Assembly (NCBI GenBank): GCA_025517525.1
Contig: JAOPJZ010000004.1
Coordinates: forward strand, 124,001 to 188,000
Length of the DNA: 64,000 bases
DNA from: Natronosalvus hydrolyticus
GTDB lineage: Archaea > Halobacteriota > Halobacteria > Halobacteriales > Natrialbaceae
Direction: 5' to 3'
The notes beneath the pieces were generated by a model. The model saw only the letters and a list, made by a program, of their open reading frames with translations. It searched no databases and was not told the DNA's origin. Position 1 is the first letter of the stretch. The number at the start of each line of letters is the position of its first letter. A program made the position numbers and the translations under genes. Below are positions 1 to 64,000 of the stretch, piece by piece.

Positions 1-23
1 TGACCCGGCGGGGAGTCGACAAC

Positions 24-68
24 GTTACCTGCAGGTAACCGTTCCGTTACTTTTCGGTCACCGAAAAG
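24..68. promoter_or_regulatory. two inverted repeats upstream of the subtilase gene
   Basis: Positions 24-39 form a perfect 16-base palindrome (gttacctgcaggtaac). Positions 50-57 and 61-68 form an 8-base inverted repeat (cttttcgg / ccgaaaag). Both lie 90-130 bases before the subtilase start at 156. They may be operators of that gene or the terminator of a gene to the left of the window. The sequence does not decide between these. Confidence 0.35.
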
Positions 69-155
69 ATATCGTATGTCCGTCTTTCTTACCAGTATGC
101 ACGGACGTTCAGGTGTTCTGACGGGGAGTGGTGTTCGTACTGTCGAGAGGCTCAC

Positions 156-1979
156 ATGAGTGTCGGGGGCCGACACCCGGACTCGAAAACAGTACTCCTG
201 TTGGTAGCCGGCTGTCTCCTGGCTGTCGGCCTGGCCGGCGTCGTGGTCGCAGACGCGGCTTCCAACCCGCCGAGCGCCGACCCCGCCAGTATCGAAGATG
301 GGCTGCTCGAGGCCGACGGCGAACAGACTGTACTGGTCGTCTTCGATTCGACCCTGGTAACGGCCGACCCCGCAGATGTCGCTGCCCGACAGGAACAGAC
401 GACTCGCACACAGCAACCCCTGCTGACGTACGCGGAAGCGAACCCGGCCGTGACCGTCGACCGGCAGTTCTGGATACGGAACGTCGTCGTCCTCACCGTC
501 GACCTCGAGCACACCACGCTCGAGCCGATTGCGGCGCTCGAGGGCGTGGAAGCCATTCGAGAGAACGGCCACCTCGACGGCGAGTCGGTGACGTTCGGAC
601 CGGCGATGACCGGCGTGGCCGATTCGAGCACCGCGAACGCCGTTTCAGAGACCCAGCGTGCAAGTGAGATCGAAGCCTCCTACGGACTGGATCAGATCAA
701 CGCGCCGGACGTCTGGACGGAGTACGGCACCCGTGGTGAGGGTATCACTGTCGGCGTCCTCGACAGTGGAGTCGATCCGAGCCACCCTGAAATCGAAATC
801 GCCGGGTGGGCCGACTGGGACGTCGACGGGACGCCTCGAGATACCGAGCCACAAGATTACGACATCCAGCGGGAACCGAGCGGCCACGGCACCCACGTCG
901 CCGGCACGATCATCGCCGAGGACCGAAGCGGGATCCACCTCGGGGTCGCTCCCGACGTCGACTTGCACGTGGGTGCGGCGCTAACCGACTGTGACGCAAG
1001 CGGCTGTGACGCCCGCGAGGCCCAGATTCTGGCTGGCCTCGAGTGGGCCGTCGAAGAGGAACTGGACGTCCTCACGATCAGTATCGGACTCGACACCAAG
1101 GCAGGCCAGTTCATCGAGCCGATTCGAAACGCCGAGGCCGCCGGCACACTCGTCATCGCGTCGGTCGGTAACGAGGGGCTGGGGACCAGTAGCGCCCCGG
1201 GCAACGAGTACGACACCGTCAGCGTCGGGGCCTCGGATGCCTGGGGCGAAATTCTGGACATGTCCGGCGGTGAAGTCGTCTTCACCGACCTCGAGTGGAG
1301 CGACCCACCCGAAGACTGGCCGGAGACCTACGTCCTGCCGACGGTGTCGGCACCGGGCTGGGACATCCCGAGCGCCGTCGTCGGCGGCCAGTACTCCCGC
1401 GCCTCTGGAACGAGTTTCGCCGCCCCGCACGTCGCCGGCGGTGCAGCACTCCTGCAGGCGGCGACCGACGAACACCTGACGCCGGCCGAACTCGAGGCCG
1501 CCCTGATCGAGACGGCAGGGAAACCCGACGGCAAGAACGAAAACCAGGACGTCCGGTACGGACACGGCATCATCAACGTCTACGCCGCCGTCGAGCTGGT
1601 CGCCGAGGGCGACCTCGAGGTCGACGACGGGGACGGTGACACGAGCGGCGACGGTGACGGACCCGACGGGGACTCGAGCGACGCGGACGACTCGAGTACC
1701 GACGACGCAAGCGACACCGACGAGCCGGGTGACGGCGATCAGGAACACGACAGCGACGGAACGACTGACGATGCTACGGATGGTGACACGACGAGCGATG
1801 ACGGTGCTGGGCCAGTAGCCGACGACCAACGTGAAGACCCGAGCGACGACCAGGGTGATGGAACGGCAGCACTCGAGGACGACGAAAGCCCAGGTTTCGG
1901 TATCGGTCTCGCAATTGGAACGCTCGTACTCGTTGGCGTACTCGGGGCGAGAAAACGGCGTCAGACTCGAGTTTCCTGA
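156..1979 (+). CDS. halolysin-like subtilisin family (S8) serine protease with PGF-CTERM anchor
   Basis: This is a secreted subtilisin-type endopeptidase of 607 residues. A hydrophobic signal segment spans about residues 12-33 and is followed by an inhibitor-I9-like propeptide region. The catalytic triad is visible as Asp203 (GVLDSGVDPSHPE), His244 (SGHGTHVAGTI) and Ser420 (ASGTSFAAPHVAGG). After the catalytic domain comes an Asp/Gly/Ser/Thr-rich stretch (about 488-575), the usual haloarchaeal wall-spanning or glycosylated linker. It ends with PGF, a hydrophobic helix and basic residues (ARKRRQTR). This is the PGF-CTERM signal that archaeosortase A (ArtA) processes for lipid anchoring. The protease is therefore probably held at the cell surface, not released. 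The ATG at 156 fits the signal peptide. No peptidase-specific partner is adjacent. Confidence 0.93.
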   Translation: MSVGGRHPDSKTVLLLVAGCLLAVGLAGVVVADAASNPPSADPASIEDGLLEADGEQTVLVVFDSTLVTADPADVAARQEQTTRTQQPLLTYAEANPAVTVDRQFWIRNVVVLTVDLEHTTLEPIAALEGVEAIRENGHLDGESVTFGPAMTGVADSSTANAVSETQRASEIEASYGLDQINAPDVWTEYGTRGEGITVGVLDSGVDPSHPEIEIAGWADWDVDGTPRDTEPQDYDIQREPSGHGTHVAGTIIAEDRSGIHLGVAPDVDLHVGAALTDCDASGCDAREAQILAGLEWAVEEELDVLTISIGLDTKAGQFIEPIRNAEAAGTLVIASVGNEGLGTSSAPGNEYDTVSVGASDAWGEILDMSGGEVVFTDLEWSDPPEDWPETYVLPTVSAPGWDIPSAVVGGQYSRASGTSFAAPHVAGGAALLQAATDEHLTPAELEAALIETAGKPDGKNENQDVRYGHGIINVYAAVELVAEGDLEVDDGDGDTSGDGDGPDGDSSDADDSSTDDASDTDEPGDGDQEHDSDGTTDDATDGDTTSDDGAGPVADDQREDPSDDQGDGTAALEDDESPGFGIGLAIGTLVLVGVLGARKRRQTRVS

Positions 1980-2064
1980 ACGTGGACGGGGAGCGTACCG
2001 TTTCGCTCTGGTGGCCAAACACCCTTGATTTGGATTGTGTAGCTGTTTGGTAGTGTATTACTAC

Positions 2065-5000
2065 TCAAGGGAATCCAGCGATCGTAGCCATGTTGGCGAA
2101 TCTCGAGACCCAGTCGCTGCCCGGGATCTGGTCTTCGGCCGCATCCCTGATCACGTCCGAAGCCGTGCCACCGGCGACACCGCCAAGGCCGGCCATTCCA
2201 GGACCAGTCGACGGGTCGCCGCCACTGATGCTTCCCACGATAGCCGTGACCTTTGCATACAGATCAGCCAGGTGGGCGTAGTAGGCGGCGACCACGCCGA
2301 GTGCCGCACCACCTGTTTTCGAGAGCAGATTGGCCTCCTCGAGGACGTCCAGGTAGAGATCGAGTGCCGCCTCAGCCCGATCGCGGTCCTGCATGGAAGC
2401 CAGCCGCCGCCGACGAACTGCCCCGCCGGTTCCGTCAGGCATGATGCCGAGTAACGTGCCGGTTCGACGATTGACGTTCCACATGGCGTACGATGAACCG
2501 TCTCTCGGAGCGAGTTGATAGCTTCGACGGTCCAACCCAGCGTGTCGTCGGAGGTCCTCGTACTGATCTCGATCGGCCTCATACTCGTCGAGGTCATCAG
2601 TGTCGGCGAGCGGGCTCCCCTCGAGCAGGCTGAGCGTCGAGGAGTCGAACCGTGCGTCTTCCATGATCGACATCCGGGCCGTGCGCTCGAGCGTCCGATA
2701 GAAGCCTTCGTCCGGGTCCTCCGTCGCCGTCGCCGCCCGCGAAATCGGGAGAATGTCGAGCGATTCCTCGAGGTCGAGATTCCCGTTTTCGATCACGGGT
2801 TTGACCTGGTAGGCGACCGTACGCGGCCCCAGGAAGTAGGTCAGTCCGTCCTCGTTCTGGCGGTTGGGAAGCGGTGTCTGGACGAACAGCGGGTCCCAGG
2901 CCACCTCCATTCGTCCTTTCTTGTAGACCGCCAGCAGTTCGTGGAACTCCTCGTCGGTCATCTCACCCGAGGCGTCGGCACCGATCTCCTCGACCAGCGC
3001 GTGGAGTTCCCGATAGGAGTGACGCGCCTGCATCATATTGTCGAGCAGGACCGACAGCGGAACGCCGTCGCCCTCGAAGGAGATGTCGACGCCACCGAGC
3101 ATCGCCATCTTCGTATCTCGAGCGAAGTCCGCCAGCCCCGGCATGCCGAAGCCGGCTTCCTCGTCCGGGTCGTCGCTGTAGGGGTCCCAGCTGTCATCCT
3201 GTAAGGGGTCCCAGCCACCCAGCGTTCGCGTGACCGAGTGGCCGTCGTACTCGACGGTCAGGTAGAGGCCGACTAACGAGCGAATCACTCCCGTGGAGCC
3301 ACCGGTCTCGTAGCTCGCGGTCGCATCGGCGACAGCCGTCACTTCTGGCGGTTCGGTTTCGTCGTCGTTCCCAGTGTCTGCATCTGCGTCGCTCACATCG
3401 GCGTTTTCAGCGTCTGCATCCGCGTCGTCATCGGTTGTCTCGTCCTCTGTGCCCGGTTCCGCACCGATGGACAGTTCGACCTCGCGAGTCCCCAGTCCGT
3501 CGTCGGGAACGTGATAGTCGAACCGATAGGTCGGTACGGATTCGACCACGTCGTCGACTGCCTCCGCGACCCGCTCACGAACCAGTTGCCAGTCACCCAT
3601 CGGCGCGACCGTCGCGCCCGTCAACTCCGCCTGGTGTAAGACGACCTCGTCTTCGACCGGGGCCGACTCGTCGTACGCACTGAGCAATACTGTGCGTGGC
3701 GCCACCTCGAACAGCGGGTCTGCCCGCTCGTCGTAGGAGTTCGCCGGCTGGCCATCGTGTGCGAACACGATGAGGTCGGGATTGTCGGCGATCGCATCGG
3801 GCAAGTGCGTCCACATCGCCGAGTCCACGTACCGGCGTTCGATGGTCGCCCCCGGAGCCGTCTCCGCCATCAGCGACTCGAGTTCGTCGTACTTCTCGTC
3901 GTCCGTCGCTGCGTCGACCCCCCGACCCATACTGCCGGAATCGTCTATCACATACAGGATTTTCGGCACCGGTCGCGTGTCGACGAGACTCGGGTGTACT
4001 ATCTGGCCCTCGTCCGTTGCCGAAAACACCGGCCCGGGAAGGCCAGCGACGTGGTCGCCGCTCGAATCCAGCACCGTTGCCTCGAGACGAATTCGTGGAT
4101 AGTTGGTCGAATCAGCGTCGACCTCGACCGACTCGATCGTCTCGAGGTCGGGAACGTCGTCGGGGTCGAAAAACACCTGGCCGTCTTTCATAATGCGTTC
4201 GCTCGCGAACACGACTTCGCCGTCTTTGAACTCGAAATCGGCCGACAGGCGGTCGCCCGAGAGCGTAATCATGTCACCGAACTCGCTGAGTTCGGCTTGT
4301 TCGGCATCGGTCATATCCGGTCCCTGGAGGGTGAGCGATGGCGTGAACATGTTCATATCGTCGATGCCAACCGTCGGGAACTCGACCGGGTCGGTCAGCG
4401 TCGGCGTCCGAACGAGGAGTTGTCGTCCGACGAGGTCCGGCACCGCCCACTCACCCGAGATGAGTTCGAACGGCTCCTCGATGGTATTCGAGGTCGCCGC
4501 CGAGAGCGTAACCCGAACCGTCTCGACGTCCGTCTCCGGTTCCTCGATGCGGTTGTCATCACCAATCTCTCCAAACGGCACGTCTCCGAAGAGATTCGCA
4601 TAGTACCGGTTCTGGTCGTCGTCGAACACCTCGACGACCGGTATCGACTGGCTCGAGGACCGAGCGGAATTCCACCGCCAGTCGAACTCGCCTGGCCCAC
4701 TGCGACTTTCCGATGGCTCCGCCGGTAACAGGTCTCGTAGCGAATCGGCGAGCACCAGACTGTCTGCACCATCCTCGTCGACGACCGTCATGTCTTCCGC
4801 CGGTTCTCGCTCGAGGCGGTCGGCCCACGCCTCGAGTTGCTCGTCGCTGATGTCAGGTTCGTCCTCGACTGCTGGCATCTGTAGCCACTGTGTGCGGATT
4901 TCCTCGGCAGTCAGCCCCTGCTCCTCGCGGTCGACCCTCGTCTCACGAACCGCCGCCGAGTAACCAGCCTGGTGATAGAGGTTCGCGAGTGCCTCGGCTT

Positions 5001-5991
5001 TGTCACGTGGCGTTCCCATCCCACACCGAAGTGCGCCCCGACCGCCCCACCGAAGCACCTCGGCCACGTCGTCGAGATCCGACCGCGACGTCGGCACCGT
5101 CTGTATCTCGTCTCTGACGAACTCGAAAAGTGCCTCGAGAATGTCGACGTCGTCCACGACCGGACCGAGGTCTGGGTCGGGTTCGTCGTCGTCCGCGGTG
5201 TCGGATGTGGCCTCGTCATCTTCGGAATCCTCGAGGGCGTCATCCGTCAGGGCCCCTGGCGGTCGCAACGTGGCTGTGCCACCGTAGAATCGGTTGCTAT
5301 GGCTGCCGCCAGCGCCGACAGTCACCGAGGACACGCGCTCGTCGTCCGAGGTCGGCTCCTCAGCTACTCGTGCGGTGACACCGTCCTCGTCCACCGCCGC
5401 CGCCCGCCGTTCGTGGCGTTCGTTCGCCCAATCGACGAGCGTCGTCGCCCGTCCGGGGAGGTGGTCAGCGCTGGTTCGAAGCCCGTCCTGCATTTCTTCC
5501 CAGACGTCGAACGGGAGGTGTTCGTCCGTATCGGTCCCGCTGACGAGTCCATCCTCAGCGTCGCCACGGAGATCCGACGGCGAGAACCCGCTTCCGAGCA
5601 GGTAGCCGAGCGTCCCGGAGCCGAGGCCGACGGCTGCTCCGCCAAGCACGTTCCGGCGACTCACCGGGAGGCCACCAGCCAGGAGATCATCCGAATCCCC
5701 CTCCCCTGCCGATGTCGATGCCGAATCGCGCTGACTCGTGGCTCCGGCATCCGAAGAGCCCGGTTCGTCTCCAGTGTTCACAGCACCCCCAGGTTCGGCC
5801 GGGGATTCCTCGTCCGATGTCTCGGCTGTCGAGTCCGCAGCAGACACTGCGTTCTCGTTCACACCCTCGTCTTCCGAGGCCCCACCCGCACTCGAGTCCG
5901 CCGCTTCTGGCGTTGCACCCGCACTCGAGTCCGCGACACCCTGCCGGTCCGCATCGTTTTCGACATTGCTGTCGTCCCGGTCGTCAGTCAT
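2065..5991 (-). CDS. large membrane-anchored or exported protein with transglutaminase-like and von Willebrand A-like regions
   Basis: The product has 1308 residues. Residues 1-110 are a low-complexity acidic Ser/Ala/Glu/Asp tract that includes a repeated ADSSAG motif. At about 111-135 comes SRRNVLGGAAVGLGSGTLGY, which resembles a Tat signal or a single membrane anchor but is unusually far from the N-terminus. Around residue 322, RCGMGTPRDKAEALA looks like the catalytic-Cys segment of transglutaminase/cysteine-protease folds. Around residue 680, YVIDDSGSMGRG is a MIDAS-type DxSxS motif of a VWA domain. Further acidic insertions follow. A TATA-like stretch near 6022-6029 (minus strand) would place the mRNA start a few bases before the ATG. 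The target is unknown; a cell-surface role is inferred from the anchor and the domain types. Confidence 0.75.
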   Translation of the reverse strand: MTDDRDDSNVENDADRQGVADSSAGATPEAADSSAGGASEDEGVNENAVSAADSTAETSDEESPAEPGGAVNTGDEPGSSDAGATSQRDSASTSAGEGDSDDLLAGGLPVSRRNVLGGAAVGLGSGTLGYLLGSGFSPSDLRGDAEDGLVSGTDTDEHLPFDVWEEMQDGLRTSADHLPGRATTLVDWANERHERRAAAVDEDGVTARVAEEPTSDDERVSSVTVGAGGSHSNRFYGGTATLRPPGALTDDALEDSEDDEATSDTADDDEPDPDLGPVVDDVDILEALFEFVRDEIQTVPTSRSDLDDVAEVLRWGGRGALRCGMGTPRDKAEALANLYHQAGYSAAVRETRVDREEQGLTAEEIRTQWLQMPAVEDEPDISDEQLEAWADRLEREPAEDMTVVDEDGADSLVLADSLRDLLPAEPSESRSGPGEFDWRWNSARSSSQSIPVVEVFDDDQNRYYANLFGDVPFGEIGDDNRIEEPETDVETVRVTLSAATSNTIEEPFELISGEWAVPDLVGRQLLVRTPTLTDPVEFPTVGIDDMNMFTPSLTLQGPDMTDAEQAELSEFGDMITLSGDRLSADFEFKDGEVVFASERIMKDGQVFFDPDDVPDLETIESVEVDADSTNYPRIRLEATVLDSSGDHVAGLPGPVFSATDEGQIVHPSLVDTRPVPKILYVIDDSGSMGRGVDAATDDEKYDELESLMAETAPGATIERRYVDSAMWTHLPDAIADNPDLIVFAHDGQPANSYDERADPLFEVAPRTVLLSAYDESAPVEDEVVLHQAELTGATVAPMGDWQLVRERVAEAVDDVVESVPTYRFDYHVPDDGLGTREVELSIGAEPGTEDETTDDDADADAENADVSDADADTGNDDETEPPEVTAVADATASYETGGSTGVIRSLVGLYLTVEYDGHSVTRTLGGWDPLQDDSWDPYSDDPDEEAGFGMPGLADFARDTKMAMLGGVDISFEGDGVPLSVLLDNMMQARHSYRELHALVEEIGADASGEMTDEEFHELLAVYKKGRMEVAWDPLFVQTPLPNRQNEDGLTYFLGPRTVAYQVKPVIENGNLDLEESLDILPISRAATATEDPDEGFYRTLERTARMSIMEDARFDSSTLSLLEGSPLADTDDLDEYEADRDQYEDLRRHAGLDRRSYQLAPRDGSSYAMWNVNRRTGTLLGIMPDGTGGAVRRRRLASMQDRDRAEAALDLYLDVLEEANLLSKTGGAALGVVAAYYAHLADLYAKVTAIVGSISGGDPSTGPGMAGLGGVAGGTASDVIRDAAEDQIPGSDWVSRFANMATIAGFP

Positions 5992-6135
5992 TACACCCCT
6001 CAGGACCGGAGACTGTATGGGTTTTATTTGACTTTCAGGTAAGTTGGTCAGTTACCTCGTAGTAACTTTATGATGGCTTTGGAAAATGTTCAATTACACC
6101 CGGAGTCCAGTCACAGCCAGATCGATCGCTCCCGG

Positions 6136-6690
6136 CTACCGTTCGGTTGCCGGTCGTGGCTCAGCCTCGAGGTCGATCGAATCACCCTGTGTCCGGGCTT
6201 TCTCGATACGTTCGGCCGTCTGTCGCTGTGAGTCGTCGTATGACGCCCCCATCGCGATCAGGAAGCCGGTAATTGCGGTGACGACCGCAATCGCCCCGAC
6301 CGCGACGACCGCAATCGGGAGGATCGAACCCGGAAGCGCCTGCGCTGACGTCAACAGCGCCACTGCCGTTACCGCCGCGATCAACGCGAGCAATCGCCCG
6401 AATCGGCCGGTGTCGAATCCGTCCTCGGCACCGTCGTTGGTGTCGAACAGTTCGTTCAAGATACCGGTGTACTCGTCGTCAGTCGTCGCGTTTCCGAGCG
6501 AGTGAATCGAGTGGGCGACCCACAGACCCGCGGTGAAGTTGAGCAGGGCGACGAACGAAACGAGGCCGATTTGCCCCTCGACGAACAGACCGACCAGAAC
6601 TGCGTTGGCGAACGCGAGAACCATAAATCCGTGGACGACGAGTGAACGCGTCCCAAAATCCTCGAGCAGTGATACGTGTGCTAATTTCAT
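6136..6690 (-). CDS. small membrane protein with four or more helices, unknown function
   Basis: The product has 184 residues counted from the ATG at 6690 (MKLAHVSLLEDFGTR). A longer frame extends upstream but that part lacks protein character. Hydrophobic segments include VLAFANAVLVGLFV, IGLVSFVALLNFTAG, LLALIAAVTAVALL and ILPIAVVAVGAIAVVTAITG. A short hydrophilic loop lies in the middle (ATTDDEYTGILNELFDTND). The C-terminus is charged (RQTAERIEKARTQ). I do not recognise the family. It stands alone between the large VWA-like gene and the small winged-helix gene, on the same strand as both. Confidence 0.65.
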   Translation of the reverse strand: MKLAHVSLLEDFGTRSLVVHGFMVLAFANAVLVGLFVEGQIGLVSFVALLNFTAGLWVAHSIHSLGNATTDDEYTGILNELFDTNDGAEDGFDTGRFGRLLALIAAVTAVALLTSAQALPGSILPIAVVAVGAIAVVTAITGFLIAMGASYDDSQRQTAERIEKARTQGDSIDLEAEPRPATER

Positions 6691-6874
6691 ACATGTAGTT
6701 GGCACGCTGCGGGGATAGCACTGGTCCCTAACCGAGCAAAGTACTGGGAGAAAGGTGGATCCACTCGAGCGATCAGGTCTCGCTACCGAGGGCGTGTGAA
6801 TCAGTTCCAGCCGTGGTGAAATCTCGTCCCACCTGGGGCCTTTACTGATTTTAGTGTCTGCAAGTCGCGTCGTA

Positions 6875-6938
6875 GAAGCAGGAAGCTCCTGCCTCAAGGA
6901 AGCCGCGAAAGCGGCTGAGTAGGCAGGAGTAGTTCACC
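6875..6938 (+). mobile_element. orphan IS200/IS605-type right end (nested hairpin)
   Basis: Nested inverted repeats: ctcctgcct (6887-6895) pairs with aggcaggag (6921-6929), and inside it aagccgc-gaaa-gcggct forms a tight stem-loop. The arrangement, ending in aggcaggagtagttcac, is what I recall for the right end of haloarchaeal IS1341-type (tnpB) elements. No tnpB or tnpA reading frame is left on either side. The element now supplies the last codons and the stop of the neighbouring winged-helix gene on the opposite strand. The family assignment is from memory of the motif, not from a database search. Confidence 0.55.
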
Positions 6939-7175
6939 CGTTTCTCGGTTCCACGTGATGTAGCCCATCTCTTCGAGTTTCGGCAGGTGATTGTGGACAA
7001 GTTCCGATTCCAGAACGTCTGGTACCTCCGTCTCGTCAAGCAAACCAAGCGGATCACGGTTGTCGTCATCTTGTGGATTATGTTCTAACATGGCGACAAG
7101 CAACTCCCGCCGATACGGGTTCGCGAGGGCAACCATAGAAGCGCCAAACCGAGTTTGCTGGTTGTTATAAGTCAT
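6894..7175 (-). CDS. small winged-helix (ArsR/DUF7344-like) regulator, C-terminus formed by a transposon relic
   Basis: The product has 93 residues from the ATG at 7175 (MTYNNQQTRFGASMVALANP). ANPYRRELLVAMLEH followed by LVHNHLPKLEEMGYITWN matches the helix-turn-helix and wing of small haloarchaeal winged-helix regulators, in which a Leu-Pro-Lys-Leu motif ends the recognition helix. It lacks the C-terminal extension many of these proteins have. The last residues (LLLPTQPLSRLP) are encoded inside the IS200/IS605-like right end at 6875-6938, so the original C-terminus was probably lost by insertion. It may still bind DNA. The gene lies at the edge of the tRNA-Phe accessory zone, and no target can be named. 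Confidence 0.6.
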   Translation of the reverse strand: MTYNNQQTRFGASMVALANPYRRELLVAMLEHNPQDDDNRDPLGLLDETEVPDVLESELVHNHLPKLEEMGYITWNRETGELLLPTQPLSRLP

Positions 7176-7605
7176 GCCCTTACTGATGCGCACCACCCTT
7201 GCGCTGGAGCGAGAGCATTCCCCTCTAAGGGAAGTTGTACTGGTATGCGGATCAAAAGAGGGATGCCGCCTCCAGGATTTGAACCGGAGACAGCTCATTG
7301 GAATAAATGTTCTGGTCCACTCTACCCCGCGTCCATGGCACTTCGGTGAACGCTAATGACGAAGGACGAACTCGACGCCATCTCGACTGTTGAAGAAAGG
7401 AGATGAACCTTGACGCGAGCAACGCTGCGATAGAACTCGATCTACCTGACGCACCCAGACGCGCCAACGGTCACCCACGGCGAGGGTTACACAGCGAGCG
7501 GATTTCGCTGTCACCTGGCTGTCTGACTGCCTACGATCTTCTTCTGTTCACAGCGAGCCAAGACGCCACGCGCGGGCTGTCGGTTCGAGCAACCGATCAG
7601 GACCG
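7176..7605. other. intergenic region with partial tRNA-Phe copy
   Basis: I can support no gene here. Positions 7264-7296 repeat the 3' part of tRNA-Phe (described separately). Short frames such as one starting at 7359 have no recognisable protein character and may be debris of a lost integrated element. The right part, about 7400-7600, has no clear promoter or hairpin. Confidence 0.5.
7264..7296 (-). repeat. partial copy of tRNA-Phe 3' end (att-like remnant)
   Basis: This 33-base stretch matches the acceptor, T-arm and variable part of tRNA-Phe (10025-10057) with two mismatches, and stops inside the anticodon stem. Such 3'-tRNA fragments are left as attachment sites when elements integrate into tRNA genes. 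It lies 2.76 kb from the intact gene, in the same orientation. Confidence 0.75.
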
Positions 7606-8652
7606 TCACTCGAGTAACCGCTCGTATCGCGTTCCGGTCTGTTTGAGTCGTTCAACCGTCTCGAGACGTTGGTGTGGATGGGGCACGATATCCGCGCTGA
7701 GTTCCTCGATCGTTTGATCGACGAGACCTGCTTTGCGGGCGTGTATCATCGTAAACAGCGTGTACTCCCAGTCCTGTTCCGGTCGGCGTGGGCGATGATA
7801 GCACTTGGTGACGAAGGGATGTCGGCCCGCCCGTTCACCGACGGCATCGATCCGGTCTTCGGGAACCGCCCAGACGACCATGCAATTGTGACGGAATCCG
7901 ACAGTATGGTGATCGATAATGAGTCCGAATCGCTTGATGAACCCCTTCGACAGACAGTCCTTGATCCCCGAGACGACTGCTGACGGCTCGAGTTCGAGTT
8001 CATCCGCAAGGTCCGTATACGGCGTCAGCGAGAGCGGGACCCCATCTTGAATCGCCTCGAGGATCGTTGCGTCTCGAGCTGTCATCTCCGGAGATTCGTC
8101 GCCCTCATCCACCGGCGACGTCGGTTCCAGCTGCAGTTCCGCACGGCGATCGCGTTCGCCACGCTCTATCCGGTCACCAACAACCGGGAACTGCAGATCG
8201 AGGCGGTATTCGGTTCGCTTTGGCAATACGAGCGGCTCAAGGCCGGTTTTCGTTGCAATCTCCTCGAGGATTTCGTCCCGGCGGCCCCTGGAGGCGGCAG
8301 TCAGGACGAACCACATGTTCCACTCGTGGTTACGGCGATAGTTGTGACTGACTTCAGGATGGCCGTTGACCGCCTCGGCGGCCGCCGCGAATTCGTCCTC
8401 CGGAACGGCAAGGGCTGCGAGGGTCGACGACCCAATCACCGAGGGATCGAGGACCGGACCGAGCCGTCGCACGATACCCGCCTCGTGATGGGCACGAACA
8501 CGCTCCAGCACCGCCGCGGCCTCGAGGCCCGTGACCGCTTCGAGCGCCTCATACGGTGCTTGTCGGACCGGAAACCCACGTTGGTACTCGTCGAGCAAGA
8601 TCGCATCCACGTCCTCGAGCCCTCCTCGCCAGTCGCTGCTAGCGTCGGTCAC
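7606..8652 (-). CDS. ahbAB: siroheme decarboxylase, fused AhbA/AhbB (Lrp/AsnC-like fold)
   Basis: The product has 348 residues from the GTG at 8652. It contains two Lrp/AsnC-like halves in tandem. The first carries HEAGIVRRLGPVLDPSVIG and HNYRRNHEWNMWFVLTA, the second SKGFIKRFGLIIDHHTVGF and KCYHRPRRPEQDWEYTLF. These pairs (xHNYxRxHxxNxWF and CYHRPxxPDWxYxLF) are the signature of siroheme decarboxylase subunits AhbA and AhbB. The enzyme removes the acetate carboxyls at C12 and C18 of siroheme to give didecarboxysiroheme, in the archaeal alternative route to haem. It is often misannotated as an AsnC regulator. Haloarchaea commonly have the two halves as one chain. No other haem gene lies in the window. 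The cytoplasmic location is inferred. Confidence 0.85.
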   Translation of the reverse strand: MTDASSDWRGGLEDVDAILLDEYQRGFPVRQAPYEALEAVTGLEAAAVLERVRAHHEAGIVRRLGPVLDPSVIGSSTLAALAVPEDEFAAAAEAVNGHPEVSHNYRRNHEWNMWFVLTAASRGRRDEILEEIATKTGLEPLVLPKRTEYRLDLQFPVVGDRIERGERDRRAELQLEPTSPVDEGDESPEMTARDATILEAIQDGVPLSLTPYTDLADELELEPSAVVSGIKDCLSKGFIKRFGLIIDHHTVGFRHNCMVVWAVPEDRIDAVGERAGRHPFVTKCYHRPRRPEQDWEYTLFTMIHARKAGLVDQTIEELSADIVPHPHQRLETVERLKQTGTRYERLLE

Positions 8653-9095
8653 TGCAGATCCTCACCCGCTTCCAGGCGTCTCTCCGCCTTCATACGGTCG
8701 TTTCCAGAATCGCTTCGGCTTGGCCCTCGCGTTTGATCAATTTCCATGGTGGTGTTGTGTCCCGTTATTCGGAGTAGTAATCCAGTCGGCTCGATCGAGT
8801 CCGTCTAATCGGATCTATGATGTGCCCGGCAAAAAGTCACTCCCTGTCGCACCATTCGGGCGCGACGTACTCTCGTGAGCGAAGCGAACGAGAACGAGGC
8901 CCGCTCGATGGTCAATCGAGTGTTCTCGCTCGAGTGTAAACCGCGTGGAAAAGGGATGCAGCCTCCCGGACACGAACTCGATTGCAAAACGAGACGTACT
9001 GTTCGATACGCTATGCAAATAGCCTCGCCGAAACCTAGATCGTTCGTTTACGGAGAATCAAAGAGAAAGGCTCGCCCTTCAGGGCGGGGAGGATG
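8653..9095. other. intergenic region with degenerate tRNA-like fragment and IS right end
   Basis: No gene is supported. The segment contains the promoter side of the siroheme decarboxylase gene, a short inverted motif around 8870-8900 (ctcgtgagcg / cgaacgag), a degenerate copy of the tRNA-Phe 3' end with its downstream flank (8945-8980) and the start of an IS200/IS605-like right end (9045-9100). Confidence 0.5.
8945..8980 (-). repeat. degenerate copy of tRNA-Phe 3' end plus flank
   Basis: The plus-strand run ggaaaagggatgcagcctcc followed by cgga resembles the junction at 10016-10039 (ggaaaagtatgccgcctccc then gga), which covers the trailer and acceptor/T-stem of tRNA-Phe. After that similarity fades. 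It could be an old attachment site; the match is short and weaker than those at 7264 and 9892. Confidence 0.35.
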
Positions 9096-9100
9096 TCAAC
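9045..9100 (+). mobile_element. orphan IS200/IS605-type right end, copy 1
   Basis: Contains tacggagaatcaaagagaaa followed by the hairpin gccc-ttc-agggc and ggggaggatgtcaa. The same sequence with few changes is at 9718-9772. The hairpin followed by gaggatgtcaa is what I remember of haloarchaeal tnpB-type IS right ends, which also form the 3' part of the omega RNA. No transposase is left. The stop codon of the next gene (minus strand, 9096-9098) lies in this element. Confidence 0.6.
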
Positions 9101-9548
9101 TGTTCGCAGCCTGTCCGGCGACGATTCCTGTGAGTTCAGTAACATTAATCCGAACAATATTGATCTCCAGATCCTCGAAATCCGTGTCGAATACTTGAAA
9201 GTAAGGGATGTGCAGGTTTCGAATAACCTCAACCTCACTCGAGTCGAGGCTACTCTCGGCTAGTCTTTCGAGGCGACCTCGGGCAAGTACACTCTTCCAT
9301 CCCTCATCAGTGTGATCGTAAACGATAAACGATGCCCGATCAACCGCATCGACGAATTCGCGTTTGGTGCTGGTCTGCCCATACCCAAGCCGTAAATACA
9401 CGTTCTGGTCTTCTTCGTTGAAGACGAACGAGACCGGAATGCCGTAGCTATCGTTCTCGTGTGCGAGTGATAATACTCCCGTCTGCTGGTTCTCGACGAA
9501 CTCCGCGATCTCAAGTGAATCCATCTGGGTGTGTTGAGTGGACGCCAT
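9096..9548 (-). CDS. pyridoxamine 5'-phosphate oxidase family (FMN-binding split-barrel) protein
   Basis: The product has 150 residues, starting with the ATG at 9548. The N-terminal FVENQQTGVLSLAHENDSYG and IPVSFVFNEEDQNVYLRLG match the first beta strands of PNPOx-like split barrels (TGVLSLA...YGIPVSF). The following RASFIVYDHTDEGWKSVLARGRLE is the matching barrel part with the usual GxL motif. Haloarchaea have many such small flavin-binding proteins of unknown substrate; true pyridoxamine oxidase activity is not implied. The 3' end including the stop is in an IS right-end relic. A 9-base inverted repeat with a 12-base central palindrome sits over and upstream of the start codon, suggesting local regulation. 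Confidence 0.75.
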   Translation of the reverse strand: MASTQHTQMDSLEIAEFVENQQTGVLSLAHENDSYGIPVSFVFNEEDQNVYLRLGYGQTSTKREFVDAVDRASFIVYDHTDEGWKSVLARGRLERLAESSLDSSEVEVIRNLHIPYFQVFDTDFEDLEINIVRINVTELTGIVAGQAANS

Positions 9549-9573
9549 ACACGACTAGTGTTAACACTCAACA
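9532..9573. promoter_or_regulatory. operator-like inverted repeat over the PNPOx-family start
   Basis: tgttgagtg (9532-9540) and cactcaaca (9565-9573) are perfect inverted repeats. Between them is the palindrome agtgttaacact (9557-9568), and the start codon is at 9546-9548. The repeat thus spans the translation start and could bind a dimeric repressor or form a 5' hairpin. Confidence 0.4.
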
Positions 9574-9717
9574 ATAATAATCCTCCGAGGAGTCACGGCA
9601 ATGAAAGGTCTGGAGAGAGCAGTGGACTATCCCCATTTATAGTACAGTGAAAGTCGTTTCACACTCTATCGAACGACTGTGGCGCGATAGGTCTGTAAAT
9701 CGTTTCAATTGCTACTG

Positions 9718-9772
9718 TCGTTACGGAGAATCAAGGAGAAAGTCTCGCCCTGCAGGGCGGGGAGGATGTCAA
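9718..9772 (+). mobile_element. orphan IS200/IS605-type right end, copy 2
   Basis: Nearly the same as 9045-9100: ttacggagaatcaaggagaa, then tctcgccc-tgc-agggcgggg and aggatgtcaa. The loop has changed from ttc to tgc while the stem is kept. No tnpA or tnpB frame lies nearby. It is in the same orientation as copy 1. Confidence 0.6.
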
Positions 9773-9891
9773 TTCGAAACAACACGGAGCCCCTCGGAGA
9801 ACGCTACAGCGAAACCCACTCCGTTCATCTCGCGTGGTCAGATCACAGTATGGTTCGTCCTAGTGCTGTTCACGTTGTTCCTTCCGAAAAG

Positions 9892-9913
9892 TGCCGCCTC
9901 CCGGATTTGAACC
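9892..9913 (-). repeat. direct copy of tRNA-Phe 3' end in the tRNA trailer
   Basis: 22 bases identical to 10025-10046 (discriminator base, acceptor strand and part of the T-arm). The copy lies 133 bases from the intact gene and has the same orientation. The preceding bases (gaaaag) are also shared. A second copy of the T-stem core, inverted (ggttcaaatccg), is at 9966-9977. Confidence 0.85.
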
Positions 9914-10024
9914 TCGCCGAGACATTCCTGCTTGGCCTTCGGCCTGCGCGGGCTGTGACTCGTCTGGTTCAAATCCGCTCAGGTGGATACTTTCCGCTCG
10001 GCGAGATTGCCTCGCGGAAAAGTA

Positions 10025-10098
10025 TGCCGCCTCCCGGATTTGAACCGGGGACAGCTCGATCTTCAGTCGAGTGCTCTCCCAGTCTGAGCTAAGGCGGC
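10025..10098 (-). tRNA. tRNA-Phe (GAA)
   Basis: 74 bases on the minus strand. The acceptor stem GCCGCC/GGCGGC has discriminator A (CCA is not encoded). The D-arm begins TTAGCTCAG, the anticodon loop CTGAAGA gives GAA, and the T-arm carries GGTTCAAATCC. A TATA-like box on the minus strand (plus 10119-10128, tataaaaaag region) is centred about 26 bases before the 5' end, as expected for archaeal tRNA promoters. Partial copies of its 3' end occur at 9892, 7264 and, degenerate, 8957, so this gene looks like an integration target. Confidence 0.97.
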
Positions 10099-10118
10099 CT
10101 ACTCTAACATCCGCCGAT

Positions 10119-10128
10119 CATATAAAAA
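10119..10128 (-). promoter_or_regulatory. TATA-like box of tRNA-Phe
   Basis: The AT run catataaaaaa lies on the plus strand; read on the minus strand it gives tttttatatg. Its centre is about 26 bases upstream of the mature tRNA 5' end at 10098. Confidence 0.65.
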
Positions 10129-10306
10129 AGGATTTCGAATCCGTCCCGCGGTTCCGAGCGGCGACAGTAACCCATTACCCTCACGTTACAAACATCTCGA
10201 ATCTCGAGACTCACACCGAAGCCGATAGTCCGAGGTTACGCCGCTGTATGTTGGAATTTCGGATATTCAAGACACCCTTTTCAGGTCGCCTCGCCAAGAG
10301 TATGTT

Positions 10307-10744
10307 ATGGAAGCGCTTTCCACGGGTGAGGAATCCGAGCAGCTAACAGCCGACGTTATCCTCGAGCTGCTCGCCAATCGTCGCCGCCGATACCTCCTCT
10401 ATGCGCTTCGCGGCCGGGACGAACCCATCGAACTCTCGAAACTCGCCGAGCAGGTCGCCGGCTGGGAACACGACGTTCCGCCGGACGAGGTCGCACAGAA
10501 CGAGTACAAAAGCGTCTACGTTTCTTCGGTCCAGTGTCACGTCCCGAAACTCGCTGACGCAGGTGTCGTCGACCACGATGACGAAAACCACACCGTCGTC
10601 CTCGCCGATAAGTTCAGCCAACTCGAGCCCTACCTCCAGGTGGTGGTCAAAGACGAACCCGAAAACTCGACGCTGTACGAGGCGCTCGACAGCGAGGCCG
10701 ACGAAGGGTTCTTCGGACGAATGCGCCAGCGACTGAGTTCCTAA
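10307..10744 (+). CDS. DUF7344-type winged-helix regulator
   Basis: The product has 145 residues. VILELLANRRRRYLLYALRG is the conserved start of the haloarchaeal domain (NxRRRxxLxxL), followed by a helix (LSKLAEQVAGWEHDVP) and then YVSSVQCHVPKLADAGVVDH, the recognition helix with the Pro-Lys-Leu motif. After the wing (NHTVVLADKFSQLEPYL) is a short acidic tail without a membrane segment. It is probably a soluble DNA-binding protein of unknown target. The ATG at 10307 gives the expected N-terminal length. It has no operon partner and lies between the two tRNA genes. Confidence 0.75.
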   Translation: MEALSTGEESEQLTADVILELLANRRRRYLLYALRGRDEPIELSKLAEQVAGWEHDVPPDEVAQNEYKSVYVSSVQCHVPKLADAGVVDHDDENHTVVLADKFSQLEPYLQVVVKDEPENSTLYEALDSEADEGFFGRMRQRLSS

Positions 10745-11093
10745 CTTCGCTCGATGGAGGCGTCGTCGCGGCGAAAACAGCTGTACGTACTTGCTATCGA
10801 ACATTGTCCCCCTCGAGTGGTAACCTCGTATTTCTCATTGTGACAACGTGTTTGGTTGGTATCGCCTTGCGCTCGAGACCGCAATCGTCGGTAGCCCGAG
10901 TGGCAATAGAACACGTGTCTCGAATGGGTTTAGGTCGCCTCGAGGGATGATATGCTGCGTTACTCGAGGGCTCGGGCGGGTTCGAACCACGCGAAGACTG
11001 TCGCTCACTTCGTTCGCGCTGCGTCTTCTCTAATTCGAACCCGCCCTCGCGTCACAGTGCTGGCGCTCACGAATTTGTTCGCGCCAGCAATAG
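10745..11093. other. intergenic region with tRNA-Val trailer repeats
   Basis: No gene is supported. Between 10968 and 11093 are a direct copy of the tRNA-Val 3' end, an inverted copy of its T-arm and two hairpins (gaagac...gtcttc around 10993-11029 and tgctggcgc / gcgccagca at 11059-11091). The part from 10745 to 10960 shows nothing definite. Confidence 0.55.
10968..10990 (-). repeat. direct copy of tRNA-Val 3' end in the tRNA trailer
   Basis: 23 bases identical to 11095-11117 (acceptor strand plus T-arm of tRNA-Val), displaced by 127 bases and in the same orientation. An inverted copy of the T-stem core (ttcgaacccgccctcg) is at 11034-11049 and can pair with this copy or with the intact gene. 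Confidence 0.85.
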
Positions 11094-11167
11094 TGGGCTC
11101 GGGCGGGTTCGAACCACCGACCTCGGCCTTGTAAAGGCCGCGTCATAACCAGCTAGACCACGAGCCC
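11094..11167 (-). tRNA. tRNA-Val (TAC)
   Basis: 74 bases on the minus strand. The acceptor GGGCTCG/CGAGCCC has discriminator A, the anticodon loop TTTACAA reads TAC (Val), and the T-arm carries GGTTCGAACC. The promoter would be the minus-strand TATA-like sequence around 11194-11200, about 30 bases upstream and back to back with the promoter of the following DUF192 gene. Confidence 0.97.
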
Positions 11168-11193
11168 GTACCCCACCAAAGCCGGTCCGTGCG

Positions 11194-11207
11194 AATAACC
11201 TTTACTT
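11194..11207. promoter_or_regulatory. overlapping divergent promoters for tRNA-Val and the DUF192 gene
   Basis: aataacc, read on the minus strand as ggttatt, lies about 30 bases before tRNA-Val. The touching plus-strand cctttact is centred about 26 bases before the ATG at 11228. Both TATA-like elements fit in 14 bases, so the pre-initiation complexes may compete. Confidence 0.5.
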
Positions 11208-11227
11208 TCTCGTCTCGAAACCCGGGT

Positions 11228-11725
11228 ATGTGGCCGTCTCGCAAACGGATCTATGCTGGACTCGTTGTGAGCATCGTCGCTCTCATCGTCGGCTTCGGGC
11301 TGATCCAGCTCTCGATTCTCCCCGTGCCATGGACGAACGACCACGGCCAGGTCACCGTCTACGGGGACGACGGCACCGAAAAGCTCACTGTCGAGGTCGA
11401 AGTCGCTGACACCTGGGAACAACGGTATACGGGCCTGAGCGATCACGACTCCCTCGAGCCGGGCACCGGAATGCTGTTCGTCCACGGGAGCGAGGGCGAC
11501 CGAACCTACGTGATGCGAGACATGGATTTCGATATCGACATCATCTTCATCGACAGCGACCGCGAAATCACGGCTATCCACCACGCTCGAGCGCCCGAAC
11601 CCGGTGAGGACGGCGAAGACCTGCGCTACTCCGGACGCGCACAGTGGGTCCTCGAAGTGCCCCGCGGCACCGCAAACAACAGCGCGCTCGAGGAAGGCGA
11701 CACCGTCGAAATCGAGTACGAGTGA
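11228..11725 (+). CDS. DUF192 family (COG1430) membrane-anchored protein
   Basis: The product has 165 residues. One N-terminal membrane helix (YAGLVVSIVALIVGFGLIQL) is followed by an outside domain. The domain has the DUF192 features VEVADTWEQRYTGLSDHDSL, GTGMLFVH, YVMRDMDFDIDIIFIDSD and VLEVPRGTA. DUF192 proteins are small beta-barrel proteins of unknown biochemical role, often secreted. The start at 11228 is preferred over an upstream start because a TATA-like box lies 26 bases upstream, which implies a leaderless mRNA. It is followed by the ABC exporter gene on the same strand after 129 bases with its own TATA-like box. Confidence 0.8.
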   Translation: MWPSRKRIYAGLVVSIVALIVGFGLIQLSILPVPWTNDHGQVTVYGDDGTEKLTVEVEVADTWEQRYTGLSDHDSLEPGTGMLFVHGSEGDRTYVMRDMDFDIDIIFIDSDREITAIHHARAPEPGEDGEDLRYSGRAQWVLEVPRGTANNSALEEGDTVEIEYE

Positions 11726-11854
11726 TCGGTTTTCGACTCTGGTGTCGTCATCCCCACCCGAACCAGCAAGACCAGCCGGTTTCGTCGCTCACTGGACAAC
11801 GATATTTCGATTCGTAGGAAACGCTTATTGCTGACCAACCATTCAGCCCGAGCA

Positions 11855-13783
11855 ATGAGTAGTGTCGACTGGGACGAAGACGACCCGTTCGAAGCACAAC
11901 GGGAAAACATCGAAAGCCCGATGTGGCGGCTCCTCTCGGAATACGGCCGCCCCTACTGGTTTTCGGTTACCGCCGGTATTTCGGGCAGCATCTTCGCACG
12001 CTTGCTCGATCTGATTCCACCCGTATTGCTTGGCATCGCTATCGACGCCATCTTCCTCTCGACGGAGCCGTTCTCACTCCCCCTCGTTCCTGACGCCTGG
12101 CTGCCAGCGGAACCGGACCAGCAGTTCGCATTAACCGTCGTGATTATCGCCTTCTCGTTCCTGATTGGAGCCGCGTTCCACTGGATACGAAACTGGGGGT
12201 TCAACTCCTTTGCCCAGGATATCCAGCACGACGTGCGTACCGACACCTACGACAAGATGCAGCGCCTGGATATGGAGTTCTTCTCGGACAAACAGACCGG
12301 GGAGATGATGTCCATCCTCTCGAACGACGTCAACCAGCTCGAGCGGTTTCTCAACGACGGGCTGAACTCGGCGTTCCGACTCGGTGTGATGGTCATCGCT
12401 ATCGCGGGCATCTTGCTCTGGCTGAATCCACAACTCGCGCTCGTGGCGATGTCGCCAGTCCCACTGATCGCGGTTTTCACCTACATCTTCGTCAAGAAAA
12501 TTCAGCCGAAATACGCCGCCGTTCGATCGAGCGTCGGCAAAGTCAACTCGCGCCTGGAGAACAACCTCGGTGGCATTCAGGTCATCAAGGCCGACAACAC
12601 CGAGGACTACGAGTCCGGCCGCGTCGATGACGTCTCGCGAAAGTACTACGATACCAACTGGGGGGCGATTCGCCTACGGATCAAGTTCTTCCCCGGCCTC
12701 CAGATCATCTCCGGCATCGGCTTCGTGTTGACGTTCCTGGTCGGTGGCTACTGGGTGTTCCAGGGCGCTCCTGGCCCGTTCAGCGGTTCGCTCAACGAGG
12801 GCGCGTTCGTGACGTTCATCCTGCTCACCCAGCAACTCGTCTGGCCGATGGCTCAGTTCGGCCAGGTCATCAATATGTACCAGCGCGCGGAAGCCTCGAG
12901 CGAGCGTATCTTCGGCCTGATGGACGAACAGGGCCGTATCGAAACCGATACCGACGCCGAACCGCTCGAGGTTCGTGACGGCCGCGTCGAGTACGACCAC
13001 GTCACCTTCGGCTACAACGACGAGGAGACCATCGTCGACGATATCACCTTCGAGGTTCCCGGCGGTGACACGATTGCACTCGTCGGCCCAACCGGTGCCG
13101 GAAAATCGACGGTGCTCAAACTCCTGCTTCGTCTCCACGACGTCGACGAGGGGGCGATTCGAATCGACGACCAGGACATTCGCGAGGTCTCACTGCCGAG
13201 CCTGCGCCAGTCGATGGGCTATGTCGGCCAGGAATCGTACCTGTTCTACGGTACCGTCAAAGAGAACGTTACCTACGGCACGTTCGAGGCCTCCGATGAG
13301 GAAATTGTCGAAGCAGCGAAAGCTGCCGAAGCACACGACTTCATCCAGAACCTGCCCGACGGCTACGACACGATGGTCGGCGAGCGCGGCGTCAAGCTCT
13401 CAGGTGGCCAGCGCCAGCGACTGTGTATCGCCCGCGCGGTGCTCAAAGATCCGGATATCCTCATCCTCGACGAGGCGACGAGTGACGTCGACACCGAGAC
13501 CGAGATGCTGATCCAGCGCTCGATCGACAAACTCACCGAGAATCGGACGACGTTCGCCATCGCCCACCGACTCTCGACGATCAAAGACGCAGACAAAATC
13601 GTCGTCCTCGAGGGTGGACAGATCGTCGAACGCGGCTCTCACGAGGAACTACTGCAAAACGACGGTCTCTACGCCCACCTCTGGGGCGTTCAGGCGGGCG
13701 AAATCGACGAGTTACCCGAAGAGTTCATCAAACGCGCTCAGCAACGGACCGCACGGACCCAGGCCCGCCAAGACGACGACTGA
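11855..13783 (+). CDS. ABC exporter, fused membrane and ATPase domains (MsbA/Sav1866 type)
   Basis: The product has 642 residues. The N-terminal six-helix exporter domain (about 40-340) begins with WFSVTAGISGSIFARLLDLI and contains the coupling-helix region DTYDKMQRLDMEFF and the ADNTEDYESGR segment typical of this type. The nucleotide-binding domain (about 370-615) has Walker A GPTGAGKST, Q-loop GYVGQESYLF, signature LSGGQRQRLCIARA, Walker B ILILDEATSDVD and H-loop FAIAHRLST. It works as a homo- or heterodimer; the substrate (lipid, peptide or drug) cannot be told. The ATG at 11855 has a TATA-like sequence (cgcttatt) about 28 bases upstream. Its 3' end overlaps the convergent histidine kinase gene by 56 bases. 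Confidence 0.92.
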   Translation: MSSVDWDEDDPFEAQRENIESPMWRLLSEYGRPYWFSVTAGISGSIFARLLDLIPPVLLGIAIDAIFLSTEPFSLPLVPDAWLPAEPDQQFALTVVIIAFSFLIGAAFHWIRNWGFNSFAQDIQHDVRTDTYDKMQRLDMEFFSDKQTGEMMSILSNDVNQLERFLNDGLNSAFRLGVMVIAIAGILLWLNPQLALVAMSPVPLIAVFTYIFVKKIQPKYAAVRSSVGKVNSRLENNLGGIQVIKADNTEDYESGRVDDVSRKYYDTNWGAIRLRIKFFPGLQIISGIGFVLTFLVGGYWVFQGAPGPFSGSLNEGAFVTFILLTQQLVWPMAQFGQVINMYQRAEASSERIFGLMDEQGRIETDTDAEPLEVRDGRVEYDHVTFGYNDEETIVDDITFEVPGGDTIALVGPTGAGKSTVLKLLLRLHDVDEGAIRIDDQDIREVSLPSLRQSMGYVGQESYLFYGTVKENVTYGTFEASDEEIVEAAKAAEAHDFIQNLPDGYDTMVGERGVKLSGGQRQRLCIARAVLKDPDILILDEATSDVDTETEMLIQRSIDKLTENRTTFAIAHRLSTIKDADKIVVLEGGQIVERGSHEELLQNDGLYAHLWGVQAGEIDELPEEFIKRAQQRTARTQARQDDD

Positions 13784-15338
13784 GGGAGTCAGTGGCGGTG
13801 GCGTAACAGCCGCCAAGCATCGCCCCCCAGATCACGTGTCCGACGAGACTCGGCGCGGTCAGATTTGGTATTGCCGTCTCGATGCCCAGAAGCGACAGCC
13901 AAACCGGCATGACGACCCCCGCGGCGACCAGCCAGAGGAACACGCCGAAAGCGACGGCAATACCCATCGTACCCGTAAGGTTCCGATAGCGCTCGAGGGT
14001 CGGTTGGGCGAGAAGAGCGGCGAAAATGACACCGAATATCACGCTGTGAAAGAGGTGCGTCGTCCAGCCTACGGCGGCGTTCTGAACGCCGTACAGTGCG
14101 CCGATAATCGGGACCGAGCCGGCGAGAGCCTCGAGAAAAATCCCCATAGTAATGCCGGCGATAATAGCGCACCCACCGGCGACCCCCAGTTCCCATCCGG
14201 GCACGCCGTACTGCAGGTTGGTCGACTGGTCCCCGCCGGACGCGTTCGCCCGCCGGAGCGTTACCTCGATGACCGCTCCGTCGGCATCGGCGACGTCTGT
14301 CGGTGCGTCGATGCGACCGCCGATTCGGTCAACGAGCAGTCGGCTGATCGTCAGGCCGAAGCCCGCCGTCGGATCATCGTAAGTCGGAAGCGATCGCTGC
14401 TGTAAACGAGACCTGTGTTCCTCCCCGATTCCTGGGCCGTCGTCGACGATTCGAACGCAGAGTGTTTCGGGACCGTCGACGATGCTTACGTCAACCGTCG
14501 TCTCCGGCGGTCCCGGCGTCGTCGAACCGTGTTCGACCGCGTTTTCGAGGAGATGCCCGAACACGGTGGCGAGTCGTTCGGTACCGACGACCCGACCCTC
14601 CGACGGATACCCTCCCTTGACGCGAATCGTCGCTGACTCGTATCGCGCTCGAGCGGCCTCGATTTCGCGCTCGAGAACCGAACCGAGTTCGACGGTTTCC
14701 CGACGTTCGGCATCCGCGTCGGCGGTGAGGTACTCGACGTTCTCGATAGCGTGTTCGATTCGGCTCGACTCGGCGATGATGGCGTCCGTTGATTTCGCCG
14801 ATGATTCGCCATCTCGAAGCAGGCCGGCGTAACCGCGGACGATCGTCACGGCGTTGAGAACGTCATGCCGAAGAATACGCGTGATGACGGTGGCCCGGTC
14901 GGCAGCGTAGGCCAGTCTCTTCCGGTGGCGTTCGTTACGGGCCGACTGTATCCCAATGAGACTCCCCGCGACTGCTCCGCCAAGGATGACGTTGGTAACC
15001 ATCGTTTCCATCCCGCTACCGATTTCACCGGGACTTTCACCCGTCGCGTACAGACTAAATGCGGCGACGCCCCCCATTCCGCCCGCTCCGAGCAGACACC
15101 ACAGCGCGATCGTCCGGACGGTCAGCCGGGAATACGTACTCACCGCAAGCGCCACGCCAAAAATGGCCAGCCCCAGTCCGAGGACGAGTGGAATCGCTCC
15201 AGTGGCAACGAACTGTGTGATCGAACCGTCGAACTCGTAGACTAAGGCAACGGCAAATCGGGTTACCAGAAACCCGAACAGCGCAATAGCGATTCCCCCG
15301 AGTTTGAGCCGACGCTGACCGTCACCGAATTGTCGCAT
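13728..15338 (-). CDS. membrane histidine kinase with additional C-terminal membrane domain
   Basis: The product has 536 residues from the ATG at 15338. The N-terminal half has about five hydrophobic helices (GGIAIALFGFLVTRFAVALV and following). The phosphoacceptor region is ILRHDVLNAVTIVRGYAGLL with the catalytic His in RHD. The ATP-binding domain has the N-box LENAVEHGS, G1-box VRIVDDGPGI and G2-box GFGLTISRLLVDRIGG. Unusually, after the kinase come about 150 residues with four further hydrophobic segments (GWELGVAGGCAIIAGITMGI, VIFGVIFAALLA, IAVAFGVFLWLVAAGVVMP, VGHVIWGAMLGG). The input signal and partner regulator are unknown. The last 18 codons lie antisense to the end of the ABC exporter gene. 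Confidence 0.85.
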   Translation of the reverse strand: MRQFGDGQRRLKLGGIAIALFGFLVTRFAVALVYEFDGSITQFVATGAIPLVLGLGLAIFGVALAVSTYSRLTVRTIALWCLLGAGGMGGVAAFSLYATGESPGEIGSGMETMVTNVILGGAVAGSLIGIQSARNERHRKRLAYAADRATVITRILRHDVLNAVTIVRGYAGLLRDGESSAKSTDAIIAESSRIEHAIENVEYLTADADAERRETVELGSVLEREIEAARARYESATIRVKGGYPSEGRVVGTERLATVFGHLLENAVEHGSTTPGPPETTVDVSIVDGPETLCVRIVDDGPGIGEEHRSRLQQRSLPTYDDPTAGFGLTISRLLVDRIGGRIDAPTDVADADGAVIEVTLRRANASGGDQSTNLQYGVPGWELGVAGGCAIIAGITMGIFLEALAGSVPIIGALYGVQNAAVGWTTHLFHSVIFGVIFAALLAQPTLERYRNLTGTMGIAVAFGVFLWLVAAGVVMPVWLSLLGIETAIPNLTAPSLVGHVIWGAMLGGCYATATDSLSRRLGGPGSVRSVAERV

Positions 15339-15454
15339 TGATGGTTCTTTCCGGTGAAGCCACCTGTCTGTTGTGGCTTGCACGAAAAGAACGGAAATCA
15401 ATCGCCGGACCGATCAAATGCGAGGCAGCGGCCGAAATGGTGGTGTCGATTCAG

Positions 15455-15799
15455 CTAGAACGATTCGTCCTCGCCCTCGAGATCCTCCCCCGAAGGGTTT
15501 TCTTTTTGACGCTCTTCCCCGGGGGCCGGCGGCGTCCGGTCGCTGTAGTTTTTCCGCCCGATCGCCTCGTCGCCGACCATGTTCATGACGGCTCCCTCGA
15601 TTTCCTCGTAAGAGGCGTATTCGTCTTCGTTTAACGGTGCGATGAGTTCTTCGAGTGCCGTCGTTTCCTCTTTCATTTCGAGTTCGATATCGCCGTGTTC
15701 CTCGATGAGGTGGTCCTGCGAAATCGGGTACTCGTGGTCCTCGAGATCCGTCTTCAGGGATCCGAGTTCGACGCCGCGTTCGCGCGAATCGTTGCTCAT
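15455..15799 (-). CDS. small acidic protein, DUF5789-like
   Basis: The product has 114 residues from the ATG at 15799 (MSNDSRERGVELGSLKTDLE). The core DHEYPISQDHLIEEHGDIEL is the type seen in the haloarchaeal DUF5789 family, in which a helical repeat carries a YP...LIEEHGD motif. After it come MNMVGDEAIGRKNYSDRTPP and a charged tail. No metal site or membrane segment is present. The function is unknown, possibly protein binding. It is divergent from the creatininase-like gene (85 bases between start codons). Confidence 0.55.
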   Translation of the reverse strand: MSNDSRERGVELGSLKTDLEDHEYPISQDHLIEEHGDIELEMKEETTALEELIAPLNEDEYASYEEIEGAVMNMVGDEAIGRKNYSDRTPPAPGEERQKENPSGEDLEGEDESF

Positions 15800-15883
15800 A
15801 CCCGACGTTTGGTGCAAACGCGCGTAGTTCTTGAGCCTGCGATTGCACACACCTACAAGAGGACACACCACCCAGAAGACGAT

Positions 15884-16615
15884 ATGGAACTCACCGACGC
15901 AACCTGGACCGAAATTGCCGACTGTGAGACCGACCTCGCCGTCCTCCCGGTCGGGAGTACCGAACAGCACGGACCCCACGCGCCGCTCGGAACGGATGTT
16001 CTCACGGCCGAAGCGGTGACCGATGCCGGCCTCGAGCGCTACGACGGCACGGTGATCCGCGCGCCGGCGATACCGGTTGGCGTCGCCGAAGAACACCGCC
16101 ACTTCGCGGGGACGATGTGGGTCTCTCCAGACACCTTTCGGGCGTACGTCCGCGAGAGCATCTCGAGTCTCGCCCACCACGGGTTCGACCGCGTGGTCGT
16201 CGTCAACGGTCACGGGGGCAACGTCGACGCGCTGGCGGAGATCACCGCAACGATCACTCGCCACGACGACGCCTACGCCGTCCCCTTCACCTGGTTCGAT
16301 GCCGTCGGCGAACACTCGAGCGAGATGGGACACGGCGGCCCGCTCGAGACGGCCCTCTTACGACACTGCTATCCCGACCTCGTTCGCGATGACCGCCTCG
16401 AGGAAGCCAGAGAAGGCGCTGCAACGGGCTGGGGCGAGTGGGTGAGTCACGCGAACTTGACGGTCGATTCCGTCGAGTTTACCAAAAACGGCGTCGTCGG
16501 CGATCCGACTGCGGGTGACGCCAAGCGGGGTGAGGCGTTACTCGAGTTGGCGTCCCTGGCGTTGGAGCGACTGCTCGAGGCGGTTGCCGACCGCGATATA
16601 TCGAACTCGGGGTAA
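15884..16615 (+). CDS. arfB: creatininase family protein, probable ArfB-type formylamide hydrolase
   Basis: The product has 243 residues from the ATG at 15884, starting MELTDATWTEIADCETDLAV. The metal site motifs of the creatininase fold are visible: GSTEQHGPHAPLGTD, EEHRHFAGT, NGHGGN and EMGHGGPLET. In archaea this family includes ArfB, the deformylase that converts 2-amino-5-formylamino-6-ribosylaminopyrimidinone phosphate to the diamino product in riboflavin and F420 biosynthesis. The length and motifs agree, but creatininase paralogues exist, so the substrate is inferred. An alternative upstream start would add 63 residues that lack family character. Confidence 0.7.
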   Translation: MELTDATWTEIADCETDLAVLPVGSTEQHGPHAPLGTDVLTAEAVTDAGLERYDGTVIRAPAIPVGVAEEHRHFAGTMWVSPDTFRAYVRESISSLAHHGFDRVVVVNGHGGNVDALAEITATITRHDDAYAVPFTWFDAVGEHSSEMGHGGPLETALLRHCYPDLVRDDRLEEAREGAATGWGEWVSHANLTVDSVEFTKNGVVGDPTAGDAKRGEALLELASLALERLLEAVADRDISNSG

Positions 16616-16720
16616 CGGCTGTGTCGATACGGAGGGATCCTTTCTGTGGACGTTGCGGGAGAAAGTCGAACGTTACCGTCGGATTCCGAGACAGACGAAA
16701 AGGCGTCGAAGTGGGGCAGA

Positions 16721-17143
16721 TCAGTCGTCTTCTTCGTCCGCCTCGTCATCGTCGTCTGCCGCCTCCTCGAGCGTGCCTTTCAGGGCGGGAATCGTCGAAG
16801 CCAGTTCGCCGACCTGTTCGCCAGCACCGGAGATGTCGGTCAGCGCTTCTTCGACCGCCTCGATTTCGGCCTCGAGGTCGTCGGCGTCCTCGAAGGCGTC
16901 TGCGCGCTCGCCCATGGTGTACCACTTTTTCGCGTCGCGGAGGTGTTCTTCGGCGTCACCCGCATCGAGAGCGGATTTGAGGCCGTTGAGAACGCCCAGC
17001 ACGTTCTCGGCGTCGGTTTCCCAGATGTCATCGGCTGCTGGCAGCGCATCCCAGGCATCGGCGAGCGAGGACTCGACATCCGAACGCATCTCGTTCGCGG
17101 CTTCCCCGAACAGTTCGTCGTCATCAAGTGAGGATTGGCTCAT
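16721..17143 (-). CDS. DUF5790 family acidic coiled-coil protein
   Basis: The product has 140 residues. The start MSQSSLDDDELFGEAANEMR and the helical segments DVESSLADAWDALPAADDIW and LKSALDAGDAEEHLRDAKKW match a haloarchaeal family known as DUF5790. The C-terminus is a run of Asp and Glu. It is probably an all-helical soluble protein; its role is unknown. A TATA-like box on the minus strand (plus 17168-17175, gttaaaag) is about 28 bases before the ATG, so the mRNA is likely leaderless. Confidence 0.65.
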   Translation of the reverse strand: MSQSSLDDDELFGEAANEMRSDVESSLADAWDALPAADDIWETDAENVLGVLNGLKSALDAGDAEEHLRDAKKWYTMGERADAFEDADDLEAEIEAVEEALTDISGAGEQVGELASTIPALKGTLEEAADDDDEADEEDD

Positions 17144-17473
17144 ACACCTCTCTTCTCGGGCACAGGGGTTAAAAGATAGCCCGAAAGTGAAAGTGAAATC
17201 TTACGGTATAGACGCTCTCAGAGCAAAATAGCACCCTCATTTCGAATGAGTTTCACAATTGTTGTATACGGTTTACATATCTACCGCGACGCCATCTTGG
17301 AATAGAGTGTGCAATGACGTTCACTGGCTACTATGGCTGTGTGAACGAACTACTCGAATGGCGAGTGTGTTGAACGAACGGGAACTTTCGAGGAGAGATA
17401 GTATTGTATATGGCCCACACTAACACATCTCGAGCGAACTGCGATCGAGATGCGGACACAGAAAGCAGTCTCC
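17144..17473. other. intergenic region, promoter only
   Basis: Besides the TATA-like box of the DUF5790 gene (17168-17175), I see no gene, long repeat or strong hairpin in these 330 bases. The composition is more AT-rich than the flanks. Confidence 0.5.
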
Positions 17474-17827
17474 CTATCCGATCGTAAGTACCCGATCCGA
17501 ACTTGTCACGACCTCGAGTAAATCGGTCATCGTCGAAATGGGACACAGTTCGCTCCCCTCGTCGTTTCGAATCTCGAGGCAGGTGCCACAGGCGAGCAGT
17601 TCACCGCCTGCATCCACGAACGCCTCCATGCGGTCGCGGACGTCGAACTGTTCACCTTCGATTACTTCCGCCTCGACGCCTTCGCCGAGGAGGAACGCCG
17701 AGACGTCTTTGCCGTCCTCGAGGGCGGTAATGCCGAGTCGAAACGCGTTCCAGACCCGTTCGGGATCGCTCGTTTCGACGACGAGTCCGAGCGTTTCGAC
17801 GCCATCTGTTCGTGATTCCTGGACCAT
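17474..17827 (-). CDS. DsrE family protein (sulfur-relay type)
   Basis: The product has 117 residues. The fold features are GLVVETSDPERVWNAFRLGI, FLLGEGVEAEVI and DAGGELLACGTCLEIRN, ending with the short hydrophobic strand TMTDLLEVVTSSDRVLTIG. The CGTC site is where DsrE/TusD-type proteins carry a persulfide. DsrE proteins move sulfur between partners, but small archaeal members have no fixed role, and no sulfur gene is adjacent. The ATG at 17827 has a minus-strand TATA-like box near 17851-17860. Confidence 0.75.
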   Translation of the reverse strand: MVQESRTDGVETLGLVVETSDPERVWNAFRLGITALEDGKDVSAFLLGEGVEAEVIEGEQFDVRDRMEAFVDAGGELLACGTCLEIRNDEGSELCPISTMTDLLEVVTSSDRVLTIG

Positions 17828-17894
17828 GGTTGTGTTTTATAGCCCCAATACTGATAAAACTATTGACCCAGATTTGCAACGACGGGAACCCGTC

Positions 17895-18287
17895 TCACTG
17901 ACGTACCGACTCGAGGACCATCAACGGATAGCCGTCTTCCATCTCCATGCGGGTGACGACCTCGATTCCCTCGTATTCGATGACGACTTCGACCTCGAGA
18001 AATCGACCCGTGAGTTCCGTGTACGAGGCGGTCGATTCCTCGAGCGCCGCGGCGAGAACGTCCCGCTGGACCTCGACGGTGACCGACCGACAGTGGGGCT
18101 GGTTTTCGATTGACTCCTCAATTGCCCGCTCGAGGCTGTCGGCGCTCTCGAGACTGAGCGGCGTCCCGGCGAACTGGTGATACAGGGAACCGAATTTGAT
18201 GCCGGCTTCGAAACACGCCTGTTCGACGTCCATCGGTGGTCTGGAAGCGTTCGACGGCGAGTCGCCGGCGTCCGAATCGGGTGACAT
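17895..18287 (-). CDS. archaeal dihydroneopterin aldolase family protein (MptD-like)
   Basis: The product has 130 residues from the ATG at 18287. ACFEAGIKFGSLYHQFAGTP, VEVQRDVLAAALEESTASYT and ELTGRFLEVEVVIEYEGIEV with the C-terminal DGYPLMVLES fit the archaeal family PF04038 (MptD, the former DUF372). MptD cleaves 7,8-dihydroneopterin to 6-hydroxymethyl-dihydropterin in pterin cofactor biosynthesis. The N-terminal 20 residues are a haloarchaeal acidic extension. No other pterin gene is adjacent. It is divergent from the small membrane protein gene. Confidence 0.75.
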   Translation of the reverse strand: MSPDSDAGDSPSNASRPPMDVEQACFEAGIKFGSLYHQFAGTPLSLESADSLERAIEESIENQPHCRSVTVEVQRDVLAAALEESTASYTELTGRFLEVEVVIEYEGIEVVTRMEMEDGYPLMVLESVRQ

Positions 18288-18424
18288 ACTCGAGTGTTCG
18301 ACCCTGGCGACGTGACCGTTGCGGTCGCGAGCGCTGTGATAGCAAAATCGAACGAATCGACCGGTTCGGGAATGCGGAGAGTTCACCATTTATATCCGTG
18401 TTTGGTCTCGTTTTCGTGGTACAC

Positions 18425-18658
18425 ATGGGAGTACTCGACTCGTTTGGAACACTCGCAAGCGCCGTGATCGCCGCAATCGTCATGCTCGCGTTCTCGATAC
18501 TCAGCCTGTTCGTGATGGTGTTCATCGTCGACGTGGCAGCGGCGATCGGCAATATCTCGCCCGCGGACGACTACGTCATCCTCAGCGCATCCATCATCGC
18601 AGCGGCCGCCATCATCGCCGGCAGTACGGGTTTTGCCACCCCCGAAGAGGAAGCGTAG
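18425..18658 (+). CDS. small two-helix membrane protein
   Basis: The product has 77 residues from the ATG at 18425 (MGVLDSFGTLASAVIAAIVM). The two long hydrophobic segments are AVIAAIVMLAFSILSLFVMVFIV and YVILSASIIAAAAIIAGS, and the tail is short and acidic (PEEEA). A TATA-like tttatat at 18389-18395 lies about 33 bases upstream. The family is not recognised with certainty; such proteins are common next to pterin or regulator genes in haloarchaea, without a known job. Confidence 0.6.
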   Translation: MGVLDSFGTLASAVIAAIVMLAFSILSLFVMVFIVDVAAAIGNISPADDYVILSASIIAAAAIIAGSTGFATPEEEA

Positions 18659-18923
18659 GGATCGCCCCGACGGGAGATTGACGCGGCGCAGTGGCGACCC
18701 CTCGAGTGCACCCCTCGCTGGAGTGAACCGGTCGATTCGACCGGCGTGAAGGCGTTCGGTCGTTGTAAACAACGCTAACTACTCGACTTTTAGTTTTGTA
18801 TCTATTTACTATTGAGAGCATATTCAATGATGGCAGACGCAAACGTCACGAGCGACTCGTCGAAAACCGGAGAGGTGAGCAGTGTTTCCAAGTGTTAATA
18901 TTCCTGTAGTATGAGAAACCGTT

Positions 18924-20807
18924 ATGAGCGAGTCTATCGAGACCGACGTCCTCGAGGAACTGGCGCGGCTGCCGACGATGGCACACCCGACGGTGAGCCC
19001 CAACGGCGACGAAGTCGCCCTCTACTACGACATTTCGGGTCGCAACGAACTCCACGTCCTCGACGTCGAAACCGGCAACCTCGAGCAATGGTCGACCGGC
19101 GAGGTCCCGCGAAACGCCCGCTGGTACGTCTCCTGGGGAGCCGACGGGGACCGCGTGTTCTTCCACCTCGACGACGACGGCAACGAACAAAACCACATCT
19201 ACGCGCTGTCTCGAGACGGGGCGGTCGAATCGGTCGTCGAGATGGACGGCCAGGTGGCAATTCAGGACGTCGGCGACGACGGCGAAACCCTCGTCCTTGG
19301 CTCCTCGCGAGACGGCCAGATGAACCTGTATCGCCACGACCTCCCGAGCGGCGAGACGACGAAAATCACGAACTACGAACGCGCCGCTGGCGGCGCGACC
19401 ATCTCACCCGACGGCGAACGCGTAGCGTTCACGACCAATGAATCGGATGACTACAACAACAAGGACGTCTACGTGATGGACGTCGACGGTTCGAACCCGC
19501 GAAACCTCGAGATCGGTGACGACGGTGCAGAAGCCGGCGCGGACGACTGGAGTCCAGACGGCGAGCGACTCCTGGTGAGCGACAACTCCGCCGACCTCGG
19601 ACGCGCCGGAGTCTACGACCTCGAGAGCGAGACGGTCGAGTGGTACGGCACCGGCGAGTTCGAGGAGAGCGCCAGCGCGTTCCTCCCCGACGGCGAGCGA
19701 ATCCTGGTGATGCGAAGCCGTGACGCGGTTGCCGTCCCCGTCGTCTACGACCTCGAGACCGGCGAAGGACGTGAGTTCGACGTTCCAGAGGGTGTCGCCT
19801 CGCTGGGTGGCCACGGCCCCGGCACCGTCGTCATCGACGACGACCGCGTGCTACTCCAGCACACGACGCCAACGAGCCGATCCGAACTGCTCGTTTACGA
19901 CCTCGAAACCGACAGCTACGAGACGTTGCTCGAGGCCGAGTACGGGCCGTTCGACCCCGAGGACTTCGCCGACGCCGAGTATCTCCGTTTCGACTCCGAT
20001 GGAATTCCGAAAACAACACAACGCGCCGTCGAACACGACCCCTACGACGAACTCGAGATCGGGGCGCTGTTTTACGATTCGGGCGAGCGATCGTCACCGC
20101 TCATCGTCAACCCCCACGGTGGCCCGCGAGCACGAGACGTCAAGCGCTTCAATCTCTATACACAGGTGCTCGTCTCACAGGGCTTTTCGGTGCTCCAGAT
20201 CAACTACCGCGGCTCGACCGGCCGCGGCCGCGAGTTCGTCCGCGAACTGTACGACGACTGGGGCGGAGCCGAACAGGGCGACGTCGCCGTCGCCGCCGAA
20301 GCCGTCCTCGAGCGATACGACTGGCTCGACGAGGACCGAGTCGTCATCTTCGGGGGCTCTTACGGTGGCTACTCGGCGTACTGGCAGATGGTCCAGTATC
20401 CCGAACTGTACGACGCCGGCGTCGCCTGGATCGGGCTCACCGACCTCGAGGACATGTTCGAGAACACGATGCCACACTTCCGCACCGAGTTGATGGAAAC
20501 CTACCTGGGGACGCCCGAGGAGAACCCCGACCTCTATCGCGAACGCAGTCCTGTCACCCACGTCGACAACGTCGACGCGCCCCTGTTCATCGTCCACGGC
20601 GTCAACGACCGTCGGGTTCCCATCTCACAGGCTCGAATCTTCAGAGAGGCCCTGCTCGAGGCGGGCTACGAGGAGGAAGAAACTGGTGAGGGGTTCGAAT
20701 ACGAGGAACTCGGCGAGGAAGGGCACGCCTCCTCGGACCAGGAACAGAAACTCCGGATGTTCGAACTGCTCGCTGACTTCCTCGAGCGACGCGTGAGCGA
20801 CGAATAA
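18924..20807 (+). CDS. S9 family (prolyl oligopeptidase-type) serine peptidase
   Basis: The product has 627 residues. The N-terminal beta-propeller (about 20-370) shows WD-like repeats such as ISPDGERVAF and WSPDGERLLVSD. The C-terminal alpha/beta hydrolase domain begins around PLIVNPHGGPRARD and has the nucleophile Ser in FGGSYGGYSAYW, the Asp in IVHGVNDRRVP and the His in ELGEEGHASS. This is the acylaminoacyl-peptidase/S9C arrangement, a cytoplasmic enzyme that cuts short or N-acylated peptides. No signal peptide is seen. The ATG at 18924 has the expected N-terminal length. It is followed by a convergent acidic gene. Confidence 0.9.
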   Translation: MSESIETDVLEELARLPTMAHPTVSPNGDEVALYYDISGRNELHVLDVETGNLEQWSTGEVPRNARWYVSWGADGDRVFFHLDDDGNEQNHIYALSRDGAVESVVEMDGQVAIQDVGDDGETLVLGSSRDGQMNLYRHDLPSGETTKITNYERAAGGATISPDGERVAFTTNESDDYNNKDVYVMDVDGSNPRNLEIGDDGAEAGADDWSPDGERLLVSDNSADLGRAGVYDLESETVEWYGTGEFEESASAFLPDGERILVMRSRDAVAVPVVYDLETGEGREFDVPEGVASLGGHGPGTVVIDDDRVLLQHTTPTSRSELLVYDLETDSYETLLEAEYGPFDPEDFADAEYLRFDSDGIPKTTQRAVEHDPYDELEIGALFYDSGERSSPLIVNPHGGPRARDVKRFNLYTQVLVSQGFSVLQINYRGSTGRGREFVRELYDDWGGAEQGDVAVAAEAVLERYDWLDEDRVVIFGGSYGGYSAYWQMVQYPELYDAGVAWIGLTDLEDMFENTMPHFRTELMETYLGTPEENPDLYRERSPVTHVDNVDAPLFIVHGVNDRRVPISQARIFREALLEAGYEEEETGEGFEYEELGEEGHASSDQEQKLRMFELLADFLERRVSDE

Positions 20808-20884
20808 TCGCGGTTTTCGAGACGCGTCCTTCGGTCAGGAACGCATTGTCCCGCCTCAGTTCCCGTTGTACCGCCCCGAGTCCG

Positions 20885-21376
20885 TTAATTCGTCCCCTCG
20901 GTCCCGAACACGTCGTTGGGCAGGCGGACCGACGTCGGACCCGAACCGCGTAGCTCGAACGATGGGTAGCTGTCCGTTCGTGTCTCGAGGTCAGCGAAAA
21001 ACAGTTGCACGCCGCCCGTATCGGCGGCCTGGGGCTCGGATGGCGACGTCTCGTCGACTGCAAACGAGACGTCCAGTTCAGTCCAATCAGGCGTTTCCTC
21101 GTCCGTGGCCGGCGTCGCTTCGACCGGTTCGACGGTCTCGCTCTCGAGCGCTCGAGCGGCGTCCGCGAGGTCGGCGAACAGGTCGCTGGCGAGGGTGTCA
21201 TCGCCGTCGAGTTCCGTATCGGTGGTCGGCGTGTGGTCCGGTTCGACTGTCGCGTCGGTTTCTGCCTGGGTGATAATGTCTTCTGGCGTCTCGATACCGA
21301 ACGCCTCGAGTACGGCATCCGGGTCCGGCTCGATCTCCGGAAACAGGTCGTCTGTCGTGTCGGTGTCGTTCCCCAT
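20885..21376 (-). CDS. acidic conserved hypothetical protein
   Basis: The product has 163 residues from the ATG at 21376. The N-terminal part (DLFPEIEPDPDAVLEAFGIE) is followed by an acidic Thr-rich linker, and the C-terminal 60 residues are more ordered (WTELDVSFAVDETSPSE, VQLFFADLETRTDSYPSFEL, TSVRLPNDVFGTEG). No motif, metal site or membrane helix is seen. Codon use is like that of its neighbours, which supports a real gene. The family is not recognised. Confidence 0.55.
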   Translation of the reverse strand: MGNDTDTTDDLFPEIEPDPDAVLEAFGIETPEDIITQAETDATVEPDHTPTTDTELDGDDTLASDLFADLADAARALESETVEPVEATPATDEETPDWTELDVSFAVDETSPSEPQAADTGGVQLFFADLETRTDSYPSFELRGSGPTSVRLPNDVFGTEGTN

Positions 21377-21513
21377 ACCCACCCTGTGAACAGCTACCAC
21401 TATGGTTACGATCCGATTACCGATCGGTTGGCAGCCCCTTCCGACTGACAAACGACACGTTCGGGCCGTCTCGAGCGCAAGGATTTACTGCCTCGAGGGT
21501 CTGAACGGTGATA

Positions 21514-22227
21514 ATGACACAGGTGCGGATCGCATTGTTGAACGCCGCCTACGACGGCGAAGAGACCCGGCGGAACTTTCGACGCGAACTCGACGCCTCG
21601 CTCGCTGAGTTCGACATTACCGACGGCGAGCTACCCGAGACGTTCGCTTACGACGGCGTCGTCGTCACTGGCTCTCGAGCGTCGGTGTACTGGGACGAAG
21701 ACTGGATCGAACCGGCAAAAGAGTGGGGACGTGAGGCTATCGACCGCGGGGTGCCGTGTCTCGGTATCTGCTGGGGTCACCAGTTCCTCGCCGACATCCT
21801 CGGCGGCACTGTCGGCGACATGGGCGAGTACGAAGTCGGCTACAGCGAGATCGAACACACCGGAGACGCCCGGCTGTTTGAGGGTATCGACCGTCGATTC
21901 ACCGCCTATACGAGTCACTCCGACGCCGTCCTCGAGCTTCCGCCCGGTGCCACTCCGATTGCCGAAAACGCCTATTCGAACCACGGCTATCGCCTCGAGC
22001 ACGTCTTTGGCGTCCAGTTCCACCCCGAGTTCGATCAAGCGACGATGCACAAACTGCTCACGAACAAAGAACTCGAGGAAGAAACGCGCGAGCGCCTCCT
22101 CGCTGAGTTGACTGACAAAAACCACGCCAAAACGCGGCCCGCAAGCCTCGTCTTCGAGAACTTCACCGAGTACGTCAGGGAACTGCGAGCGGCCAGGGGT
22201 TCCGAGACACAAGACGTTTCAGCGTGA
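21514..22227 (+). CDS. class I glutamine amidotransferase-like protein
   Basis: The product has 237 residues from the ATG at 21514. A GTG two codons earlier is possible, but the TATA-like gatttact at 21482-21489 is about 28 bases before the ATG. The nucleophile Cys is in CLGICWGHQFLADILGG and the His in FGVQFHPEFD, so a full GATase1 triad is likely. The domain order resembles stand-alone GMP-synthase-like amidotransferases. It may release ammonia from glutamine for an unknown partner or hydrolyse gamma-glutamyl compounds. No synthetase is adjacent. Its substrate cannot be given. Confidence 0.8.
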   Translation: MTQVRIALLNAAYDGEETRRNFRRELDASLAEFDITDGELPETFAYDGVVVTGSRASVYWDEDWIEPAKEWGREAIDRGVPCLGICWGHQFLADILGGTVGDMGEYEVGYSEIEHTGDARLFEGIDRRFTAYTSHSDAVLELPPGATPIAENAYSNHGYRLEHVFGVQFHPEFDQATMHKLLTNKELEEETRERLLAELTDKNHAKTRPASLVFENFTEYVRELRAARGSETQDVSA

Positions 22228-22349
22228 CGACCTTTTCTCGAGTTCGACTCCCTATAACGACCAGTGCAACCCGAACATGTTCACGGTATTCCCAACTACT
22301 TAGATTCTGCGCGGTCGTTTAGACTACCCCACATATAGCTGTGAGTGTA

Positions 22350-23528
22350 ATGAACCATTATCGCTCGAGCGACGAACGGACGGTTTCGCGTCGACGCTTG
22401 TTGTCGACGGTTGGCGTCACTGGACTGGCTGCACTCGCTGGCTGTACGTCTCCGACGCCGCAACCCGATACCGGAAACGATGCCGCGACACAGTCGGCGG
22501 GAAGCAACTGGCAGGGAAGCGACGCGACGGACGTCGAAACCGACCACCCTTACACCTCGCCACCGGAAGTTTTCGACCTCGACGAAACGAACGGGGACGT
22601 TACCCTCTCGACGGTAGCCGCACGCCACCAGTTGCTCGGCGACGAAACGAGCGGTGGCCCATGGGAACTCCCCGAAGTGTGGGCGTGGAAAACCGCCGAC
22701 GGCGAGCCAAGCGTGCCTGGCCCGATCCTCCGCGTGACCGAAGGCACGGAGATGGAGATTACCTACGACAACACCAATCACACCCGCCCACACACGTTCC
22801 ACGTCCACGCCCTCGAGAAGAGCTGGATGGACGACGGTGCGCCGACGACCACCGGTCAGCAGATTGCCGGCGGCGAGACGGGGACCTACGAGATTACCGC
22901 AAACGTGCCGGGAACGCACCTCTATCACTGTCACTTCCAGACCCAGAACCACCTCGATATGGGGATGTACGGCATTCTTCGTGTCGACCCGGTCGATTAC
23001 GAGCCACCGGACAAGGAGTTCTTTATGACGGTCAAAGACTGGGACAGCCGTCTCTCGGCTTCGATGGCCGGCGGCGATGTCGACTTCAGCCACCGCGACC
23101 GGAATCCCGACGTATTCACCGTCAACGGCCGGGCAGCACCCTACAGCCTCCACCCCGAGGAAGGCTCCCCGATGATCGTCGAACAGGGCGACCGCGTTCG
23201 CGTCCACCTCGCCAACAACGGTTACGAATCGCACTCGATGCACACCCACAATCACCGGTTCGAAGTCGTCGAGAAAGACGGCAGCGTCGTCCCCGAAGCG
23301 GCCCGATATAAAGAGGACGTCGTCCCGCTTTCCCCCGCCGAACGGAAGACGCTCGAGTTCACCGCCGATGCCGACCCCGGCATCTACGCGATGCACTGTC
23401 ACAAAGTGAACCACGTGATGAACGGCGAGCGATATCCCGGCGGGATGCTCAGCGGTATCGTTTACGAGGACGCCCTCGAGACCGAGCAGTTCGCCGGTTT
23501 GATGGCGAACGCCGGCTACGAGGAATAA
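22350..23528 (+). CDS. Tat-exported lipoprotein multicopper oxidase
   Basis: The product has 392 residues from the ATG at 22350 (a GTG at 22341 is an alternative). The N-terminus has a Tat signal (SRRRLLSTVGVTGLAALAGC) ending in a lipobox Cys, so the protein is probably lipid-anchored outside. Two cupredoxin domains are visible. Copper ligands include HTFHVHALEK, LYHCHFQTQNHLDMGM, HSMHTHNHRF (HxxHxH) and MHCHKVNHVMNG with a later Met. This fits two-domain multicopper oxidases of the haloarchaeal type, related to laccase and nitrite reductase. The substrate is unknown. It is not next to denitrification genes. Confidence 0.85.
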   Translation: MNHYRSSDERTVSRRRLLSTVGVTGLAALAGCTSPTPQPDTGNDAATQSAGSNWQGSDATDVETDHPYTSPPEVFDLDETNGDVTLSTVAARHQLLGDETSGGPWELPEVWAWKTADGEPSVPGPILRVTEGTEMEITYDNTNHTRPHTFHVHALEKSWMDDGAPTTTGQQIAGGETGTYEITANVPGTHLYHCHFQTQNHLDMGMYGILRVDPVDYEPPDKEFFMTVKDWDSRLSASMAGGDVDFSHRDRNPDVFTVNGRAAPYSLHPEEGSPMIVEQGDRVRVHLANNGYESHSMHTHNHRFEVVEKDGSVVPEAARYKEDVVPLSPAERKTLEFTADADPGIYAMHCHKVNHVMNGERYPGGMLSGIVYEDALETEQFAGLMANAGYEE

Positions 23529-23597
23529 GCGAGCGAAAACGGCACCCTCGAGCCAACCCGAGCCGAGCTATTTGTTTCGAGACGTCCAAGCGATGCT

Positions 23598-23735
23598 ATG
23601 GGCGAACGAGCCTGTTATCGAACTAGCTGTCAATCGTGTGCCGCTATCGTCACGATAGTCGACGAGACGTGCCCTGACTGTGGCAGTCACCTCGAGTGTC
23701 ACGAATCGGAAGCGACCGACCTCGAAGACCACTGA
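23598..23735 (+). CDS. 45-residue zinc-finger micro-protein
   Basis: A small frame below usual gene-finder limits: MGERACYRTSCQSCAAIVTI, then VDETCPDCGSHLECHESEAT and DLEDH. The pattern CxxxxCxxC followed by CPDCG and a further Cys/His pair is that of haloarchaeal CPxCG-type zinc micro-proteins, which are known to be abundant and expressed in Haloferax. The frame uses haloarchaeal codons and ends before the hairpin at 23760-23788. The function is probably binding to a protein or nucleic acid. It follows the multicopper oxidase gene by 69 bases. Confidence 0.65.
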   Translation: MGERACYRTSCQSCAAIVTIVDETCPDCGSHLECHESEATDLEDH

Positions 23736-23759
23736 CGACGCTCGATCACTTGTTGTGGT

Positions 23760-23788
23760 CACGGTAGTCGAACGAGGACGCTACCGTG
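23760..23788. terminator. inverted repeat between convergent genes
   Basis: cacggtag (23760-23767) and ctaccgtg (23781-23788) form an 8-base stem with a 13-base loop. It lies between the zinc micro-protein gene and the convergent dehydrogenase gene and may terminate either transcript. There is no clear T run. Confidence 0.35.
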
Positions 23789-23791
23789 GAC

Positions 23792-23869
23792 CCTCGAGTC
23801 ATTGAGCTACGATTGCTCCTCGAGTCATTGAGCTACGATTGCTCCTCGAGTCATTGAGCTACGGTTGCT
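23792..23869. repeat. 26-base tandem repeat, three copies
   Basis: The unit cctcgagtcattgagctacg + attgct is at 23792-23817 and 23818-23843, and with one change (g for a) at 23844-23869. The third copy contains the last codons and the TAG stop of the dehydrogenase gene (minus strand). The other two copies would give the same Glu-Gln end and stop downstream. There are no spacers, so it is not a CRISPR. Confidence 0.9.
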
Positions 23870-26800
23870 CCTCGAGCGCGTCCGCCAGCACCTCTATCGG
23901 TGTCGGCGGCTCCTCGCTCGCTCCGGGTCGGTCGCCGAGTTGGGTTCTACAGGACGCGCCGGGGGTAACGACGCGGTCGCCGTCGCTCGCCGACACCTGG
24001 TCGTACAACACGTCAGCGATGGCCTTGCTCATCGAGTAGTGTTCGGCCTCGTAACCGAAACTGCCGGCCATCCCACAGCAACTCGAGTCGAGCGGGTCGA
24101 CCCGATAGCCAGCCCGGCGAAGGACGCCGACTGCGTGGTGGTCTTTTGCGTGAGCCTTCTGGTGGCAGTGGCCGTGATAGACGAGGTGGTCGTCGGGCAC
24201 GTCGAAGTCGATCTCGGCGTCGAGGTCGAAACGGTCCAGGTACTCACAGATTCCGTAGGTGCTGTCGGCGACGGCGTCGACGTCGTCCCCGGCGAGCAGG
24301 TCGCGGTAGTCCGACTGCACCATGACCGCGTCGGAGGGCTCGAGCAGGATCACGTCCCAGCCGTTCTCGACGTACGGTGTGAGGCCGTCGACGGTCCCAC
24401 GAGCCTTCTCGCCCGCCACGTCGAGCATTCCCTTCGAGAAGGCGGGCCGGCCGACGTCGCGGGGAGTGGCAACCTGCACGTGGACGCCTGCGGCCTCGAG
24501 GACGGCCAGCGCCGCCTCGCCGGCCTCGGGATACTCGTGGTTGGTGTAGACGTCGGGGAGCAACAGCGCTCGGCGGGCGGCCTCGCTTTCCCGAACGGCC
24601 GGTACGTGGTCGGCAGTGCGTTTGGCGAACGTCCGGCGCTGAAATTCCGGGAGGTCGCGTTCGGCGGAAATCCCGAGCGCCTTCTCGGCGAGCAGGTCGG
24701 TACCCGGTAGCGCCGACAGCCAGTTCGAGACGGGTGCGGTCGCGCTGCCGAGGGCCGCCAATCGATCGAAGTTCGCGAACACCCGATCCCGAAGCGAAAT
24801 CCCGTTTCGCCCGTGGTACTCGTGGACGACCTCGGCTTTCAGCTTCGCCATGTCGACGCCGCTGGGACAGTCGTGTTTACAGCCCTTACAGCCGATGCAG
24901 AGGTCGAGCACCTCCTCGACGAACTCGTCGTCGAACTGTGTTTCGGGGTCCAGTTCGCCGCTCATAGCCCCCCGGAGCGCGTTCGCTCGCCCGCGCGTCG
25001 AAAGGATCTCCTCGTGGCTGGCACGGAAGGTCGGACACATCACGCCGCCGGTGGTCGACTGGTCACCCCGGCAGCCGCCACAGCCGTGACAGAGTTCGGC
25101 CATGCCCTGGAAGCCGTTGTCCTCGTCCCACTCGAGAACGGGATCGAACCCGGCGTCGAACGCGTAGTCCGGCCCGAAGCGGTGGTTCTCGGTCATGTCG
25201 GTCGGGTCGTCGTCCCGAAAGACGACCTGGCCAGGGTTCAAGAGCCAATCCGGGTCGAAAGCGGTCTTGAGTTCCTGGAACGTCTCCCAGAGCGGCTCGC
25301 CGTAGAGCTTGCGGTTCCACTGGGTTCGCGCGCGACCGTCGCCGTGCTCGCCCGAGACCGAGCCGTCGTACTCGACGACGAGGTCGGTGACGTCGTCGGC
25401 AATCGACTCCATGTCATCGAGGCCCACCTCGGTTTTCGTGTTCACCAGCGGTCGGATGTGAAGGACGCCGGGGCCGGCGTGGGCGTAGAAGCTGGCGTAC
25501 GTGTCGTGGTCCTTGAGGATTTCCTGGAAGTCGGCGACGAACGCCCGCAGGTTCTCGGGCGGGATACCGGTGTCCTCGATGAAGGCGACGTGTTTCTCGT
25601 CGGTCGTTCGCGAGAGCAAGATCGGGAGCCCCGACTTGCGGAGTTTCCAGATCTTCGCCCGCTCGGCGTCGTCGTAGGCCTCGACCGCGTCGAACGCGAA
25701 GACATCCGCGCCGGTCACGGTCCGTTCTTCTTTGGCGACGGGGGCCTGCTCGGTATCGACGGTCGGGCAGCGGTCTGCCACCAGGTTCGCCACCTTTTGT
25801 TTCCCTTCGGCCACGTCCTCGGCGTAGAACTCGACGATCAACACGGCGGCCGTTCCGTCCGGCAGCAGTTCGGTCGTTGGGGCGAACTCCGCTGTATCCC
25901 GTGCGAGATCGATCATCACGTCGTCGATCACCTCGAGGGCGGCCGGATCATGCTCGACGATGGGTTCGACATCGTCCATCGCCTCGAGTACCGACTCGTA
26001 GGCCAGCAAGACCATGCTCTTCTCGGCCGGCACCGGTTCGAGTCCGACCGTCGCTTCGGTGACGATGGCGAGGGTTCCTTCGCTCCCACACAGGAGTTTC
26101 GCGAGGTTGATCGTCCCGCCGTCGGCGTCAGGTTCGCCGATTCCGCGTTCGGCCCCTGTGGCGTCCTCGACCAACCAGTCGAGGTTGTACCCCGAGACGT
26201 TGCGTTTCAGGTCGGGGTACTGTGCTTCGATCAGGTCCCCCTGTTCCTCGAGAATCCGGGCGACCTCGGCGTATATCGCCGCCTCGAGGTCGTCGCCCTC
26301 GGCGAGTTCCGGGAGGTCCTCCAGGGTGACTTCGCCGAAGGTAGTGACGGTGCCATCTGCGAGGACGACTTCGACGGATTCGACGTACGCGTCGGTCTTG
26401 CCGTACTGGAGGGAGTGTGCGCCCGTCGAGTTGTTGCCGATGGCGCCGCCGAGTGCACTCTTATCACCCCAGGCGGGGTCGGGCGCGAACTTCAGGTCGT
26501 GTGGCGCGAGCGCCTCGTTGAGCGAACCGAGGTAGATTCCCGACTGGACGCTGGCCCGTCGACCCTCGGGGTCGACCTCGAGGACGCCGTCCATGTGCTT
26601 CGTGAAATCCAGGACGACAGCCTCGTTGACCGTCTGGCCGGCGAGGCTCGTGCCGCCGCCGCGAGGTAAGACGGGAATCTCGTGGTCGGCACAGTAGGTG
26701 ACGACCGCAGCGACGTCGTCGGTCGATTTCGGGAAGACGACCGCGATAGGCGTCATCTCGTAGATGCTCGCATCGGTCGCGTACAGCTGTCTCGAGTAAC

Positions 26801-26960
26801 CGTCACCGCGGACTTCGCCCGCTATCCGTGCCTCGAGTGCAGTGACGAGGCTCGGTTGCTCGACGTCGTCGCTCCGATAGTCGTAGTTCGCCTGCGAGTC
26901 GGTTGCAGGGTCCGGTGTGAGTGTCATTCGTGACCGTGAGTCGGTTGGATCGGTTGCCAT
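23859..26960 (-). CDS. FAD/Fe-S D-lactate or glycolate dehydrogenase (GlcD-GlpC fusion)
   Basis: The product has 1033 residues from the ATG at 26960. The N-terminal FAD-binding PCMH domain shows IPVLPRGGGTSLAGQTV and GDKSALGGAIGNNSTGAHS. Then come the FAD-oxidase C-domain, a Cys-rich insertion (CHGCGGCRGDQS), a 4Fe-4S motif CIGCKGCKHDCP near residue 690, and a C-terminal CCG-type domain with YHGHCHQKAHAKD and DSSCCGMAGSFGYEAEHY near 960. This is the large fused form of FAD-linked oxidases that oxidise D-lactate or another 2-hydroxyacid and pass electrons through Fe-S clusters to the quinone pool. It lies 52 bases after lctP on the same strand, probably as one operon, so lactate is the best guess. 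The 3' end carries a 26-base tandem repeat. Confidence 0.88.
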   Translation of the reverse strand: MATDPTDSRSRMTLTPDPATDSQANYDYRSDDVEQPSLVTALEARIAGEVRGDGYSRQLYATDASIYEMTPIAVVFPKSTDDVAAVVTYCADHEIPVLPRGGGTSLAGQTVNEAVVLDFTKHMDGVLEVDPEGRRASVQSGIYLGSLNEALAPHDLKFAPDPAWGDKSALGGAIGNNSTGAHSLQYGKTDAYVESVEVVLADGTVTTFGEVTLEDLPELAEGDDLEAAIYAEVARILEEQGDLIEAQYPDLKRNVSGYNLDWLVEDATGAERGIGEPDADGGTINLAKLLCGSEGTLAIVTEATVGLEPVPAEKSMVLLAYESVLEAMDDVEPIVEHDPAALEVIDDVMIDLARDTAEFAPTTELLPDGTAAVLIVEFYAEDVAEGKQKVANLVADRCPTVDTEQAPVAKEERTVTGADVFAFDAVEAYDDAERAKIWKLRKSGLPILLSRTTDEKHVAFIEDTGIPPENLRAFVADFQEILKDHDTYASFYAHAGPGVLHIRPLVNTKTEVGLDDMESIADDVTDLVVEYDGSVSGEHGDGRARTQWNRKLYGEPLWETFQELKTAFDPDWLLNPGQVVFRDDDPTDMTENHRFGPDYAFDAGFDPVLEWDEDNGFQGMAELCHGCGGCRGDQSTTGGVMCPTFRASHEEILSTRGRANALRGAMSGELDPETQFDDEFVEEVLDLCIGCKGCKHDCPSGVDMAKLKAEVVHEYHGRNGISLRDRVFANFDRLAALGSATAPVSNWLSALPGTDLLAEKALGISAERDLPEFQRRTFAKRTADHVPAVRESEAARRALLLPDVYTNHEYPEAGEAALAVLEAAGVHVQVATPRDVGRPAFSKGMLDVAGEKARGTVDGLTPYVENGWDVILLEPSDAVMVQSDYRDLLAGDDVDAVADSTYGICEYLDRFDLDAEIDFDVPDDHLVYHGHCHQKAHAKDHHAVGVLRRAGYRVDPLDSSCCGMAGSFGYEAEHYSMSKAIADVLYDQVSASDGDRVVTPGASCRTQLGDRPGASEEPPTPIEVLADALEEQP

Positions 26961-27012
26961 TGGATTTCGGAATTCGCCGCAGTTTGGTTGTCTGTCTGTA
27001 CTCTCTCGATAC

Positions 27013-28797
27013 TCAAAACACGTCGGGGAAGAACACGTACGTAAAGAGGACTGTCCACACCCCGACGAACACCGTGTAGTAGACGAGCGGAATGAGATTG
27101 AGCCGAATAACGCGACCCTCTTCGCCGATGAGGCCGACGGTGGCGAGCGCGGCGACGACGTTGTGGATCGCGACGAGGTTGCCGATTGCTCCGCCGACAG
27201 TCTGGGCACCGACGATGAGTTCGCGTGACAGGCCGAGTCGTTCGGCCGCGACGAACTGGAACGGACCGAAGGTGATGTTCGAGACGGTGTTCGAACCGAC
27301 CAGTGCGGCCCCCAGGGCACCGATGAGCGCCGCAACCATCGGATAGGCCGGGCCGAACGCGTTCGCCGTGGCAGTTCCGAGGACGACGATCATGCTGTCC
27401 AGACCGTCGGCGTGTGAGCCCGACTGCAACATCACCTGCGCCATCGCGAGGACGAACACGAGCGCGATCAGCGGGGCGAGCAGCTTCGAACCGGCGCCCA
27501 CCCAGGCTTCGCCGACCTGTCGACGGTTCATCCCGAACACGCCGACGGCTGCTATCGCACTCACCAGCAACCAGGTGCCGGGAACGTAGGTGAAATTGAC
27601 GCCGGTCTCGAGACTCGTTCCGAGGATGTTCGTCCACTCGAAGAGGAACAGACCGACGGTGAACTCGCCGACCCCGGTCGCGACCGTCCCCAGAACGAGC
27701 GAAACCTGCCGTCCGAGCAGCGACACCTGTTCGCCGCGAAGCAGCGCCGAAAACGGGTCGTAGACGCGAGTCAACAACAACAGCACGACCAGCAAGACGT
27801 ACGGCGACCAGGCACGGGCCAGGGAGATGTCGTGGTTCCGGGTCAGGACCGTGTTGACGTCGCTCGGCTGAATCGATCCCAGCCAGTGGTCGGGCCACTC
27901 GTCCTGGTCGGGGAACGTCCACTCGTCATCGGGCAGGAAGTAGCCAGCCCGCAGTGCAGCCACGGTAATTCCTGCGCCGACCATCGACCCCACCAGCGAC
28001 GGAAACTCCGCGCTGATAAACCAGGCCGACAGCCAGTACGGCACCACGAAACTGAGCCCGGCGAACAGACAAAGCGGCACCACTGCGAGGGCCGGTTGTA
28101 TCGATCGATCGGCCGGATCACCGAAGAAGTAGACGACCATTCCGACCGCGAACAACGGCATGACGAAGCCGACGAGCAGGTGATAGGTCGCGGCCCACGC
28201 GGCGACGTTGACCGCAAACTCGGTGGCAGTCAGGCCTTCCGTTTCGATCGCCTGATTGATCTCGAAGACGCTTGCCATGGGTTCTCTGATGCCGACGATG
28301 ATCGGCGTCCCCACCGCGCCGTAGGTCACGGCGATGATATGGCCGATCAACGCAGCGACCACGGCTGCCAGCGCCGGAAAGCCGAGGCCGAGCAACAGCG
28401 GGGCGACGACCGCGGCGGGCGCGCCGAAACCGGCCGCCCCTTCTATGAACGTCGAAAGGAAGAACGCGACCAACACGACCTGTACGCGACGATCCTCACT
28501 GATCATCGCAAACCCGCTGTTGAGGACGTCGAACGCACCCGCACGCATCATCGTGTAGAGCAAGACGAGCGCCCCGAAGACGATAAAGAGAATCTGAATC
28601 GCGATAACGATGCCCTCGATGGTCGCCGCTGCCAGCCATCTGACTGGCATCCCCCAGACAACGAACGCGACGAGGAGCGCCGAAAGCCACGCGATCGGCA
28701 TCGCTCGCGTTGCCGGCCAGAGAAAGCCCACGAGTAAGACGCTCACGACGAGCAACGGTATCGCAGCGAAGGCGACGGTTACCGCGTCACCCATCAT
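27013..28797 (-). CDS. lctP: L-lactate permease (LctP family)
   Basis: The product has 594 residues from the paired ATG codons at 28792-28797. It has about 13-14 hydrophobic helices, with LctP-type segments such as LVGFLWPATRAMPIAWLSAL, FIEGAAGFGAPAAVVAPLLL, LIGHIIAVTYGAVGTP and GSNTVSNITFGPFQF near the end. LctP carriers import lactate or glycolate with protons. The gene is first in a probable operon with the FAD/Fe-S dehydrogenase. It is divergent from a winged-helix regulator gene at 29027, with 229 bases between. A TATA-like tttaataa (minus strand, around 28889-28896) suggests a leader of about 70 bases. Confidence 0.92.
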   Translation of the reverse strand: MMGDAVTVAFAAIPLLVVSVLLVGFLWPATRAMPIAWLSALLVAFVVWGMPVRWLAAATIEGIVIAIQILFIVFGALVLLYTMMRAGAFDVLNSGFAMISEDRRVQVVLVAFFLSTFIEGAAGFGAPAAVVAPLLLGLGFPALAAVVAALIGHIIAVTYGAVGTPIIVGIREPMASVFEINQAIETEGLTATEFAVNVAAWAATYHLLVGFVMPLFAVGMVVYFFGDPADRSIQPALAVVPLCLFAGLSFVVPYWLSAWFISAEFPSLVGSMVGAGITVAALRAGYFLPDDEWTFPDQDEWPDHWLGSIQPSDVNTVLTRNHDISLARAWSPYVLLVVLLLLTRVYDPFSALLRGEQVSLLGRQVSLVLGTVATGVGEFTVGLFLFEWTNILGTSLETGVNFTYVPGTWLLVSAIAAVGVFGMNRRQVGEAWVGAGSKLLAPLIALVFVLAMAQVMLQSGSHADGLDSMIVVLGTATANAFGPAYPMVAALIGALGAALVGSNTVSNITFGPFQFVAAERLGLSRELIVGAQTVGGAIGNLVAIHNVVAALATVGLIGEEGRVIRLNLIPLVYYTVFVGVWTVLFTYVFFPDVF

Positions 28798-28996
28798 CCC
28801 CGCCACCCTCCAGTCCACGACCCTTTCCGCCACGCCTTGCTCTCAGAAGACACCATAGATAGATTGACGGTGTATAGTTAGTGTCCCGTTTAATAACCTT
28901 GTGTGCCAGATGACGGCCATCCAGCACAGTCGACCCACACTCGTTCGACAGTGGGCCCGGCCTGAGACGACTGCCGTCCACAGACGAGTGTAAAGG

Positions 28997-29002
28997 CATA
29001 TA
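28997..29002 (+). promoter_or_regulatory. TATA-like box of the regulator gene
   Basis: catata at 28997-29002 is centred about 27 bases before the ATG at 29027, which implies a leaderless mRNA. Confidence 0.45.
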
Positions 29003-29016
29003 CAGTGGTACACACT

Positions 29017-29031
29017 GCCATAGACTATGGC
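29017..29031. promoter_or_regulatory. palindrome over the regulator start codon
   Basis: gccata-gac-tatggc is an inverted repeat that includes the ATG at 29027-29029. It could be the binding site of the regulator itself (autoregulation) or of another factor controlling the lactate genes. With 6-base arms it may be chance. Confidence 0.3.
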
Positions 29032-29635
29032 GAACGATCGTGAGCGAAACAGCCACGGCCAGTACACGGATCGCATCCCGCCCGAGGCCGCCCTCGAGGC
29101 GTTCGACGAACGGGATGATCTCGGCCGCCCACTCACCGCGGACGACGTCATGGACCACTTGGAGTGTTCGCGTCGGACCGCACACAACAAGCTCACCGAC
29201 CTCGTCGACGAGGGCGTTCTCGAAACCCGCAAGATCGGTGCGCGGGGTCGCGTCTGGTGGGTGCCCATCGAGACGGAACCAAAAGAGAGCACGACGACGG
29301 GACGAGAGACGAGAGACGCGACCGAACGGACACCATCGGCCGTTCAGCAGGCGATTCGGGACGTCGACCTCCCCGGTTCGGGGTCGGCACTCGAGGCCCG
29401 GCGGGAGGCCTTGCTCGCGTCCTATCAGTATCTCATCGAACACCCCAGCGCAAAGAAATCGGATTTCCTCGAGAACGTGTATCCGGACAATCAGGCGGCG
29501 TTCGAGACCGACGAGGGATGGTGGAACGCGATACAGCCCGCACTGAAGGAGTTGCCCGGCGTCGACCCGCCCGAAGAACGCGGGCACATCTGGAACTTCC
29601 TCGGCGGCGATCGGTTCACGCCGACGCTCGGGTGA
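29027..29635 (+). CDS. winged-helix regulator, probably of the lactate permease operon
   Basis: The product has 202 residues. The N-terminal DNA-binding domain is LEAFDERDDLGRPLTADDVM, then DHLECSRRTAHNKLTDLVDE and the wing GVLETRKIGARGRVWWVPIE. The 'RRTAHNKL' helix followed by 'GARGRVWW' is typical for haloarchaeal regulators of this kind. The C-terminal half (YQYLIEHPSAKKSDFLENVY, GWWNAIQPALKELPGV) is helical and may be a dimerisation or sensor domain. It lies divergent from the lctP-dehydrogenase operon. Local control of lactate genes is inferred only from this position. Confidence 0.7.
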   Translation: MANDRERNSHGQYTDRIPPEAALEAFDERDDLGRPLTADDVMDHLECSRRTAHNKLTDLVDEGVLETRKIGARGRVWWVPIETEPKESTTTGRETRDATERTPSAVQQAIRDVDLPGSGSALEARREALLASYQYLIEHPSAKKSDFLENVYPDNQAAFETDEGWWNAIQPALKELPGVDPPEERGHIWNFLGGDRFTPTLG

Positions 29636-29661
29636 AGCCAGCGCAGTTGCAGGGCCCACAC

Positions 29662-30024
29662 TCACAGGTTCGGACAGCCCCCCACGGACGGTTCCCCCTC
29701 GGCCGCGGCCGAGCCACAATCTCCTGATGTGTTCGTGTCGCCCACTCCCTCGAGAGCGTCGGTAACGGGCTCGAGCGAAAGATCGATACGTTCGACGTAG
29801 ACACGTTCACGTCCGATCCATTCCGGACGAGTACGTACACGGCCGATCGTGGCGTTCGAGCCGACGACCATGGACGAGTGCCTCGAGCACCTCGAAGCCG
29901 TCTGTGACCGGATTGGCGTCAGCAACGAGGGCGCTGTAGCGACGGCTGGCACGCCCTCGTCACTGCGGTCACAGGCGATGTGGTCTTCGATCGGTATGTA
30001 AATGCCCAGATTGTCAGTCGTCAT
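29662..30024 (-). CDS. doubtful small reading frame of 120 residues
   Basis: A frame from the ATG at 30024 (MTTDNLGIYIPIEDHIACDR) to 29662. Codon third positions are only weakly haloarchaeal, the middle is rich in Ser and Arg, and no domain can be seen. It could be a degraded gene or a chance frame in the 414-base gap between the regulator and the second lctP. Nothing else in the gap (29636-30049) looks coding. Confidence 0.2.
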   Translation of the reverse strand: MTTDNLGIYIPIEDHIACDRSDEGVPAVATAPSLLTPIRSQTASRCSRHSSMVVGSNATIGRVRTRPEWIGRERVYVERIDLSLEPVTDALEGVGDTNTSGDCGSAAAEGEPSVGGCPNL

Positions 30025-30049
30025 TGGATCGAAACGCGCCCTTCGGACC

Positions 30050-31822
30050 TTAGAACAGGCCCGGGAAGAGGACGTAACTGAACAGTGTCACGACGATTCC
30101 GACGCCGACTGCGTAGTACACCAGCGGGATCAGGTTCAACCGCATCACGCGGCCTTCCTGGCCGACGAGACCGACAGTGGCGAGTGCAGCAACGACGTTG
30201 TGGATCGCAACGAGGTTACCGATAGCGCCGCCGACGGCCTGCGCACCGACGATAATCTGGGTCGGCAAGCCGAGTTGTCTCGCAGCTTCGAACTGGAACC
30301 CGCCGAACGTGATGTTCGAGACGGTGTTCGAGCCAGCCATTGCTGCCCCGAGTGCACCGATGAGCGCAGCGATGAACGGATACGCCGGTCCTGCAGCGTC
30401 GGCGGTCGCCTGTGCGAGAACGAAGATCATACTCTCGGTCCCCTCGGCGTGGGCACCGGACTGGAGCATGACCTGCACCATCGCGATGACGAACACGAGT
30501 GCAATCAGCGGTGCGACGAGTTTCTGGACCGTTTCGTTCCAGGCCGCTCGGACTTGCGTTCCGTCCATATTGTAGAGCGGAATCGCGATCACCGCACAGA
30601 GGACGAGCCAGAAGCCTGGGACGTAGACCCAGCTAATGCCGCCGCTGAGGCTGGTACCGAAGATTTCCGGCCAGGTCGTGTTGAACAGGAGTGAAAACCC
30701 GCCAACACCGATCAGTTCCTCCTGCAGCAGTTCCGGCAGCGGATCGAGGACGCGCGTGACGACCAGCAAAACGACCAGCAGGATGTACGGCGTCCAGGCA
30801 CGGAGCAAGGACAGTTCCTGGGCGGGACCACCGTCAGCAACTGCAGCGCCGTCGCCCACGTCCGTTCCTGCACCCGTGTTGTTCGTCTTCTGTCCGGGTT
30901 CGATCGTGCCAACCCAGTGATCCGGCCACTCCTCCCGATCCGGGAAGTCCCACTCCTCGTCGGGGACGAAGTAGCCAGCTTTCAGGGTGCCCACGACGAT
31001 GGCACCGCCGACCATCGCGCCCATGAGCGATGGGAACTCCGCACTGATCTGTGCAGACAGCCAGTAGGGAACCACGAACGCGATTCCGGAGAACAGCGCC
31101 AGGGGCGCAACGTCCCACGCCGGCTGGAGACTGCGCTCGTCCGGGTCGCCAAAGAAGTAGACGACCATCCCCACCGCGAACAGCGGCATGACGAAGCCGA
31201 TGAGGGCGTGGTAGGTCGCCGCCCAGACTGCGACCTCGACCGAGTAATCCTGCACGGTGAATCCGGCGTCGGTAATCGCCTGATTCGTGGCCGCCGTATC
31301 CGCAAGCGGGTTCTCGATTCCGATAATGATCGGCGTCCCGACCGCGCCGTAGGTAACGGCGATAATGTGGCCGATCAACGCGGCAATCACCGCGGCCAGT
31401 GCCGGGAATCCAAGCGCCAACAACAGCGGGGCGACGACGGCGGCGGGCGTCCCAAAGCCGGCCGCCCCCTCGATGAACGTTGCGAGGAAGAAGCCGACCA
31501 GAATCACCTGCACGCGGCGGTCGTCGCTGATCTTCGCGAAACCCTCGTTAATCCGGTCGAAGGCACCCGCCTGCATCAACGTATACAGTAACAACAGCGC
31601 ACCGAAGACGATCCAAAGGATCTGTATCGCCGTCATAACGCCGACGATGGACGCCGCGGCGATCCATTCGACTGGCATTCCCCAGACGAAAAAGCCGACC
31701 AGGACCGCTACAATCCACGCAAGCGGCATTGCCCGCGTCGCAGGCCAGAGGAAGCCGACCAGCAGAACGCCAGCGAGAAGCAGTGGCGTCGCTGCGAGCA
31801 ATAACTCGAGTGTGCTAACCAT
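30050..31822 (-). CDS. lctP: second L-lactate permease (LctP family)
   Basis: The product has 590 residues from the ATG at 31822. It is strongly similar along its length to the permease at 27013-28797 (shared LVGFLWPATRAMP, FIEGAAGFG-PAAVVAPLLL, LIGHIIAVTYGAVGTPII, AGSNTVSNITFG) but has an extra hydrophilic insertion of about 25 residues (KTNNTGAGTDVGDGAAVADG) in the middle and different end helices. It takes up lactate or related 2-hydroxyacids with protons. It is divergent from the LutC-LutBA operon (681 bases), so the pair likely act together. A TATA-like tatatat at 31924-31930 would give a leader of about 75 bases. Confidence 0.92.
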   Translation of the reverse strand: MVSTLELLLAATPLLLAGVLLVGFLWPATRAMPLAWIVAVLVGFFVWGMPVEWIAAASIVGVMTAIQILWIVFGALLLLYTLMQAGAFDRINEGFAKISDDRRVQVILVGFFLATFIEGAAGFGTPAAVVAPLLLALGFPALAAVIAALIGHIIAVTYGAVGTPIIIGIENPLADTAATNQAITDAGFTVQDYSVEVAVWAATYHALIGFVMPLFAVGMVVYFFGDPDERSLQPAWDVAPLALFSGIAFVVPYWLSAQISAEFPSLMGAMVGGAIVVGTLKAGYFVPDEEWDFPDREEWPDHWVGTIEPGQKTNNTGAGTDVGDGAAVADGGPAQELSLLRAWTPYILLVVLLVVTRVLDPLPELLQEELIGVGGFSLLFNTTWPEIFGTSLSGGISWVYVPGFWLVLCAVIAIPLYNMDGTQVRAAWNETVQKLVAPLIALVFVIAMVQVMLQSGAHAEGTESMIFVLAQATADAAGPAYPFIAALIGALGAAMAGSNTVSNITFGGFQFEAARQLGLPTQIIVGAQAVGGAIGNLVAIHNVVAALATVGLVGQEGRVMRLNLIPLVYYAVGVGIVVTLFSYVLFPGLF

Positions 31823-32503
31823 GTCTTTCACCTCGTCGTGACCCGCTCAGGGTGCCCAACGAGTGACCGGTGCCGATGCCATGTGGAATCAACGGTGGCA
31901 TGGATCCAGAATTATCTAACCAGTATATATAATTGTCGACCGTTTGTATTTTTCAGTCTCTCCAACGACACGTTCGACACCTGTATATGATTTTCTCGAG
32001 GAAAAATAGTTGAGATAAACCCAAATCGACGCGTAGCACCATCATACAGACACTCACGCCAGGGTATGGCATACTACCCGAGTGGTGACAAATCCACTAT
32101 ACTCAACTGTTCTGGATCACTGCACCGGATTATTGACTTCTGCTCGACGGAGACCGACGGTGACCACTCCCCGGTACCGATCACCGAGGACAGTCAACTG
32201 AGCAAGATCGTCTCCAGTGCAGATGTATTTACTGGAGATACAGTCGTGGGTACTGGCCAGTAAATTCGTGTGAACAGGCTTCCAGGGCTGGTGCGCGGTT
32301 GCAAACCACAGGCTTCAACGATAGGATTCTCGAGGAAAAACACGATATCGACCGTGTGGTCGGTTCCGCCACCGGCACAGCGGTGTGTGTCCCAGCAGAT
32401 ACTCGGGTACCACACAGCTTCCCTATCGACAAACGGTGTCCGGCCTCGTTTTCGCCTGTGAACGAACAGAACAGGTAAATAGAGACGGTCGTAGCATCGG
32501 ACC
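31823..32503. other. 681-base divergent regulatory region between lctP and lutC
   Basis: I see no convincing gene; a frame at 32066-32263 has no protein character. The region contains a strong TATA-like run (cagtatatataattg, 31921-31935) for the second lctP and ggtaaata (32474-32481) centred about 26 bases before lutC. A near-palindrome ttttctcgaggaaaa at 31991-32005 recurs in part at 32325-32340 (gattctcgaggaaaaa). These two sites are possible operators, though CTCGAG is very common in this genome. Confidence 0.4.
32474..32481 (+). promoter_or_regulatory. TATA-like box of the lutC-lutBA operon
   Basis: ggtaaata is centred about 26 bases before the ATG at 32504, so the transcript is probably leaderless. 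Confidence 0.5.
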
Positions 32504-33055
32504 ATGAGCGTCGAGACAGCCACGGATGGCGACCGGTTCGAGGCCGCACTCGAGAACCTCGAAGTTCCCGTGACGGCGACCGACCCGGCCACGTTCGACA
32601 GTACCCTCGAGTCCATCGTCGACCAGCCAGTTGTGGGAACACCGCTCCCGTTCGAGCGGGTGTCGCTCCCCGACTGGGTGGACGACGAACCGACACCGGC
32701 AACCCTCGAAACGGCGGCAACGGGGGTTACGGCCGCCTCGTTCGCCATTGCCGACTACGGCAGCGTCGTCCTCCCTTCGACGCCCGAGGGGGCCGAACAG
32801 GTGAGTCTCTTTTGTGATCTCCACGTACCCGTTGTCCGAGCGTCCGATATCGTTCCCGACATGCCGAGTGCAATCGAGCGCCTCGGGCCGATGCTTCGAG
32901 ACGGCGCGAGCGCAATCATCGCAACCGGTCCGAGCGCGACCGCAGACATGGGCGCGCTCGTCAAAGGCGCACACGGGCCGAAAGACGTCCACGTCGTCGT
33001 CCTCGAGGACGACGAAGCGCTCGAACGCGACGAGACAGGTGAGCACGATGAGTAA
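32504..33055 (+). CDS. lutC: LUD-domain protein, LutC/YkgG-like
   Basis: The product has 183 residues. The LUD fold is visible as TAASFAIADYGSVVLPST, VSLFCDLHVPVVRASDI and SAIIATGPSATADMGALVKG followed by HGPKDVHVVVLED. These are the usual nucleotide- and GPSxTADIE-like motifs of LutC. With LutA and LutB it forms the Fe-S complex for L-lactate oxidation to pyruvate. It is somewhat shorter than bacterial LutC (about 240 residues), lacking the N-terminal part. The last eight bases overlap the start of the next gene (ATG at 33048), a sign of translational coupling. Confidence 0.85.
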   Translation: MSVETATDGDRFEAALENLEVPVTATDPATFDSTLESIVDQPVVGTPLPFERVSLPDWVDDEPTPATLETAATGVTAASFAIADYGSVVLPSTPEGAEQVSLFCDLHVPVVRASDIVPDMPSAIERLGPMLRDGASAIIATGPSATADMGALVKGAHGPKDVHVVVLEDDEALERDETGEHDE

Positions 33056-35273
33056 AACCGACCGGGAGACGAAAGCCGACCACATTCGCCACCTCCTCGA
33101 GACAGAAGGCCCTGCCGTCGAGGCGAACACCATGGGATTCAATCAGGGGCGATACGACTCGGTCGCGGACCTCGAGGACTACGAGGAACTGAAAGACGAG
33201 GCGCGGACGATCAAAGAAGGGGCGATCGAGCGCCTCCCAGAACTGATCGACGCGGTAACCGAGACCGTCGAAGAAAACGGCGGGACGGTCTATCTGGCCG
33301 AAGACGCCGCCGACGCCAACCGCTACATTCGGGAGGTTGCGAGCGAGAACGACGCCGAACGACTCGTCAAGTCGAAGTCGATGACCAGCGAGGAACTCGA
33401 GGTCAACGAAGCGCTCGAACGCGAGGGTGTCGACGTCGTCGAAACCGACCTCGGCGAGTGGGTCTTACAGGTCGCCGACGAAGCACCGTCTCACATCGTC
33501 GCGCCGGCCATCCACAAATCCCGCGAAGAGATTGCGCGCCTGTTCAACAGTCAGTTCGACCCGGGCGAACCCCTCGAGACGGCCGAGGAACTCACGATGT
33601 TCGCCCGCGAGCGCCTGGGTGAGCAGATCGCTGAAGCCGATATCGGCATGACAGGGGCGAACTTCATTACGGCCGACTCGGGGTCGCTCATGCTCGTGAC
33701 GAGTGAAGGGAACGCCCGGAAGACGGCCGTCGTGCCGGATACACACATCGCCGTCGCTGGCGTCGAAAAAATCGTTCCCACCGTCGAGGACCTGGCACCG
33801 TTTATCGAACTGATCGGGCGGTCCGGTACTGGGCAGGATATCACCTCGTACGTCTCGCTTTTGACGCCGCCAGTCGATTCCCCGATCGTCGACCCCGACG
33901 ACCCCGAGACGCCGTTTGCCGACCGAGAAGACGACCGTGAGTTCCACCTCGTGTTGATCGACAACGGCCGCATGACCATGCGCGAGGACGACCAGCTCCG
34001 GGAGACGCTGTACTGTATCCGCTGTTCGGCGTGTGCGAACACCTGCGCGAACTTCCAGTCCGTCGGTGGCCACGCCTTCGGCGGCGAAACCTACACCGGC
34101 GGCATCGCCACGGGCTGGGAAGCCGGGGTCCACGGCTACGACTCGGCTGCTGAGTTCAACGACCTCTGTACGGGCTGCTCACGGTGTGTCGAAGCCTGCC
34201 CCGTCAAAATCGATATCCCCTGGATCAACACCGTCGTTCGCGACCGGCTCAACCGTGGCGGCGAAGCGAGTCGGTTCGACTTCCTCTACGACGAACTGGT
34301 CCCCGACGAAGAAGCAACCGGAGCCATCGACCGGCAAAAACGGCTGTTCGGCAACTACGAGACGCTCGCGAAACTCGGCTCGGCGACCGCGCCGGTTTCG
34401 AACTTGATCGGCGGTCTCGGACCGGTTCGCTCACTCGCCGAACGGTTCGTCGGCATCGACAGCCGGCGACCCCTCCCCACGTTCCAGCGCGAAACACTCG
34501 TCGACTGGTTCGACGCTCGCGGCCCGAACGTCGCGGCCGCTGACGCCGACCGGGAAGTCGTCCTGTATCCCGACACCTACACCAACTACGTCGACGTCGA
34601 CCGGGGGAAAGCTGCGGTCCGCGTCCTCGAGGCCCTCTCGGTACACGTACAAATTCCATCGGTCCCCGGCAGCGGTCGTGCGCCGCTCTCGCAGGGAATG
34701 ATCGACACCGCCGACGCCAAAGCCAGCCGCGTCTACGCTGCGCTGGCCGAGCACATCGACGCCGGACGGGACATCGTCGTCATCGAACCGAGCGACCTCG
34801 CGATGTTCCGCAACGAGTACGAGAAACTGCTCCCCGAACGCTCGTTCGAGCGACTTCGGAACAGCAGCTACGAGGTCCTCGAGTACGTCTACGGCTGCCT
34901 CGAGAACGGAGCCGACCCGGCGGCCCTTCGGACGGACGGACCGCCTATCGCTTATCACGCTCACTGCCAACAGCGGACCCTCGGTCTCGACCGATACACG
35001 CGTGCGGTCTTCGACGACCTCGGATACGACGTCCTCGAGAGCGACGTCGAGTGCTGTGGCATGGCCGGCAGTTTCGGCTACAAATCACAGTACTACGAAC
35101 TGAGCATGGACGTCGGCGACCGACTCGCCGAGCAGTTCAGCACGTCAGAGGCGCGCGATCGGTTAGTGGTGGCGAGTGGGACCTCCTGTGGCGATCAACT
35201 CGAGGACCTGCTCGCCCGGGAGGCGTCGCACCCGGTGGAGGCCCTCGATCCGAATTCGCCGCTCGCTCGCTAA
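33048..35273 (+). CDS. LutB-LutA fusion, iron-sulfur L-lactate oxidation protein
   Basis: The product has 741 residues. The N-terminal part is LutB: a LUD domain (GGTVYLAEDAADANRYIREV, KSKSMTSEELEVNEAL, GANFITADSGSLMLVTSEGN) and two 4Fe-4S motifs, CIRCSACANTCANFQS near residue 324 and CTGCSRCVEACPVKID near 374. The C-terminal 250 residues are LutA-like with AYHAHCQQRTLGLD and SDVECCGMAGSFGYKSQYYE near 668. In many bacteria LutA and LutB are separate proteins, so this is a fusion. The first CCG copy is degenerate (YPDTYTNYVDVDRG). It oxidises L-lactate with LutC, with electrons going on to the membrane. Convergent with the membrane Fe-S gene. Confidence 0.88.
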   Translation: MSKTDRETKADHIRHLLETEGPAVEANTMGFNQGRYDSVADLEDYEELKDEARTIKEGAIERLPELIDAVTETVEENGGTVYLAEDAADANRYIREVASENDAERLVKSKSMTSEELEVNEALEREGVDVVETDLGEWVLQVADEAPSHIVAPAIHKSREEIARLFNSQFDPGEPLETAEELTMFARERLGEQIAEADIGMTGANFITADSGSLMLVTSEGNARKTAVVPDTHIAVAGVEKIVPTVEDLAPFIELIGRSGTGQDITSYVSLLTPPVDSPIVDPDDPETPFADREDDREFHLVLIDNGRMTMREDDQLRETLYCIRCSACANTCANFQSVGGHAFGGETYTGGIATGWEAGVHGYDSAAEFNDLCTGCSRCVEACPVKIDIPWINTVVRDRLNRGGEASRFDFLYDELVPDEEATGAIDRQKRLFGNYETLAKLGSATAPVSNLIGGLGPVRSLAERFVGIDSRRPLPTFQRETLVDWFDARGPNVAAADADREVVLYPDTYTNYVDVDRGKAAVRVLEALSVHVQIPSVPGSGRAPLSQGMIDTADAKASRVYAALAEHIDAGRDIVVIEPSDLAMFRNEYEKLLPERSFERLRNSSYEVLEYVYGCLENGADPAALRTDGPPIAYHAHCQQRTLGLDRYTRAVFDDLGYDVLESDVECCGMAGSFGYKSQYYELSMDVGDRLAEQFSTSEARDRLVVASGTSCGDQLEDLLAREASHPVEALDPNSPLAR

Positions 35274-35327
35274 AAACGAGATACCGCCGATCGAAAACGC
35301 GGCCAATTCGAACCCAATCGCGACCGA

Positions 35328-37472
35328 CTACTCGAGTCCGGCCGTCTCTTTCTTGCCGAGGGCTTCGACGATGAGTTCGGCGATGTCGACGATTTCGATA
35401 TCGTCCTCGAAATCACCCGTCTTGCGGCCGTCTTCGTACATCGTCATACACATCGGGCAGGCGACGACGAACTTTTCAACTAAGGCACCGGCGTCGGTGT
35501 CCTCGAGTGCCTCCCGAAGTCGTTCTTCGCTGGGTTTTGGCTCCTCCTCGAAGTCCATCCAGAGCCCGCCGCCACCGCCACCACAACAGAACGAGTCGGC
35601 GCGGTTGCGTGGCATCTCGTACAGCTCACAGCCGGTGGCTTTCACGAGTTCGCGCGGTGCCTCGTACTCGTCATTGTACCGACCGAGGTGACACGGGTCG
35701 TGGTAGGTGACGGTGTAATCGAGTTCGGTTCCCGAAAGCGCCAACTTGCCGTCCTGGACCAGTTCCTCGACGGCCTGGGTCCAGTGGAGGACCTCGACCT
35801 CGCCGTCGGCGTTCCAGTACTCGTCGTACTCGAACGGCATCATCGGGTCGTCCGCGAACTCCTCGAAGTCGACCTCCGGATACTCGTTTTTGAACGTGTT
35901 GTAGCTGTGTGGGTCCGTACAGACGATCTTCTCGAACTCACAGGCCTCGAACGATTCGACGTGATGGCCGGCCAGCTCGAGGTAAAGGAACTCCTCGCCG
36001 ATACGGCGGATGTCGTTGCCGTCGTACTTCTCGTCCTCGAAGAGGATACCGAAGGTGACGTCGGCCTCGTCGAGGATGGTTGCGAGCGAGCGTGCAACCT
36101 GCTTGTTTCGCTCGTCGTAACTTGGGTAGTCACCGACGTACCAGAGGTAGTCGACTTCCTCCTCTCGAGCATCGGCAACTTCGACGTCGACGTCTTCGGT
36201 CCAGTCGGCGCGGGTGCGCGGGGAGTCACCGAACGTGTTGCCGTTTTGCATCACGTTCTGGAAGACGTCCTGCATGTTCGAGTCGACGTCACCCTGGTCG
36301 ACCATCTGACGGTTGAGTCGGGTGAACGAGTTCAGGTGCTCGATTTCGACCGGACAGGCGTCCATACAGGCCATACAGGCCATACAGGACTCCATGGTTT
36401 CAGTCTGGATTACGCCGCCACCGTCGGCGACCAGCGGTTTCGGCTCCTCGCCGGCGTCCAACCCTTCGCGGTAGGTTTTCAGGTCGAGGATGACGTCCCG
36501 AGGATCGAGCGGTCGTTTCGACGCCTTCGCCGGACAGACCGACGAACAGCGGCCACACTTGGTACAGGCGTCCTGGTCGAGCATCTCCTTCCAGGTGAAG
36601 TCGTCGATGGATTCGGCGTTCGTCGCGTCCAGATCGGCCGGAATGCCCGGCAGTCGCGCACCGGCCTTTTCGTCGCGCGTGACCACGTTGGCGAACGACG
36701 AGAGCATGTGGAACGGTTTCGCATAGGGAATCCACGCGATGAAAAACAGCGCAAACAGCGAGTGTGACCACCACGCCCACCAGTGCATCGAGTCCGCGAG
36801 CGACTCGCTCATCCCCATCGGCTCGAGCGCCATGAGCACCATCGCGATTCCGTAGCCGACGAAGCTCACGACCTCGAACTCGGGCATCCCCGTCGCGTAA
36901 ATTCGGATTCCCTCGAGGGCGAATCCGCCGACCCCGAGGATGAACAACAGCCAGATGAACAGGTTGTCCTCGAAGGAGGTGTGTCGACCCCAGAGGCGCT
37001 GGTTACGAACCCAGTAGCGCCGATACATCGCCATCCCGATACCCACGACGAACAACAGTCCCATCGCGTCGACCATGAACTGGTAGGCCAGATAGAAATC
37101 GCCGTACCAGAACGAGGCATCCATGACGATGCCGTAGGCGTACTCGTCGAAAGCGAGAATCGAGGTCGCGATGAACAGTGAGAGAAAACCCCAGAAAATA
37201 AACGAGTGCATCAATCCGCCGTACAGGTCGCGATTGAACTGCTTTTCGTTCGTCAGCACGATTTTGGCGGCGCTCACCACGCGTCCCGGGAGTTCGTCGA
37301 CGCGGGGGAACGAATCCTCATCGCCCCCCGTGTATCGGGCGAACCGTGCGTACAGACCGTACAGGAAAACCAGGATGGCGACGGCAGCGAGGAAGTAAAA
37401 CAGGACCTTCTCCACCGAGGAGATGCCGTAGTAAGTTTCCCGCGTCACCTCCGTCTGGGCTGGATTTATCAT
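35328..37472 (-). CDS. membrane iron-sulfur oxidoreductase (NarI-like plus HdrD/GlpC-like), probable quinone-linked
   Basis: The product has 714 residues. The N-terminal half has about six membrane helices (VLFYFLAAVAILVFLYGLYA and following, LYGGLMHSFIFWGFLSLFIA) of the NarI/haem b type. Two 4Fe-4S motifs follow, CTKCGRCSSVCPAKA near 306 and CMACMACMDACPVEI near 367. The C-terminal CCG domain contains TYHDPCHLGRYN and SFCCGGGGGGLWMDFEE. This is the layout of the DUF224-type membrane FeS oxidoreductase (EMR) that couples EtfAB to menaquinone, also called HdrD-like in haloarchaea. By position it may accept electrons from the LutBA or FAD dehydrogenase; that is inference. Confidence 0.85.
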   Translation of the reverse strand: MINPAQTEVTRETYYGISSVEKVLFYFLAAVAILVFLYGLYARFARYTGGDEDSFPRVDELPGRVVSAAKIVLTNEKQFNRDLYGGLMHSFIFWGFLSLFIATSILAFDEYAYGIVMDASFWYGDFYLAYQFMVDAMGLLFVVGIGMAMYRRYWVRNQRLWGRHTSFEDNLFIWLLFILGVGGFALEGIRIYATGMPEFEVVSFVGYGIAMVLMALEPMGMSESLADSMHWWAWWSHSLFALFFIAWIPYAKPFHMLSSFANVVTRDEKAGARLPGIPADLDATNAESIDDFTWKEMLDQDACTKCGRCSSVCPAKASKRPLDPRDVILDLKTYREGLDAGEEPKPLVADGGGVIQTETMESCMACMACMDACPVEIEHLNSFTRLNRQMVDQGDVDSNMQDVFQNVMQNGNTFGDSPRTRADWTEDVDVEVADAREEEVDYLWYVGDYPSYDERNKQVARSLATILDEADVTFGILFEDEKYDGNDIRRIGEEFLYLELAGHHVESFEACEFEKIVCTDPHSYNTFKNEYPEVDFEEFADDPMMPFEYDEYWNADGEVEVLHWTQAVEELVQDGKLALSGTELDYTVTYHDPCHLGRYNDEYEAPRELVKATGCELYEMPRNRADSFCCGGGGGGLWMDFEEEPKPSEERLREALEDTDAGALVEKFVVACPMCMTMYEDGRKTGDFEDDIEIVDIAELIVEALGKKETAGLE

Positions 37473-37603
37473 GTTCTATGTCGGGGAAGGTGATCACTTA
37501 ACTCTTGTCACACCACACGATATCGACCCCCGCGCAGTCACGCAAGAATTCATACTTAGTTGTAAGTTTATATTAACAGTCAGTACTCCATCAAGCGTCG
37601 ACG

Positions 37604-37642
37604 TATGAGCCGAACCAGACAACCCATATCGGTTCGCTCATA
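37604..37642. promoter_or_regulatory. inverted repeat upstream of the 37719 gene
   Basis: tatgagccgaacc (37604-37616) and ggttcgctcata (37631-37642) pair over 12 bases with one bulge. The element lies between the divergent starts at 37472 and 37719, with TATA-like tttatatta at 37567-37575 to its left, and could be an operator. Confidence 0.35.
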
Positions 37643-37718
37643 TGTTCAGGCTTGACGAACTACAGGCATCGATGGCTGGCAACAGAATTAAATACTCACC
37701 CACCGCCAGTGTGCAGTC

Positions 37719-38309
37719 ATGAACGAAAAAACCGCGGAGCTTCGAGACATCTTCACCAGTGTCACCGACGGCGAGGACACCGTCACCGAATCACAGGAGG
37801 ACACGCGAGGGTCCCTCGAGAAAGACGAGCGGACGGTCGAACAGCGCCTGCAGAACGTCGTCGGTCAGATGCAAGAGCGCTACGGCTTCGACACCCCGCT
37901 GTCGGAGGACGAGTTACTGACCGTGGCGAAAGGGTACTACGACGACAAAAGCGACGAGGAACTCGCCGCGGACCTCGCGGTCGACGAAACCGTCGTCTTC
38001 GAGGCGCGCGTCGCCTTGCACCTGATCGACGACGAGGACGCCGAAACCGTCGACCTCGTGGCGATTCGTGATCGCGAGGAAGACGACGCGACGCTGGCCG
38101 CAGAATACGACGTCGACGAGGCGACCATCAGCCGCGCTCGGCAGGTGGCTGCCGGCAAAGCCGAATCGCGAGCAGCCAACGACCGTTACCGCGACGAGTT
38201 CGACAGCATCCTCGGCGATTCGGAACTGTCCGCGCAAATGGCCAGTGACGTTCGCGAAGACGGCCTCGAGGACGCTACCGAAGGGATGGAGACGGACGTC
38301 TCGCTGTAG
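37719..38309 (+). CDS. conditioned-medium-induced protein 4-like protein with HTH-like segments
   Basis: The product has 196 residues. MNEKTAELRDIFTSVTDGED, TVEQRLQNVVGQMQERYGFD and SEDELLTVAKGYYDDKSDEE match what I recall of the haloarchaeal family named conditioned medium-induced protein 4 (Cmi4). Two helix-turn-helix-like repeats are visible (DKSDEELAADLAVDETVVFE and DATLAAEYDVDEATISRARQ), so it may bind DNA. The start is placed by the TATA-like attaaata (37687-37694) about 28 bases upstream, giving a leaderless mRNA. The name is from memory; the function is unknown. Confidence 0.6.
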   Translation: MNEKTAELRDIFTSVTDGEDTVTESQEDTRGSLEKDERTVEQRLQNVVGQMQERYGFDTPLSEDELLTVAKGYYDDKSDEELAADLAVDETVVFEARVALHLIDDEDAETVDLVAIRDREEDDATLAAEYDVDEATISRARQVAAGKAESRAANDRYRDEFDSILGDSELSAQMASDVREDGLEDATEGMETDVSL

Positions 38310-38369
38310 GGACCACGGGAATCGAACCCGCCAAAACCGAACCGGACTCGAGGGGTATCAGCCTCGAGG

Positions 38370-38377
38370 TTTATATA
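38370..38377 (+). promoter_or_regulatory. TATA box of the Cas4-like gene
   Basis: tttatata is centred about 26 bases before the ATG at 38400, which means a leaderless transcript. Confidence 0.55.
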
Positions 38378-38399
38378 CCATCGCACGGCCAGAGCGGCC

Positions 38400-39206
38400 A
38401 TGGCACTCGTTCCGTTCAGCGACCTCCGGATGGCGACGTACTGCCCCCGGAAGCTGTACTACGCCCGGCAGCAAGACAACCGGGAGCCACCGCCACACGT
38501 CGGCGATATTCGAAATCTGGCGTTTCGATACGATGCCCTCCTCGCGATGAGCGACAACGCGCTCGAGGCCGAACCCATCGCGCTCGAGCCAGCAGCCTAC
38601 CGCGCCAGACTCACGCGGACGCGAGACCGACTTAAGCGTTGGCGTGAGAACGGTGCTATCCCCGCGGAGACTGCCGACTCCAGTGATGCAACCACGAGAA
38701 CGGCAGGGGCCGCTCGAGGCAGCGGCCAAGCCACTCACGCCAGCGACGCTACCGCCACAACCACCCACGCACACGACCGCTGGACAGCCCTCTGTGCGCC
38801 CGCCGAAACCGACCTGCTGGTGACCGGCCGAGAGTGCCGGGGCGTCGTCCACAAACTCGTGACCGACCCCCTCGAGCCAGTGCTGGTCGCCACCGGCAAG
38901 CCGCCCAAAAATGGCGTCTGGAAACCCCAGCAAGTCCACGCCGTCGCTGCCGCCAAGGCCGTCGCCTGGGAGTTCGAAGAACCAGTGGGTGGTGCCTGGC
39001 TCGAGTATCCAGCCTACGGCGTGATTCGCCACGTCCCGATGACGACCCGACGCAGAGCGGCCTATCGCCGGTCGATGCGAACGATCACAGAACTCGACGG
39101 GCCGCCAGCACGGCTCAAGAATCGCGATAAATGCGAACCCTGTGAGTACGTCGACCAATGTGGCGTCAGGACGCGGAGCCTGCGGTCGTTACTCGGCTTT
39201 GGGTAG
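38400..39206 (+). CDS. solo Cas4/RecB-like Fe-S protein with altered nuclease motif
   Basis: The product has 268 residues. FSDLRMATYCPRKLYYARQQ at the N-terminus and KCEPCEYVDQCGVRTRS at the C-terminus carry the four Cys that hold a 4Fe-4S cluster in Cas4-type proteins. The central PD-(D/E)XK core is recognisable (GRECRGVVHKLVTDPLEPVL, VATGKPPKNGVWKPQQVHAV) with D present, but the expected ExK appears as VATGK and the QxxxY motif as QQVHAVA. Residues about 95-125 are a Thr/Ala/Asp-rich insertion. No other cas gene and no CRISPR array is in the window. It is probably a CRISPR-independent DNA-repair or structural homologue, possibly inactive as a nuclease. Confidence 0.7.
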   Translation: MALVPFSDLRMATYCPRKLYYARQQDNREPPPHVGDIRNLAFRYDALLAMSDNALEAEPIALEPAAYRARLTRTRDRLKRWRENGAIPAETADSSDATTRTAGAARGSGQATHASDATATTTHAHDRWTALCAPAETDLLVTGRECRGVVHKLVTDPLEPVLVATGKPPKNGVWKPQQVHAVAAAKAVAWEFEEPVGGAWLEYPAYGVIRHVPMTTRRRAAYRRSMRTITELDGPPARLKNRDKCEPCEYVDQCGVRTRSLRSLLGFG

Positions 39207-39515
39207 TCGAGGGTGTCATAAAACACTTCAGAATACTAATCCCAAAGTTTTACCGGAGAAAATCCGATACATAGGTCTGCGCATTGATAGCCAACGATCC
39301 CACCAATTCAGGAATATTTTGTAACCGCCGTGCAAGATGTACAGCGCATGTAGCACAAACTAAAGGCCGATCTATGAAGGGAGTGATCGCTGGGTACAGG
39401 CAAGCAGGTGCCGGAACCGCCATCGACCCTTCTGTCAGTGATCGACTGTCGGACACATAGCTAAATTCAGCACGTAGATTGTGTCCACTTAGTAACTGAA
39501 GAGTTTGTGAATTCG
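39207..39515. other. AT-rich region with left inverted repeat
   Basis: The region is less GC-rich than the chromosome around it. It contains the left repeat (39394-39417) and, on the minus strand, a frame (39250-39456) with Cys-rich text (VCATCAVHLARRL) that might be a gene fragment. No promoter stands out. Confidence 0.4.
39394..39417 (+). repeat. left copy of an inverted repeat bounding an AT-rich insert
   Basis: The 24-base sequence gtacaggcaagcaggtgccg + gaac matches, in inverted orientation, 40156-40180 (gttcaggcacctgcttgccc + tgtac) with one mismatch and one inserted base. Between them lies about 740 bases of AT-rich sequence with one small gene. Confidence 0.75.
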
Positions 39516-39950
39516 TCAGTTACCTTTATATTCGTCCCTCAGAGTGCAAATTGTATCTGCTGCCTCTTTTCCATTCTGTGAATTTTTAGTCTCGTAGCTA
39601 AATTCTTTACCGGGAGTCACGATCACAATTTCTTCTTCCCGCCTAAAATACCCCAACCCAAATATCGATGACCCGATAAGAGCTAACAGAAATCCAGCAC
39701 TTCCATCTCCACCTATTATCCCAAGCAATCCCAGCAAACCCAATATAGCTCCTAATATCATCAATAGGTTCCAGAGTTCTCTTCTAAACTCAACCGCGTC
39801 AACTGCATCCATTGAGATATCCGTATAACCTTCGGAGGTTGAGTGTATAATCCGATCTTTATATGCCGTCATGCTGCTGCTCTTGGTGATGTCCCACTCC
39901 TTACCCTGCGCATTAGTGGATTGGTCAATATTAGTCGTGTCTGTGGTCAT
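39516..39950 (-). CDS. two-helix membrane protein in an AT-rich insert
   Basis: The product has 144 residues. After a polar N-terminus (TNIDQSTNAQGKEWDITKSS) comes a PH-like region (MTAYKDRIIHSTSEGYTDIS), then two adjacent hydrophobic segments (LLMILGAILGLLGLLGIIGG and SAGFLLALIGSSIFGLGYF) and a hydrophilic tail (FSYETKNSQNGKEAADTICT). It has more Asn, Lys and Ile and far more A/T in third positions than all neighbours, so it was probably acquired from outside. The family is not recognised. It is flanked by an inverted repeat (39394-39417, 40156-40180). Confidence 0.65.
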   Translation of the reverse strand: MTTDTTNIDQSTNAQGKEWDITKSSSMTAYKDRIIHSTSEGYTDISMDAVDAVEFRRELWNLLMILGAILGLLGLLGIIGGDGSAGFLLALIGSSIFGLGYFRREEEIVIVTPGKEFSYETKNSQNGKEAADTICTLRDEYKGN

Positions 39951-40248
39951 ACATTAGCATAAAACGCAGACAACCATAGATCTTACATGAGTTTAAGAAA
40001 ACCGATCAATGAAGGAAGGGGCGCTACTGGTCAGACCGCAACGTTCTATTCCGGGTAGGTCAGATAAAATCAACCGAAATAAAGCGAGCAGTCGTGCTAT
40101 ATCCCCCTCTGTATACAGCAGGCAGAGTTTGATAGGTATTAAAGAGTGCATCACCGTTCAGGCACCTGCTTGCCCTGTACTGGCCGTTTGTCGGTAGCCG
40201 TATAGAATGTGTGAGGGTTATTATGTGACAACTTGTGGTCCGCAAAAA
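39951..40248. other. AT-rich region with right inverted repeat
   Basis: The region upstream of the small membrane protein gene contains its likely promoter and the right inverted-repeat copy (40156-40180). A plus-strand frame at 40009-40197 has no protein character. No transposase is present. Confidence 0.4.
40156..40180 (-). repeat. right copy of an inverted repeat bounding an AT-rich insert
   Basis: gttcaggcacctgcttgccc + tgtac is the reverse complement of 39394-39417 with one mismatch and one extra base. The pair may be the ends of a lost mobile element or two oppositely inserted fragments of one gene. Confidence 0.75.
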
Positions 40249-40845
40249 TCAGCGAACCTGTGACTCGAGCCAGCGGTCGATATCGTCGGCCATCGCCCCG
40301 CGCCGAACGATCGTGGCCGACTCGACGTCCACGACAGTGCTCTCGGTCCCTGGCGTCTCACCGTCGTCGAGCACGATCGCGACAGCGTCGCGAACGCTCG
40401 AGTCCAGATCCGAGACTCGAGTAACTGAGCCATGCCCGCTGCGGTTCGCACTGGTCGCCGTGATGGGCGTGCCGGCCCGTTCACAGAGTCTGAGCGCAAC
40501 TGGCTGGTCCGGGACGCGAACGCCGACGCGGTCGCGGCCGGCCGTCAGTTCCTCGGGAACCGCCTCACGCCGGCGACAGAGCACCGTCACGGGGCCGGGG
40601 AGAAATCGCGCCATGAACTGTCGTTCGGTCGAGTTCGCCCGGACGTACTCGAGGGCCGCCGGTACCGATGGAACGGCAAACGAGAGCGGGTTCGTTCGAT
40701 CCCGACCTTTGATCTCGAAAACGCGTTCGATGGCCTCGGGGTCGAGGGCGTCGGCCCCCAGCCCGTAGACGGTTTCGGTCGGATAGACGACAGCGTCGCC
40801 ATCCCGAATCGCTTCGGCCGCTCGCTCGAGGTCCCCAGCGTCCAT
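40249..40845 (-). CDS. L-threonylcarbamoyladenylate synthase (Sua5/YrdC family)
   Basis: The product has 198 residues from the ATG at 40845 (MDAGDLERAAEAIRDGDAVV). YPTETVYGLGADALD, IKGRDRTNPLSF and PITATSANRSGHGS are the ATP/threonine-binding KxR...SxN type motifs of the YrdC fold. The enzyme makes threonylcarbamoyl-AMP from threonine, bicarbonate and ATP for the t6A37 modification of ANN-decoding tRNAs. It has YrdC length and lacks the C-terminal Sua5 domain. It lies 118 bases after the Rieske-FAD gene on the same strand. Confidence 0.9.
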   Translation of the reverse strand: MDAGDLERAAEAIRDGDAVVYPTETVYGLGADALDPEAIERVFEIKGRDRTNPLSFAVPSVPAALEYVRANSTERQFMARFLPGPVTVLCRRREAVPEELTAGRDRVGVRVPDQPVALRLCERAGTPITATSANRSGHGSVTRVSDLDSSVRDAVAIVLDDGETPGTESTVVDVESATIVRRGAMADDIDRWLESQVR

Positions 40846-40963
40846 ACTCGGCGAAACGTCCGGTCTTCGACGGCAAAAACGTACCGCGTTCGGTCGCCTC
40901 TCGAGCATCACTAACCATTGGGTTCGACGATAGCCCCCAAGAGTGGCAACGCAAAGCGACCCC

Positions 40964-42496
40964 TTACTCGAGCGAGCGCGGCGGGAGATCGGTCCCAGCA
41001 GGCCCCTCGATAACCGTCCCGTCGGGCGTGAATCGGGAGCCGTGACAGGGACAGTCCCAGGAACACTCAGCGTCGTTCCACGCGAGCAGGGCATGACAGT
41101 GGGGGCACCTCCCCGAAACGGTGTGCAGCTCACCAACGTCATCTCGAGCGACGGCAACCGGTGAGATTCCCTGTCGACGAATCCGGCCCTCGCCCGGGCG
41201 AATCGGCCGCTCGTCTCGCTCGAGCAGCGTCCGAAGCCAGTCGGTCGCAAACTGACTCGCCGCGTCGGCGTTCTCAGCAGCCGCTTTCGGAGCAGACGCG
41301 ATCGGCGTGAATCGGGTCGGGTCGAACAACTCGAGTTCGGACGGTCGCTCGTCGCTGAACGACCGTGCCAGCAACCGGCCGGCCACCGTCCCCATGGTCA
41401 GCCCCCAGCCGCCAAAGCCAGTCGCGACGTGGACGTTCGGCGTGGCCGGGCCAACGGGTCCGATGAACGGCAGTCGATCGACGGAGACGTAGTCCTGTGC
41501 CGACCAGCGAAACGCGATCCACTCGAGGGGTAGGTGGGTTCGTGTCCATCGCTCGAGGCGTCGATATCGGTCGGCAATCGACCCGCCCTGGCCAGTCTTG
41601 TGGCGTTCACCGCCGACGAGGACGAGCGGACCCTCGCTGTCACGATGCGTGCGCACGAACCGTCCATTGTCGTGACGGTAGTACGTGCCCTTCGGCGGGT
41701 CGCCATCGAGGCGGACGCCGAGGACGAGCGAGCGTCGCGGATACAGTCGTGTCGTGTACCCCGCTCGATCGAGGAGGGGAAACCCGGTGGCGAGGACGAC
41801 GTGGTCGGCGGAGATGCTCCCGTTGTCCGTTTCAACACGTGGGCGTTTACCGGGATGGACGGCAGTCACGCGAGACTGTTCGTAGACGGCCGCGCGTTCG
41901 TCGTCGTGGAGGGTCTCGGCGAGGCCCAGAAGGTACTGCTGTGGGTGGAACACGCCCTGCTCGTCGAACCGAATCGCTGCCCCCGCTCGTTCGAACGGCG
42001 GGACTGATCGGACGAGCGAGGCCGGGAGTCCCGTCGTCCGAGCGGCCTCGAGTTCGCGTCGAAACGGGTTCGGGTCGTCGCCGTAGCAGTAGGCTGGCTG
42101 ACGTTCGAATCCGGCATCGATCGACAGCGACTCGAGACGAGTCTCGACGGTATCGATAGCGTCCTCGGCGAGTGTACCGTAGGTGCGTGCCGCCTCGGAG
42201 CCGAACTGGCGTTCCAGATGTGCGTAACACAGGCCGTGCTGACTGGTGAGGACGCCGGCGGATTTTCCCGTCGTCCCCGACCCTACGCGATCACGCTCGA
42301 GGACGACGACCGTGAGCCCGCGCTCGAGGCACTCGATGGCCGTCGACAGCCCAACGATTCCCGCCCCGACGATACAGACGTCAGCCGACACGCCCCCCTC
42401 GAGTCGAGGGTAGCATCCCTCGAGGGTACTGGCCAGCCACGGGGAAACGGGGTCGCCGGGCAGGTCGTCGGTATAGCGGGTGAACGACCCGGACAT
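40964..42496 (-). CDS. FAD-dependent oxidoreductase with C-terminal Rieske 2Fe-2S domain
   Basis: The product has 510 residues. The N-terminal dinucleotide fold VSADVCIVGAGIVGLSTAIE and the DAO-type core (GKSAGVLTSQHGLCYAHLER, HVVLATGFPLL, ATGFGGWGLTMGTVAGRLLA) match glycine/D-amino-acid oxidase-like enzymes. The last 80 residues form a Rieske domain with CPHCHALLAW and WDCPCHGSRFTPDG, so both Cys-His pairs are present. Such fusions oxidise an unknown amine or amino acid and pass electrons to the cluster. It is upstream of the Sua5 gene, after the HAD gene on the same strand. Confidence 0.85.
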   Translation of the reverse strand: MSGSFTRYTDDLPGDPVSPWLASTLEGCYPRLEGGVSADVCIVGAGIVGLSTAIECLERGLTVVVLERDRVGSGTTGKSAGVLTSQHGLCYAHLERQFGSEAARTYGTLAEDAIDTVETRLESLSIDAGFERQPAYCYGDDPNPFRRELEAARTTGLPASLVRSVPPFERAGAAIRFDEQGVFHPQQYLLGLAETLHDDERAAVYEQSRVTAVHPGKRPRVETDNGSISADHVVLATGFPLLDRAGYTTRLYPRRSLVLGVRLDGDPPKGTYYRHDNGRFVRTHRDSEGPLVLVGGERHKTGQGGSIADRYRRLERWTRTHLPLEWIAFRWSAQDYVSVDRLPFIGPVGPATPNVHVATGFGGWGLTMGTVAGRLLARSFSDERPSELELFDPTRFTPIASAPKAAAENADAASQFATDWLRTLLERDERPIRPGEGRIRRQGISPVAVARDDVGELHTVSGRCPHCHALLAWNDAECSWDCPCHGSRFTPDGTVIEGPAGTDLPPRSLE

Positions 42497-42544
42497 GGCT
42501 CGAGAGTAGAGCGGAAGGGGAAAAAAGGGCGCGGGCCCCAGTGG

Positions 42545-43426
42545 TCAGTACGGTAACTCGAGGACCTCCGGCAGCTCGTTGATCGACTCGAGGACTGCAC
42601 TCGCACCGGCCTCCTCGAACAGTTCTCGCCCCGACCCCCCGGTCAAGCCGCCGGTAAGGACGCCGACGCCGTGGTAGGTTCGCCCGTCGTCGGCCGCCTC
42701 AGCGTTGACCGCCGTCTGGATGTCGTCGAGCGTGTCGCCGACGAAAACGACTGACTCGGCGTCGAACCGGTCGCCGAGGGTGGTCAGTGCGTGAGGGTGT
42801 GGTTTGCCTTCCGCCCAGTCGTCCATCGTGAACCGGTGTTCGAGCGGAATCTCGAGACCGACGCGAGTGAGCGCGATTTCGGCTTCGGCCGCCGGCCGGC
42901 CGGTGACGATTCCGACGGCGTAGCGCTCGAGGAGCGCCTCGCGCGTCTCAGCCTCGAGCAGGACGGGTTCGGCCTCGATGTATCCGGCCCCCTCAAGTTC
43001 GGCGTCCGGTTCGGCGTCCTCGAGGACGGCGTAGCGCTCGCTCCCGAGGTACAGTTGCTGGAAAACGTCGCGAAGCCGCTCGGTGTCCCACTTGCCGCGA
43101 ACCCGCTGGGTGGCCTGCCCACCGAGTTCGTCCATGACGACCGACTCTGCCGCCTCGAGCCCGCCGCCTTCGGCCGCGATGGCGTCGGTGAAGGCCTCGA
43201 GCGACCGGTCGAAGCCCTCGCCGGCGGCCAACACGTAGAGCGCTCCAGCGTAGGTAAGTTCCCAGTCGTTGTTGAACCCACCAGCGTTTTTGAACAGTTG
43301 GATGTCCTCGCGGCGGATGGTCCGGCCGTAGACGTGTTCGATCGAATCGACGATTGCGCGGCGATAGGAGTCGGCCACGTCGACGAGTACACCGTCGATG
43401 TCGAGGACGACCGCATCTGCGTTCAT
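42545..43426 (-). CDS. HAD-superfamily hydrolase (TIGR01548-like)
   Basis: The product has 293 residues from the ATG at 43426 ([20 protein letters not shown]). HAD motif I is [10 protein letters not shown], motif [18 protein letters not shown], motif III with Lys [14 protein letters not shown] and motif [17 protein letters not shown]. The long cap domain with [20 protein letters not shown] is typical of the haloarchaeal/plant group TIGR01548. It is probably a phosphatase; the substrate is unknown. It lies 48 bases before the Rieske-FAD gene on the same strand, so the two may be co-transcribed. Confidence 0.8.
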
Positions 43427-43526
43427 ACGCGAGCCCTGGGCCGCCGTCGGTATGGGCGTATCGACTCGCGTGGAACCTCGAGTACCAACCACGGAGATTC
43501 CTCGAGCCCACTCGAGGGAGTCACGG

Positions 43527-43606
43527 GACGAGAGGTGGGAGCGGATTAGGCGTGGGTGCTGGGGCGAGAGGTGGGAGCGGGGTAGGCGTGGATGGTGGGA
43601 CGAGAG
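43527..43606. repeat. 36-base tandem repeat (2.2 copies)
   Basis: gacgagaggtgggagcggat + taggcgtgggtgctgg at 43527-43562, then a close copy at 43563-43598 with five changes, then a partial third copy. It lies between the M50-like gene stop and the HAD gene start. Read on the minus strand the unit would encode Pro/Thr/Leu repeats after the M50-like stop. Confidence 0.7.
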
Positions 43607-43627
43607 TCGGCGAACGAAGAACGAAAA

Positions 43628-44197
43628 TCAAACGAGCGTCACGACGCCGACGAACGCGCCGACGGCCAGCGCCGCCGCGTAAAAGACGTGCAGATACGCC
43701 CACGAGAGCAGGTTGACGAGATATATCAGGAACACGAACGGGAGCCCGACGAGGACGAGGGGGGCCGACCGCCACTCGCCTCGAGTGCGCGTCCAGAGCG
43801 TGTTCGCGTCACCCGTACTCGGAAACGCCTGTAATCCGATGACGAAGCCGAGCCAGGCGAGAACCACGAGTCCGGCCTGCATCTCGAGTGGAGCGTCGAT
43901 GACGCCCTCGAGGAGGACGCGTTCGAACTCGAGCGGGCCGAGCGTTCCGAGCAGGTGCCAGAAGCCCGTGAACAACACCAGCGCGAGGATGGTGTTGACG
44001 AAAAACGGCGCGACGCTGATCAGAAACGAGGTTCGGTACGTCGACGGTTCCTGGTGTCTGACGTAGCCGGCAGGGTCCCCGAACTGGAAGTACGACACGT
44101 CGACAACGGGAACACCCGTCAGGTCACAGACCGTCTTGTGGGCGAACTCGTGAACGACGACGCCCGGTGCGGTGAGCAAACTCGAGAGGTAGCCCAT
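43628..44197 (-). CDS. membrane zinc metallopeptidase-like protein (HExxH, DUF3267/M50-like)
   Basis: The product has 189 residues from the ATG at 44197 (MGYLSSLLTAPGVVVHEFAH). The zinc motif HEFAH lies right after the first hydrophobic segment, followed by KTVCDLTGVPVVDVSYFQFG. Three or four more hydrophobic helices follow (SVAPFFVNTILALVLFTGFW, VLAWLGFVIGLQAFPSTGDA, VGLPFVFLIYLVNLLSWAYL). The asparagine and aspartate later in the chain (VNTIL, GDANTL) may complete the site. It is probably an intramembrane or membrane-bound peptidase whose substrate is unknown. Confidence 0.7.
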   Translation of the reverse strand: MGYLSSLLTAPGVVVHEFAHKTVCDLTGVPVVDVSYFQFGDPAGYVRHQEPSTYRTSFLISVAPFFVNTILALVLFTGFWHLLGTLGPLEFERVLLEGVIDAPLEMQAGLVVLAWLGFVIGLQAFPSTGDANTLWTRTRGEWRSAPLVLVGLPFVFLIYLVNLLSWAYLHVFYAAALAVGAFVGVVTLV

Positions 44198-44279
44198 AGC
44201 CGGACTCTCGGGGGAGGCGTTGTAAGCGTATTCGTTCGTGAGACGGTTCGGAGGGGTGAACAGTATAGTCGTATGATGC

Positions 44280-44693
44280 TTAACGCGAGTCCCCGACCCC
44301 TGCTTCGGCGACGAACAGGGTCTCTCGAGGCAGCGAGACTCGCCTGACTGGAACCATCGGAGAGTCCCCACCAAGGGTGGTAAATCGAAACTCGGCGTCG
44401 ACCGCTCGTGCGAGTTCCCAGGCAGGACGGTGGAGTTCGGGCGGCAGGTTCAGGGCGTAAAGGGTGTCGGCGTCGGCATACACCTCGAGGGTCGGTTCGA
44501 GCACGTCGTCTTCGATGAACGTAACGGCGTCGGGGACATCTCGCGGGATGATATCGGTTGCAACGACCTGACAGCCCCGTTCAGCAAGTCCTTTGGCGAC
44601 GTCGGTCCGGCGACCGATACCGATTTCGACGAGGCGGTTCACACTCGAGAGGGCGTCGACCAGAGCGGCTGTGTTCCGGCGAGAGTGTGCCAC
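44280..44693 (-). CDS. UPF0146 family protein
   Basis: The product has 137 residues from the GTG at 44693. The Rossmann-like start RLVEIGIGRRTDVAKGLAER, then GCQVVATDIIPRDVP and YADADTLYALNLPPELHRPA fit archaeal UPF0146 proteins, which look like a degenerate methyltransferase fold. The function is not known. It is divergent from archaemetzincin (39 bases between start codons), so the pair share a promoter region, which is unusually short. Confidence 0.75.
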   Translation of the reverse strand: MAHSRRNTAALVDALSSVNRLVEIGIGRRTDVAKGLAERGCQVVATDIIPRDVPDAVTFIEDDVLEPTLEVYADADTLYALNLPPELHRPAWELARAVDAEFRFTTLGGDSPMVPVRRVSLPRETLFVAEAGVGDSR

Positions 44694-44732
44694 GGCGGGA
44701 CGTTTATGATGTGGGCCGCCATAGTCGTTGCC

Positions 44733-45254
44733 ATGCTCGTCGACATCGTGCCGGTTGGGTCCGTCTCCGCGACAGTCAAGCGGGAGGCCTCCGCAGCATT
44801 GCGTTCAGTATACGACTGTGACGTCACGATCAACGACTCCCAGTCCATCCCCAACGGCGCGTACGACTCCGGGCGCAACCAGTACTGTGCGGAGACGTTC
44901 ATCCAACTGGCCGAGCGCGTCGGACGCGGCGACAAAAACATCGCCATCACCCCTCACGACCTCTTTTATCGCCGGCGAAACTACGTCTTTGGTCTCGCTT
45001 ACCTCGACGGAAGCGGTAGCGTCGTCTCCACGTATCGCTTGCAAACCTCGAGCGATGGCGGCTTCTCGAACAAGAGTGCAAGCGACATCTTCGAGGACCG
45101 AATACGCAAAGAAATCGTCCACGAAATCGGCCATACCTACGGCCTCGAGCACTGTGACAACCAGCGCTGTGTAATGAACTTCTCACCGACGGTTCGCGAG
45201 GTCGACATCAAGGAAGAACACCTCTGTGGGAGCTGTCAGCGGTTGGTCGACTGA
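44733..45254 (+). CDS. amzA: archaemetzincin (M54 metallopeptidase)
   Basis: The product has 173 residues from the ATG at 44733 (MLVDIVPVGSVSATVKREAS). The zinc site HEIGHTYGLEHC is followed by CVMNFS and the second-zinc Cys pair CGSC near the C-terminus. These are the defining features of archaemetzincins. The natural substrate is unknown; family members have weak aminopeptidase activity. An in-frame ATG at 44706 would add nine residues that are absent from the usual family start. Confidence 0.88.
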   Translation: MLVDIVPVGSVSATVKREASAALRSVYDCDVTINDSQSIPNGAYDSGRNQYCAETFIQLAERVGRGDKNIAITPHDLFYRRRNYVFGLAYLDGSGSVVSTYRLQTSSDGGFSNKSASDIFEDRIRKEIVHEIGHTYGLEHCDNQRCVMNFSPTVREVDIKEEHLCGSCQRLVD

Positions 45255-45559
45255 CGACGAAGCGGACCCACAACCCCACTCGAGCAGACAGCAGCAAAAC
45301 TGGTAGTGATTCGTGGAATATCGAGACGTTCGATGAGCAGGAGGGGTCGAGTGGCACATGACGTCGACGGATCGCTGTGAGAGAACGATTTAACCCGTCG
45401 GAAACGGTAGGTACCGTTACAACTCGTGTCCCCCTCGAGCGTGCCACGTCGCGAACACCCCTCGAACGTCCGATCTGCAATCGAAGCGACGGCGCTGCAA
45501 GTCGACGGTACCGTGAGCGGCAGACAGATGGGCGTCCGAGCCCAGCGAGGTGAGCGACC
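45255..45559. other. intergenic region
   Basis: No gene or long repeat is seen in these 305 bases. A TATA-like gatttaac near 45388-45395 may start a transcript for the following gene with a leader of about 140 bases. Confidence 0.35.
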
Positions 45560-46435
45560 GTGACCGACCGAGAAATCGACGTCGAGGTCGTTGACGACGT
45601 GAACGACGACCGCGACACGAAATCGTCCAAAAAGGCGAGTGAGGGTCCCGACTCGAGCATCCGACGCGAAGCGGAAGCACGCGAGAAGACCAGCAGTGGG
45701 ATGGAGACACGCAACCGCACGGAGACGACAAACGAGACGGAGTCGACCAATGCAACCGAGACGGATGGGACCAAAACAGCCACCGAGACTGGACCAACCG
45801 ACGGACCGGCTGCCGTGGGCGACGAACTCGGACGACTCGACCTCCGCACGACGCCGGATGGGTACGTCGAAGCCACCGTGACCGATTTGCGGTCGGTCGA
45901 CGAAACGACGGTCGCCCTCGAGGTTACCCTTCCGCACGGAACGACGACCGAGTTTCGCCTCGAGAAACCGATCCCCTGGTCACGGGAGTTTCTGCTGGCC
46001 CGCATCGTCGAGGACGTCGGCTACGAGGCAGCCTCGATAGAGTACATCGTGGGCGAGTCGGTCTACGTCGAGCGAATCGATCGCCTCGAAGCGACCGAAG
46101 AAGATAGCTGGGGGTGGGCCGAGTGGCGCGACGGAATCGTCCGGACGAGTGGGGACGCGCTGCTCACCGCCCTCGGCGGTCGGTTTCGCCTCGAGGAACG
46201 ACAGACACCGGAATGGCGGCTCGTCGACCCGCTCGAGCGCGAACCGGCTACCGGCGAAGACACTGAAGGAGGGAGGCTTGCTGCACTGATCGTTGTCTTT
46301 GGCGCTCTCTCGGCTGTCGTCGGCGGTCTCGTTGCTGCCGGTGTCACGACGATTGCACCCACCCTGGTCGCTGCCGTGCTTCCCGGCCTGGTGCTCGTCG
46401 TTCTGGGGAGTTACTGGCTCAGTCAGCAAGGGTGA
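45560..46435 (+). CDS. haloarchaeal membrane protein of unknown function
   Basis: The product has 291 residues from the GTG at 45560. The first 95 residues are a charged Glu/Thr/Asp-rich tract with repeats of the type NRTETTNETESTNATETDGT. A folded region (about 95-230) contains LRTTPDGYVEATVTDLRSVD, VALEVTLPHGTTTEFRLEKP and GRFRLEERQTPEWRLVDPLE. The C-terminus has two hydrophobic helices (ALIVVFGALSAVVGGLVAAG and APTLVAAVLPGLVLVVLGSY). I do not recognise the family. It stands alone and ends just before the palindromic element at 46443. Confidence 0.6.
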   Translation: MTDREIDVEVVDDVNDDRDTKSSKKASEGPDSSIRREAEAREKTSSGMETRNRTETTNETESTNATETDGTKTATETGPTDGPAAVGDELGRLDLRTTPDGYVEATVTDLRSVDETTVALEVTLPHGTTTEFRLEKPIPWSREFLLARIVEDVGYEAASIEYIVGESVYVERIDRLEATEEDSWGWAEWRDGIVRTSGDALLTALGGRFRLEERQTPEWRLVDPLEREPATGEDTEGGRLAALIVVFGALSAVVGGLVAAGVTTIAPTLVAAVLPGLVLVVLGSYWLSQQG

Positions 46436-47002
46436 CCGACTGATACGGTTTACTGTCGTCTCTTACCGGTGATTGCCGACCCGGTGTGGGCAATCACCGG
46501 TAAAAAGTTACAGTAGACCGTATGAATGACCAAGCGACGAAATTGAGCCCGAGCAGGTATCGACTTCTCCGTGTAGGTCGCTCTATTCGAAATGGCCTCC
46601 GAGGCCCTGCTATGGGACGCACTGAAAGGGGCCTAACGGCCCCAGCCGGTTGATCAGCAACCACCAATTATGGCGTATATTCGGCGCAGCCACCGCGCGC
46701 TCGAGGACGAAAGCGACGGACAGTAGCAACTGCTCTCACACGCAAGGAATTGCGTACCGACGCCTCGATATCGAGACAATTGACGTGGCGCTCGCGCACA
46801 CAGTCATACAACGACCGACGGATACCAGTACGAACTAACCGGTTCGGTTCACAACCGTACCAACAACCGTGACATCGTCGTCTCACAGCCCCCGCATCCC
46901 GGCGGCTCGAGCGACGAGTTCGCGTCGACGGGGTCATGAGTGTCGTCGCTCGAGGCCCACCTCGAGTGGCGACCCACCCGGAACACACTTGCGGAGGTGG
47001 CG
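46436..47002. other. 567-base intergenic region with palindromic element
   Basis: Contains the palindromic element 46443-46523 directly after the membrane protein gene. About 46590-46635 carries a short inverted motif (ggggcctaacggcccc). The rest has no gene I can support. A Shine-Dalgarno-like gcggaggtgg lies just before the ATG at 47003. Confidence 0.5.
46443..46523. repeat. nested palindromic element, copy 1
   Basis: Outer arms atacggtttactgt (46443-46456) and acagtagaccgtat (46510-46523) pair with one mismatch. Inner arms ttaccggtgattgcc (46463-46477) and ggcaatcaccggtaa (46489-46503) are a perfect 15-base inverted repeat with loop gacccggtgtg. A related element with the same loop type is at 63452-63514. 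Confidence 0.85.
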
Positions 47003-48595
47003 ATGACCGACCCGCGTCCGCTCGCTGCTATCGCCATCGCGTTTTTCGCGATCGTCGTCATCGTCGCCGGCCGGCGTCGTCCTGCGATTCGGGACGGGAC
47101 GCCGATCGTCGCGAGCCTGCTCACCATCGCAGTCATCGCAAGCATGGTTCCCGACGTCCTCGCGGGTCGACAGCCGACGACGAATCTCGGGGCACTCGTG
47201 GCGGGCATCGATCTCTCGGTGCAGGCCGATCCCCTCGGGACGATCTTTGCTCTCGTGGCGAGTTGTCTCTGGGCCGTCACCGCGGTGTACAGCCTCGGGT
47301 ACGTCCGGGGGGAAGGACTCGAGCATCGCACCCGGTATACGGCCGCGCTGTGTCTCTCGATCGGCTCGGGGATCGGCGTCGCCTTCGCCTCCAACCTGCT
47401 CGTACTCGTCATATTCTACGAGTTGACCACCGTGGGGACCTATCCGCTGGTCGCCCACAGGGGAACCGAGCGCGCCCGAGAAGTCGGCTACGAGTACGTC
47501 GCCTACGTCATCGGCGGCGGGACGCTCGTCGTCGGCGGCGCAGTGATCGTCTACACCCTCGCGGGGAGCGTGACGTTCGCCCCCGGCGGGATTCCGGGTC
47601 TGGCCGACGCGGCTGCCGGCGCGCCGACGGCCGCACGTGTCGCCATCGTCGCCATGCTCGCCGGATTCGCCGTCAAGGGAGCCATCATGCCCCTGCATGC
47701 CTGGCTCCCGCGGGCGATGGTTGCCCCGACAACCGTCTCCGGAGTACTCCACGCCGTGGTCGTCGTAAAATCGGGCGTCTTCGGGATTGCGCGCACCGTC
47801 CTCGAGGTATTCGGCCCCGAAACGACGGCCGATCTGGGTGTTGGGACACCTCTCGCCATCATCGCGGCCGCGACGATCCTGCTGGGGAGCCTCCTCGCGC
47901 TTCGGCAGGACGACCTCAAGCGCCGGTTGGCCTACTCGACGGTGTCTCACCTCTCGTACGTCGTCCTCGGGATCGCCGTCCTCGTCCCCGCGGCCGTCGT
48001 CGGCGGTCTGTTCCACATCGCGGCCCACGCCGTCGCCAAGCTCGCGCTGTTCTTCTGCGTCGGCGCGCTCGCCATCGAAACCGACGTGAAGAAGGTGTCC
48101 GAGATCGCCGGCGTCGGCCGACGAATGCCACTCACCATGGCCGTCTTCGCCGTCGGCGCCTGCTCGCTGGCCGGCCTTCCGCTCTTCGTCGGCTTCGCGA
48201 GCAAGTGGTACCTCCTCGTGGGCGGCGCGGAACTCAGTCCCATTGTGCCGGCCGTACTCGTGGTCTCGGGAGCCCTCAACGTCGCCTACTTCTGGCCCAT
48301 CGTCTACGGCGCGTTCTTCGAGACGCCCGAGAGAGCAGATCCGAAGCCGTTGCTCGAGGGGCCGATGGGTGGCACTCCAGGTAGCGACGAGCCGAACAAG
48401 CACTCCCACGTCACGATGGACGGGCGCTGGAAACGCCTCCCGCCCACCGGTGTCGAAGCGAGTCCAGCGCTCGTGGTCCCCCTGCTCGCCCTCGCCCTCG
48501 CGATCATCGCGCTTGGTATCTGGGCCGACCACCTGGTCGTCCTCGAGCTGGCGCGAGCGGCTGCCGACGCGAGTTTCGGGGTGATCGTCCGGTGA
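47003..48595 (+). CDS. proton-translocating antiporter-like subunit (NuoL/M/N, MrpD family), first of three
   Basis: The product has 530 residues from the ATG at 47003, which has the Shine-Dalgarno-like ggaggtgg just upstream. Earlier GTG/ATG codons lack this. It has about 14 hydrophobic helices with the Proton_antipo_M core: FYELTTVGTYPLVAHRGTER, FAVKGAIMPLHAWLPRAMVA, SGVFGIARTVLEVF and LLALRQDDLKRRLAYSTVSH. The Lys of FAVKG and the Glu of FYELT are the expected channel residues. It could form part of a Mrp-like Na+/H+ antiporter or of an energy-converting complex. The stop overlaps the next start by three bases. Confidence 0.85.
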   Translation: MTDPRPLAAIAIAFFAIVVIVAGRRRPAIRDGTPIVASLLTIAVIASMVPDVLAGRQPTTNLGALVAGIDLSVQADPLGTIFALVASCLWAVTAVYSLGYVRGEGLEHRTRYTAALCLSIGSGIGVAFASNLLVLVIFYELTTVGTYPLVAHRGTERAREVGYEYVAYVIGGGTLVVGGAVIVYTLAGSVTFAPGGIPGLADAAAGAPTAARVAIVAMLAGFAVKGAIMPLHAWLPRAMVAPTTVSGVLHAVVVVKSGVFGIARTVLEVFGPETTADLGVGTPLAIIAAATILLGSLLALRQDDLKRRLAYSTVSHLSYVVLGIAVLVPAAVVGGLFHIAAHAVAKLALFFCVGALAIETDVKKVSEIAGVGRRMPLTMAVFAVGACSLAGLPLFVGFASKWYLLVGGAELSPIVPAVLVVSGALNVAYFWPIVYGAFFETPERADPKPLLEGPMGGTPGSDEPNKHSHVTMDGRWKRLPPTGVEASPALVVPLLALALAIIALGIWADHLVVLELARAAADASFGVIVR

Positions 48596-50352
48596 TCGAT
48601 CCTGCCACGATCTCACCGGCGTTCGTCGTCTGGCTCGCGGCCGCCCTCGCCCTGCTGGGTCGGCGCGTCGGTGCCGTGGCCGGGATTACCGCCTGCGGGG
48701 TCGCCAGCTGGTGGGTGCTGACTGTGCCCGCGGGCACGTCTGGGGAGTGGGCGTTCCTCGAGTTCGCGATCATCCCCGTCGCGGTCGACCCTGCCTCGCG
48801 GGTGACGGGGCTGGCCTTCGCGGCCTTCGGTGTCGTGGCGGTGGGCTACCTCTCGGCGACGGGGGCCGACTGCTGGCATCTCTCGGCCGCCCTGACGTAC
48901 GCCGGAGCCGCGCTCTGGGCCGTCTTCGCCGGCGACTGGCTTGGCCTTCTCGTCGGCTGGGAACTGATGGCGCTCGCGAGCACCCTCCTGGTCTGGCTCC
49001 ACGGGGGCGACGCCGTGCGGGTCGGGTTTCGGTACGCGCTGGTCCACGCCATCGGCGGTGCACTGCTCGCAGCCGGCCTCGCGATGCACGTCGTGGCGCA
49101 GGGTGGCGCAGACGCCCTTCACTTTGGCGACGGAATCGCGGGTGGGCTCCCCGCGCTCACCGTCGCCGCCGGCGTCGGGATCAACGCTGCGCTGATCGGC
49201 GTGCACGTCTGGTTGCCCGACACCTACGCCAGCCCCCACGTCGGCGCGTCGGTCGTCCTCTCGGCGTACACCACGAAACTCGCCGTCTACGCCGCCTACC
49301 GGGCGTTCCCCGAGGGAAACCTCGCGCTTGCCTACGTCGGCGGCGTCATGGCCGTCTTCGGCGCGAGCTACGCCCTGGCCCAGAAGGACGCCCGTCGCCT
49401 GCTCGCCTACCACATCCAGGCGCAGGTGGGCTACATCCTCGCGGGTATCGGCATCGGTTCGGCCCTCGGGATCGCGGGCGCGTTCGCCCACCTGTTCAAC
49501 AACGTCCTGTTCAAGGGGCTGCTGTTCATGGTCGCCGGGCTCATCGTCATCCGGGCGGGCACCGGGAAACTCGAGTCGGGTGGGCGGCTGGGTCGCTCGA
49601 GCCCCCTCCTCGTGGGGATGTTCCTCGTCGCGGCCGCCTCTATCACCGCCGTCCCCGGCACCAACGGCTTCATCAGCAAGGGCATGGTGCTCGACGCCGC
49701 CCTCGAGGGTGGCCACACGCCACTGCGGTGGCTCCTGCTGATCGGAGCCGTCGGCACTATCGCCTCGTTTTGTAAATTCGGCTACTACGCCAGTCGCCGG
49801 GGTGAGGACCGCCTGCTCGCGGACGCAACCCTAGCCCAGGCCATCACGATGATCCCCGTCGCCGTCGCCTGCCTCGCCATCGGCCTCTGGTACGCCCCGT
49901 TCTTCGACCTGCTCCCCGCGAGCGGGGACTGGTCGACCGACCCCTACTCACAGCGCCACCTCCTCGAGAAGTTCGCGCTGTTCGCCGTCGGCGCAACCGC
50001 GTTCGTCCTCGGCCGACCCCTGTTCGAGCGTCTGGAGGGTGGGATCGACGTCGACGCCGTCCGTGACCCGCTGATCTTCGAGGGGGCGCGGACGCTCACG
50101 GTCGGCGTCGCCCTCGTCTTCGGTGCGGTGAGTGCCGCCGACCATGGCCTCCGGCGACGGGCGTTCGCTGCCGCGACCGACCCCGTCGACGTGATCGCCC
50201 GTCGCCTGCCGGACGAGGCAGGTGAGCGGTACCGTGAGCACTCGCGCGATATCGCCGGCACGATCGGGATCGGCCCCAACCGCCGGTATCGGTACGCCGT
50301 GCTCATAGTGTGTCTCGCCGTCGCCCTGCTGATCGGGGTTGGTGCCAGATGA
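48592..50352 (+). CDS. proton-translocating antiporter-like subunit, second of three
   Basis: The product has 586 residues, starting with the GTG at 48592 that overlaps the previous stop (GTGA). It contains the core LVGWELMALASTLLVWLHGG, GVGINAALIGVHVWLPDTYA, GASVVLSAYTTKLAVYAAYR and LAQKDARRLLAYHIQAQVGY, followed by AGAFAHLFNNVLFKGLLFMV. The C-terminal 120 residues contain two further helices. Like the others it belongs to the NuoL/M/N-MrpA/D type. Its stop overlaps the next gene (ATGA at 50349). Confidence 0.85.
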   Translation: MIDPATISPAFVVWLAAALALLGRRVGAVAGITACGVASWWVLTVPAGTSGEWAFLEFAIIPVAVDPASRVTGLAFAAFGVVAVGYLSATGADCWHLSAALTYAGAALWAVFAGDWLGLLVGWELMALASTLLVWLHGGDAVRVGFRYALVHAIGGALLAAGLAMHVVAQGGADALHFGDGIAGGLPALTVAAGVGINAALIGVHVWLPDTYASPHVGASVVLSAYTTKLAVYAAYRAFPEGNLALAYVGGVMAVFGASYALAQKDARRLLAYHIQAQVGYILAGIGIGSALGIAGAFAHLFNNVLFKGLLFMVAGLIVIRAGTGKLESGGRLGRSSPLLVGMFLVAAASITAVPGTNGFISKGMVLDAALEGGHTPLRWLLLIGAVGTIASFCKFGYYASRRGEDRLLADATLAQAITMIPVAVACLAIGLWYAPFFDLLPASGDWSTDPYSQRHLLEKFALFAVGATAFVLGRPLFERLEGGIDVDAVRDPLIFEGARTLTVGVALVFGAVSAADHGLRRRAFAAATDPVDVIARRLPDEAGERYREHSRDIAGTIGIGPNRRYRYAVLIVCLAVALLIGVGAR

Positions 50353-51815
50353 GCCTCGTCGTCGCCCTGCTGTTCGCCGTCCTGTTGCTTCCCGCGATCG
50401 GTGCCCTCGCCGTGTGGCTCGACTCGAAGCGAACGCCCTGGACCGTCGCGACCGTTTCGCTGGGTCTGACGGCCGTCGCCTCGACGCTGCTTGCGACGCT
50501 CCTGATCCTCGACGGGCCGACCGTCTATCGCCTGGGCATCCAGGGCGGTCCGGGACTCGTCTTCCGCTCGGACGCCCTCTCGGTGACGGTCGGATTGTTG
50601 GACGTGGTGTTGACCCTTGGGATCCTCGGCTACATCCGAACGGCTGGCCCGCACGGCCGCGAGTTCTACGTCCCCTACCTGCTCTTTACGACGGCCGTCT
50701 TCGGCGTGGTCCTCTCGGGAGACCTCTTCGGCATCTACGCCTTTCTCGTGCTATTGATCTGGGCCACGGGGCGGCTCGTCGAGTGCGGCGAGAAAGCCGG
50801 CGTCGAAGCGACGGCACGAGGGTACCGTCGAACGGCCACGCTGGGTGCGAGCGTCTACCTCGTCGGCGTCCTCCTCGCGGTGTGGCTTGGTGGCTCGAGC
50901 GACGGGCGACGCCTGGGATTCGCCCTGGCAGCCGTGGGCTACACCGACTCGCTCGTCATCACGTCGTTCGTGTTCATGACCGTCGGACTCGCCCTGCTCG
51001 TCGCTCTCGTCCCCCTACACGGCTGGCTCGTCGAGACCCACGCGAGGGCGACGGACCCCGTCAGCGCGCTGATCTCGGGAGTCCTCCCGGCAGCCGCAGT
51101 GTACGCCTTCCTTCGGATCCTCTTCGACGTGTTCACGCTCGAGTTCCTGACGGCGAATCCGGCCGTCACAAACGGCATCATCTACGGCGCAATCGGGAGT
51201 CTGCTCGTCGGAAACCTCCTGGCCTACGGCCAGCGGGACATCAAGGGCATGCTCGCGTACTCGACGATCTCCCAGTTCGGACTGATCGTCGCCGGATTGC
51301 TCGTCGCCACCGAGACGGCCGTCTTCGGCTCGGTCATTCAGCTTTTCGGCCACGGCATCGTCAAAGGCGCGTTCTGTCTCGTCGCCGGGCTCATCGCCAT
51401 CCGCTTTGACGCCCGCACCATCGACGAGTTCGGCGGCCTCGCCAACCGCGCTCCGCTCGTCGCCGCCGCCTTCGCCGGCCTCGCCATCGCCATGATCGGC
51501 CTCCCGCCGACGGTTGGCTTCGTCGGTAAGTGGTACATCGCGGTGGGTGCCCTCGAGCAGGGGCTCTGGGTCGTCACCGCCTTCGTCGTGTTCTCGACGC
51601 TCCTGACGCTCGGATACGTGATCCCGTTCGTCGACAGTATTTACTTCGGCACGTTCGACGGGGTCGATAACGGATCTCAATCGATCACCTCCACGATGGT
51701 GGCAGTGGTCGTCCTCGCAGCGCTGCTCTCGCTGGCCATCGGCCTTGCCTCGGTGACCTTCGAGGCGTTCCTCAGGGAAGCGATCGAACAACTCGTAGCG
51801 GCCCCCGTCGAGTGA
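50349..51815 (+). CDS. proton-translocating antiporter-like subunit, third of three
   Basis: The product has 488 residues from the ATG at 50349 in the overlap ATGA. The motifs are FVFMTVGLALLVALVPLHGW, LVETHARATDPVSALISGVL, LLAYGQRDIKGMLAYSTISQ and LFGHGIVKGAFCLVAGLIAI. Here the position of the core Lys before PLHGW is occupied by ALVPLHGW (no Lys), while GIVKGAF keeps the later Lys, so its proton path may differ from those of the first two. The operon has only these three large subunits; the small Mrp subunits (B, C, E, F, G) are not next to it in this window. Confidence 0.85.
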   Translation: MSLVVALLFAVLLLPAIGALAVWLDSKRTPWTVATVSLGLTAVASTLLATLLILDGPTVYRLGIQGGPGLVFRSDALSVTVGLLDVVLTLGILGYIRTAGPHGREFYVPYLLFTTAVFGVVLSGDLFGIYAFLVLLIWATGRLVECGEKAGVEATARGYRRTATLGASVYLVGVLLAVWLGGSSDGRRLGFALAAVGYTDSLVITSFVFMTVGLALLVALVPLHGWLVETHARATDPVSALISGVLPAAAVYAFLRILFDVFTLEFLTANPAVTNGIIYGAIGSLLVGNLLAYGQRDIKGMLAYSTISQFGLIVAGLLVATETAVFGSVIQLFGHGIVKGAFCLVAGLIAIRFDARTIDEFGGLANRAPLVAAAFAGLAIAMIGLPPTVGFVGKWYIAVGALEQGLWVVTAFVVFSTLLTLGYVIPFVDSIYFGTFDGVDNGSQSITSTMVAVVVLAALLSLAIGLASVTFEAFLREAIEQLVAAPVE

Positions 51816-51995
51816 TCGCGTTCGCCGAATGCCGGTCCAATCCTGTACCGACGAGTGAAATCATGCAGTGGCGTTCGATTTCTCCTCAGTCTCGGAAGCC
51901 GTGTCTCGGGCCAGTGAAACCGTGATATACCGCACCTGTATTAATTGCGTTACGAAGTTTTGTTTGTTCGATAGTGTATCATGCCAGAAATAATG

Positions 51996-52002
51996 TTTAA
52001 GT
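51996..52002 (+). promoter_or_regulatory. TATA-like box upstream of the amylase leader frame
   Basis: tttaagt is centred about 26 bases before the ATG at 52025, which suggests that transcription starts at or next to this codon. The sequence around it is AT-rich relative to the flanks. Confidence 0.5.
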
Positions 52003-52024
52003 GTGAAAGACAATTACATCATAG

Positions 52025-52090
52025 ATGACTATGCGAACAGCCAGCACGTCACTCGCCACCAGTGACCGGACGCCGGAGGAACCACGATGA
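52025..52090 (+). CDS. possible 21-residue leader peptide overlapping the amylase start
   Basis: The frame starts ATG ACT ATG CGA at 52025 and ends TGA at 52088-52090, overlapping the amylase ATG (52087) in ATGA. The predicted peptide is MTMRTASTSLATSDRTPEEP followed by R. It would be the leaderless first frame of the transcript, with the Shine-Dalgarno-like ggaggaacc just before the amylase start. It could couple translation of the amylase. It may also be fortuitous. Confidence 0.4.
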   Translation: MTMRTASTSLATSDRTPEEPR

Positions 52091-55083
52091 GCGAACACCA
52101 GCCGGGAACCGAACTCTCGCGGCGTTCAGTGCTTCGAGGAATGGCCGCGATGGGAGCCGTCGCCGCCCTTGGAAGTCAAGCAACCGGGGCCGATACCGGT
52201 ACGGGCACACTGTTCCCGAACGGTTTCGATCCTGAGACACCTGTCGAGTCACACCATCCTGGGGCTCCACGGTTCATCAGCGTGGACGAGCCGATCGTGA
52301 ATCCTGTCTGGACACTCGGAGCCGATACCCGCGGTCTCGACGCCGACGAACCCCCGGCCTGGGCTCTCTGGGATAAGGGCCGTGACAACCTCGCACCTCG
52401 CCTGCCCGATCTTCGGGCCGACCCACACGACTACGACGCGGGCGACTTCACGTGGACGCTCGTCGACTGGCCCGAGGCGAGCGACGGCCCCGACGCCGTC
52501 GTCTCCTTCGCGACCGCCACCGGGGACGACCTCGGACGGTACGACGAAGAACGAGACACCGTCGCCGAGTTCCGTGCCGACGCGCCGGGCGACTACGTCC
52601 TCGAGCTAGAGGCTCCAGACGGGATCCACGAACTCACGCTCCACGCGTTCCCCAGGGGCAACGGCGGCGCGGCGGTCTACAAAGGCGACCCCGATAACGC
52701 ACCACGGCTCGAACTCGAGGCGACCTACGACGAGGATACCGAGGAGTTCCGCCTCGAGACGAACGCCCAGCGGGCTCCCGGTGTCGACTCCTCGAGCGAC
52801 GACCTGTGGGGCGTGTTTCGGGCCGACGACCGCGACGCCCTCTCGACTGGAGCCATCGAGGAAGGGGACGACGGTCTGCGTGCGACGATCCCAGCCGACG
52901 CTCTCGAGGGAGAATCCGCCCGTGTTCACGCGGCGGTTTACGACGACGGGACGGCGAAAAAGAGTTCACAGGACCTCGTAGTGCTCGACCCCGACGGGAG
53001 CGTCGACCTGCCAAACCGGCCGCCAGAATGGATGGCCGACGGCATCATGTACCAGCTCTTCCCCCGCTCGTGGGCGGGCGAGCGCGAGGCGACCACGCTC
53101 GAGACACTGATCTCGGGCGACGACGACACGGGAGCACCCGGGCTCGACTACCTCGAGGAGATGGGCGTCGACGCTATCTGGCTCACCCCTACCGTCCCGG
53201 CGACGAGCGTCGAACGGCAACTCGACGGCGAACTTTCCGGTGGCGGTCCCCACGGCTACGACACGGCGGACTACACCGGCGTCTCCGAGGATCTCGTCCC
53301 CGACGGCGAGGACCCCCTCGAGGCCTACCGCCGTTTCGTCCAGGAATGTCACAACCGAGACATAAAGGTCGTTTTCGATATCGTCATCAACCACGCGGGC
53401 CGAACGAATTCGCTGTTCGAGGACACCATCGACGAGAGTGCGGACGGCCCCGGCCCGTGGGACACCGTCACCGAGTGGGACGAGGACCACCGGGCGTTCG
53501 ACTGGTGGGATCGCGCCGAGGTTCCCCGACGGAACGAGGACGGGGAGTTGCTCGAGGCCGAACCACGACCAACCGGCTTTGCCGACCTGCAGGTGATGCC
53601 CAACCTTAACTTCGAGAACCTCGCCCTGCGCGAGTACATTATGGGCGTGGCCGACTTCTGGTCTCGGCCTCAGTCTGCGGGCGGCATGGGCGTCGACGGC
53701 TTCCGCGCGGACATCGCCTATGGCGTGCCCAAATCCGTCTGGAAAGAGATCCGTGAGATCAGTCGCCACAACAACGATGCGTTCCTCATGTTCGACGAGA
53801 CGATCCCGCGGGACGCCAGCTACACCGAAAGCGAGTTCGACATGCACCACGACACGGCTGGCTTTCTCAACCAGGCACAACAGGTCGCTGCCGACGACGC
53901 CCACGGCGGGAGCCTGTTCGATACGATCGGCGAGCGCACTCAGATCGGCCTCCCCGACCACTCCCTCGTCGTGAACGCCCTCGAGAACCACGACGAACAT
54001 CGCATCCTCAACCAGGCCGCCGTCGACCTTCACGACCCGAACCACGACGACATCGACGACGGCACCTGGGCGTACTACGCCAACCGGGTACGGTGCTGTG
54101 CGGCCGCGGCGTTCGTCCTCCCCGGGGTGCCACAGCTATACTACGGCATCGAGCGCCAGATCAGCCGCTACGGCGAGGGTCGCCACCTGGGCGATGACGA
54201 CCATCGTGGCTACGACGACGACGGATCCATCAACGTCGACGCCGACGTCCGCGAGGGCGGCCGCCAGCGAGCGTTCGTGAACTGGGAAGACGGTCCAGAC
54301 GAGTACCACACGAACTTCTTCCAGAACCTCGCGACGCTGTACGACGAGGTCGAAGCACTGCATCCGGCTGCCGAGTTCGACGGCATCTCCTTCGAGGCCG
54401 ATGACGACGACGAACTGCTGCTCTGTGAGCGTCGCGTCAGCCGACGGGAAGACATCGATGGGCCGTCAACTGTCGCCGCCATCGTCCACTTCGGTGACGG
54501 CGACACCGAAGTCGAAATCGACGCCAAATACGAAGGCTACGACCTGTTCAAGGACGAAGACGTCCTCCTCGAGGACCACGGCGACACCATCACGGTCGAG
54601 GTCGGCGACCTCATCGTCCTGCCAGCTGACGACGACGAGGAAGACGACGATCTCGAGGGAACGTACCGTATCCTCTCCGATCACAGCGGAAAGGCCCTGG
54701 ACGTTGCTGACGTCTCCACCGACGATGGCGCGAACGTCCACCAGTGGGAGTACGTCGGCGGCGACAATCAGCACTGGACCCTCGAGGCCGTCGGCGACAA
54801 CGAGTACCGCATCGTCGCCGGCCACAGCGGCAAGGTACTGGATGTCGAAAACGCCTCGAGCGAGGACGGTGCGAACGTTCACCAGTGGGAAGACGTCAGC
54901 GGCGACAACCAGTGCTGGTTCGTCGAACCGGTCGGCGAGGCCGACAGTCTGTACACGATCACAGCCGTCCACAGTGGCAAGGTCCTCGACGTCGAAGGCG
55001 TCTCGGGCGACGACGGCGCGAACGTCCACCAGTGGGAGTACGTCGGCGGCGACAATCAGCACTGGCGACTCGAGGAAGTGTAA
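52087..55083 (+). CDS. Tat-exported GH13 alpha-amylase family enzyme with ricin-type lectin tail
   Basis: The product has 998 residues. It starts with a Tat signal (LSRRSVLRGMAAMGAVAALG). Residues about 60-315 are an N-terminal region with beta-sandwich character. The GH13 barrel begins at DGIMYQLFPRSW (about 318) and has VVFDIVINHAG (region I), GVDGFRADIAYG with the nucleophile Asp, AFLMFDETIP with the acid Glu, and VNALENHDEHRIL with the third Asp. The last 150 residues hold three copies of a 46-residue unit with HSGK-LDV and DDGANVHQWE-V-GDNQHW. Its QxW ends mark a (QxW)3 ricin-type (CBM13-like) beta-trefoil, probably sugar-binding. Substrate is probably starch or a related alpha-glucan. 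Confidence 0.88.
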   Translation: MSEHQPGTELSRRSVLRGMAAMGAVAALGSQATGADTGTGTLFPNGFDPETPVESHHPGAPRFISVDEPIVNPVWTLGADTRGLDADEPPAWALWDKGRDNLAPRLPDLRADPHDYDAGDFTWTLVDWPEASDGPDAVVSFATATGDDLGRYDEERDTVAEFRADAPGDYVLELEAPDGIHELTLHAFPRGNGGAAVYKGDPDNAPRLELEATYDEDTEEFRLETNAQRAPGVDSSSDDLWGVFRADDRDALSTGAIEEGDDGLRATIPADALEGESARVHAAVYDDGTAKKSSQDLVVLDPDGSVDLPNRPPEWMADGIMYQLFPRSWAGEREATTLETLISGDDDTGAPGLDYLEEMGVDAIWLTPTVPATSVERQLDGELSGGGPHGYDTADYTGVSEDLVPDGEDPLEAYRRFVQECHNRDIKVVFDIVINHAGRTNSLFEDTIDESADGPGPWDTVTEWDEDHRAFDWWDRAEVPRRNEDGELLEAEPRPTGFADLQVMPNLNFENLALREYIMGVADFWSRPQSAGGMGVDGFRADIAYGVPKSVWKEIREISRHNNDAFLMFDETIPRDASYTESEFDMHHDTAGFLNQAQQVAADDAHGGSLFDTIGERTQIGLPDHSLVVNALENHDEHRILNQAAVDLHDPNHDDIDDGTWAYYANRVRCCAAAAFVLPGVPQLYYGIERQISRYGEGRHLGDDDHRGYDDDGSINVDADVREGGRQRAFVNWEDGPDEYHTNFFQNLATLYDEVEALHPAAEFDGISFEADDDDELLLCERRVSRREDIDGPSTVAAIVHFGDGDTEVEIDAKYEGYDLFKDEDVLLEDHGDTITVEVGDLIVLPADDDEEDDDLEGTYRILSDHSGKALDVADVSTDDGANVHQWEYVGGDNQHWTLEAVGDNEYRIVAGHSGKVLDVENASSEDGANVHQWEDVSGDNQCWFVEPVGEADSLYTITAVHSGKVLDVEGVSGDDGANVHQWEYVGGDNQHWRLEEV

Positions 55084-55215
55084 GCGTACGGCAGGTCAAC
55101 TGCACACGACAACAGGCGGCGATCGTTGTCACCGCCTCCTTCGAAATCGAGCAGGCGCGGTTTCTGTCCCGCAGTCGGGGACACGTTTATTTCCCTGACC
55201 GACAAAGAAGCTCAC

Positions 55216-55464
55216 ATGGTGAAACAACGAATCAACCGTATGCTGAGCCGTGCACGCTACGCAGCCATCGGCGCCGCCATTGGCGGTTTCGTCGGTGGAC
55301 TGTTCAACAAGAACCTCGCGAGTTCCGGCGCTGCCGTGGGTGCTCTGGCCGGTGCCGTGATCGGCGAGCGTCGACCCGACGCCGAACAGCGCTTTGGCGA
55401 GCTGAAAAATCGGGGCGAGGAGAACATCAAAGGGCTTCGATCGGGGTCCGAGTCGGCCGAATAG
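55216..55464 (+). CDS. small glycine-zipper membrane protein
   Basis: The product has 82 residues from the ATG at 55216 (MVKQRINRMLSRARYAAIGA). The segment AAIGAAIGGFVGGLFNKNLA, then SSGAAVGALAGAVIGER has Gly every four residues, as in glycine-zipper proteins that pack in or against membranes. The C-terminus is hydrophilic (RFGELKNRGEENIKGLRSG). The function is unknown. It follows the amylase gene by 132 bases but probably has its own promoter. Confidence 0.6.
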   Translation: MVKQRINRMLSRARYAAIGAAIGGFVGGLFNKNLASSGAAVGALAGAVIGERRPDAEQRFGELKNRGEENIKGLRSGSESAE

Positions 55465-55720
55465 CCCTTTGTGACAGCACTCCGTTCTCGAACAGCGTAA
55501 CGACGCTCGAGTCAGTCGAAACGCCGCTCGAGCGGACACTTGTAGCGTGAACCTCAGGCGGACCGAAAATCAACGAACCCCCCGATCGTTCAGCACCGAG
55601 AGCACCGTACCAGTGGTTGGCAATATGACTGACATTCATATACGAATCAGCACTACGTGGGCCTGGAACGCCAGTTTGTGCGTTCTGATCCGGAGAAAGT
55701 AAACCGATTGCCAACAACTG

Positions 55721-57535
55721 TTACGGCGCGTAGTAGTATTCGCCTTCCCGTTTTTGTTGCCGGTCGAGTTGTGACTCGGGCTTGTTGATACGCGGCCTCG
55801 AGGTTCGCTCGTCCCGCCGGAACGTGACCTCGAGGTTCGCGAGGAACTCGTTCATCCCGCCGCGCATCGATTGTGGGGTACCCGCACGACCGTGGACGGC
55901 CGGTTCCCCGTCGAACACCATCAGGCGATCGGCCAGCAGGTCAATCATATAGATGTCGTGGTCGATAACCAGGACCGTGGCATCCTGCTGTTCTGCGTAG
56001 CGACGAATCGCCCGCGTTGCCTGCACTCGCTGTTCGACGTCCAGATGCGCCGACGGCTCGTCGAGCAGGTACAGATCGGCGCTATCGGAGAGACAGGCCG
56101 CGATGGCAACCCGCTGGCGCTCCCCACCGGAGAGGTCAGAGAGGTTCTGCTCCATGATTCGCTCGAGTTGCAGCGGCTGGGCGATTTCGGTGTTCCAGTA
56201 CGACGACCCGAACTGGTCGGTGATCGACGAGAGGAATACGTCAACACGCATATGCTGATCGATGGTGACGTACTGCGGTTTGTACGAGATGTCAAGATTA
56301 AGGTCGGCGTCCCCGGAATCCGGCTCGAGATCACCAGTCAACAGCTTCGCGAACGTCGACTTCCCGATACCGTTCGGCCCGACGATGCCGAGCACCTCGT
56401 TCTGTCGGATCCGACCACCTTCGACCTCGAGACTGAACTCGCCGTCGCCGTAGGATTTCGAAATATCAGGATATTCGACGAGCGTGTCGGCACGCGAAAC
56501 CGTTCGTGGTGCGTGTTCTTCGAATTCGATGGGATTCGGACGAATCCGCATGTTCTCGTTCTCGAGGTAGCCCGCGAGATACTCGTTGATCCCATTGCGA
56601 ACCGATTTCGGCGTCGTGATGACACCGTACGCACCGGGCTCACCGTAGGCGACGTGGAGCGTATCGGCGAGCAAGTCCAGCACCGCCAGGTCGTGTTCGA
56701 CCACGAGCATCGACTTGCCGTCGTCTTCGGCGAGTTCCCGAATCAGCCGCGCGGCCGTCACGCGCTGGCCGATGTCGAGGTAGGGCGTGATCTCGTCGAG
56801 GAAGTAGAAGTCGGTGTCTCGAGCCAGGGTAGCAGCGATGGCAACCCGCTGGAGTTCCCCGCCAGAGAGGTCATCGATCGCCTGGTCCATGACGGGACCG
56901 ATCGAGAGTCGTTCGACGAGATACTCCAGTGCGTCCCGTTCGTTCGTCCGCTCGAGGAGTTCGCGCGTGTTGCCGTCGAACTGGTTCGGGATCTGATCGA
57001 CGTATTGGGGTTTCCGCGCCACAGTGACCTCACCGTCGCGAACGTCAGCGATGTAGTCTTGCAGTTCGGTCCCACGGTAGGCCTCGAGGACGTCGTCCCA
57101 GCCTGGTGGCTCTTCGAACCGGCCGAGGTTCGGCTCGAGTTCGCCCGCAAGGATTCGAACAGCGGTCGTTTTCCCGATGCCGTTCGGTCCGAGAATCCCG
57201 GTCACCGTTCCTTCCTGTGGGGCTGGCAAGCCGTACAGTGAGAAGGCGTTTTCGCCGTACCGATGAGCTGGATCGTCCTGCAGTTCCTGGGGCAAGTTGA
57301 TGATCTCGATGGCGTCGAAGGGGCACTTCTCGACGCAGATACCGCAGGTTTCGCCCAGACAGATCTCTTCGGAGATACGGATCTGTTCCGGCTGTCCTTC
57401 GTCTGCATCCTCGCCACGAAGCGTGATACACTCCTTGCCGGTCCGGTTCGGTGGGCAGTAGTTCTGGCACTCGTAGTTACACCGGTCCGGTTGACAGCGA
57501 TCGAGGTCGACGACGGCGATACTGTCTTTGGCCAT
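55721..57535 (-). CDS. ribosome recycling/biogenesis ATPase RLI (ABCE1)
   Basis: The product has 604 residues. It starts with a Cys-rich region for two 4Fe-4S clusters (CQPDRCNYECQNYCPP and ICLGETCGICVEKCPFDA). Then come two ABC ATPase domains with Walker A GPNGIGKTT and GPNGIGKST, signature LSGGELQRVAIAATLA and LSGGERQRVAIAACLS, and the matching Walker B YFLDEITPYLD and YLLDEPSAHLD. The hinge and C-terminal motifs are complete. ABCE1 splits 70S ribosomes after termination with aRF1 and is essential. The gene lies directly downstream (1 base) of the small membrane protein at 57537, in a probable operon. Confidence 0.97.
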   Translation of the reverse strand: MAKDSIAVVDLDRCQPDRCNYECQNYCPPNRTGKECITLRGEDADEGQPEQIRISEEICLGETCGICVEKCPFDAIEIINLPQELQDDPAHRYGENAFSLYGLPAPQEGTVTGILGPNGIGKTTAVRILAGELEPNLGRFEEPPGWDDVLEAYRGTELQDYIADVRDGEVTVARKPQYVDQIPNQFDGNTRELLERTNERDALEYLVERLSIGPVMDQAIDDLSGGELQRVAIAATLARDTDFYFLDEITPYLDIGQRVTAARLIRELAEDDGKSMLVVEHDLAVLDLLADTLHVAYGEPGAYGVITTPKSVRNGINEYLAGYLENENMRIRPNPIEFEEHAPRTVSRADTLVEYPDISKSYGDGEFSLEVEGGRIRQNEVLGIVGPNGIGKSTFAKLLTGDLEPDSGDADLNLDISYKPQYVTIDQHMRVDVFLSSITDQFGSSYWNTEIAQPLQLERIMEQNLSDLSGGERQRVAIAACLSDSADLYLLDEPSAHLDVEQRVQATRAIRRYAEQQDATVLVIDHDIYMIDLLADRLMVFDGEPAVHGRAGTPQSMRGGMNEFLANLEVTFRRDERTSRPRINKPESQLDRQQKREGEYYYAP

Positions 57536-57536
57536 G

Positions 57537-57860
57537 TTAGAACGATGCCCCGGTTGACAGAATAATACCCCACGTGATGAACCAGAACGAGAACGTCATC
57601 AGCGTGATAAACAGGTAGTGTTTGATTCCGAACTCGTCCTCGTCGTAGATGCCGAGGGCCGGCAACAGGACGAGCTGGGCGACGATCACTCCGAAGACGA
57701 GGAGATAGGTGAGCGGGTCGGCCGCCGCATCGTTGGCGGCCTCACCAGCAGTGAGTATCGCTGAGCCGATCGCGACGCCGACACCAGCGAGACAGGCAAA
57801 GGCCGTCACGCTGATCGAGCGTATGTGTTCGCGCCGCGGGCTCATCGTTTCGGTCGACAT
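57537..57860 (-). CDS. EMC6-like small membrane protein
   Basis: The product has 107 residues with three hydrophobic helices (VTAFACLAGVGVAIGSAILT, LTYLLVFGVIVAQLVLLPAL, YLFITLMTFSFWFITWGIIL). The loop between helices 2 and 3 is acidic with DEDEFGIKHY. The topology and the third-helix pattern resemble archaeal EMC6-like proteins, relatives of the EMC6 subunit of the eukaryotic ER membrane insertase. In archaea these are often next to the RLI gene. Its stop codon is one base from the ATG of RLI, so translation is probably coupled. The family link is by pattern and position only. Confidence 0.55.
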   Translation of the reverse strand: MSTETMSPRREHIRSISVTAFACLAGVGVAIGSAILTAGEAANDAAADPLTYLLVFGVIVAQLVLLPALGIYDEDEFGIKHYLFITLMTFSFWFITWGIILSTGASF

Positions 57861-57965
57861 AGGCGTACCTCTGTTTCCGGTGTTAAAAAGCCGTTCGTAT
57901 TTGGCGGAGACCCCCGTGACGAAACGAGATGTGGCTGTTCAGACTGAATATAATCCAGTGTACTC

Positions 57966-58838
57966 CTAACGCAACTCGATCTGGGCCATCGACCCATCAG
58001 CCGCGCGCAGTGTAATATCGACTTCCTCAGTTCGAGTCAGTGTTCCGCCTCCATCACCAGTTCGAAATCGGTCAAATTCGAACTCCTTTTCGTTTCCTTG
58101 CCCATCCCCGTTTGGTTCCAGTTCGACCACGTCATCGTTACTCGGTCTCACGAAGTCAACGATGCCCCCTCCGACCTCGATGACCTCCTGGACGATCTGT
58201 TCTTCAGTCGTTTCCAGAACGAGTATTTCGTCGTTGTGTCCTCCGACCTGAGTAGCCGGTGAATCAACCCAATCGACGCTTATCCCGTCGATTTCTACCG
58301 TTTGACCGCCTTCAAACTGCGTGTTTTCGAGCCTGAATTCGTATTTACCACTACCACCGACGTTCCGGACCGACCCCTCTACATCGCTGATCGCCGAGGC
58401 CTGCGGGATATCGAACGTTCGGTCGAGTTGGATCTCCCCTACTTTTTTGGTACCATTGAAAAGGCCTACTTCGACCTCGACGATCGCTGTGTCGTCCCGA
58501 CCCTGGATTTCGACTTCGCGTCGTTGACCGGGATCCAAATCGAAAATTACCGGTTCTTCGTACTCCCCGTCACCGTCAACGTCGAATTCGATGTCGTCGG
58601 TACTCGAGAGCGTCACTTCCATGCGGAAGTCATCACTGTTGTTCGTAAACGTTGGCGTCGTCCCCGCCTCGGTACCCTCGATGCCAAGAAGCGCGCTCGA
58701 ATCGGCCGCCGTTCCGATACCGACCGTTCGACCCGCGGTAACCTCGGTGAAGCCGAACGTCTCGGAAGCCATCGCCAGCGAGCCAGCGGCTATGAGACCG
58801 ATTGCGGATCGTCGGGATAGTTTACCCAAGTTTGGCAT
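57966..58838 (-). CDS. exported haloarchaeal surface protein, DUF1102-like
   Basis: The product has 290 residues. The N-terminus MPNLGKLSRRSAIGLIAAGS followed by LAMASETFGFTEVTAGRTVG is a Tat-like or SipW-like signal that ends in the aromatic/acidic FGFTEV motif. The mature part is a beta-rich, Asp/Glu-rich chain with two sandwich-like halves (FRMEVTLSSTDDIEFDVDGD, VEVEVGLFNGTKKVGEIQLD and GQTVEIDGISVDWVDSPATQ). It is likely secreted and may form or cap a fibre. It is on the minus strand, 13 bases downstream of the membrane HTH regulator gene, and faces away from the two small paralogues. Confidence 0.6.
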   Translation of the reverse strand: MPNLGKLSRRSAIGLIAAGSLAMASETFGFTEVTAGRTVGIGTAADSSALLGIEGTEAGTTPTFTNNSDDFRMEVTLSSTDDIEFDVDGDGEYEEPVIFDLDPGQRREVEIQGRDDTAIVEVEVGLFNGTKKVGEIQLDRTFDIPQASAISDVEGSVRNVGGSGKYEFRLENTQFEGGQTVEIDGISVDWVDSPATQVGGHNDEILVLETTEEQIVQEVIEVGGGIVDFVRPSNDDVVELEPNGDGQGNEKEFEFDRFRTGDGGGTLTRTEEVDITLRAADGSMAQIELR

Positions 58839-58850
58839 CGTAGATCATTT

Positions 58851-59390
58851 TTACGGCGGTCGTTCCCCCTGGCCCAACCGCATCCGGCGGTTCTCGAGGA
58901 CGTGCACCACAGCAGAAACGGCGAACAGGCCGACCAGTATCGTCGCCCAGCCCAGTAGTGGAACGGTTTCGGTTGGAATTACCTCGAGCCACAACCCGGC
59001 CAGCACGATGCCAGCCAACGCAGACAGACCCAGATAGTACACGCCCCAGGGGATCGAATCCTCGGGGACGACGTCGAGGTACACATCGAGCTCGCGGGCG
59101 TTTTCGGTGAGTTCGATCGTCCGATCGTCGAAGGTAACCATCTCCGCGCGCTCGAGCGTCGGCAGATGGGTCTGCTGGAGCGAGGTGTAAATCCGCTTTC
59201 GCTCCGTCGAGGTGAGTTCGGCGACGTCTTTCTCGAGTTCCCAGGCGGCGACGTGTTCGGCGAGTTCCCCGAGTTCGACGGGGTCTTCCTCGCGTTTGAG
59301 ATAGTGAATCGTATAGCGCCGGCGCTGATTGCTCAGCAGGCTAAAGACATCACCACGGCTGGTCCCCCCGGACGTGTGCTGTACACCCAT
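58851..59390 (-). CDS. membrane-bound DUF7344-type winged-helix regulator
   Basis: The product has 179 residues. DVFSLLSNQRRRYTIHYLKR is the start of the winged-helix domain, and RIYTSLQQTHLPTLERAEMV the recognition part. Two C-terminal hydrophobic helices follow (GVYYLGLSALAGIVLAGLWL and LGWATILVGLFAVSAVVHVL). The protein is therefore anchored in the membrane with its DNA-binding part in the cytoplasm. It lies in front of the fibre-like protein gene (13 bases) and is divergent (283 bases) from the two small precursors, so control of the cluster is plausible. Confidence 0.75.
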   Translation of the reverse strand: MGVQHTSGGTSRGDVFSLLSNQRRRYTIHYLKREEDPVELGELAEHVAAWELEKDVAELTSTERKRIYTSLQQTHLPTLERAEMVTFDDRTIELTENARELDVYLDVVPEDSIPWGVYYLGLSALAGIVLAGLWLEVIPTETVPLLGWATILVGLFAVSAVVHVLENRRMRLGQGERPP

Positions 59391-59673
59391 GAAACGTGTC
59401 GCTCGTAGTGATAGATTGCCAATTGGGACATATATCTCTGTTGGCCAACGTGCGTGAGCGTGACTCTCACGACGGCGTTCTCAAGCCTGGCCTGTAGCCT
59501 ATCACCGGCTCGAGTAGCGGCTTCAGCCTGGGCTTGAACGGCGGTATCAGTCGGTGTGAACCGGTTCGGGCACCCCAATACAAAGTGGGTAGGGTTGTGT
59601 AGTTTTGGATAAGAACTGCCTCGAGTAACTGGCGGTTACGGTTGCTCGAGCAGGTCGTACGGAGACATTACCA

Positions 59674-60198
59674 ATGAGAGCAAACAGACGCAACGTGTTG
59701 ATCGGACTGGGAACGATTGTCGCTGGCGGCGGAGCCGCACTCGGAACGGGTGCGTTCAGTACAGTCGAAGCACAGCGAACCGTCAATGTGAACATCATCG
59801 ATGAGACCGACCTCGCTGAGGAGTTCGTTGATGTAATATTCAACGCAGACAAGTACGAAAGTGTCGACACGGAAGAAGAGGTGGATACAGTAGATGGCGG
59901 CGACGGAATCAGCCTTGTCGCAAACGACGTGACGCTTGTGTTTGGGACTGAAGATAATGAGTTACCACCGAATGTAACCATCACGTACAACGACCTTTTC
60001 GACATTGTAAACGATGACGACGGTAATAGTACTAAGTTCGAAGTGAGTTTCGACGTAACGGGCGCAGATTCGGATTTCACCTTTACCCCCGACTCACCGA
60101 CAGTCCCTGCCAGTAATAACGAGACCGTTAGCCTGGATCTCGAGACAGCCGGTGTCAACGACTCCGGTACCCTCGAGATCACGATCACAGAGCAGTAA
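59674..60198 (+). CDS. small exported TasA/camelysin-like (DUF1102) surface subunit 1
   Basis: The product has 174 residues. The N-terminus MRANRRNVLIGLGTIVAGGG with AALGTGAFSTVEAQRTVNVN is a twin-Arg, Gly-rich signal that ends in the GTGAFST motif, very like SipW-processed precursors of TasA and camelysin. The mature part is a beta-strand rich domain (DGISLVANDVTLVFG, FEVSFDVTGADSDFTFT, SGTLEITITEQ at the end) without Cys. It is likely a secreted fibre or surface subunit. The next gene (60246) is a close paralogue, and a signal peptidase gene is 2 kb downstream. Confidence 0.7.
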   Translation: MRANRRNVLIGLGTIVAGGGAALGTGAFSTVEAQRTVNVNIIDETDLAEEFVDVIFNADKYESVDTEEEVDTVDGGDGISLVANDVTLVFGTEDNELPPNVTITYNDLFDIVNDDDGNSTKFEVSFDVTGADSDFTFTPDSPTVPASNNETVSLDLETAGVNDSGTLEITITEQ

Positions 60199-60245
60199 TA
60201 CAAAAACACCCCCTAAGGAGCCGACGACCCGGCTTCAAACACACT

Positions 60246-60770
60246 ATGAGACTCAACAGACGAAACGTACTGATCGGACTGGGAACGATTGTCGCAGGCG
60301 GCGGAGCCGCGCTCGGAACGGGTGCGTTCAGCAGCGTCGAAGCGACGCGAACCGTCGACGTCACGACCACAGGCGATGCTGGTGGTCTGGTCGGCCTGAA
60401 CATCACCGGCGCGCTAGAAGGCGAGGATGGTGACACAATCGAGTTCGATCTCGATAACCTCAACGTTGATGCAGTGACCCGATTCGAAGACGCATTCACA
60501 GTGACGAACAACAGAGAGAACGCAGGCGACGAAATCGACCTAACTATCGAGGACGGAGACGGTGTCGTCACCACGGACAACGCCGGAGGGGAGGGCACAG
60601 GAATGTATTTCGAAACGGACACCATCCCCGATGATCTGAATAATATCGCTGAAGACGGAGGGAGCGTCACGTTCGATATCGTGTTCAACCTCGAGGGGGA
60701 AACCACAACGGACGATGCTGACGGCGCAATCCCTGACGAAATAACCATCACCGCAGACGACAGCTCGTAA
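60246..60770 (+). CDS. small exported TasA/camelysin-like (DUF1102) surface subunit 2
   Basis: The product has 174 residues. It has nearly the same signal sequence as the preceding protein (RRNVLIGLGTIVAGGGAALG then TGAFSSVEATRTVDVTTTG) and the same length, but the mature part differs strongly (GGLVGLNITGALEGEDGDTI, DGGSVTFDIVFNLEGETTTD). The DNA for the signal regions is almost identical, while the rest has diverged. This suggests duplication or gene conversion of the 5' part. It is 47 bases after the first gene, in one operon. It is probably a second subunit of the same structure. Confidence 0.7.
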   Translation: MRLNRRNVLIGLGTIVAGGGAALGTGAFSSVEATRTVDVTTTGDAGGLVGLNITGALEGEDGDTIEFDLDNLNVDAVTRFEDAFTVTNNRENAGDEIDLTIEDGDGVVTTDNAGGEGTGMYFETDTIPDDLNNIAEDGGSVTFDIVFNLEGETTTDDADGAIPDEITITADDSS

Positions 60771-60912
60771 GGCGGCCAACCGGGCCGCTTAGTAGTGAAC
60801 TGGTCACAACGGAGTCGGAGGGAATTGACAGTGACCAGAACGCGAGCGCTTCGGATTGACGCACTACAGCCTGTTCGCCTCGTATCGTTGACAATTGTAA
60901 CGGAAATCCCAG

Positions 60913-62112
60913 ATGTTCGCTACCAAGATCCTATATTTCGGTGTGGCTGTTTGCCTGCTCGTCGGGCTTGCAGTCCCGACCGTAGCGATCACCGTGGGTT
61001 CAGACCCCGTCAATGACGAGGTCGCCCTCGAGCCAGTCGACGAACGGTATGCGACGATCGAAGACGGCGAACTCACGCTCACGGTCGACGTGTTCGACAA
61101 TGCGCAAACCACTATTCTCGAGGTGTTCACGATTACCGTCGGCGAGGACGTCGATGGAATCGAATCGGTGTGGATCGAACACCCGATCGATGGCGTCGAA
61201 TTTTACGCCGAGGATTCTGAGATTTCGAACGACTCTCGTCTCGAGCCCGCTGCAGGTGAGGAGATAACAGTCGGTGTGCTAGTCGACTCGACGGTAACGA
61301 AAGCGACCAGCGAGACGTTTTCGGTCCACGTTGCCTACGAGGACGGCGCGAGCGCACCGCCAGGTCCACCGGCGATGCCATCGCCCGACCCACTAGTCGC
61401 CGACGATGACGACGAAAGGGACGATGAACAAGCCAGCGGACCGTCACTGGTCGACCTCGAGGTCACTCCACTCGAGCTAACCGCCGGCGAGTCGGTCACC
61501 GTGACCGGGACCTACGAGGGCGGTGACAGCGACGAGGACGTAACCGCTGCGCTCACCGTCGATGGCGTCGTCGTGAGCCAGCAAACGGTGGCCGTGCCCG
61601 CGGATTCGACCGCCACCGTCACGTTCGAGCAGACGCTCGAGGACCCGGGGACGATCCCAGTCGGTATCGGTGACGAAGCTCGCGATGTCGAGGTTTCCGC
61701 GGTCGAAACGGACGAACCAGCCGCGAGCCTCACCGTCTCGAACGTCTCCCTGAACACCGGGCAGATCCAGCCCGGGGAGTCGGTGACGCTAACCGCCAAC
61801 GTGACCAACACGGGCGAACTTGCGGGCGAACGCACCTTCGACATCGTCGTCGGTGGCTTCGTCGTCGAAACGGTGACCGTCGACCTCGAGGCGGGTGAAA
61901 CGGAGACGGTGACCCTCGAGCGCACGTTCGAGAACGCCGGGACCTACAGCCTCGCGTTCGGTGGCGTCGATGCGGGTAGCGTCACCGTCGTCGAGTCGAC
62001 GCTCGTCTCGGCCTCGGTGACCGAACTGCCCGGTCAGACAGGCGTTGCCCTCTCGGTTCCGCTACTGTTTGGCTTCGGACTGTTTTTCTCGAGACGCATG
62101 GGCTGGACGTGA
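60913..62112 (+). CDS. secreted CARDB-type protein with C-terminal anchor
   Basis: The product has 399 residues. It has a Sec-type signal (KILYFGVAVCLLVGLAVPTV), a first beta domain (about 30-150), a Pro/Asp linker (PPGPPAMPSPDPLVADDDDE) and two CARDB-like Ig domains (about 175-265: VDLEVTPLELTAGESVTVTG; about 270-370: ASLTVSNVSLNTGQIQPGES). The C-terminus is hydrophobic (GVALSVPLLFGFGLFFSRRM), a membrane anchor. CARDB domains are cell-adhesion modules. It lies between the small precursors and the signal peptidase, so it may anchor the fibre to the membrane. Confidence 0.7.
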   Translation: MFATKILYFGVAVCLLVGLAVPTVAITVGSDPVNDEVALEPVDERYATIEDGELTLTVDVFDNAQTTILEVFTITVGEDVDGIESVWIEHPIDGVEFYAEDSEISNDSRLEPAAGEEITVGVLVDSTVTKATSETFSVHVAYEDGASAPPGPPAMPSPDPLVADDDDERDDEQASGPSLVDLEVTPLELTAGESVTVTGTYEGGDSDEDVTAALTVDGVVVSQQTVAVPADSTATVTFEQTLEDPGTIPVGIGDEARDVEVSAVETDEPAASLTVSNVSLNTGQIQPGESVTLTANVTNTGELAGERTFDIVVGGFVVETVTVDLEAGETETVTLERTFENAGTYSLAFGGVDAGSVTVVESTLVSASVTELPGQTGVALSVPLLFGFGLFFSRRMGWT

Positions 62113-62233
62113 CGTGACTCCGATGGCTGGAAGAAAACACGATAACACCCCGACCCGCTTGTCGGACCAATTAAGATTCTTCGGCCTCGAGAGAGGAACG
62201 ACTGTGAACGGCCTCGAGTGGGGTAAACAATAA

Positions 62234-63403
62234 ATGCAGGTGACGACAGCGCTCAAAGCCGGAGTCAGCCTCGTCGTCGGCCTCACCCTCGTCTTGCTCA
62301 TCGTCGGCCAACTGCTGGGCCAGCCGGTGTTGCTCGGCTATGTTGCGACGGGGAGCATGGAGCCGGCGCTGAACGCCGGCGACGGGTTCGTCGCCGTCCC
62401 GAGTATCGTTGCGGACGATCCGGAGCCCGGCGACGTCGTCGTCTTCGATGCCCAGACCTTGCACGAAGGTGGCCTGACCACACACCGCGTCGTCGAGGAG
62501 ACCGACGAGGGGTACGTAACCAAAGGCGACGCGAATCCGTTTACCGACCAGGACGGCGGTGAGCCCCCAGTCACCGACGGCCAGATCGTCGCCGTCGCCT
62601 GGCAGGTGAACGGGACGGTGGTCCGACTCCCGCATCTCGGCACCCTCATCATGAGCGTCCACAGCGTCGTCACCGCGGTTTTTGGACTGCTCGCCGCCCC
62701 ACTTGGTATCGCGGCCGCGTTCGACGCGGACGGCGCCGGTGCACTGCTCGTCGCCATCGGCATCGCACTGCTCGGTGTGGGGTTACTCCTCGAACGAACC
62801 GGGGCGACCGAGCGGGATACAGAACGGAAGACGAACCGTGAAAACGTCATCGGACTCTGGTCGGCGATTTCGATCGTCGTCCTGTTGCTCGCCGTGTTCG
62901 CGACCGCAGCGATGGTCATCCCCGCGGGTGGGGCAACCTACGAAGTGCTGGCCACGGAAAATCCGACAGCTGATCCACAAACTGCTGCCCCCGGAGAGGT
63001 GGCAACGGTGACGCGAACGATCGACAACAGCGGCTACGTGCCCATCGTCGCTGTGCTCGATACCTCGAGTGATGGTGTCGTGGTCGAACCACGGTCGACG
63101 ACCGTCTCACTGCAGAGCACGAGCGAGGTGTCGGTTTCGATGACGGCACCGGAAACCGAGGGCCGGGCAACGAAAACGGTGTACGAAAACCGGTATCTGC
63201 TCGTGTTGCCCCCCTCGGTGCTGGTCTGGCTCCACGGTATCCACCCCTTCGTTGCCATCGCCGCCGTCAACATCGTCGTCGTCGGCGTCGCCGTCGGAGT
63301 GATTCTGGCCCTCTTCGGTCGCAGTGACTTTCGACTGCGTTCGACCGGACGAAAGGTCTCGCTTTCGACGCGACTCGATCGACTCGTGGATAGGTGGCTG
63401 TAG
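62234..63403 (+). CDS. archaeal (ER-type) signal peptidase I with C-terminal extension
   Basis: The product has 389 residues. After the first helix (VSLVVGLTLVLLIVGQLLGQ) comes the S26B active site: Ser in YVATGSMEPALNAGDGFVAV, His in GLTTHRVVEE and the Asp motif YVTKGDANPFTD. This is the Ser-His-Asp form of SipW and ER signal peptidases, in contrast to the Ser-Lys form. Unusually, about 200 residues follow: two helices (around AVFGLLAAPLGIAAAF and GIALLGVGLLL), a further helix (AISIVVLLLAVFATAAMVIP), an outside Ig-like part and a last helix (IAAVNIVVVGVAVGVILALF). It is likely dedicated to the small precursors of this cluster. Confidence 0.85.
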   Translation: MQVTTALKAGVSLVVGLTLVLLIVGQLLGQPVLLGYVATGSMEPALNAGDGFVAVPSIVADDPEPGDVVVFDAQTLHEGGLTTHRVVEETDEGYVTKGDANPFTDQDGGEPPVTDGQIVAVAWQVNGTVVRLPHLGTLIMSVHSVVTAVFGLLAAPLGIAAAFDADGAGALLVAIGIALLGVGLLLERTGATERDTERKTNRENVIGLWSAISIVVLLLAVFATAAMVIPAGGATYEVLATENPTADPQTAAPGEVATVTRTIDNSGYVPIVAVLDTSSDGVVVEPRSTTVSLQSTSEVSVSMTAPETEGRATKTVYENRYLLVLPPSVLVWLHGIHPFVAIAAVNIVVVGVAVGVILALFGRSDFRLRSTGRKVSLSTRLDRLVDRWL

Positions 63404-63451
63404 TGGATTCACTCGAGCACGATGTTCGGTAGCAACGACAGATAGGGAATG

Positions 63452-63514
63452 TTGTAACAATTTACCGCCACCCGCCGACCCCGTTGTGGGCGATCGGCGG
63501 TACGTGACTACAAC
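63452..63514. repeat. nested palindromic element, copy 2
   Basis: Related to 46443-46523. Inner arms taccgccacccgcc and ggcgatcggcggta pair at 11 of 14 positions around the loop gaccccgttgtg. Outer arms gttgta and tacaac also pair. Arm sequences differ from copy 1, while loop and layout are kept. It lies between the signal peptidase and DUF5305 genes. Confidence 0.7.
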
Positions 63515-63639
63515 GATCCCTCTGAGCCACTACTGTTATACCGTTCGACACCCGAGTTATCAGCAATCGGTTCAGTCAGCGAAACGCGATAGATTGGACC
63601 TGAAGAAAAATCAGGTGGGGGCCTGACCGGAGGAACGTT

Positions 63640-64000
63640 GTGACCGAAACACCACGACTCGACTTGCTCATCGCCCAGCACGGGCGTTCGATACTGATCG
63701 CCTTACTCGTCCTCGGAGCGGTTGCACTGCTCGCAACCGGCTGGGTTATCGCGACCCCCGGAACCACGACGGTAACCGAAGAAATCGGCCAGCAGACGGT
63801 CGAAACCGACGTCGAAACGAGCGCCGAAGTCGTCGAGTCCGGGCTCTGGGAGGAAGGCACCCACCTGGAAAACAATCCTGCCTACATAACCAACGCAACC
63901 CCCGAGTTACAGGTGACTGCTGAAACCACCATGCCGACAGATGACACCACGGTTAGCCACGCAATTCAACTCAGATACGAGGCGAGCCGTGACGGCCAAG
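63640..64000 (+). CDS. DUF5305 family membrane protein, cut by the window end
   Basis: The first 120 residues are present, starting with the GTG at 63640, with gaggaacg just upstream. The first helix is SILIALLVLGAVALLATGWV and is followed by IATPGTTTVTEEIGQQTVET with an outside beta-rich part (SGLWEEGTHLENNPAYITNA, ELQVTAETTMPTDDTTVSHA). This matches the haloarchaeal DUF5305 family, often coded next to DUF1102 proteins and signal peptidases. The C-terminal helix is not in the window. It probably belongs to the same surface system. Confidence 0.7.
   Translation, partial: MTETPRLDLLIAQHGRSILIALLVLGAVALLATGWVIATPGTTTVTEEIGQQTVETDVETSAEVVESGLWEEGTHLENNPAYITNATPELQVTAETTMPTDDTTVSHAIQLRYEASRDGQ

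Follow-up and report, generated by a model that had tools for sequence, protein, structure and literature searches.

A predicted Tat-fimbria (tafi) locus with tandem TafA-like and TafE-like pilin genes in Natronosalvus hydrolyticus

The final part of the window, by which we mean the whole stretch of 64,000 nucleotides of Natronosalvus hydrolyticus DNA that was analyzed, encodes a cluster of precursor proteins, a regulator, an anchor protein, a signal peptidase, and a membrane protein. The features, in window coordinates, are:

57966..58838, minus strand: TafC-like precursor, 290 aa (NCBIfam TafC, predicted model)
58851..59390, minus strand: DUF7344 regulator of winged-helix type, containing two hydrophobic segments (PF24035, 1e-28; hydrophobicity)
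59674..60198, plus strand: TafA-like pilin precursor, 174 aa (NCBIfam TafA, 1.1e-40)
59755..59778, plus strand: FSTVEAQR, TafA residues 28-35, proposed mature start and donor strand (conserved in TafA alignment A2; 9P0A residue count; motif counts)
60246..60770, plus strand: TafE-like pilin precursor, 174 aa, homolog of the solved Tafi pilin (NCBIfam TafE, 1e-25; 9p0a_C, 1.6e-15)
60327..60350, plus strand: FSSVEATR, TafE residues 28-35, proposed mature start and donor strand (conserved in TafE alignment A3; 9P0A residue count; motif counts)
60913..62112, plus strand: anchor with Sec-type signal, TafF/TafE-like first domain, CARDB, and C-terminal hydrophobic segment (CARDB, 8.8e-10; profile comparisons)
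62234..63403, plus strand: signal peptidase of the ER type that has an extra C-terminal region lying between membrane segments (TIGR02228, 1e-15; SEC11C 7p2q_A; alignment A8)
63640..64000, plus strand: DUF5305 membrane protein, truncated at the end of the window (PF17231, 3.5e-48)

By homology and gene content we assign the cluster to the Tat-fimbria (tafi) loci, which makes it another representative of a system already described. An initial annotation had placed every one of these genes correctly and had read them as jointly covering, in one place, the roles of a surface fiber system: pilins, an anchor, an ER-type Ser-His signal peptidase, a membrane protein, and a regulator. That reading holds for the shared roles in one locus, and the fiber idea was correct, yet the system was already known; the family and the novelty claimed for it do not hold, since the set is that of tafi, for which a pilus structure exists. 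A citing passage in PMC12687288 credits the description of tafi to Galeva et al. (iScience, 2025), and the solved structure is PDB entry 9P0A, "Natrinema sp. J7-2 Tafi pilus", released 2025-07-23. Our literature search found no paper on 9P0A, and much of what is added here may already be in print; what the present analysis does is link an archaeal pilus of solved structure with a complete and widespread set of parts, each given a testable role.

The TafA-like and TafE-like precursors agree in 32 of their first 35 residues, a stretch comprising the twin-arginine signal NRRNVLIG, a Gly-rich core, and GTGAFS[T/S]VEA. The mature regions show a distant kinship, with a profile comparison probability of 79.7% against 0.7% for the reversed control. 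None of the window precursors reaches its NCBIfam equivalog cut-off (TafA-like 139.9 of 190 bits; TafE-like 90.5 of 155; TafC-like 44.3 of 410), but these cut-offs are naming thresholds, and the 9P0A-type pilin found in Natrinema gari locus L087 also falls under the one for TafE, at 77.3 bits. The name DUF1102, used in the initial annotation, belongs to only some of the relatives; no protein in the window matches the Pfam DUF1102 model at E<=1. Of known structures, 9P0A is the nearest solved relative of the window TafE protein, and a TafE profile built from 35 sequences matches 9p0a_C at 4.7e-44, while a TafA profile finds no match among PDB sequences. A predicted model of TafA residues 27-174 (pLDDT 89.9) suggests an all-beta, pilin-like domain.

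The 156 residues of 9P0A shown in its alignment with the window TafE protein match those of the N. gari L087 pilin without exception; in that locus the run of genes is regulator (minus strand), pilin, anchor, peptidase, and DUF5305. This is also the order in the window, and the Natrinema J7-2 pilin is a TafE-type homolog with a near-identical twin-Arg signal. The two loci differ in pilin content: L087 has a single pilin and neither TafA nor TafC above the thresholds used, and in the window TafA and TafE stand in tandem, accompanied by a TafC-like gene. That the precursors stay soluble or merely decorate the S-layer, forming no fiber, is very improbable given their homology and synteny with a locus encoding a pilin of solved pilus structure, even though pili are not known from this organism. 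A second comparison is offered by locus L042, in which TafA, TafC, TafE, and TafF all score above the NCBIfam cut-offs (NF052520 to NF052523) and which, like the window, also carries the regulator, the peptidase, and DUF5305. There, TafE lies on the opposite strand rather than in tandem with TafA, and the C-terminal half of TafC, which contains Laminin_G_3, differs from that of the window protein.

The anchor, correctly annotated from the start as a CARDB protein, has a hydrophobic signal at the N-terminus and a hydrophobic segment at the C-terminus. Its first domain is homologous both to TafF of the haloarchaeal Tat-fimbriae (profile comparison 98.8%; reversed, 0.7%) and to TafE (95.2%; reversed, 0.3%), and a CARDB stalk takes the place of the C-terminal half of TafF. 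The third precursor-like protein that had been recognized on the minus strand is TafC-like: its match to NCBIfam TafC (1.2e-11) covers residues 6-69 only, its N-terminus carries the motif F-x4-A-x-R in the form FTEVTAGR, and its predicted model has two beta-domains (pLDDT 83.0). We found seven non-self relatives of it. Profile comparison lends no support to kinship between TafC and the anchor (6.0%), TafF (12.5%), TafA (0.5%), or TafE (34.2%), nor between TafA and either the anchor (15.9%) or TafF (23.5%).

The assignment of an ER-type Ser-His signal peptidase is well borne out, with a score of 57.9 bits against the archaeal signal peptidase model TIGR02228 (cut-off 51.85) and a match to SEC11C at E 0.011. 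Ser41 (codon 62354-62356) and His84 (codon 62483-62485) are invariant in all 12 proteins of alignment A8, in which rows L049, L051, L053, L055, L056, and L057 include translated upstream sequence that leaves residues 41 and 84 unaffected. The DUF5305 membrane protein is likewise present as annotated, except that the window end truncates it; in the contig, the full gene encodes 391 aa and ends at the equivalent of position 64815 (L005, 7641-8816). A search of 391 Halobacteria genomes found DUF5305, the usual partner of the peptidase, in 318. The regulator, with its two hydrophobic segments, corresponds to the divergent membrane-bound HTH protein that had been described, transcribed away from the pilin operon.

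We surveyed related loci through the signal peptidase, taking the best 80 of 301 relatives. Among these 80 loci, DUF5305 is present in 78, the regulator in 72, and a pilin scoring above 60 bits in 72. In the 61 loci of this set longer than 18 kb, the counts are 61 for DUF5305, 58 for the regulator, 59 for the pilin, and 39 for the anchor, with DUF5305, regulator, and pilin together in 56. The grouping of these genes exceeds chance. A separate set of 20 tafi loci, chosen by hand and mostly representing the strongest TafA matches, has the peptidase in 20, DUF5305 in 18, and, as the closest regulator type, the DUF7344 regulator in 18. The anchor in these loci is TafF-type in twelve and CARDB-type in eight, never both. 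In a peptidase tree whose bootstrap had not settled, the window peptidase and that of L087 fall in one Natrialbaceae set (97/87).

The initial annotation had likened the precursors and peptidase to the TasA-SipW-TapA system of Bacillus. Passages in PMC10151520 and PMC10269814 give that system beta-sandwich fiber subunits, an ER-type signal peptidase of its own, and a conserved stretch at the N-terminus beside the cut, features for which tafi has likely counterparts. The cluster differs in its Tat-type-looking signals and in the behavior of TIGR04088, the model for the SipW-cognate signal, which finds no match to the window precursors at E<=1 but does match two of three precursors scanned from C11, another locus of the same genome. 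The window peptidase scores 32.8 bits (4.7e-08) against the SipW model and the C11 peptidase 105.7, both below the cut-off of 190. Because these two models separate the window locus from the C11 locus, we set aside TasA-SipW as the family. That the cluster should nonetheless be a true archaeal branch of TasA-SipW-TapA, its precursors belonging to the TasA/camelysin family and its peptidase being SipW, is quite improbable: the Gly-rich signal with GTGAF, the ER-type Ser-His peptidase, and the weak SipW match would suit it, but a Pfam camelysin match is absent. Two fold searches with the TafA model list no TasA or camelysin entry among the 50 matches listed for each, an absence that excludes nothing. 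One further point in favor of such a branch is AbpA of Pyrobaculum (7UEG), which a passage of PMC9674648 relates in structure to TasA: among the listed matches to the TafA model it reaches the top query TM-score, 0.41 (7ueg_A; probability 0.82, E 0.033, rank 32), a middling match that this search does not separate from other Ig-like folds.

The position of the signal cleavage site is central to how the fiber might assemble. The motif G[AST]F....A.R occurs in 84 of 90 TafE-type, 6 of 6 TafA, 2 of 7 TafC, and 0 of 44 anchor ORFs, all counted above 60 bits on the profiles built here, some rows of which come from the same locus collection, L040-L059 overlapping with the named genomes. In PDB entry 9P0A, 188 of the 215 residues carry coordinates and the last aligned residue is 215; this fits cleavage after GTGA, which would leave FSxVEAxR as a mature N-terminal donor strand. 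If 9P0A does start at Phe28, a signal ending in VEA, as had been assumed, is probably six residues too long. Passages on TasA describe an N-terminal segment that intercalates into the next protomer (PMC10151520), a Phe at P2', and a requirement for the dedicated ER-type SipW (PMC10269814). Cleavage after VEA by a general signal peptidase, leaving the cluster enzyme with other substrates or none, is unlikely: V-E-A does suit an A-x-A-like site, Ala33 is invariant in alignments A2 and A3, and a separate 201-residue peptidase is encoded on C29, but a start at residue 28 agrees with the residue count of 9P0A, and all 20 tafi loci pair the pilins with a peptidase of the cluster type.

We favor, as likely the best explanation, a tafi locus with the five shared genes ordered as in N. 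gari, whose pilins, predicted to be Tat-exported, are probably cut after GTGA by the Ser-His peptidase of the cluster and would then join by donor-strand exchange onto a TafF-like, probably membrane-bound anchor. Sequence comparison shows the gene set and order, the homology of the TafE-like pilin to 9P0A, that of the first anchor domain to both TafF and TafE, the presence of a Ser-His dyad, the occurrence of F-x4-A-x-R just behind GTGA in the pilins, and its absence from the anchors. Tat would export both twin-arginine precursors, and the genome encodes TatC. Cleavage by the cluster peptidase would expose the strand F-x4-A-x-R, which may fill the groove of the next subunit. The anchor, having no such motif, could act as the basal acceptor, in which case pilin N-termini would point to the cell. 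TafC may be the terminal (tip) subunit, DUF5305 and the extra region of the peptidase may assist assembly, and the DUF7344 protein presumably regulates the pilin operon.

In the lineage of the window, TafE would form the backbone and TafA an optional second pilin. The division of roles in Haloarcula, in which TafA builds the shaft and TafE serves just as adapter, is rather unlikely to apply here as well. NCBIfam does name TafE a fimbrial adapter protein, a passage in PMC12687288 gives TafA as the core component of tafi, and both genes are retained in the window. Against this, the pilin of the solved Natrinema pilus is TafE-type, and TafA exceeds 100 bits in only 6 of the best 80 of 301 loci, a count over loci scanned rather than whole genomes. 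Loci L070 and L083 are sisters (100/100), and TafA is present in one and absent from the other. TafE is found almost throughout the Natrialbaceae loci examined, and TafA is scattered among them. TafA as a marker of one clade was rejected, its distribution requiring six changes for seven rows, with 98 of 500 shuffles as low.

More tentatively, and as a possibility we would rate below even, assembly may be gated by the peptidase: the cut at GTGA|F would free a donor strand (F-x4-A-x-R) common to the pilins of the locus, the pilin-derived anchor, which lacks it, would be the basal acceptor, subunits would be added at the membrane with their N-termini facing the cell, DUF5305 and the extra peptidase region would form the platform, TafA and TafC would be exchangeable on a TafE backbone, and four diverged copies in the genome would build distinct fibers. 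Besides the window locus, the same genome carries three further diverged clusters of this kind.

Seven genes run from 57966 to the end of the window, in a haloarchaeal host genome of 67 contigs and 4.54 Mb whose closest named relatives are Natrialbaceae:

57966 (left end), minus strand, TafC-like protein, partial NCBIfam TafC match
second gene of the cluster, minus strand, DUF7344 regulator
59674 (start), plus strand, TafA-like pilin, NCBIfam TafA match
60246 (start), plus strand, TafE-like pilin, NCBIfam TafE match
after the TafE-like gene, plus strand, CARDB anchor
after the anchor, plus strand, signal peptidase
last gene, plus strand, DUF5305 protein, truncated at the window end, complete sequence taken from the contig (locus L005)

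Housekeeping-type genes, for an RLI/ABCE1-like ATPase and an EMC6-like protein, lie to the left. Beyond the window end and the last gene of the cluster, L005 10062-11381 encodes a protein that resembles a TnpB-type transposon protein.

The models of NCBIfam release 20, applied with their curated cut-offs, match the product of 59674 to TafA (1.1e-40, 139.9 bits), that of 60246 to TafE (1e-25, 90.5 bits) and, partially, residues 6-69 of that of 57966 to TafC (1.2e-11), all three under the cut-off. These names pointed to the "Tat-fimbriae (tafi)" of Galeva et al., iScience 2025, which PMC12687288, citing that work, describes as thin filaments of haloarchaea with components exported by Tat and TafA as the core component. 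The initial annotation had proposed a TasA/SipW-like surface-fibre system; its gene set and its fibre system hold, but the family is instead tafi, known since 2025.

TafA matches at E<=1e-10 occur in 128 of 391 Halobacteria genomes, 24 of them over the cut-off, and many of the weaker matches are confined to the signal region. Twenty tafi loci, picked from the strongest of these matches through to weak ones, share a kit of peptidase (20/20), DUF5305 (18/20) and regulator (18/20). Locus L042 scores over the respective cut-offs for all four of TafA (250.6 bits), TafC (567.6), TafE (224.6) and TafF (581.7). A query of 12 aligned peptidases found 301 relatives, the best 80 of which were retained as named loci; among these 80, DUF5305 is present in 78, the regulator in 72, a TafA- or TafE-type pilin (>60 bits) in 72 and an anchor matched by the anchor profile in 44, while TafA and TafC above 100 bits are found in six each, and peptidase and DUF5305 are spaced by <=600 bp in 56. 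DUF5305 itself occurs in 318 of the 391 Halobacteria genomes vs none of 14 control genomes. One haloarchaeal-type tafi-like cluster (L108) sits on a contig that is catalogued, probably in error, as a Mollicutes MAG; the cluster's peptidase groups with one from Natronomonas.

A profile of 35 TafE-type sequences has a single strong match in the Protein Data Bank, 9p0a_C "Pilin" (4.7e-44), from the entry entitled "Structure of Natrinema sp. J7-2 Tafi pilus". On its own, the TafE-like protein of the window matches this chain over residues 1-153 (1.6e-15); the TafA profile does so at profile positions 1-57 only, the signal and what comes next (1.1e-15). The 156 aligned residues of 9P0A are identical in a 215-residue protein of Natrinema gari JCM 14663, where, as read in N. 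gari rather than J7-2, the gene order is regulator (minus), then pilin, anchor, peptidase and DUF5305 (all plus). The window keeps this order and adds TafA ahead of TafE, and TafC next to the regulator. A tree built from 85 peptidases places those of N. gari and the window together in a Natrialbaceae set of 32 rows (97/87). Because the 9P0A pilin is TafE-type, we take TafE as the backbone in the window's lineage, with TafA an optional second pilin; almost all of the Natrialbaceae loci listed have a TafE-type pilin, and TafA is patchy, varying between sister loci. Haloarcula naming reverses these roles, and a TafA rather than TafE backbone is therefore retained as a rival to the TafE backbone that we adopt.

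The 9P0A chain has 215 residues, 188 of them in the structure library, and its alignment to the model extends to residue 215. If the 27 absent residues are N-terminal, the mature pilin starts at Phe28, directly past GTGA; the signal had been proposed to end at VEA, and on the same condition the residue count fits the earlier cut. According to PMC10269814, Phe at the second mature position of TasA makes cleavage by the general E. coli peptidase inefficient, and TasA is processed by SipW, a dedicated ER-type peptidase. Given a start at Phe28, FSxVEAxR, which holds several invariant or near-invariant columns of both pilin alignments, would be part of the mature protein. Across the 80 loci, G[AST]F....A.R is found in 84/90 TafE-type, 6/6 TafA, 2/7 TafC and 0/44 anchor ORFs, and a looser form in 85/90, 6/6, 3/7 and 2/44. 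In TasA filaments, according to PMC10151520, the N-terminal segment inserts into the protomer that follows, and the interface holds the most conserved residues. By analogy, FSxVEAxR would be a donor strand through which pilins of one locus could interlock, and the anchor could only accept; a partial motif retained in the TafF of L042 speaks against making this a general rule. The two window pilins (59674-60350) agree at 32 of 35 positions across the signal and the opening residues of the mature protein, although the remainder is strongly diverged.

A search with the TafF of L042 found a TafF-type anchor in 12 of the 20 tafi loci; the remaining eight have the window's CARDB type, and none of the 20 has both. 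In profile comparisons, the N-terminal domain of the CARDB-type anchor matches that of TafF (98.8% probability, 4.9e-17; reversed control 0.7%) and TafE (95.2%, 2.5e-8; reversed control 0.3%). The anchor's architecture is thus a pilin-like domain, then CARDB, then a C-terminal hydrophobic segment. In literature other than the tafi paper itself, we found no published account of this kinship with TafF and TafE, of a motif present in pilins and absent from anchors, or of TafA patchiness. At the TafC position, one protein (L042 8543-9679) ends in a Laminin_G_3 domain and another (L054 4212-5102) in FapA/bactofilin-like repeats, below cut-off, as if tips were swapped among loci.

The window peptidase aligns across its catalytic blocks with human SEC11C (E 0.011) and SEC11A (0.062), and Ser41 and His84 are unchanged in all 12 aligned peptidases. 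The pattern of its hydrophobic segments and basic loops points to an extracytoplasmic location for residues ~230-342. The host genome encodes six TIGR02228 peptidases over cut-off: four of cluster type (contigs C34, C66, C65 and C1), a SipW-like enzyme on C11 and a 201-residue one on C29. The window peptidase is therefore likely dedicated to its own cluster.

The peptidases of the further clusters, on C66, C65 and C1, fall on other tree branches than the window's. The C66 cluster (L006 3273-11517) has the window's order plus one extra membrane-type gene before the peptidase:

minus strand, TafC-like small precursor and regulator
plus strand, two TafE-type pilins, anchor, membrane-type gene, peptidase and DUF5305

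On C65 (L007 5104-15607) and C1 (L008 6027-14852), peptidase and DUF5305 lie near several larger twin-arginine GAF-type precursors, the largest on C65 reaching up to 581 aa. The C11 peptidase (105.7 bits on the SipW model) belongs to a separate SipW-cognate locus (L009 961-9274 and on), with TIGR04088 matches in two of three precursors scanned and two DUF7344-type regulators close by. On C21 (2871-5063), a single 804-residue open frame with two TatC matches represents a fused double TatC, and a third TatC adjoins it on the opposite strand.
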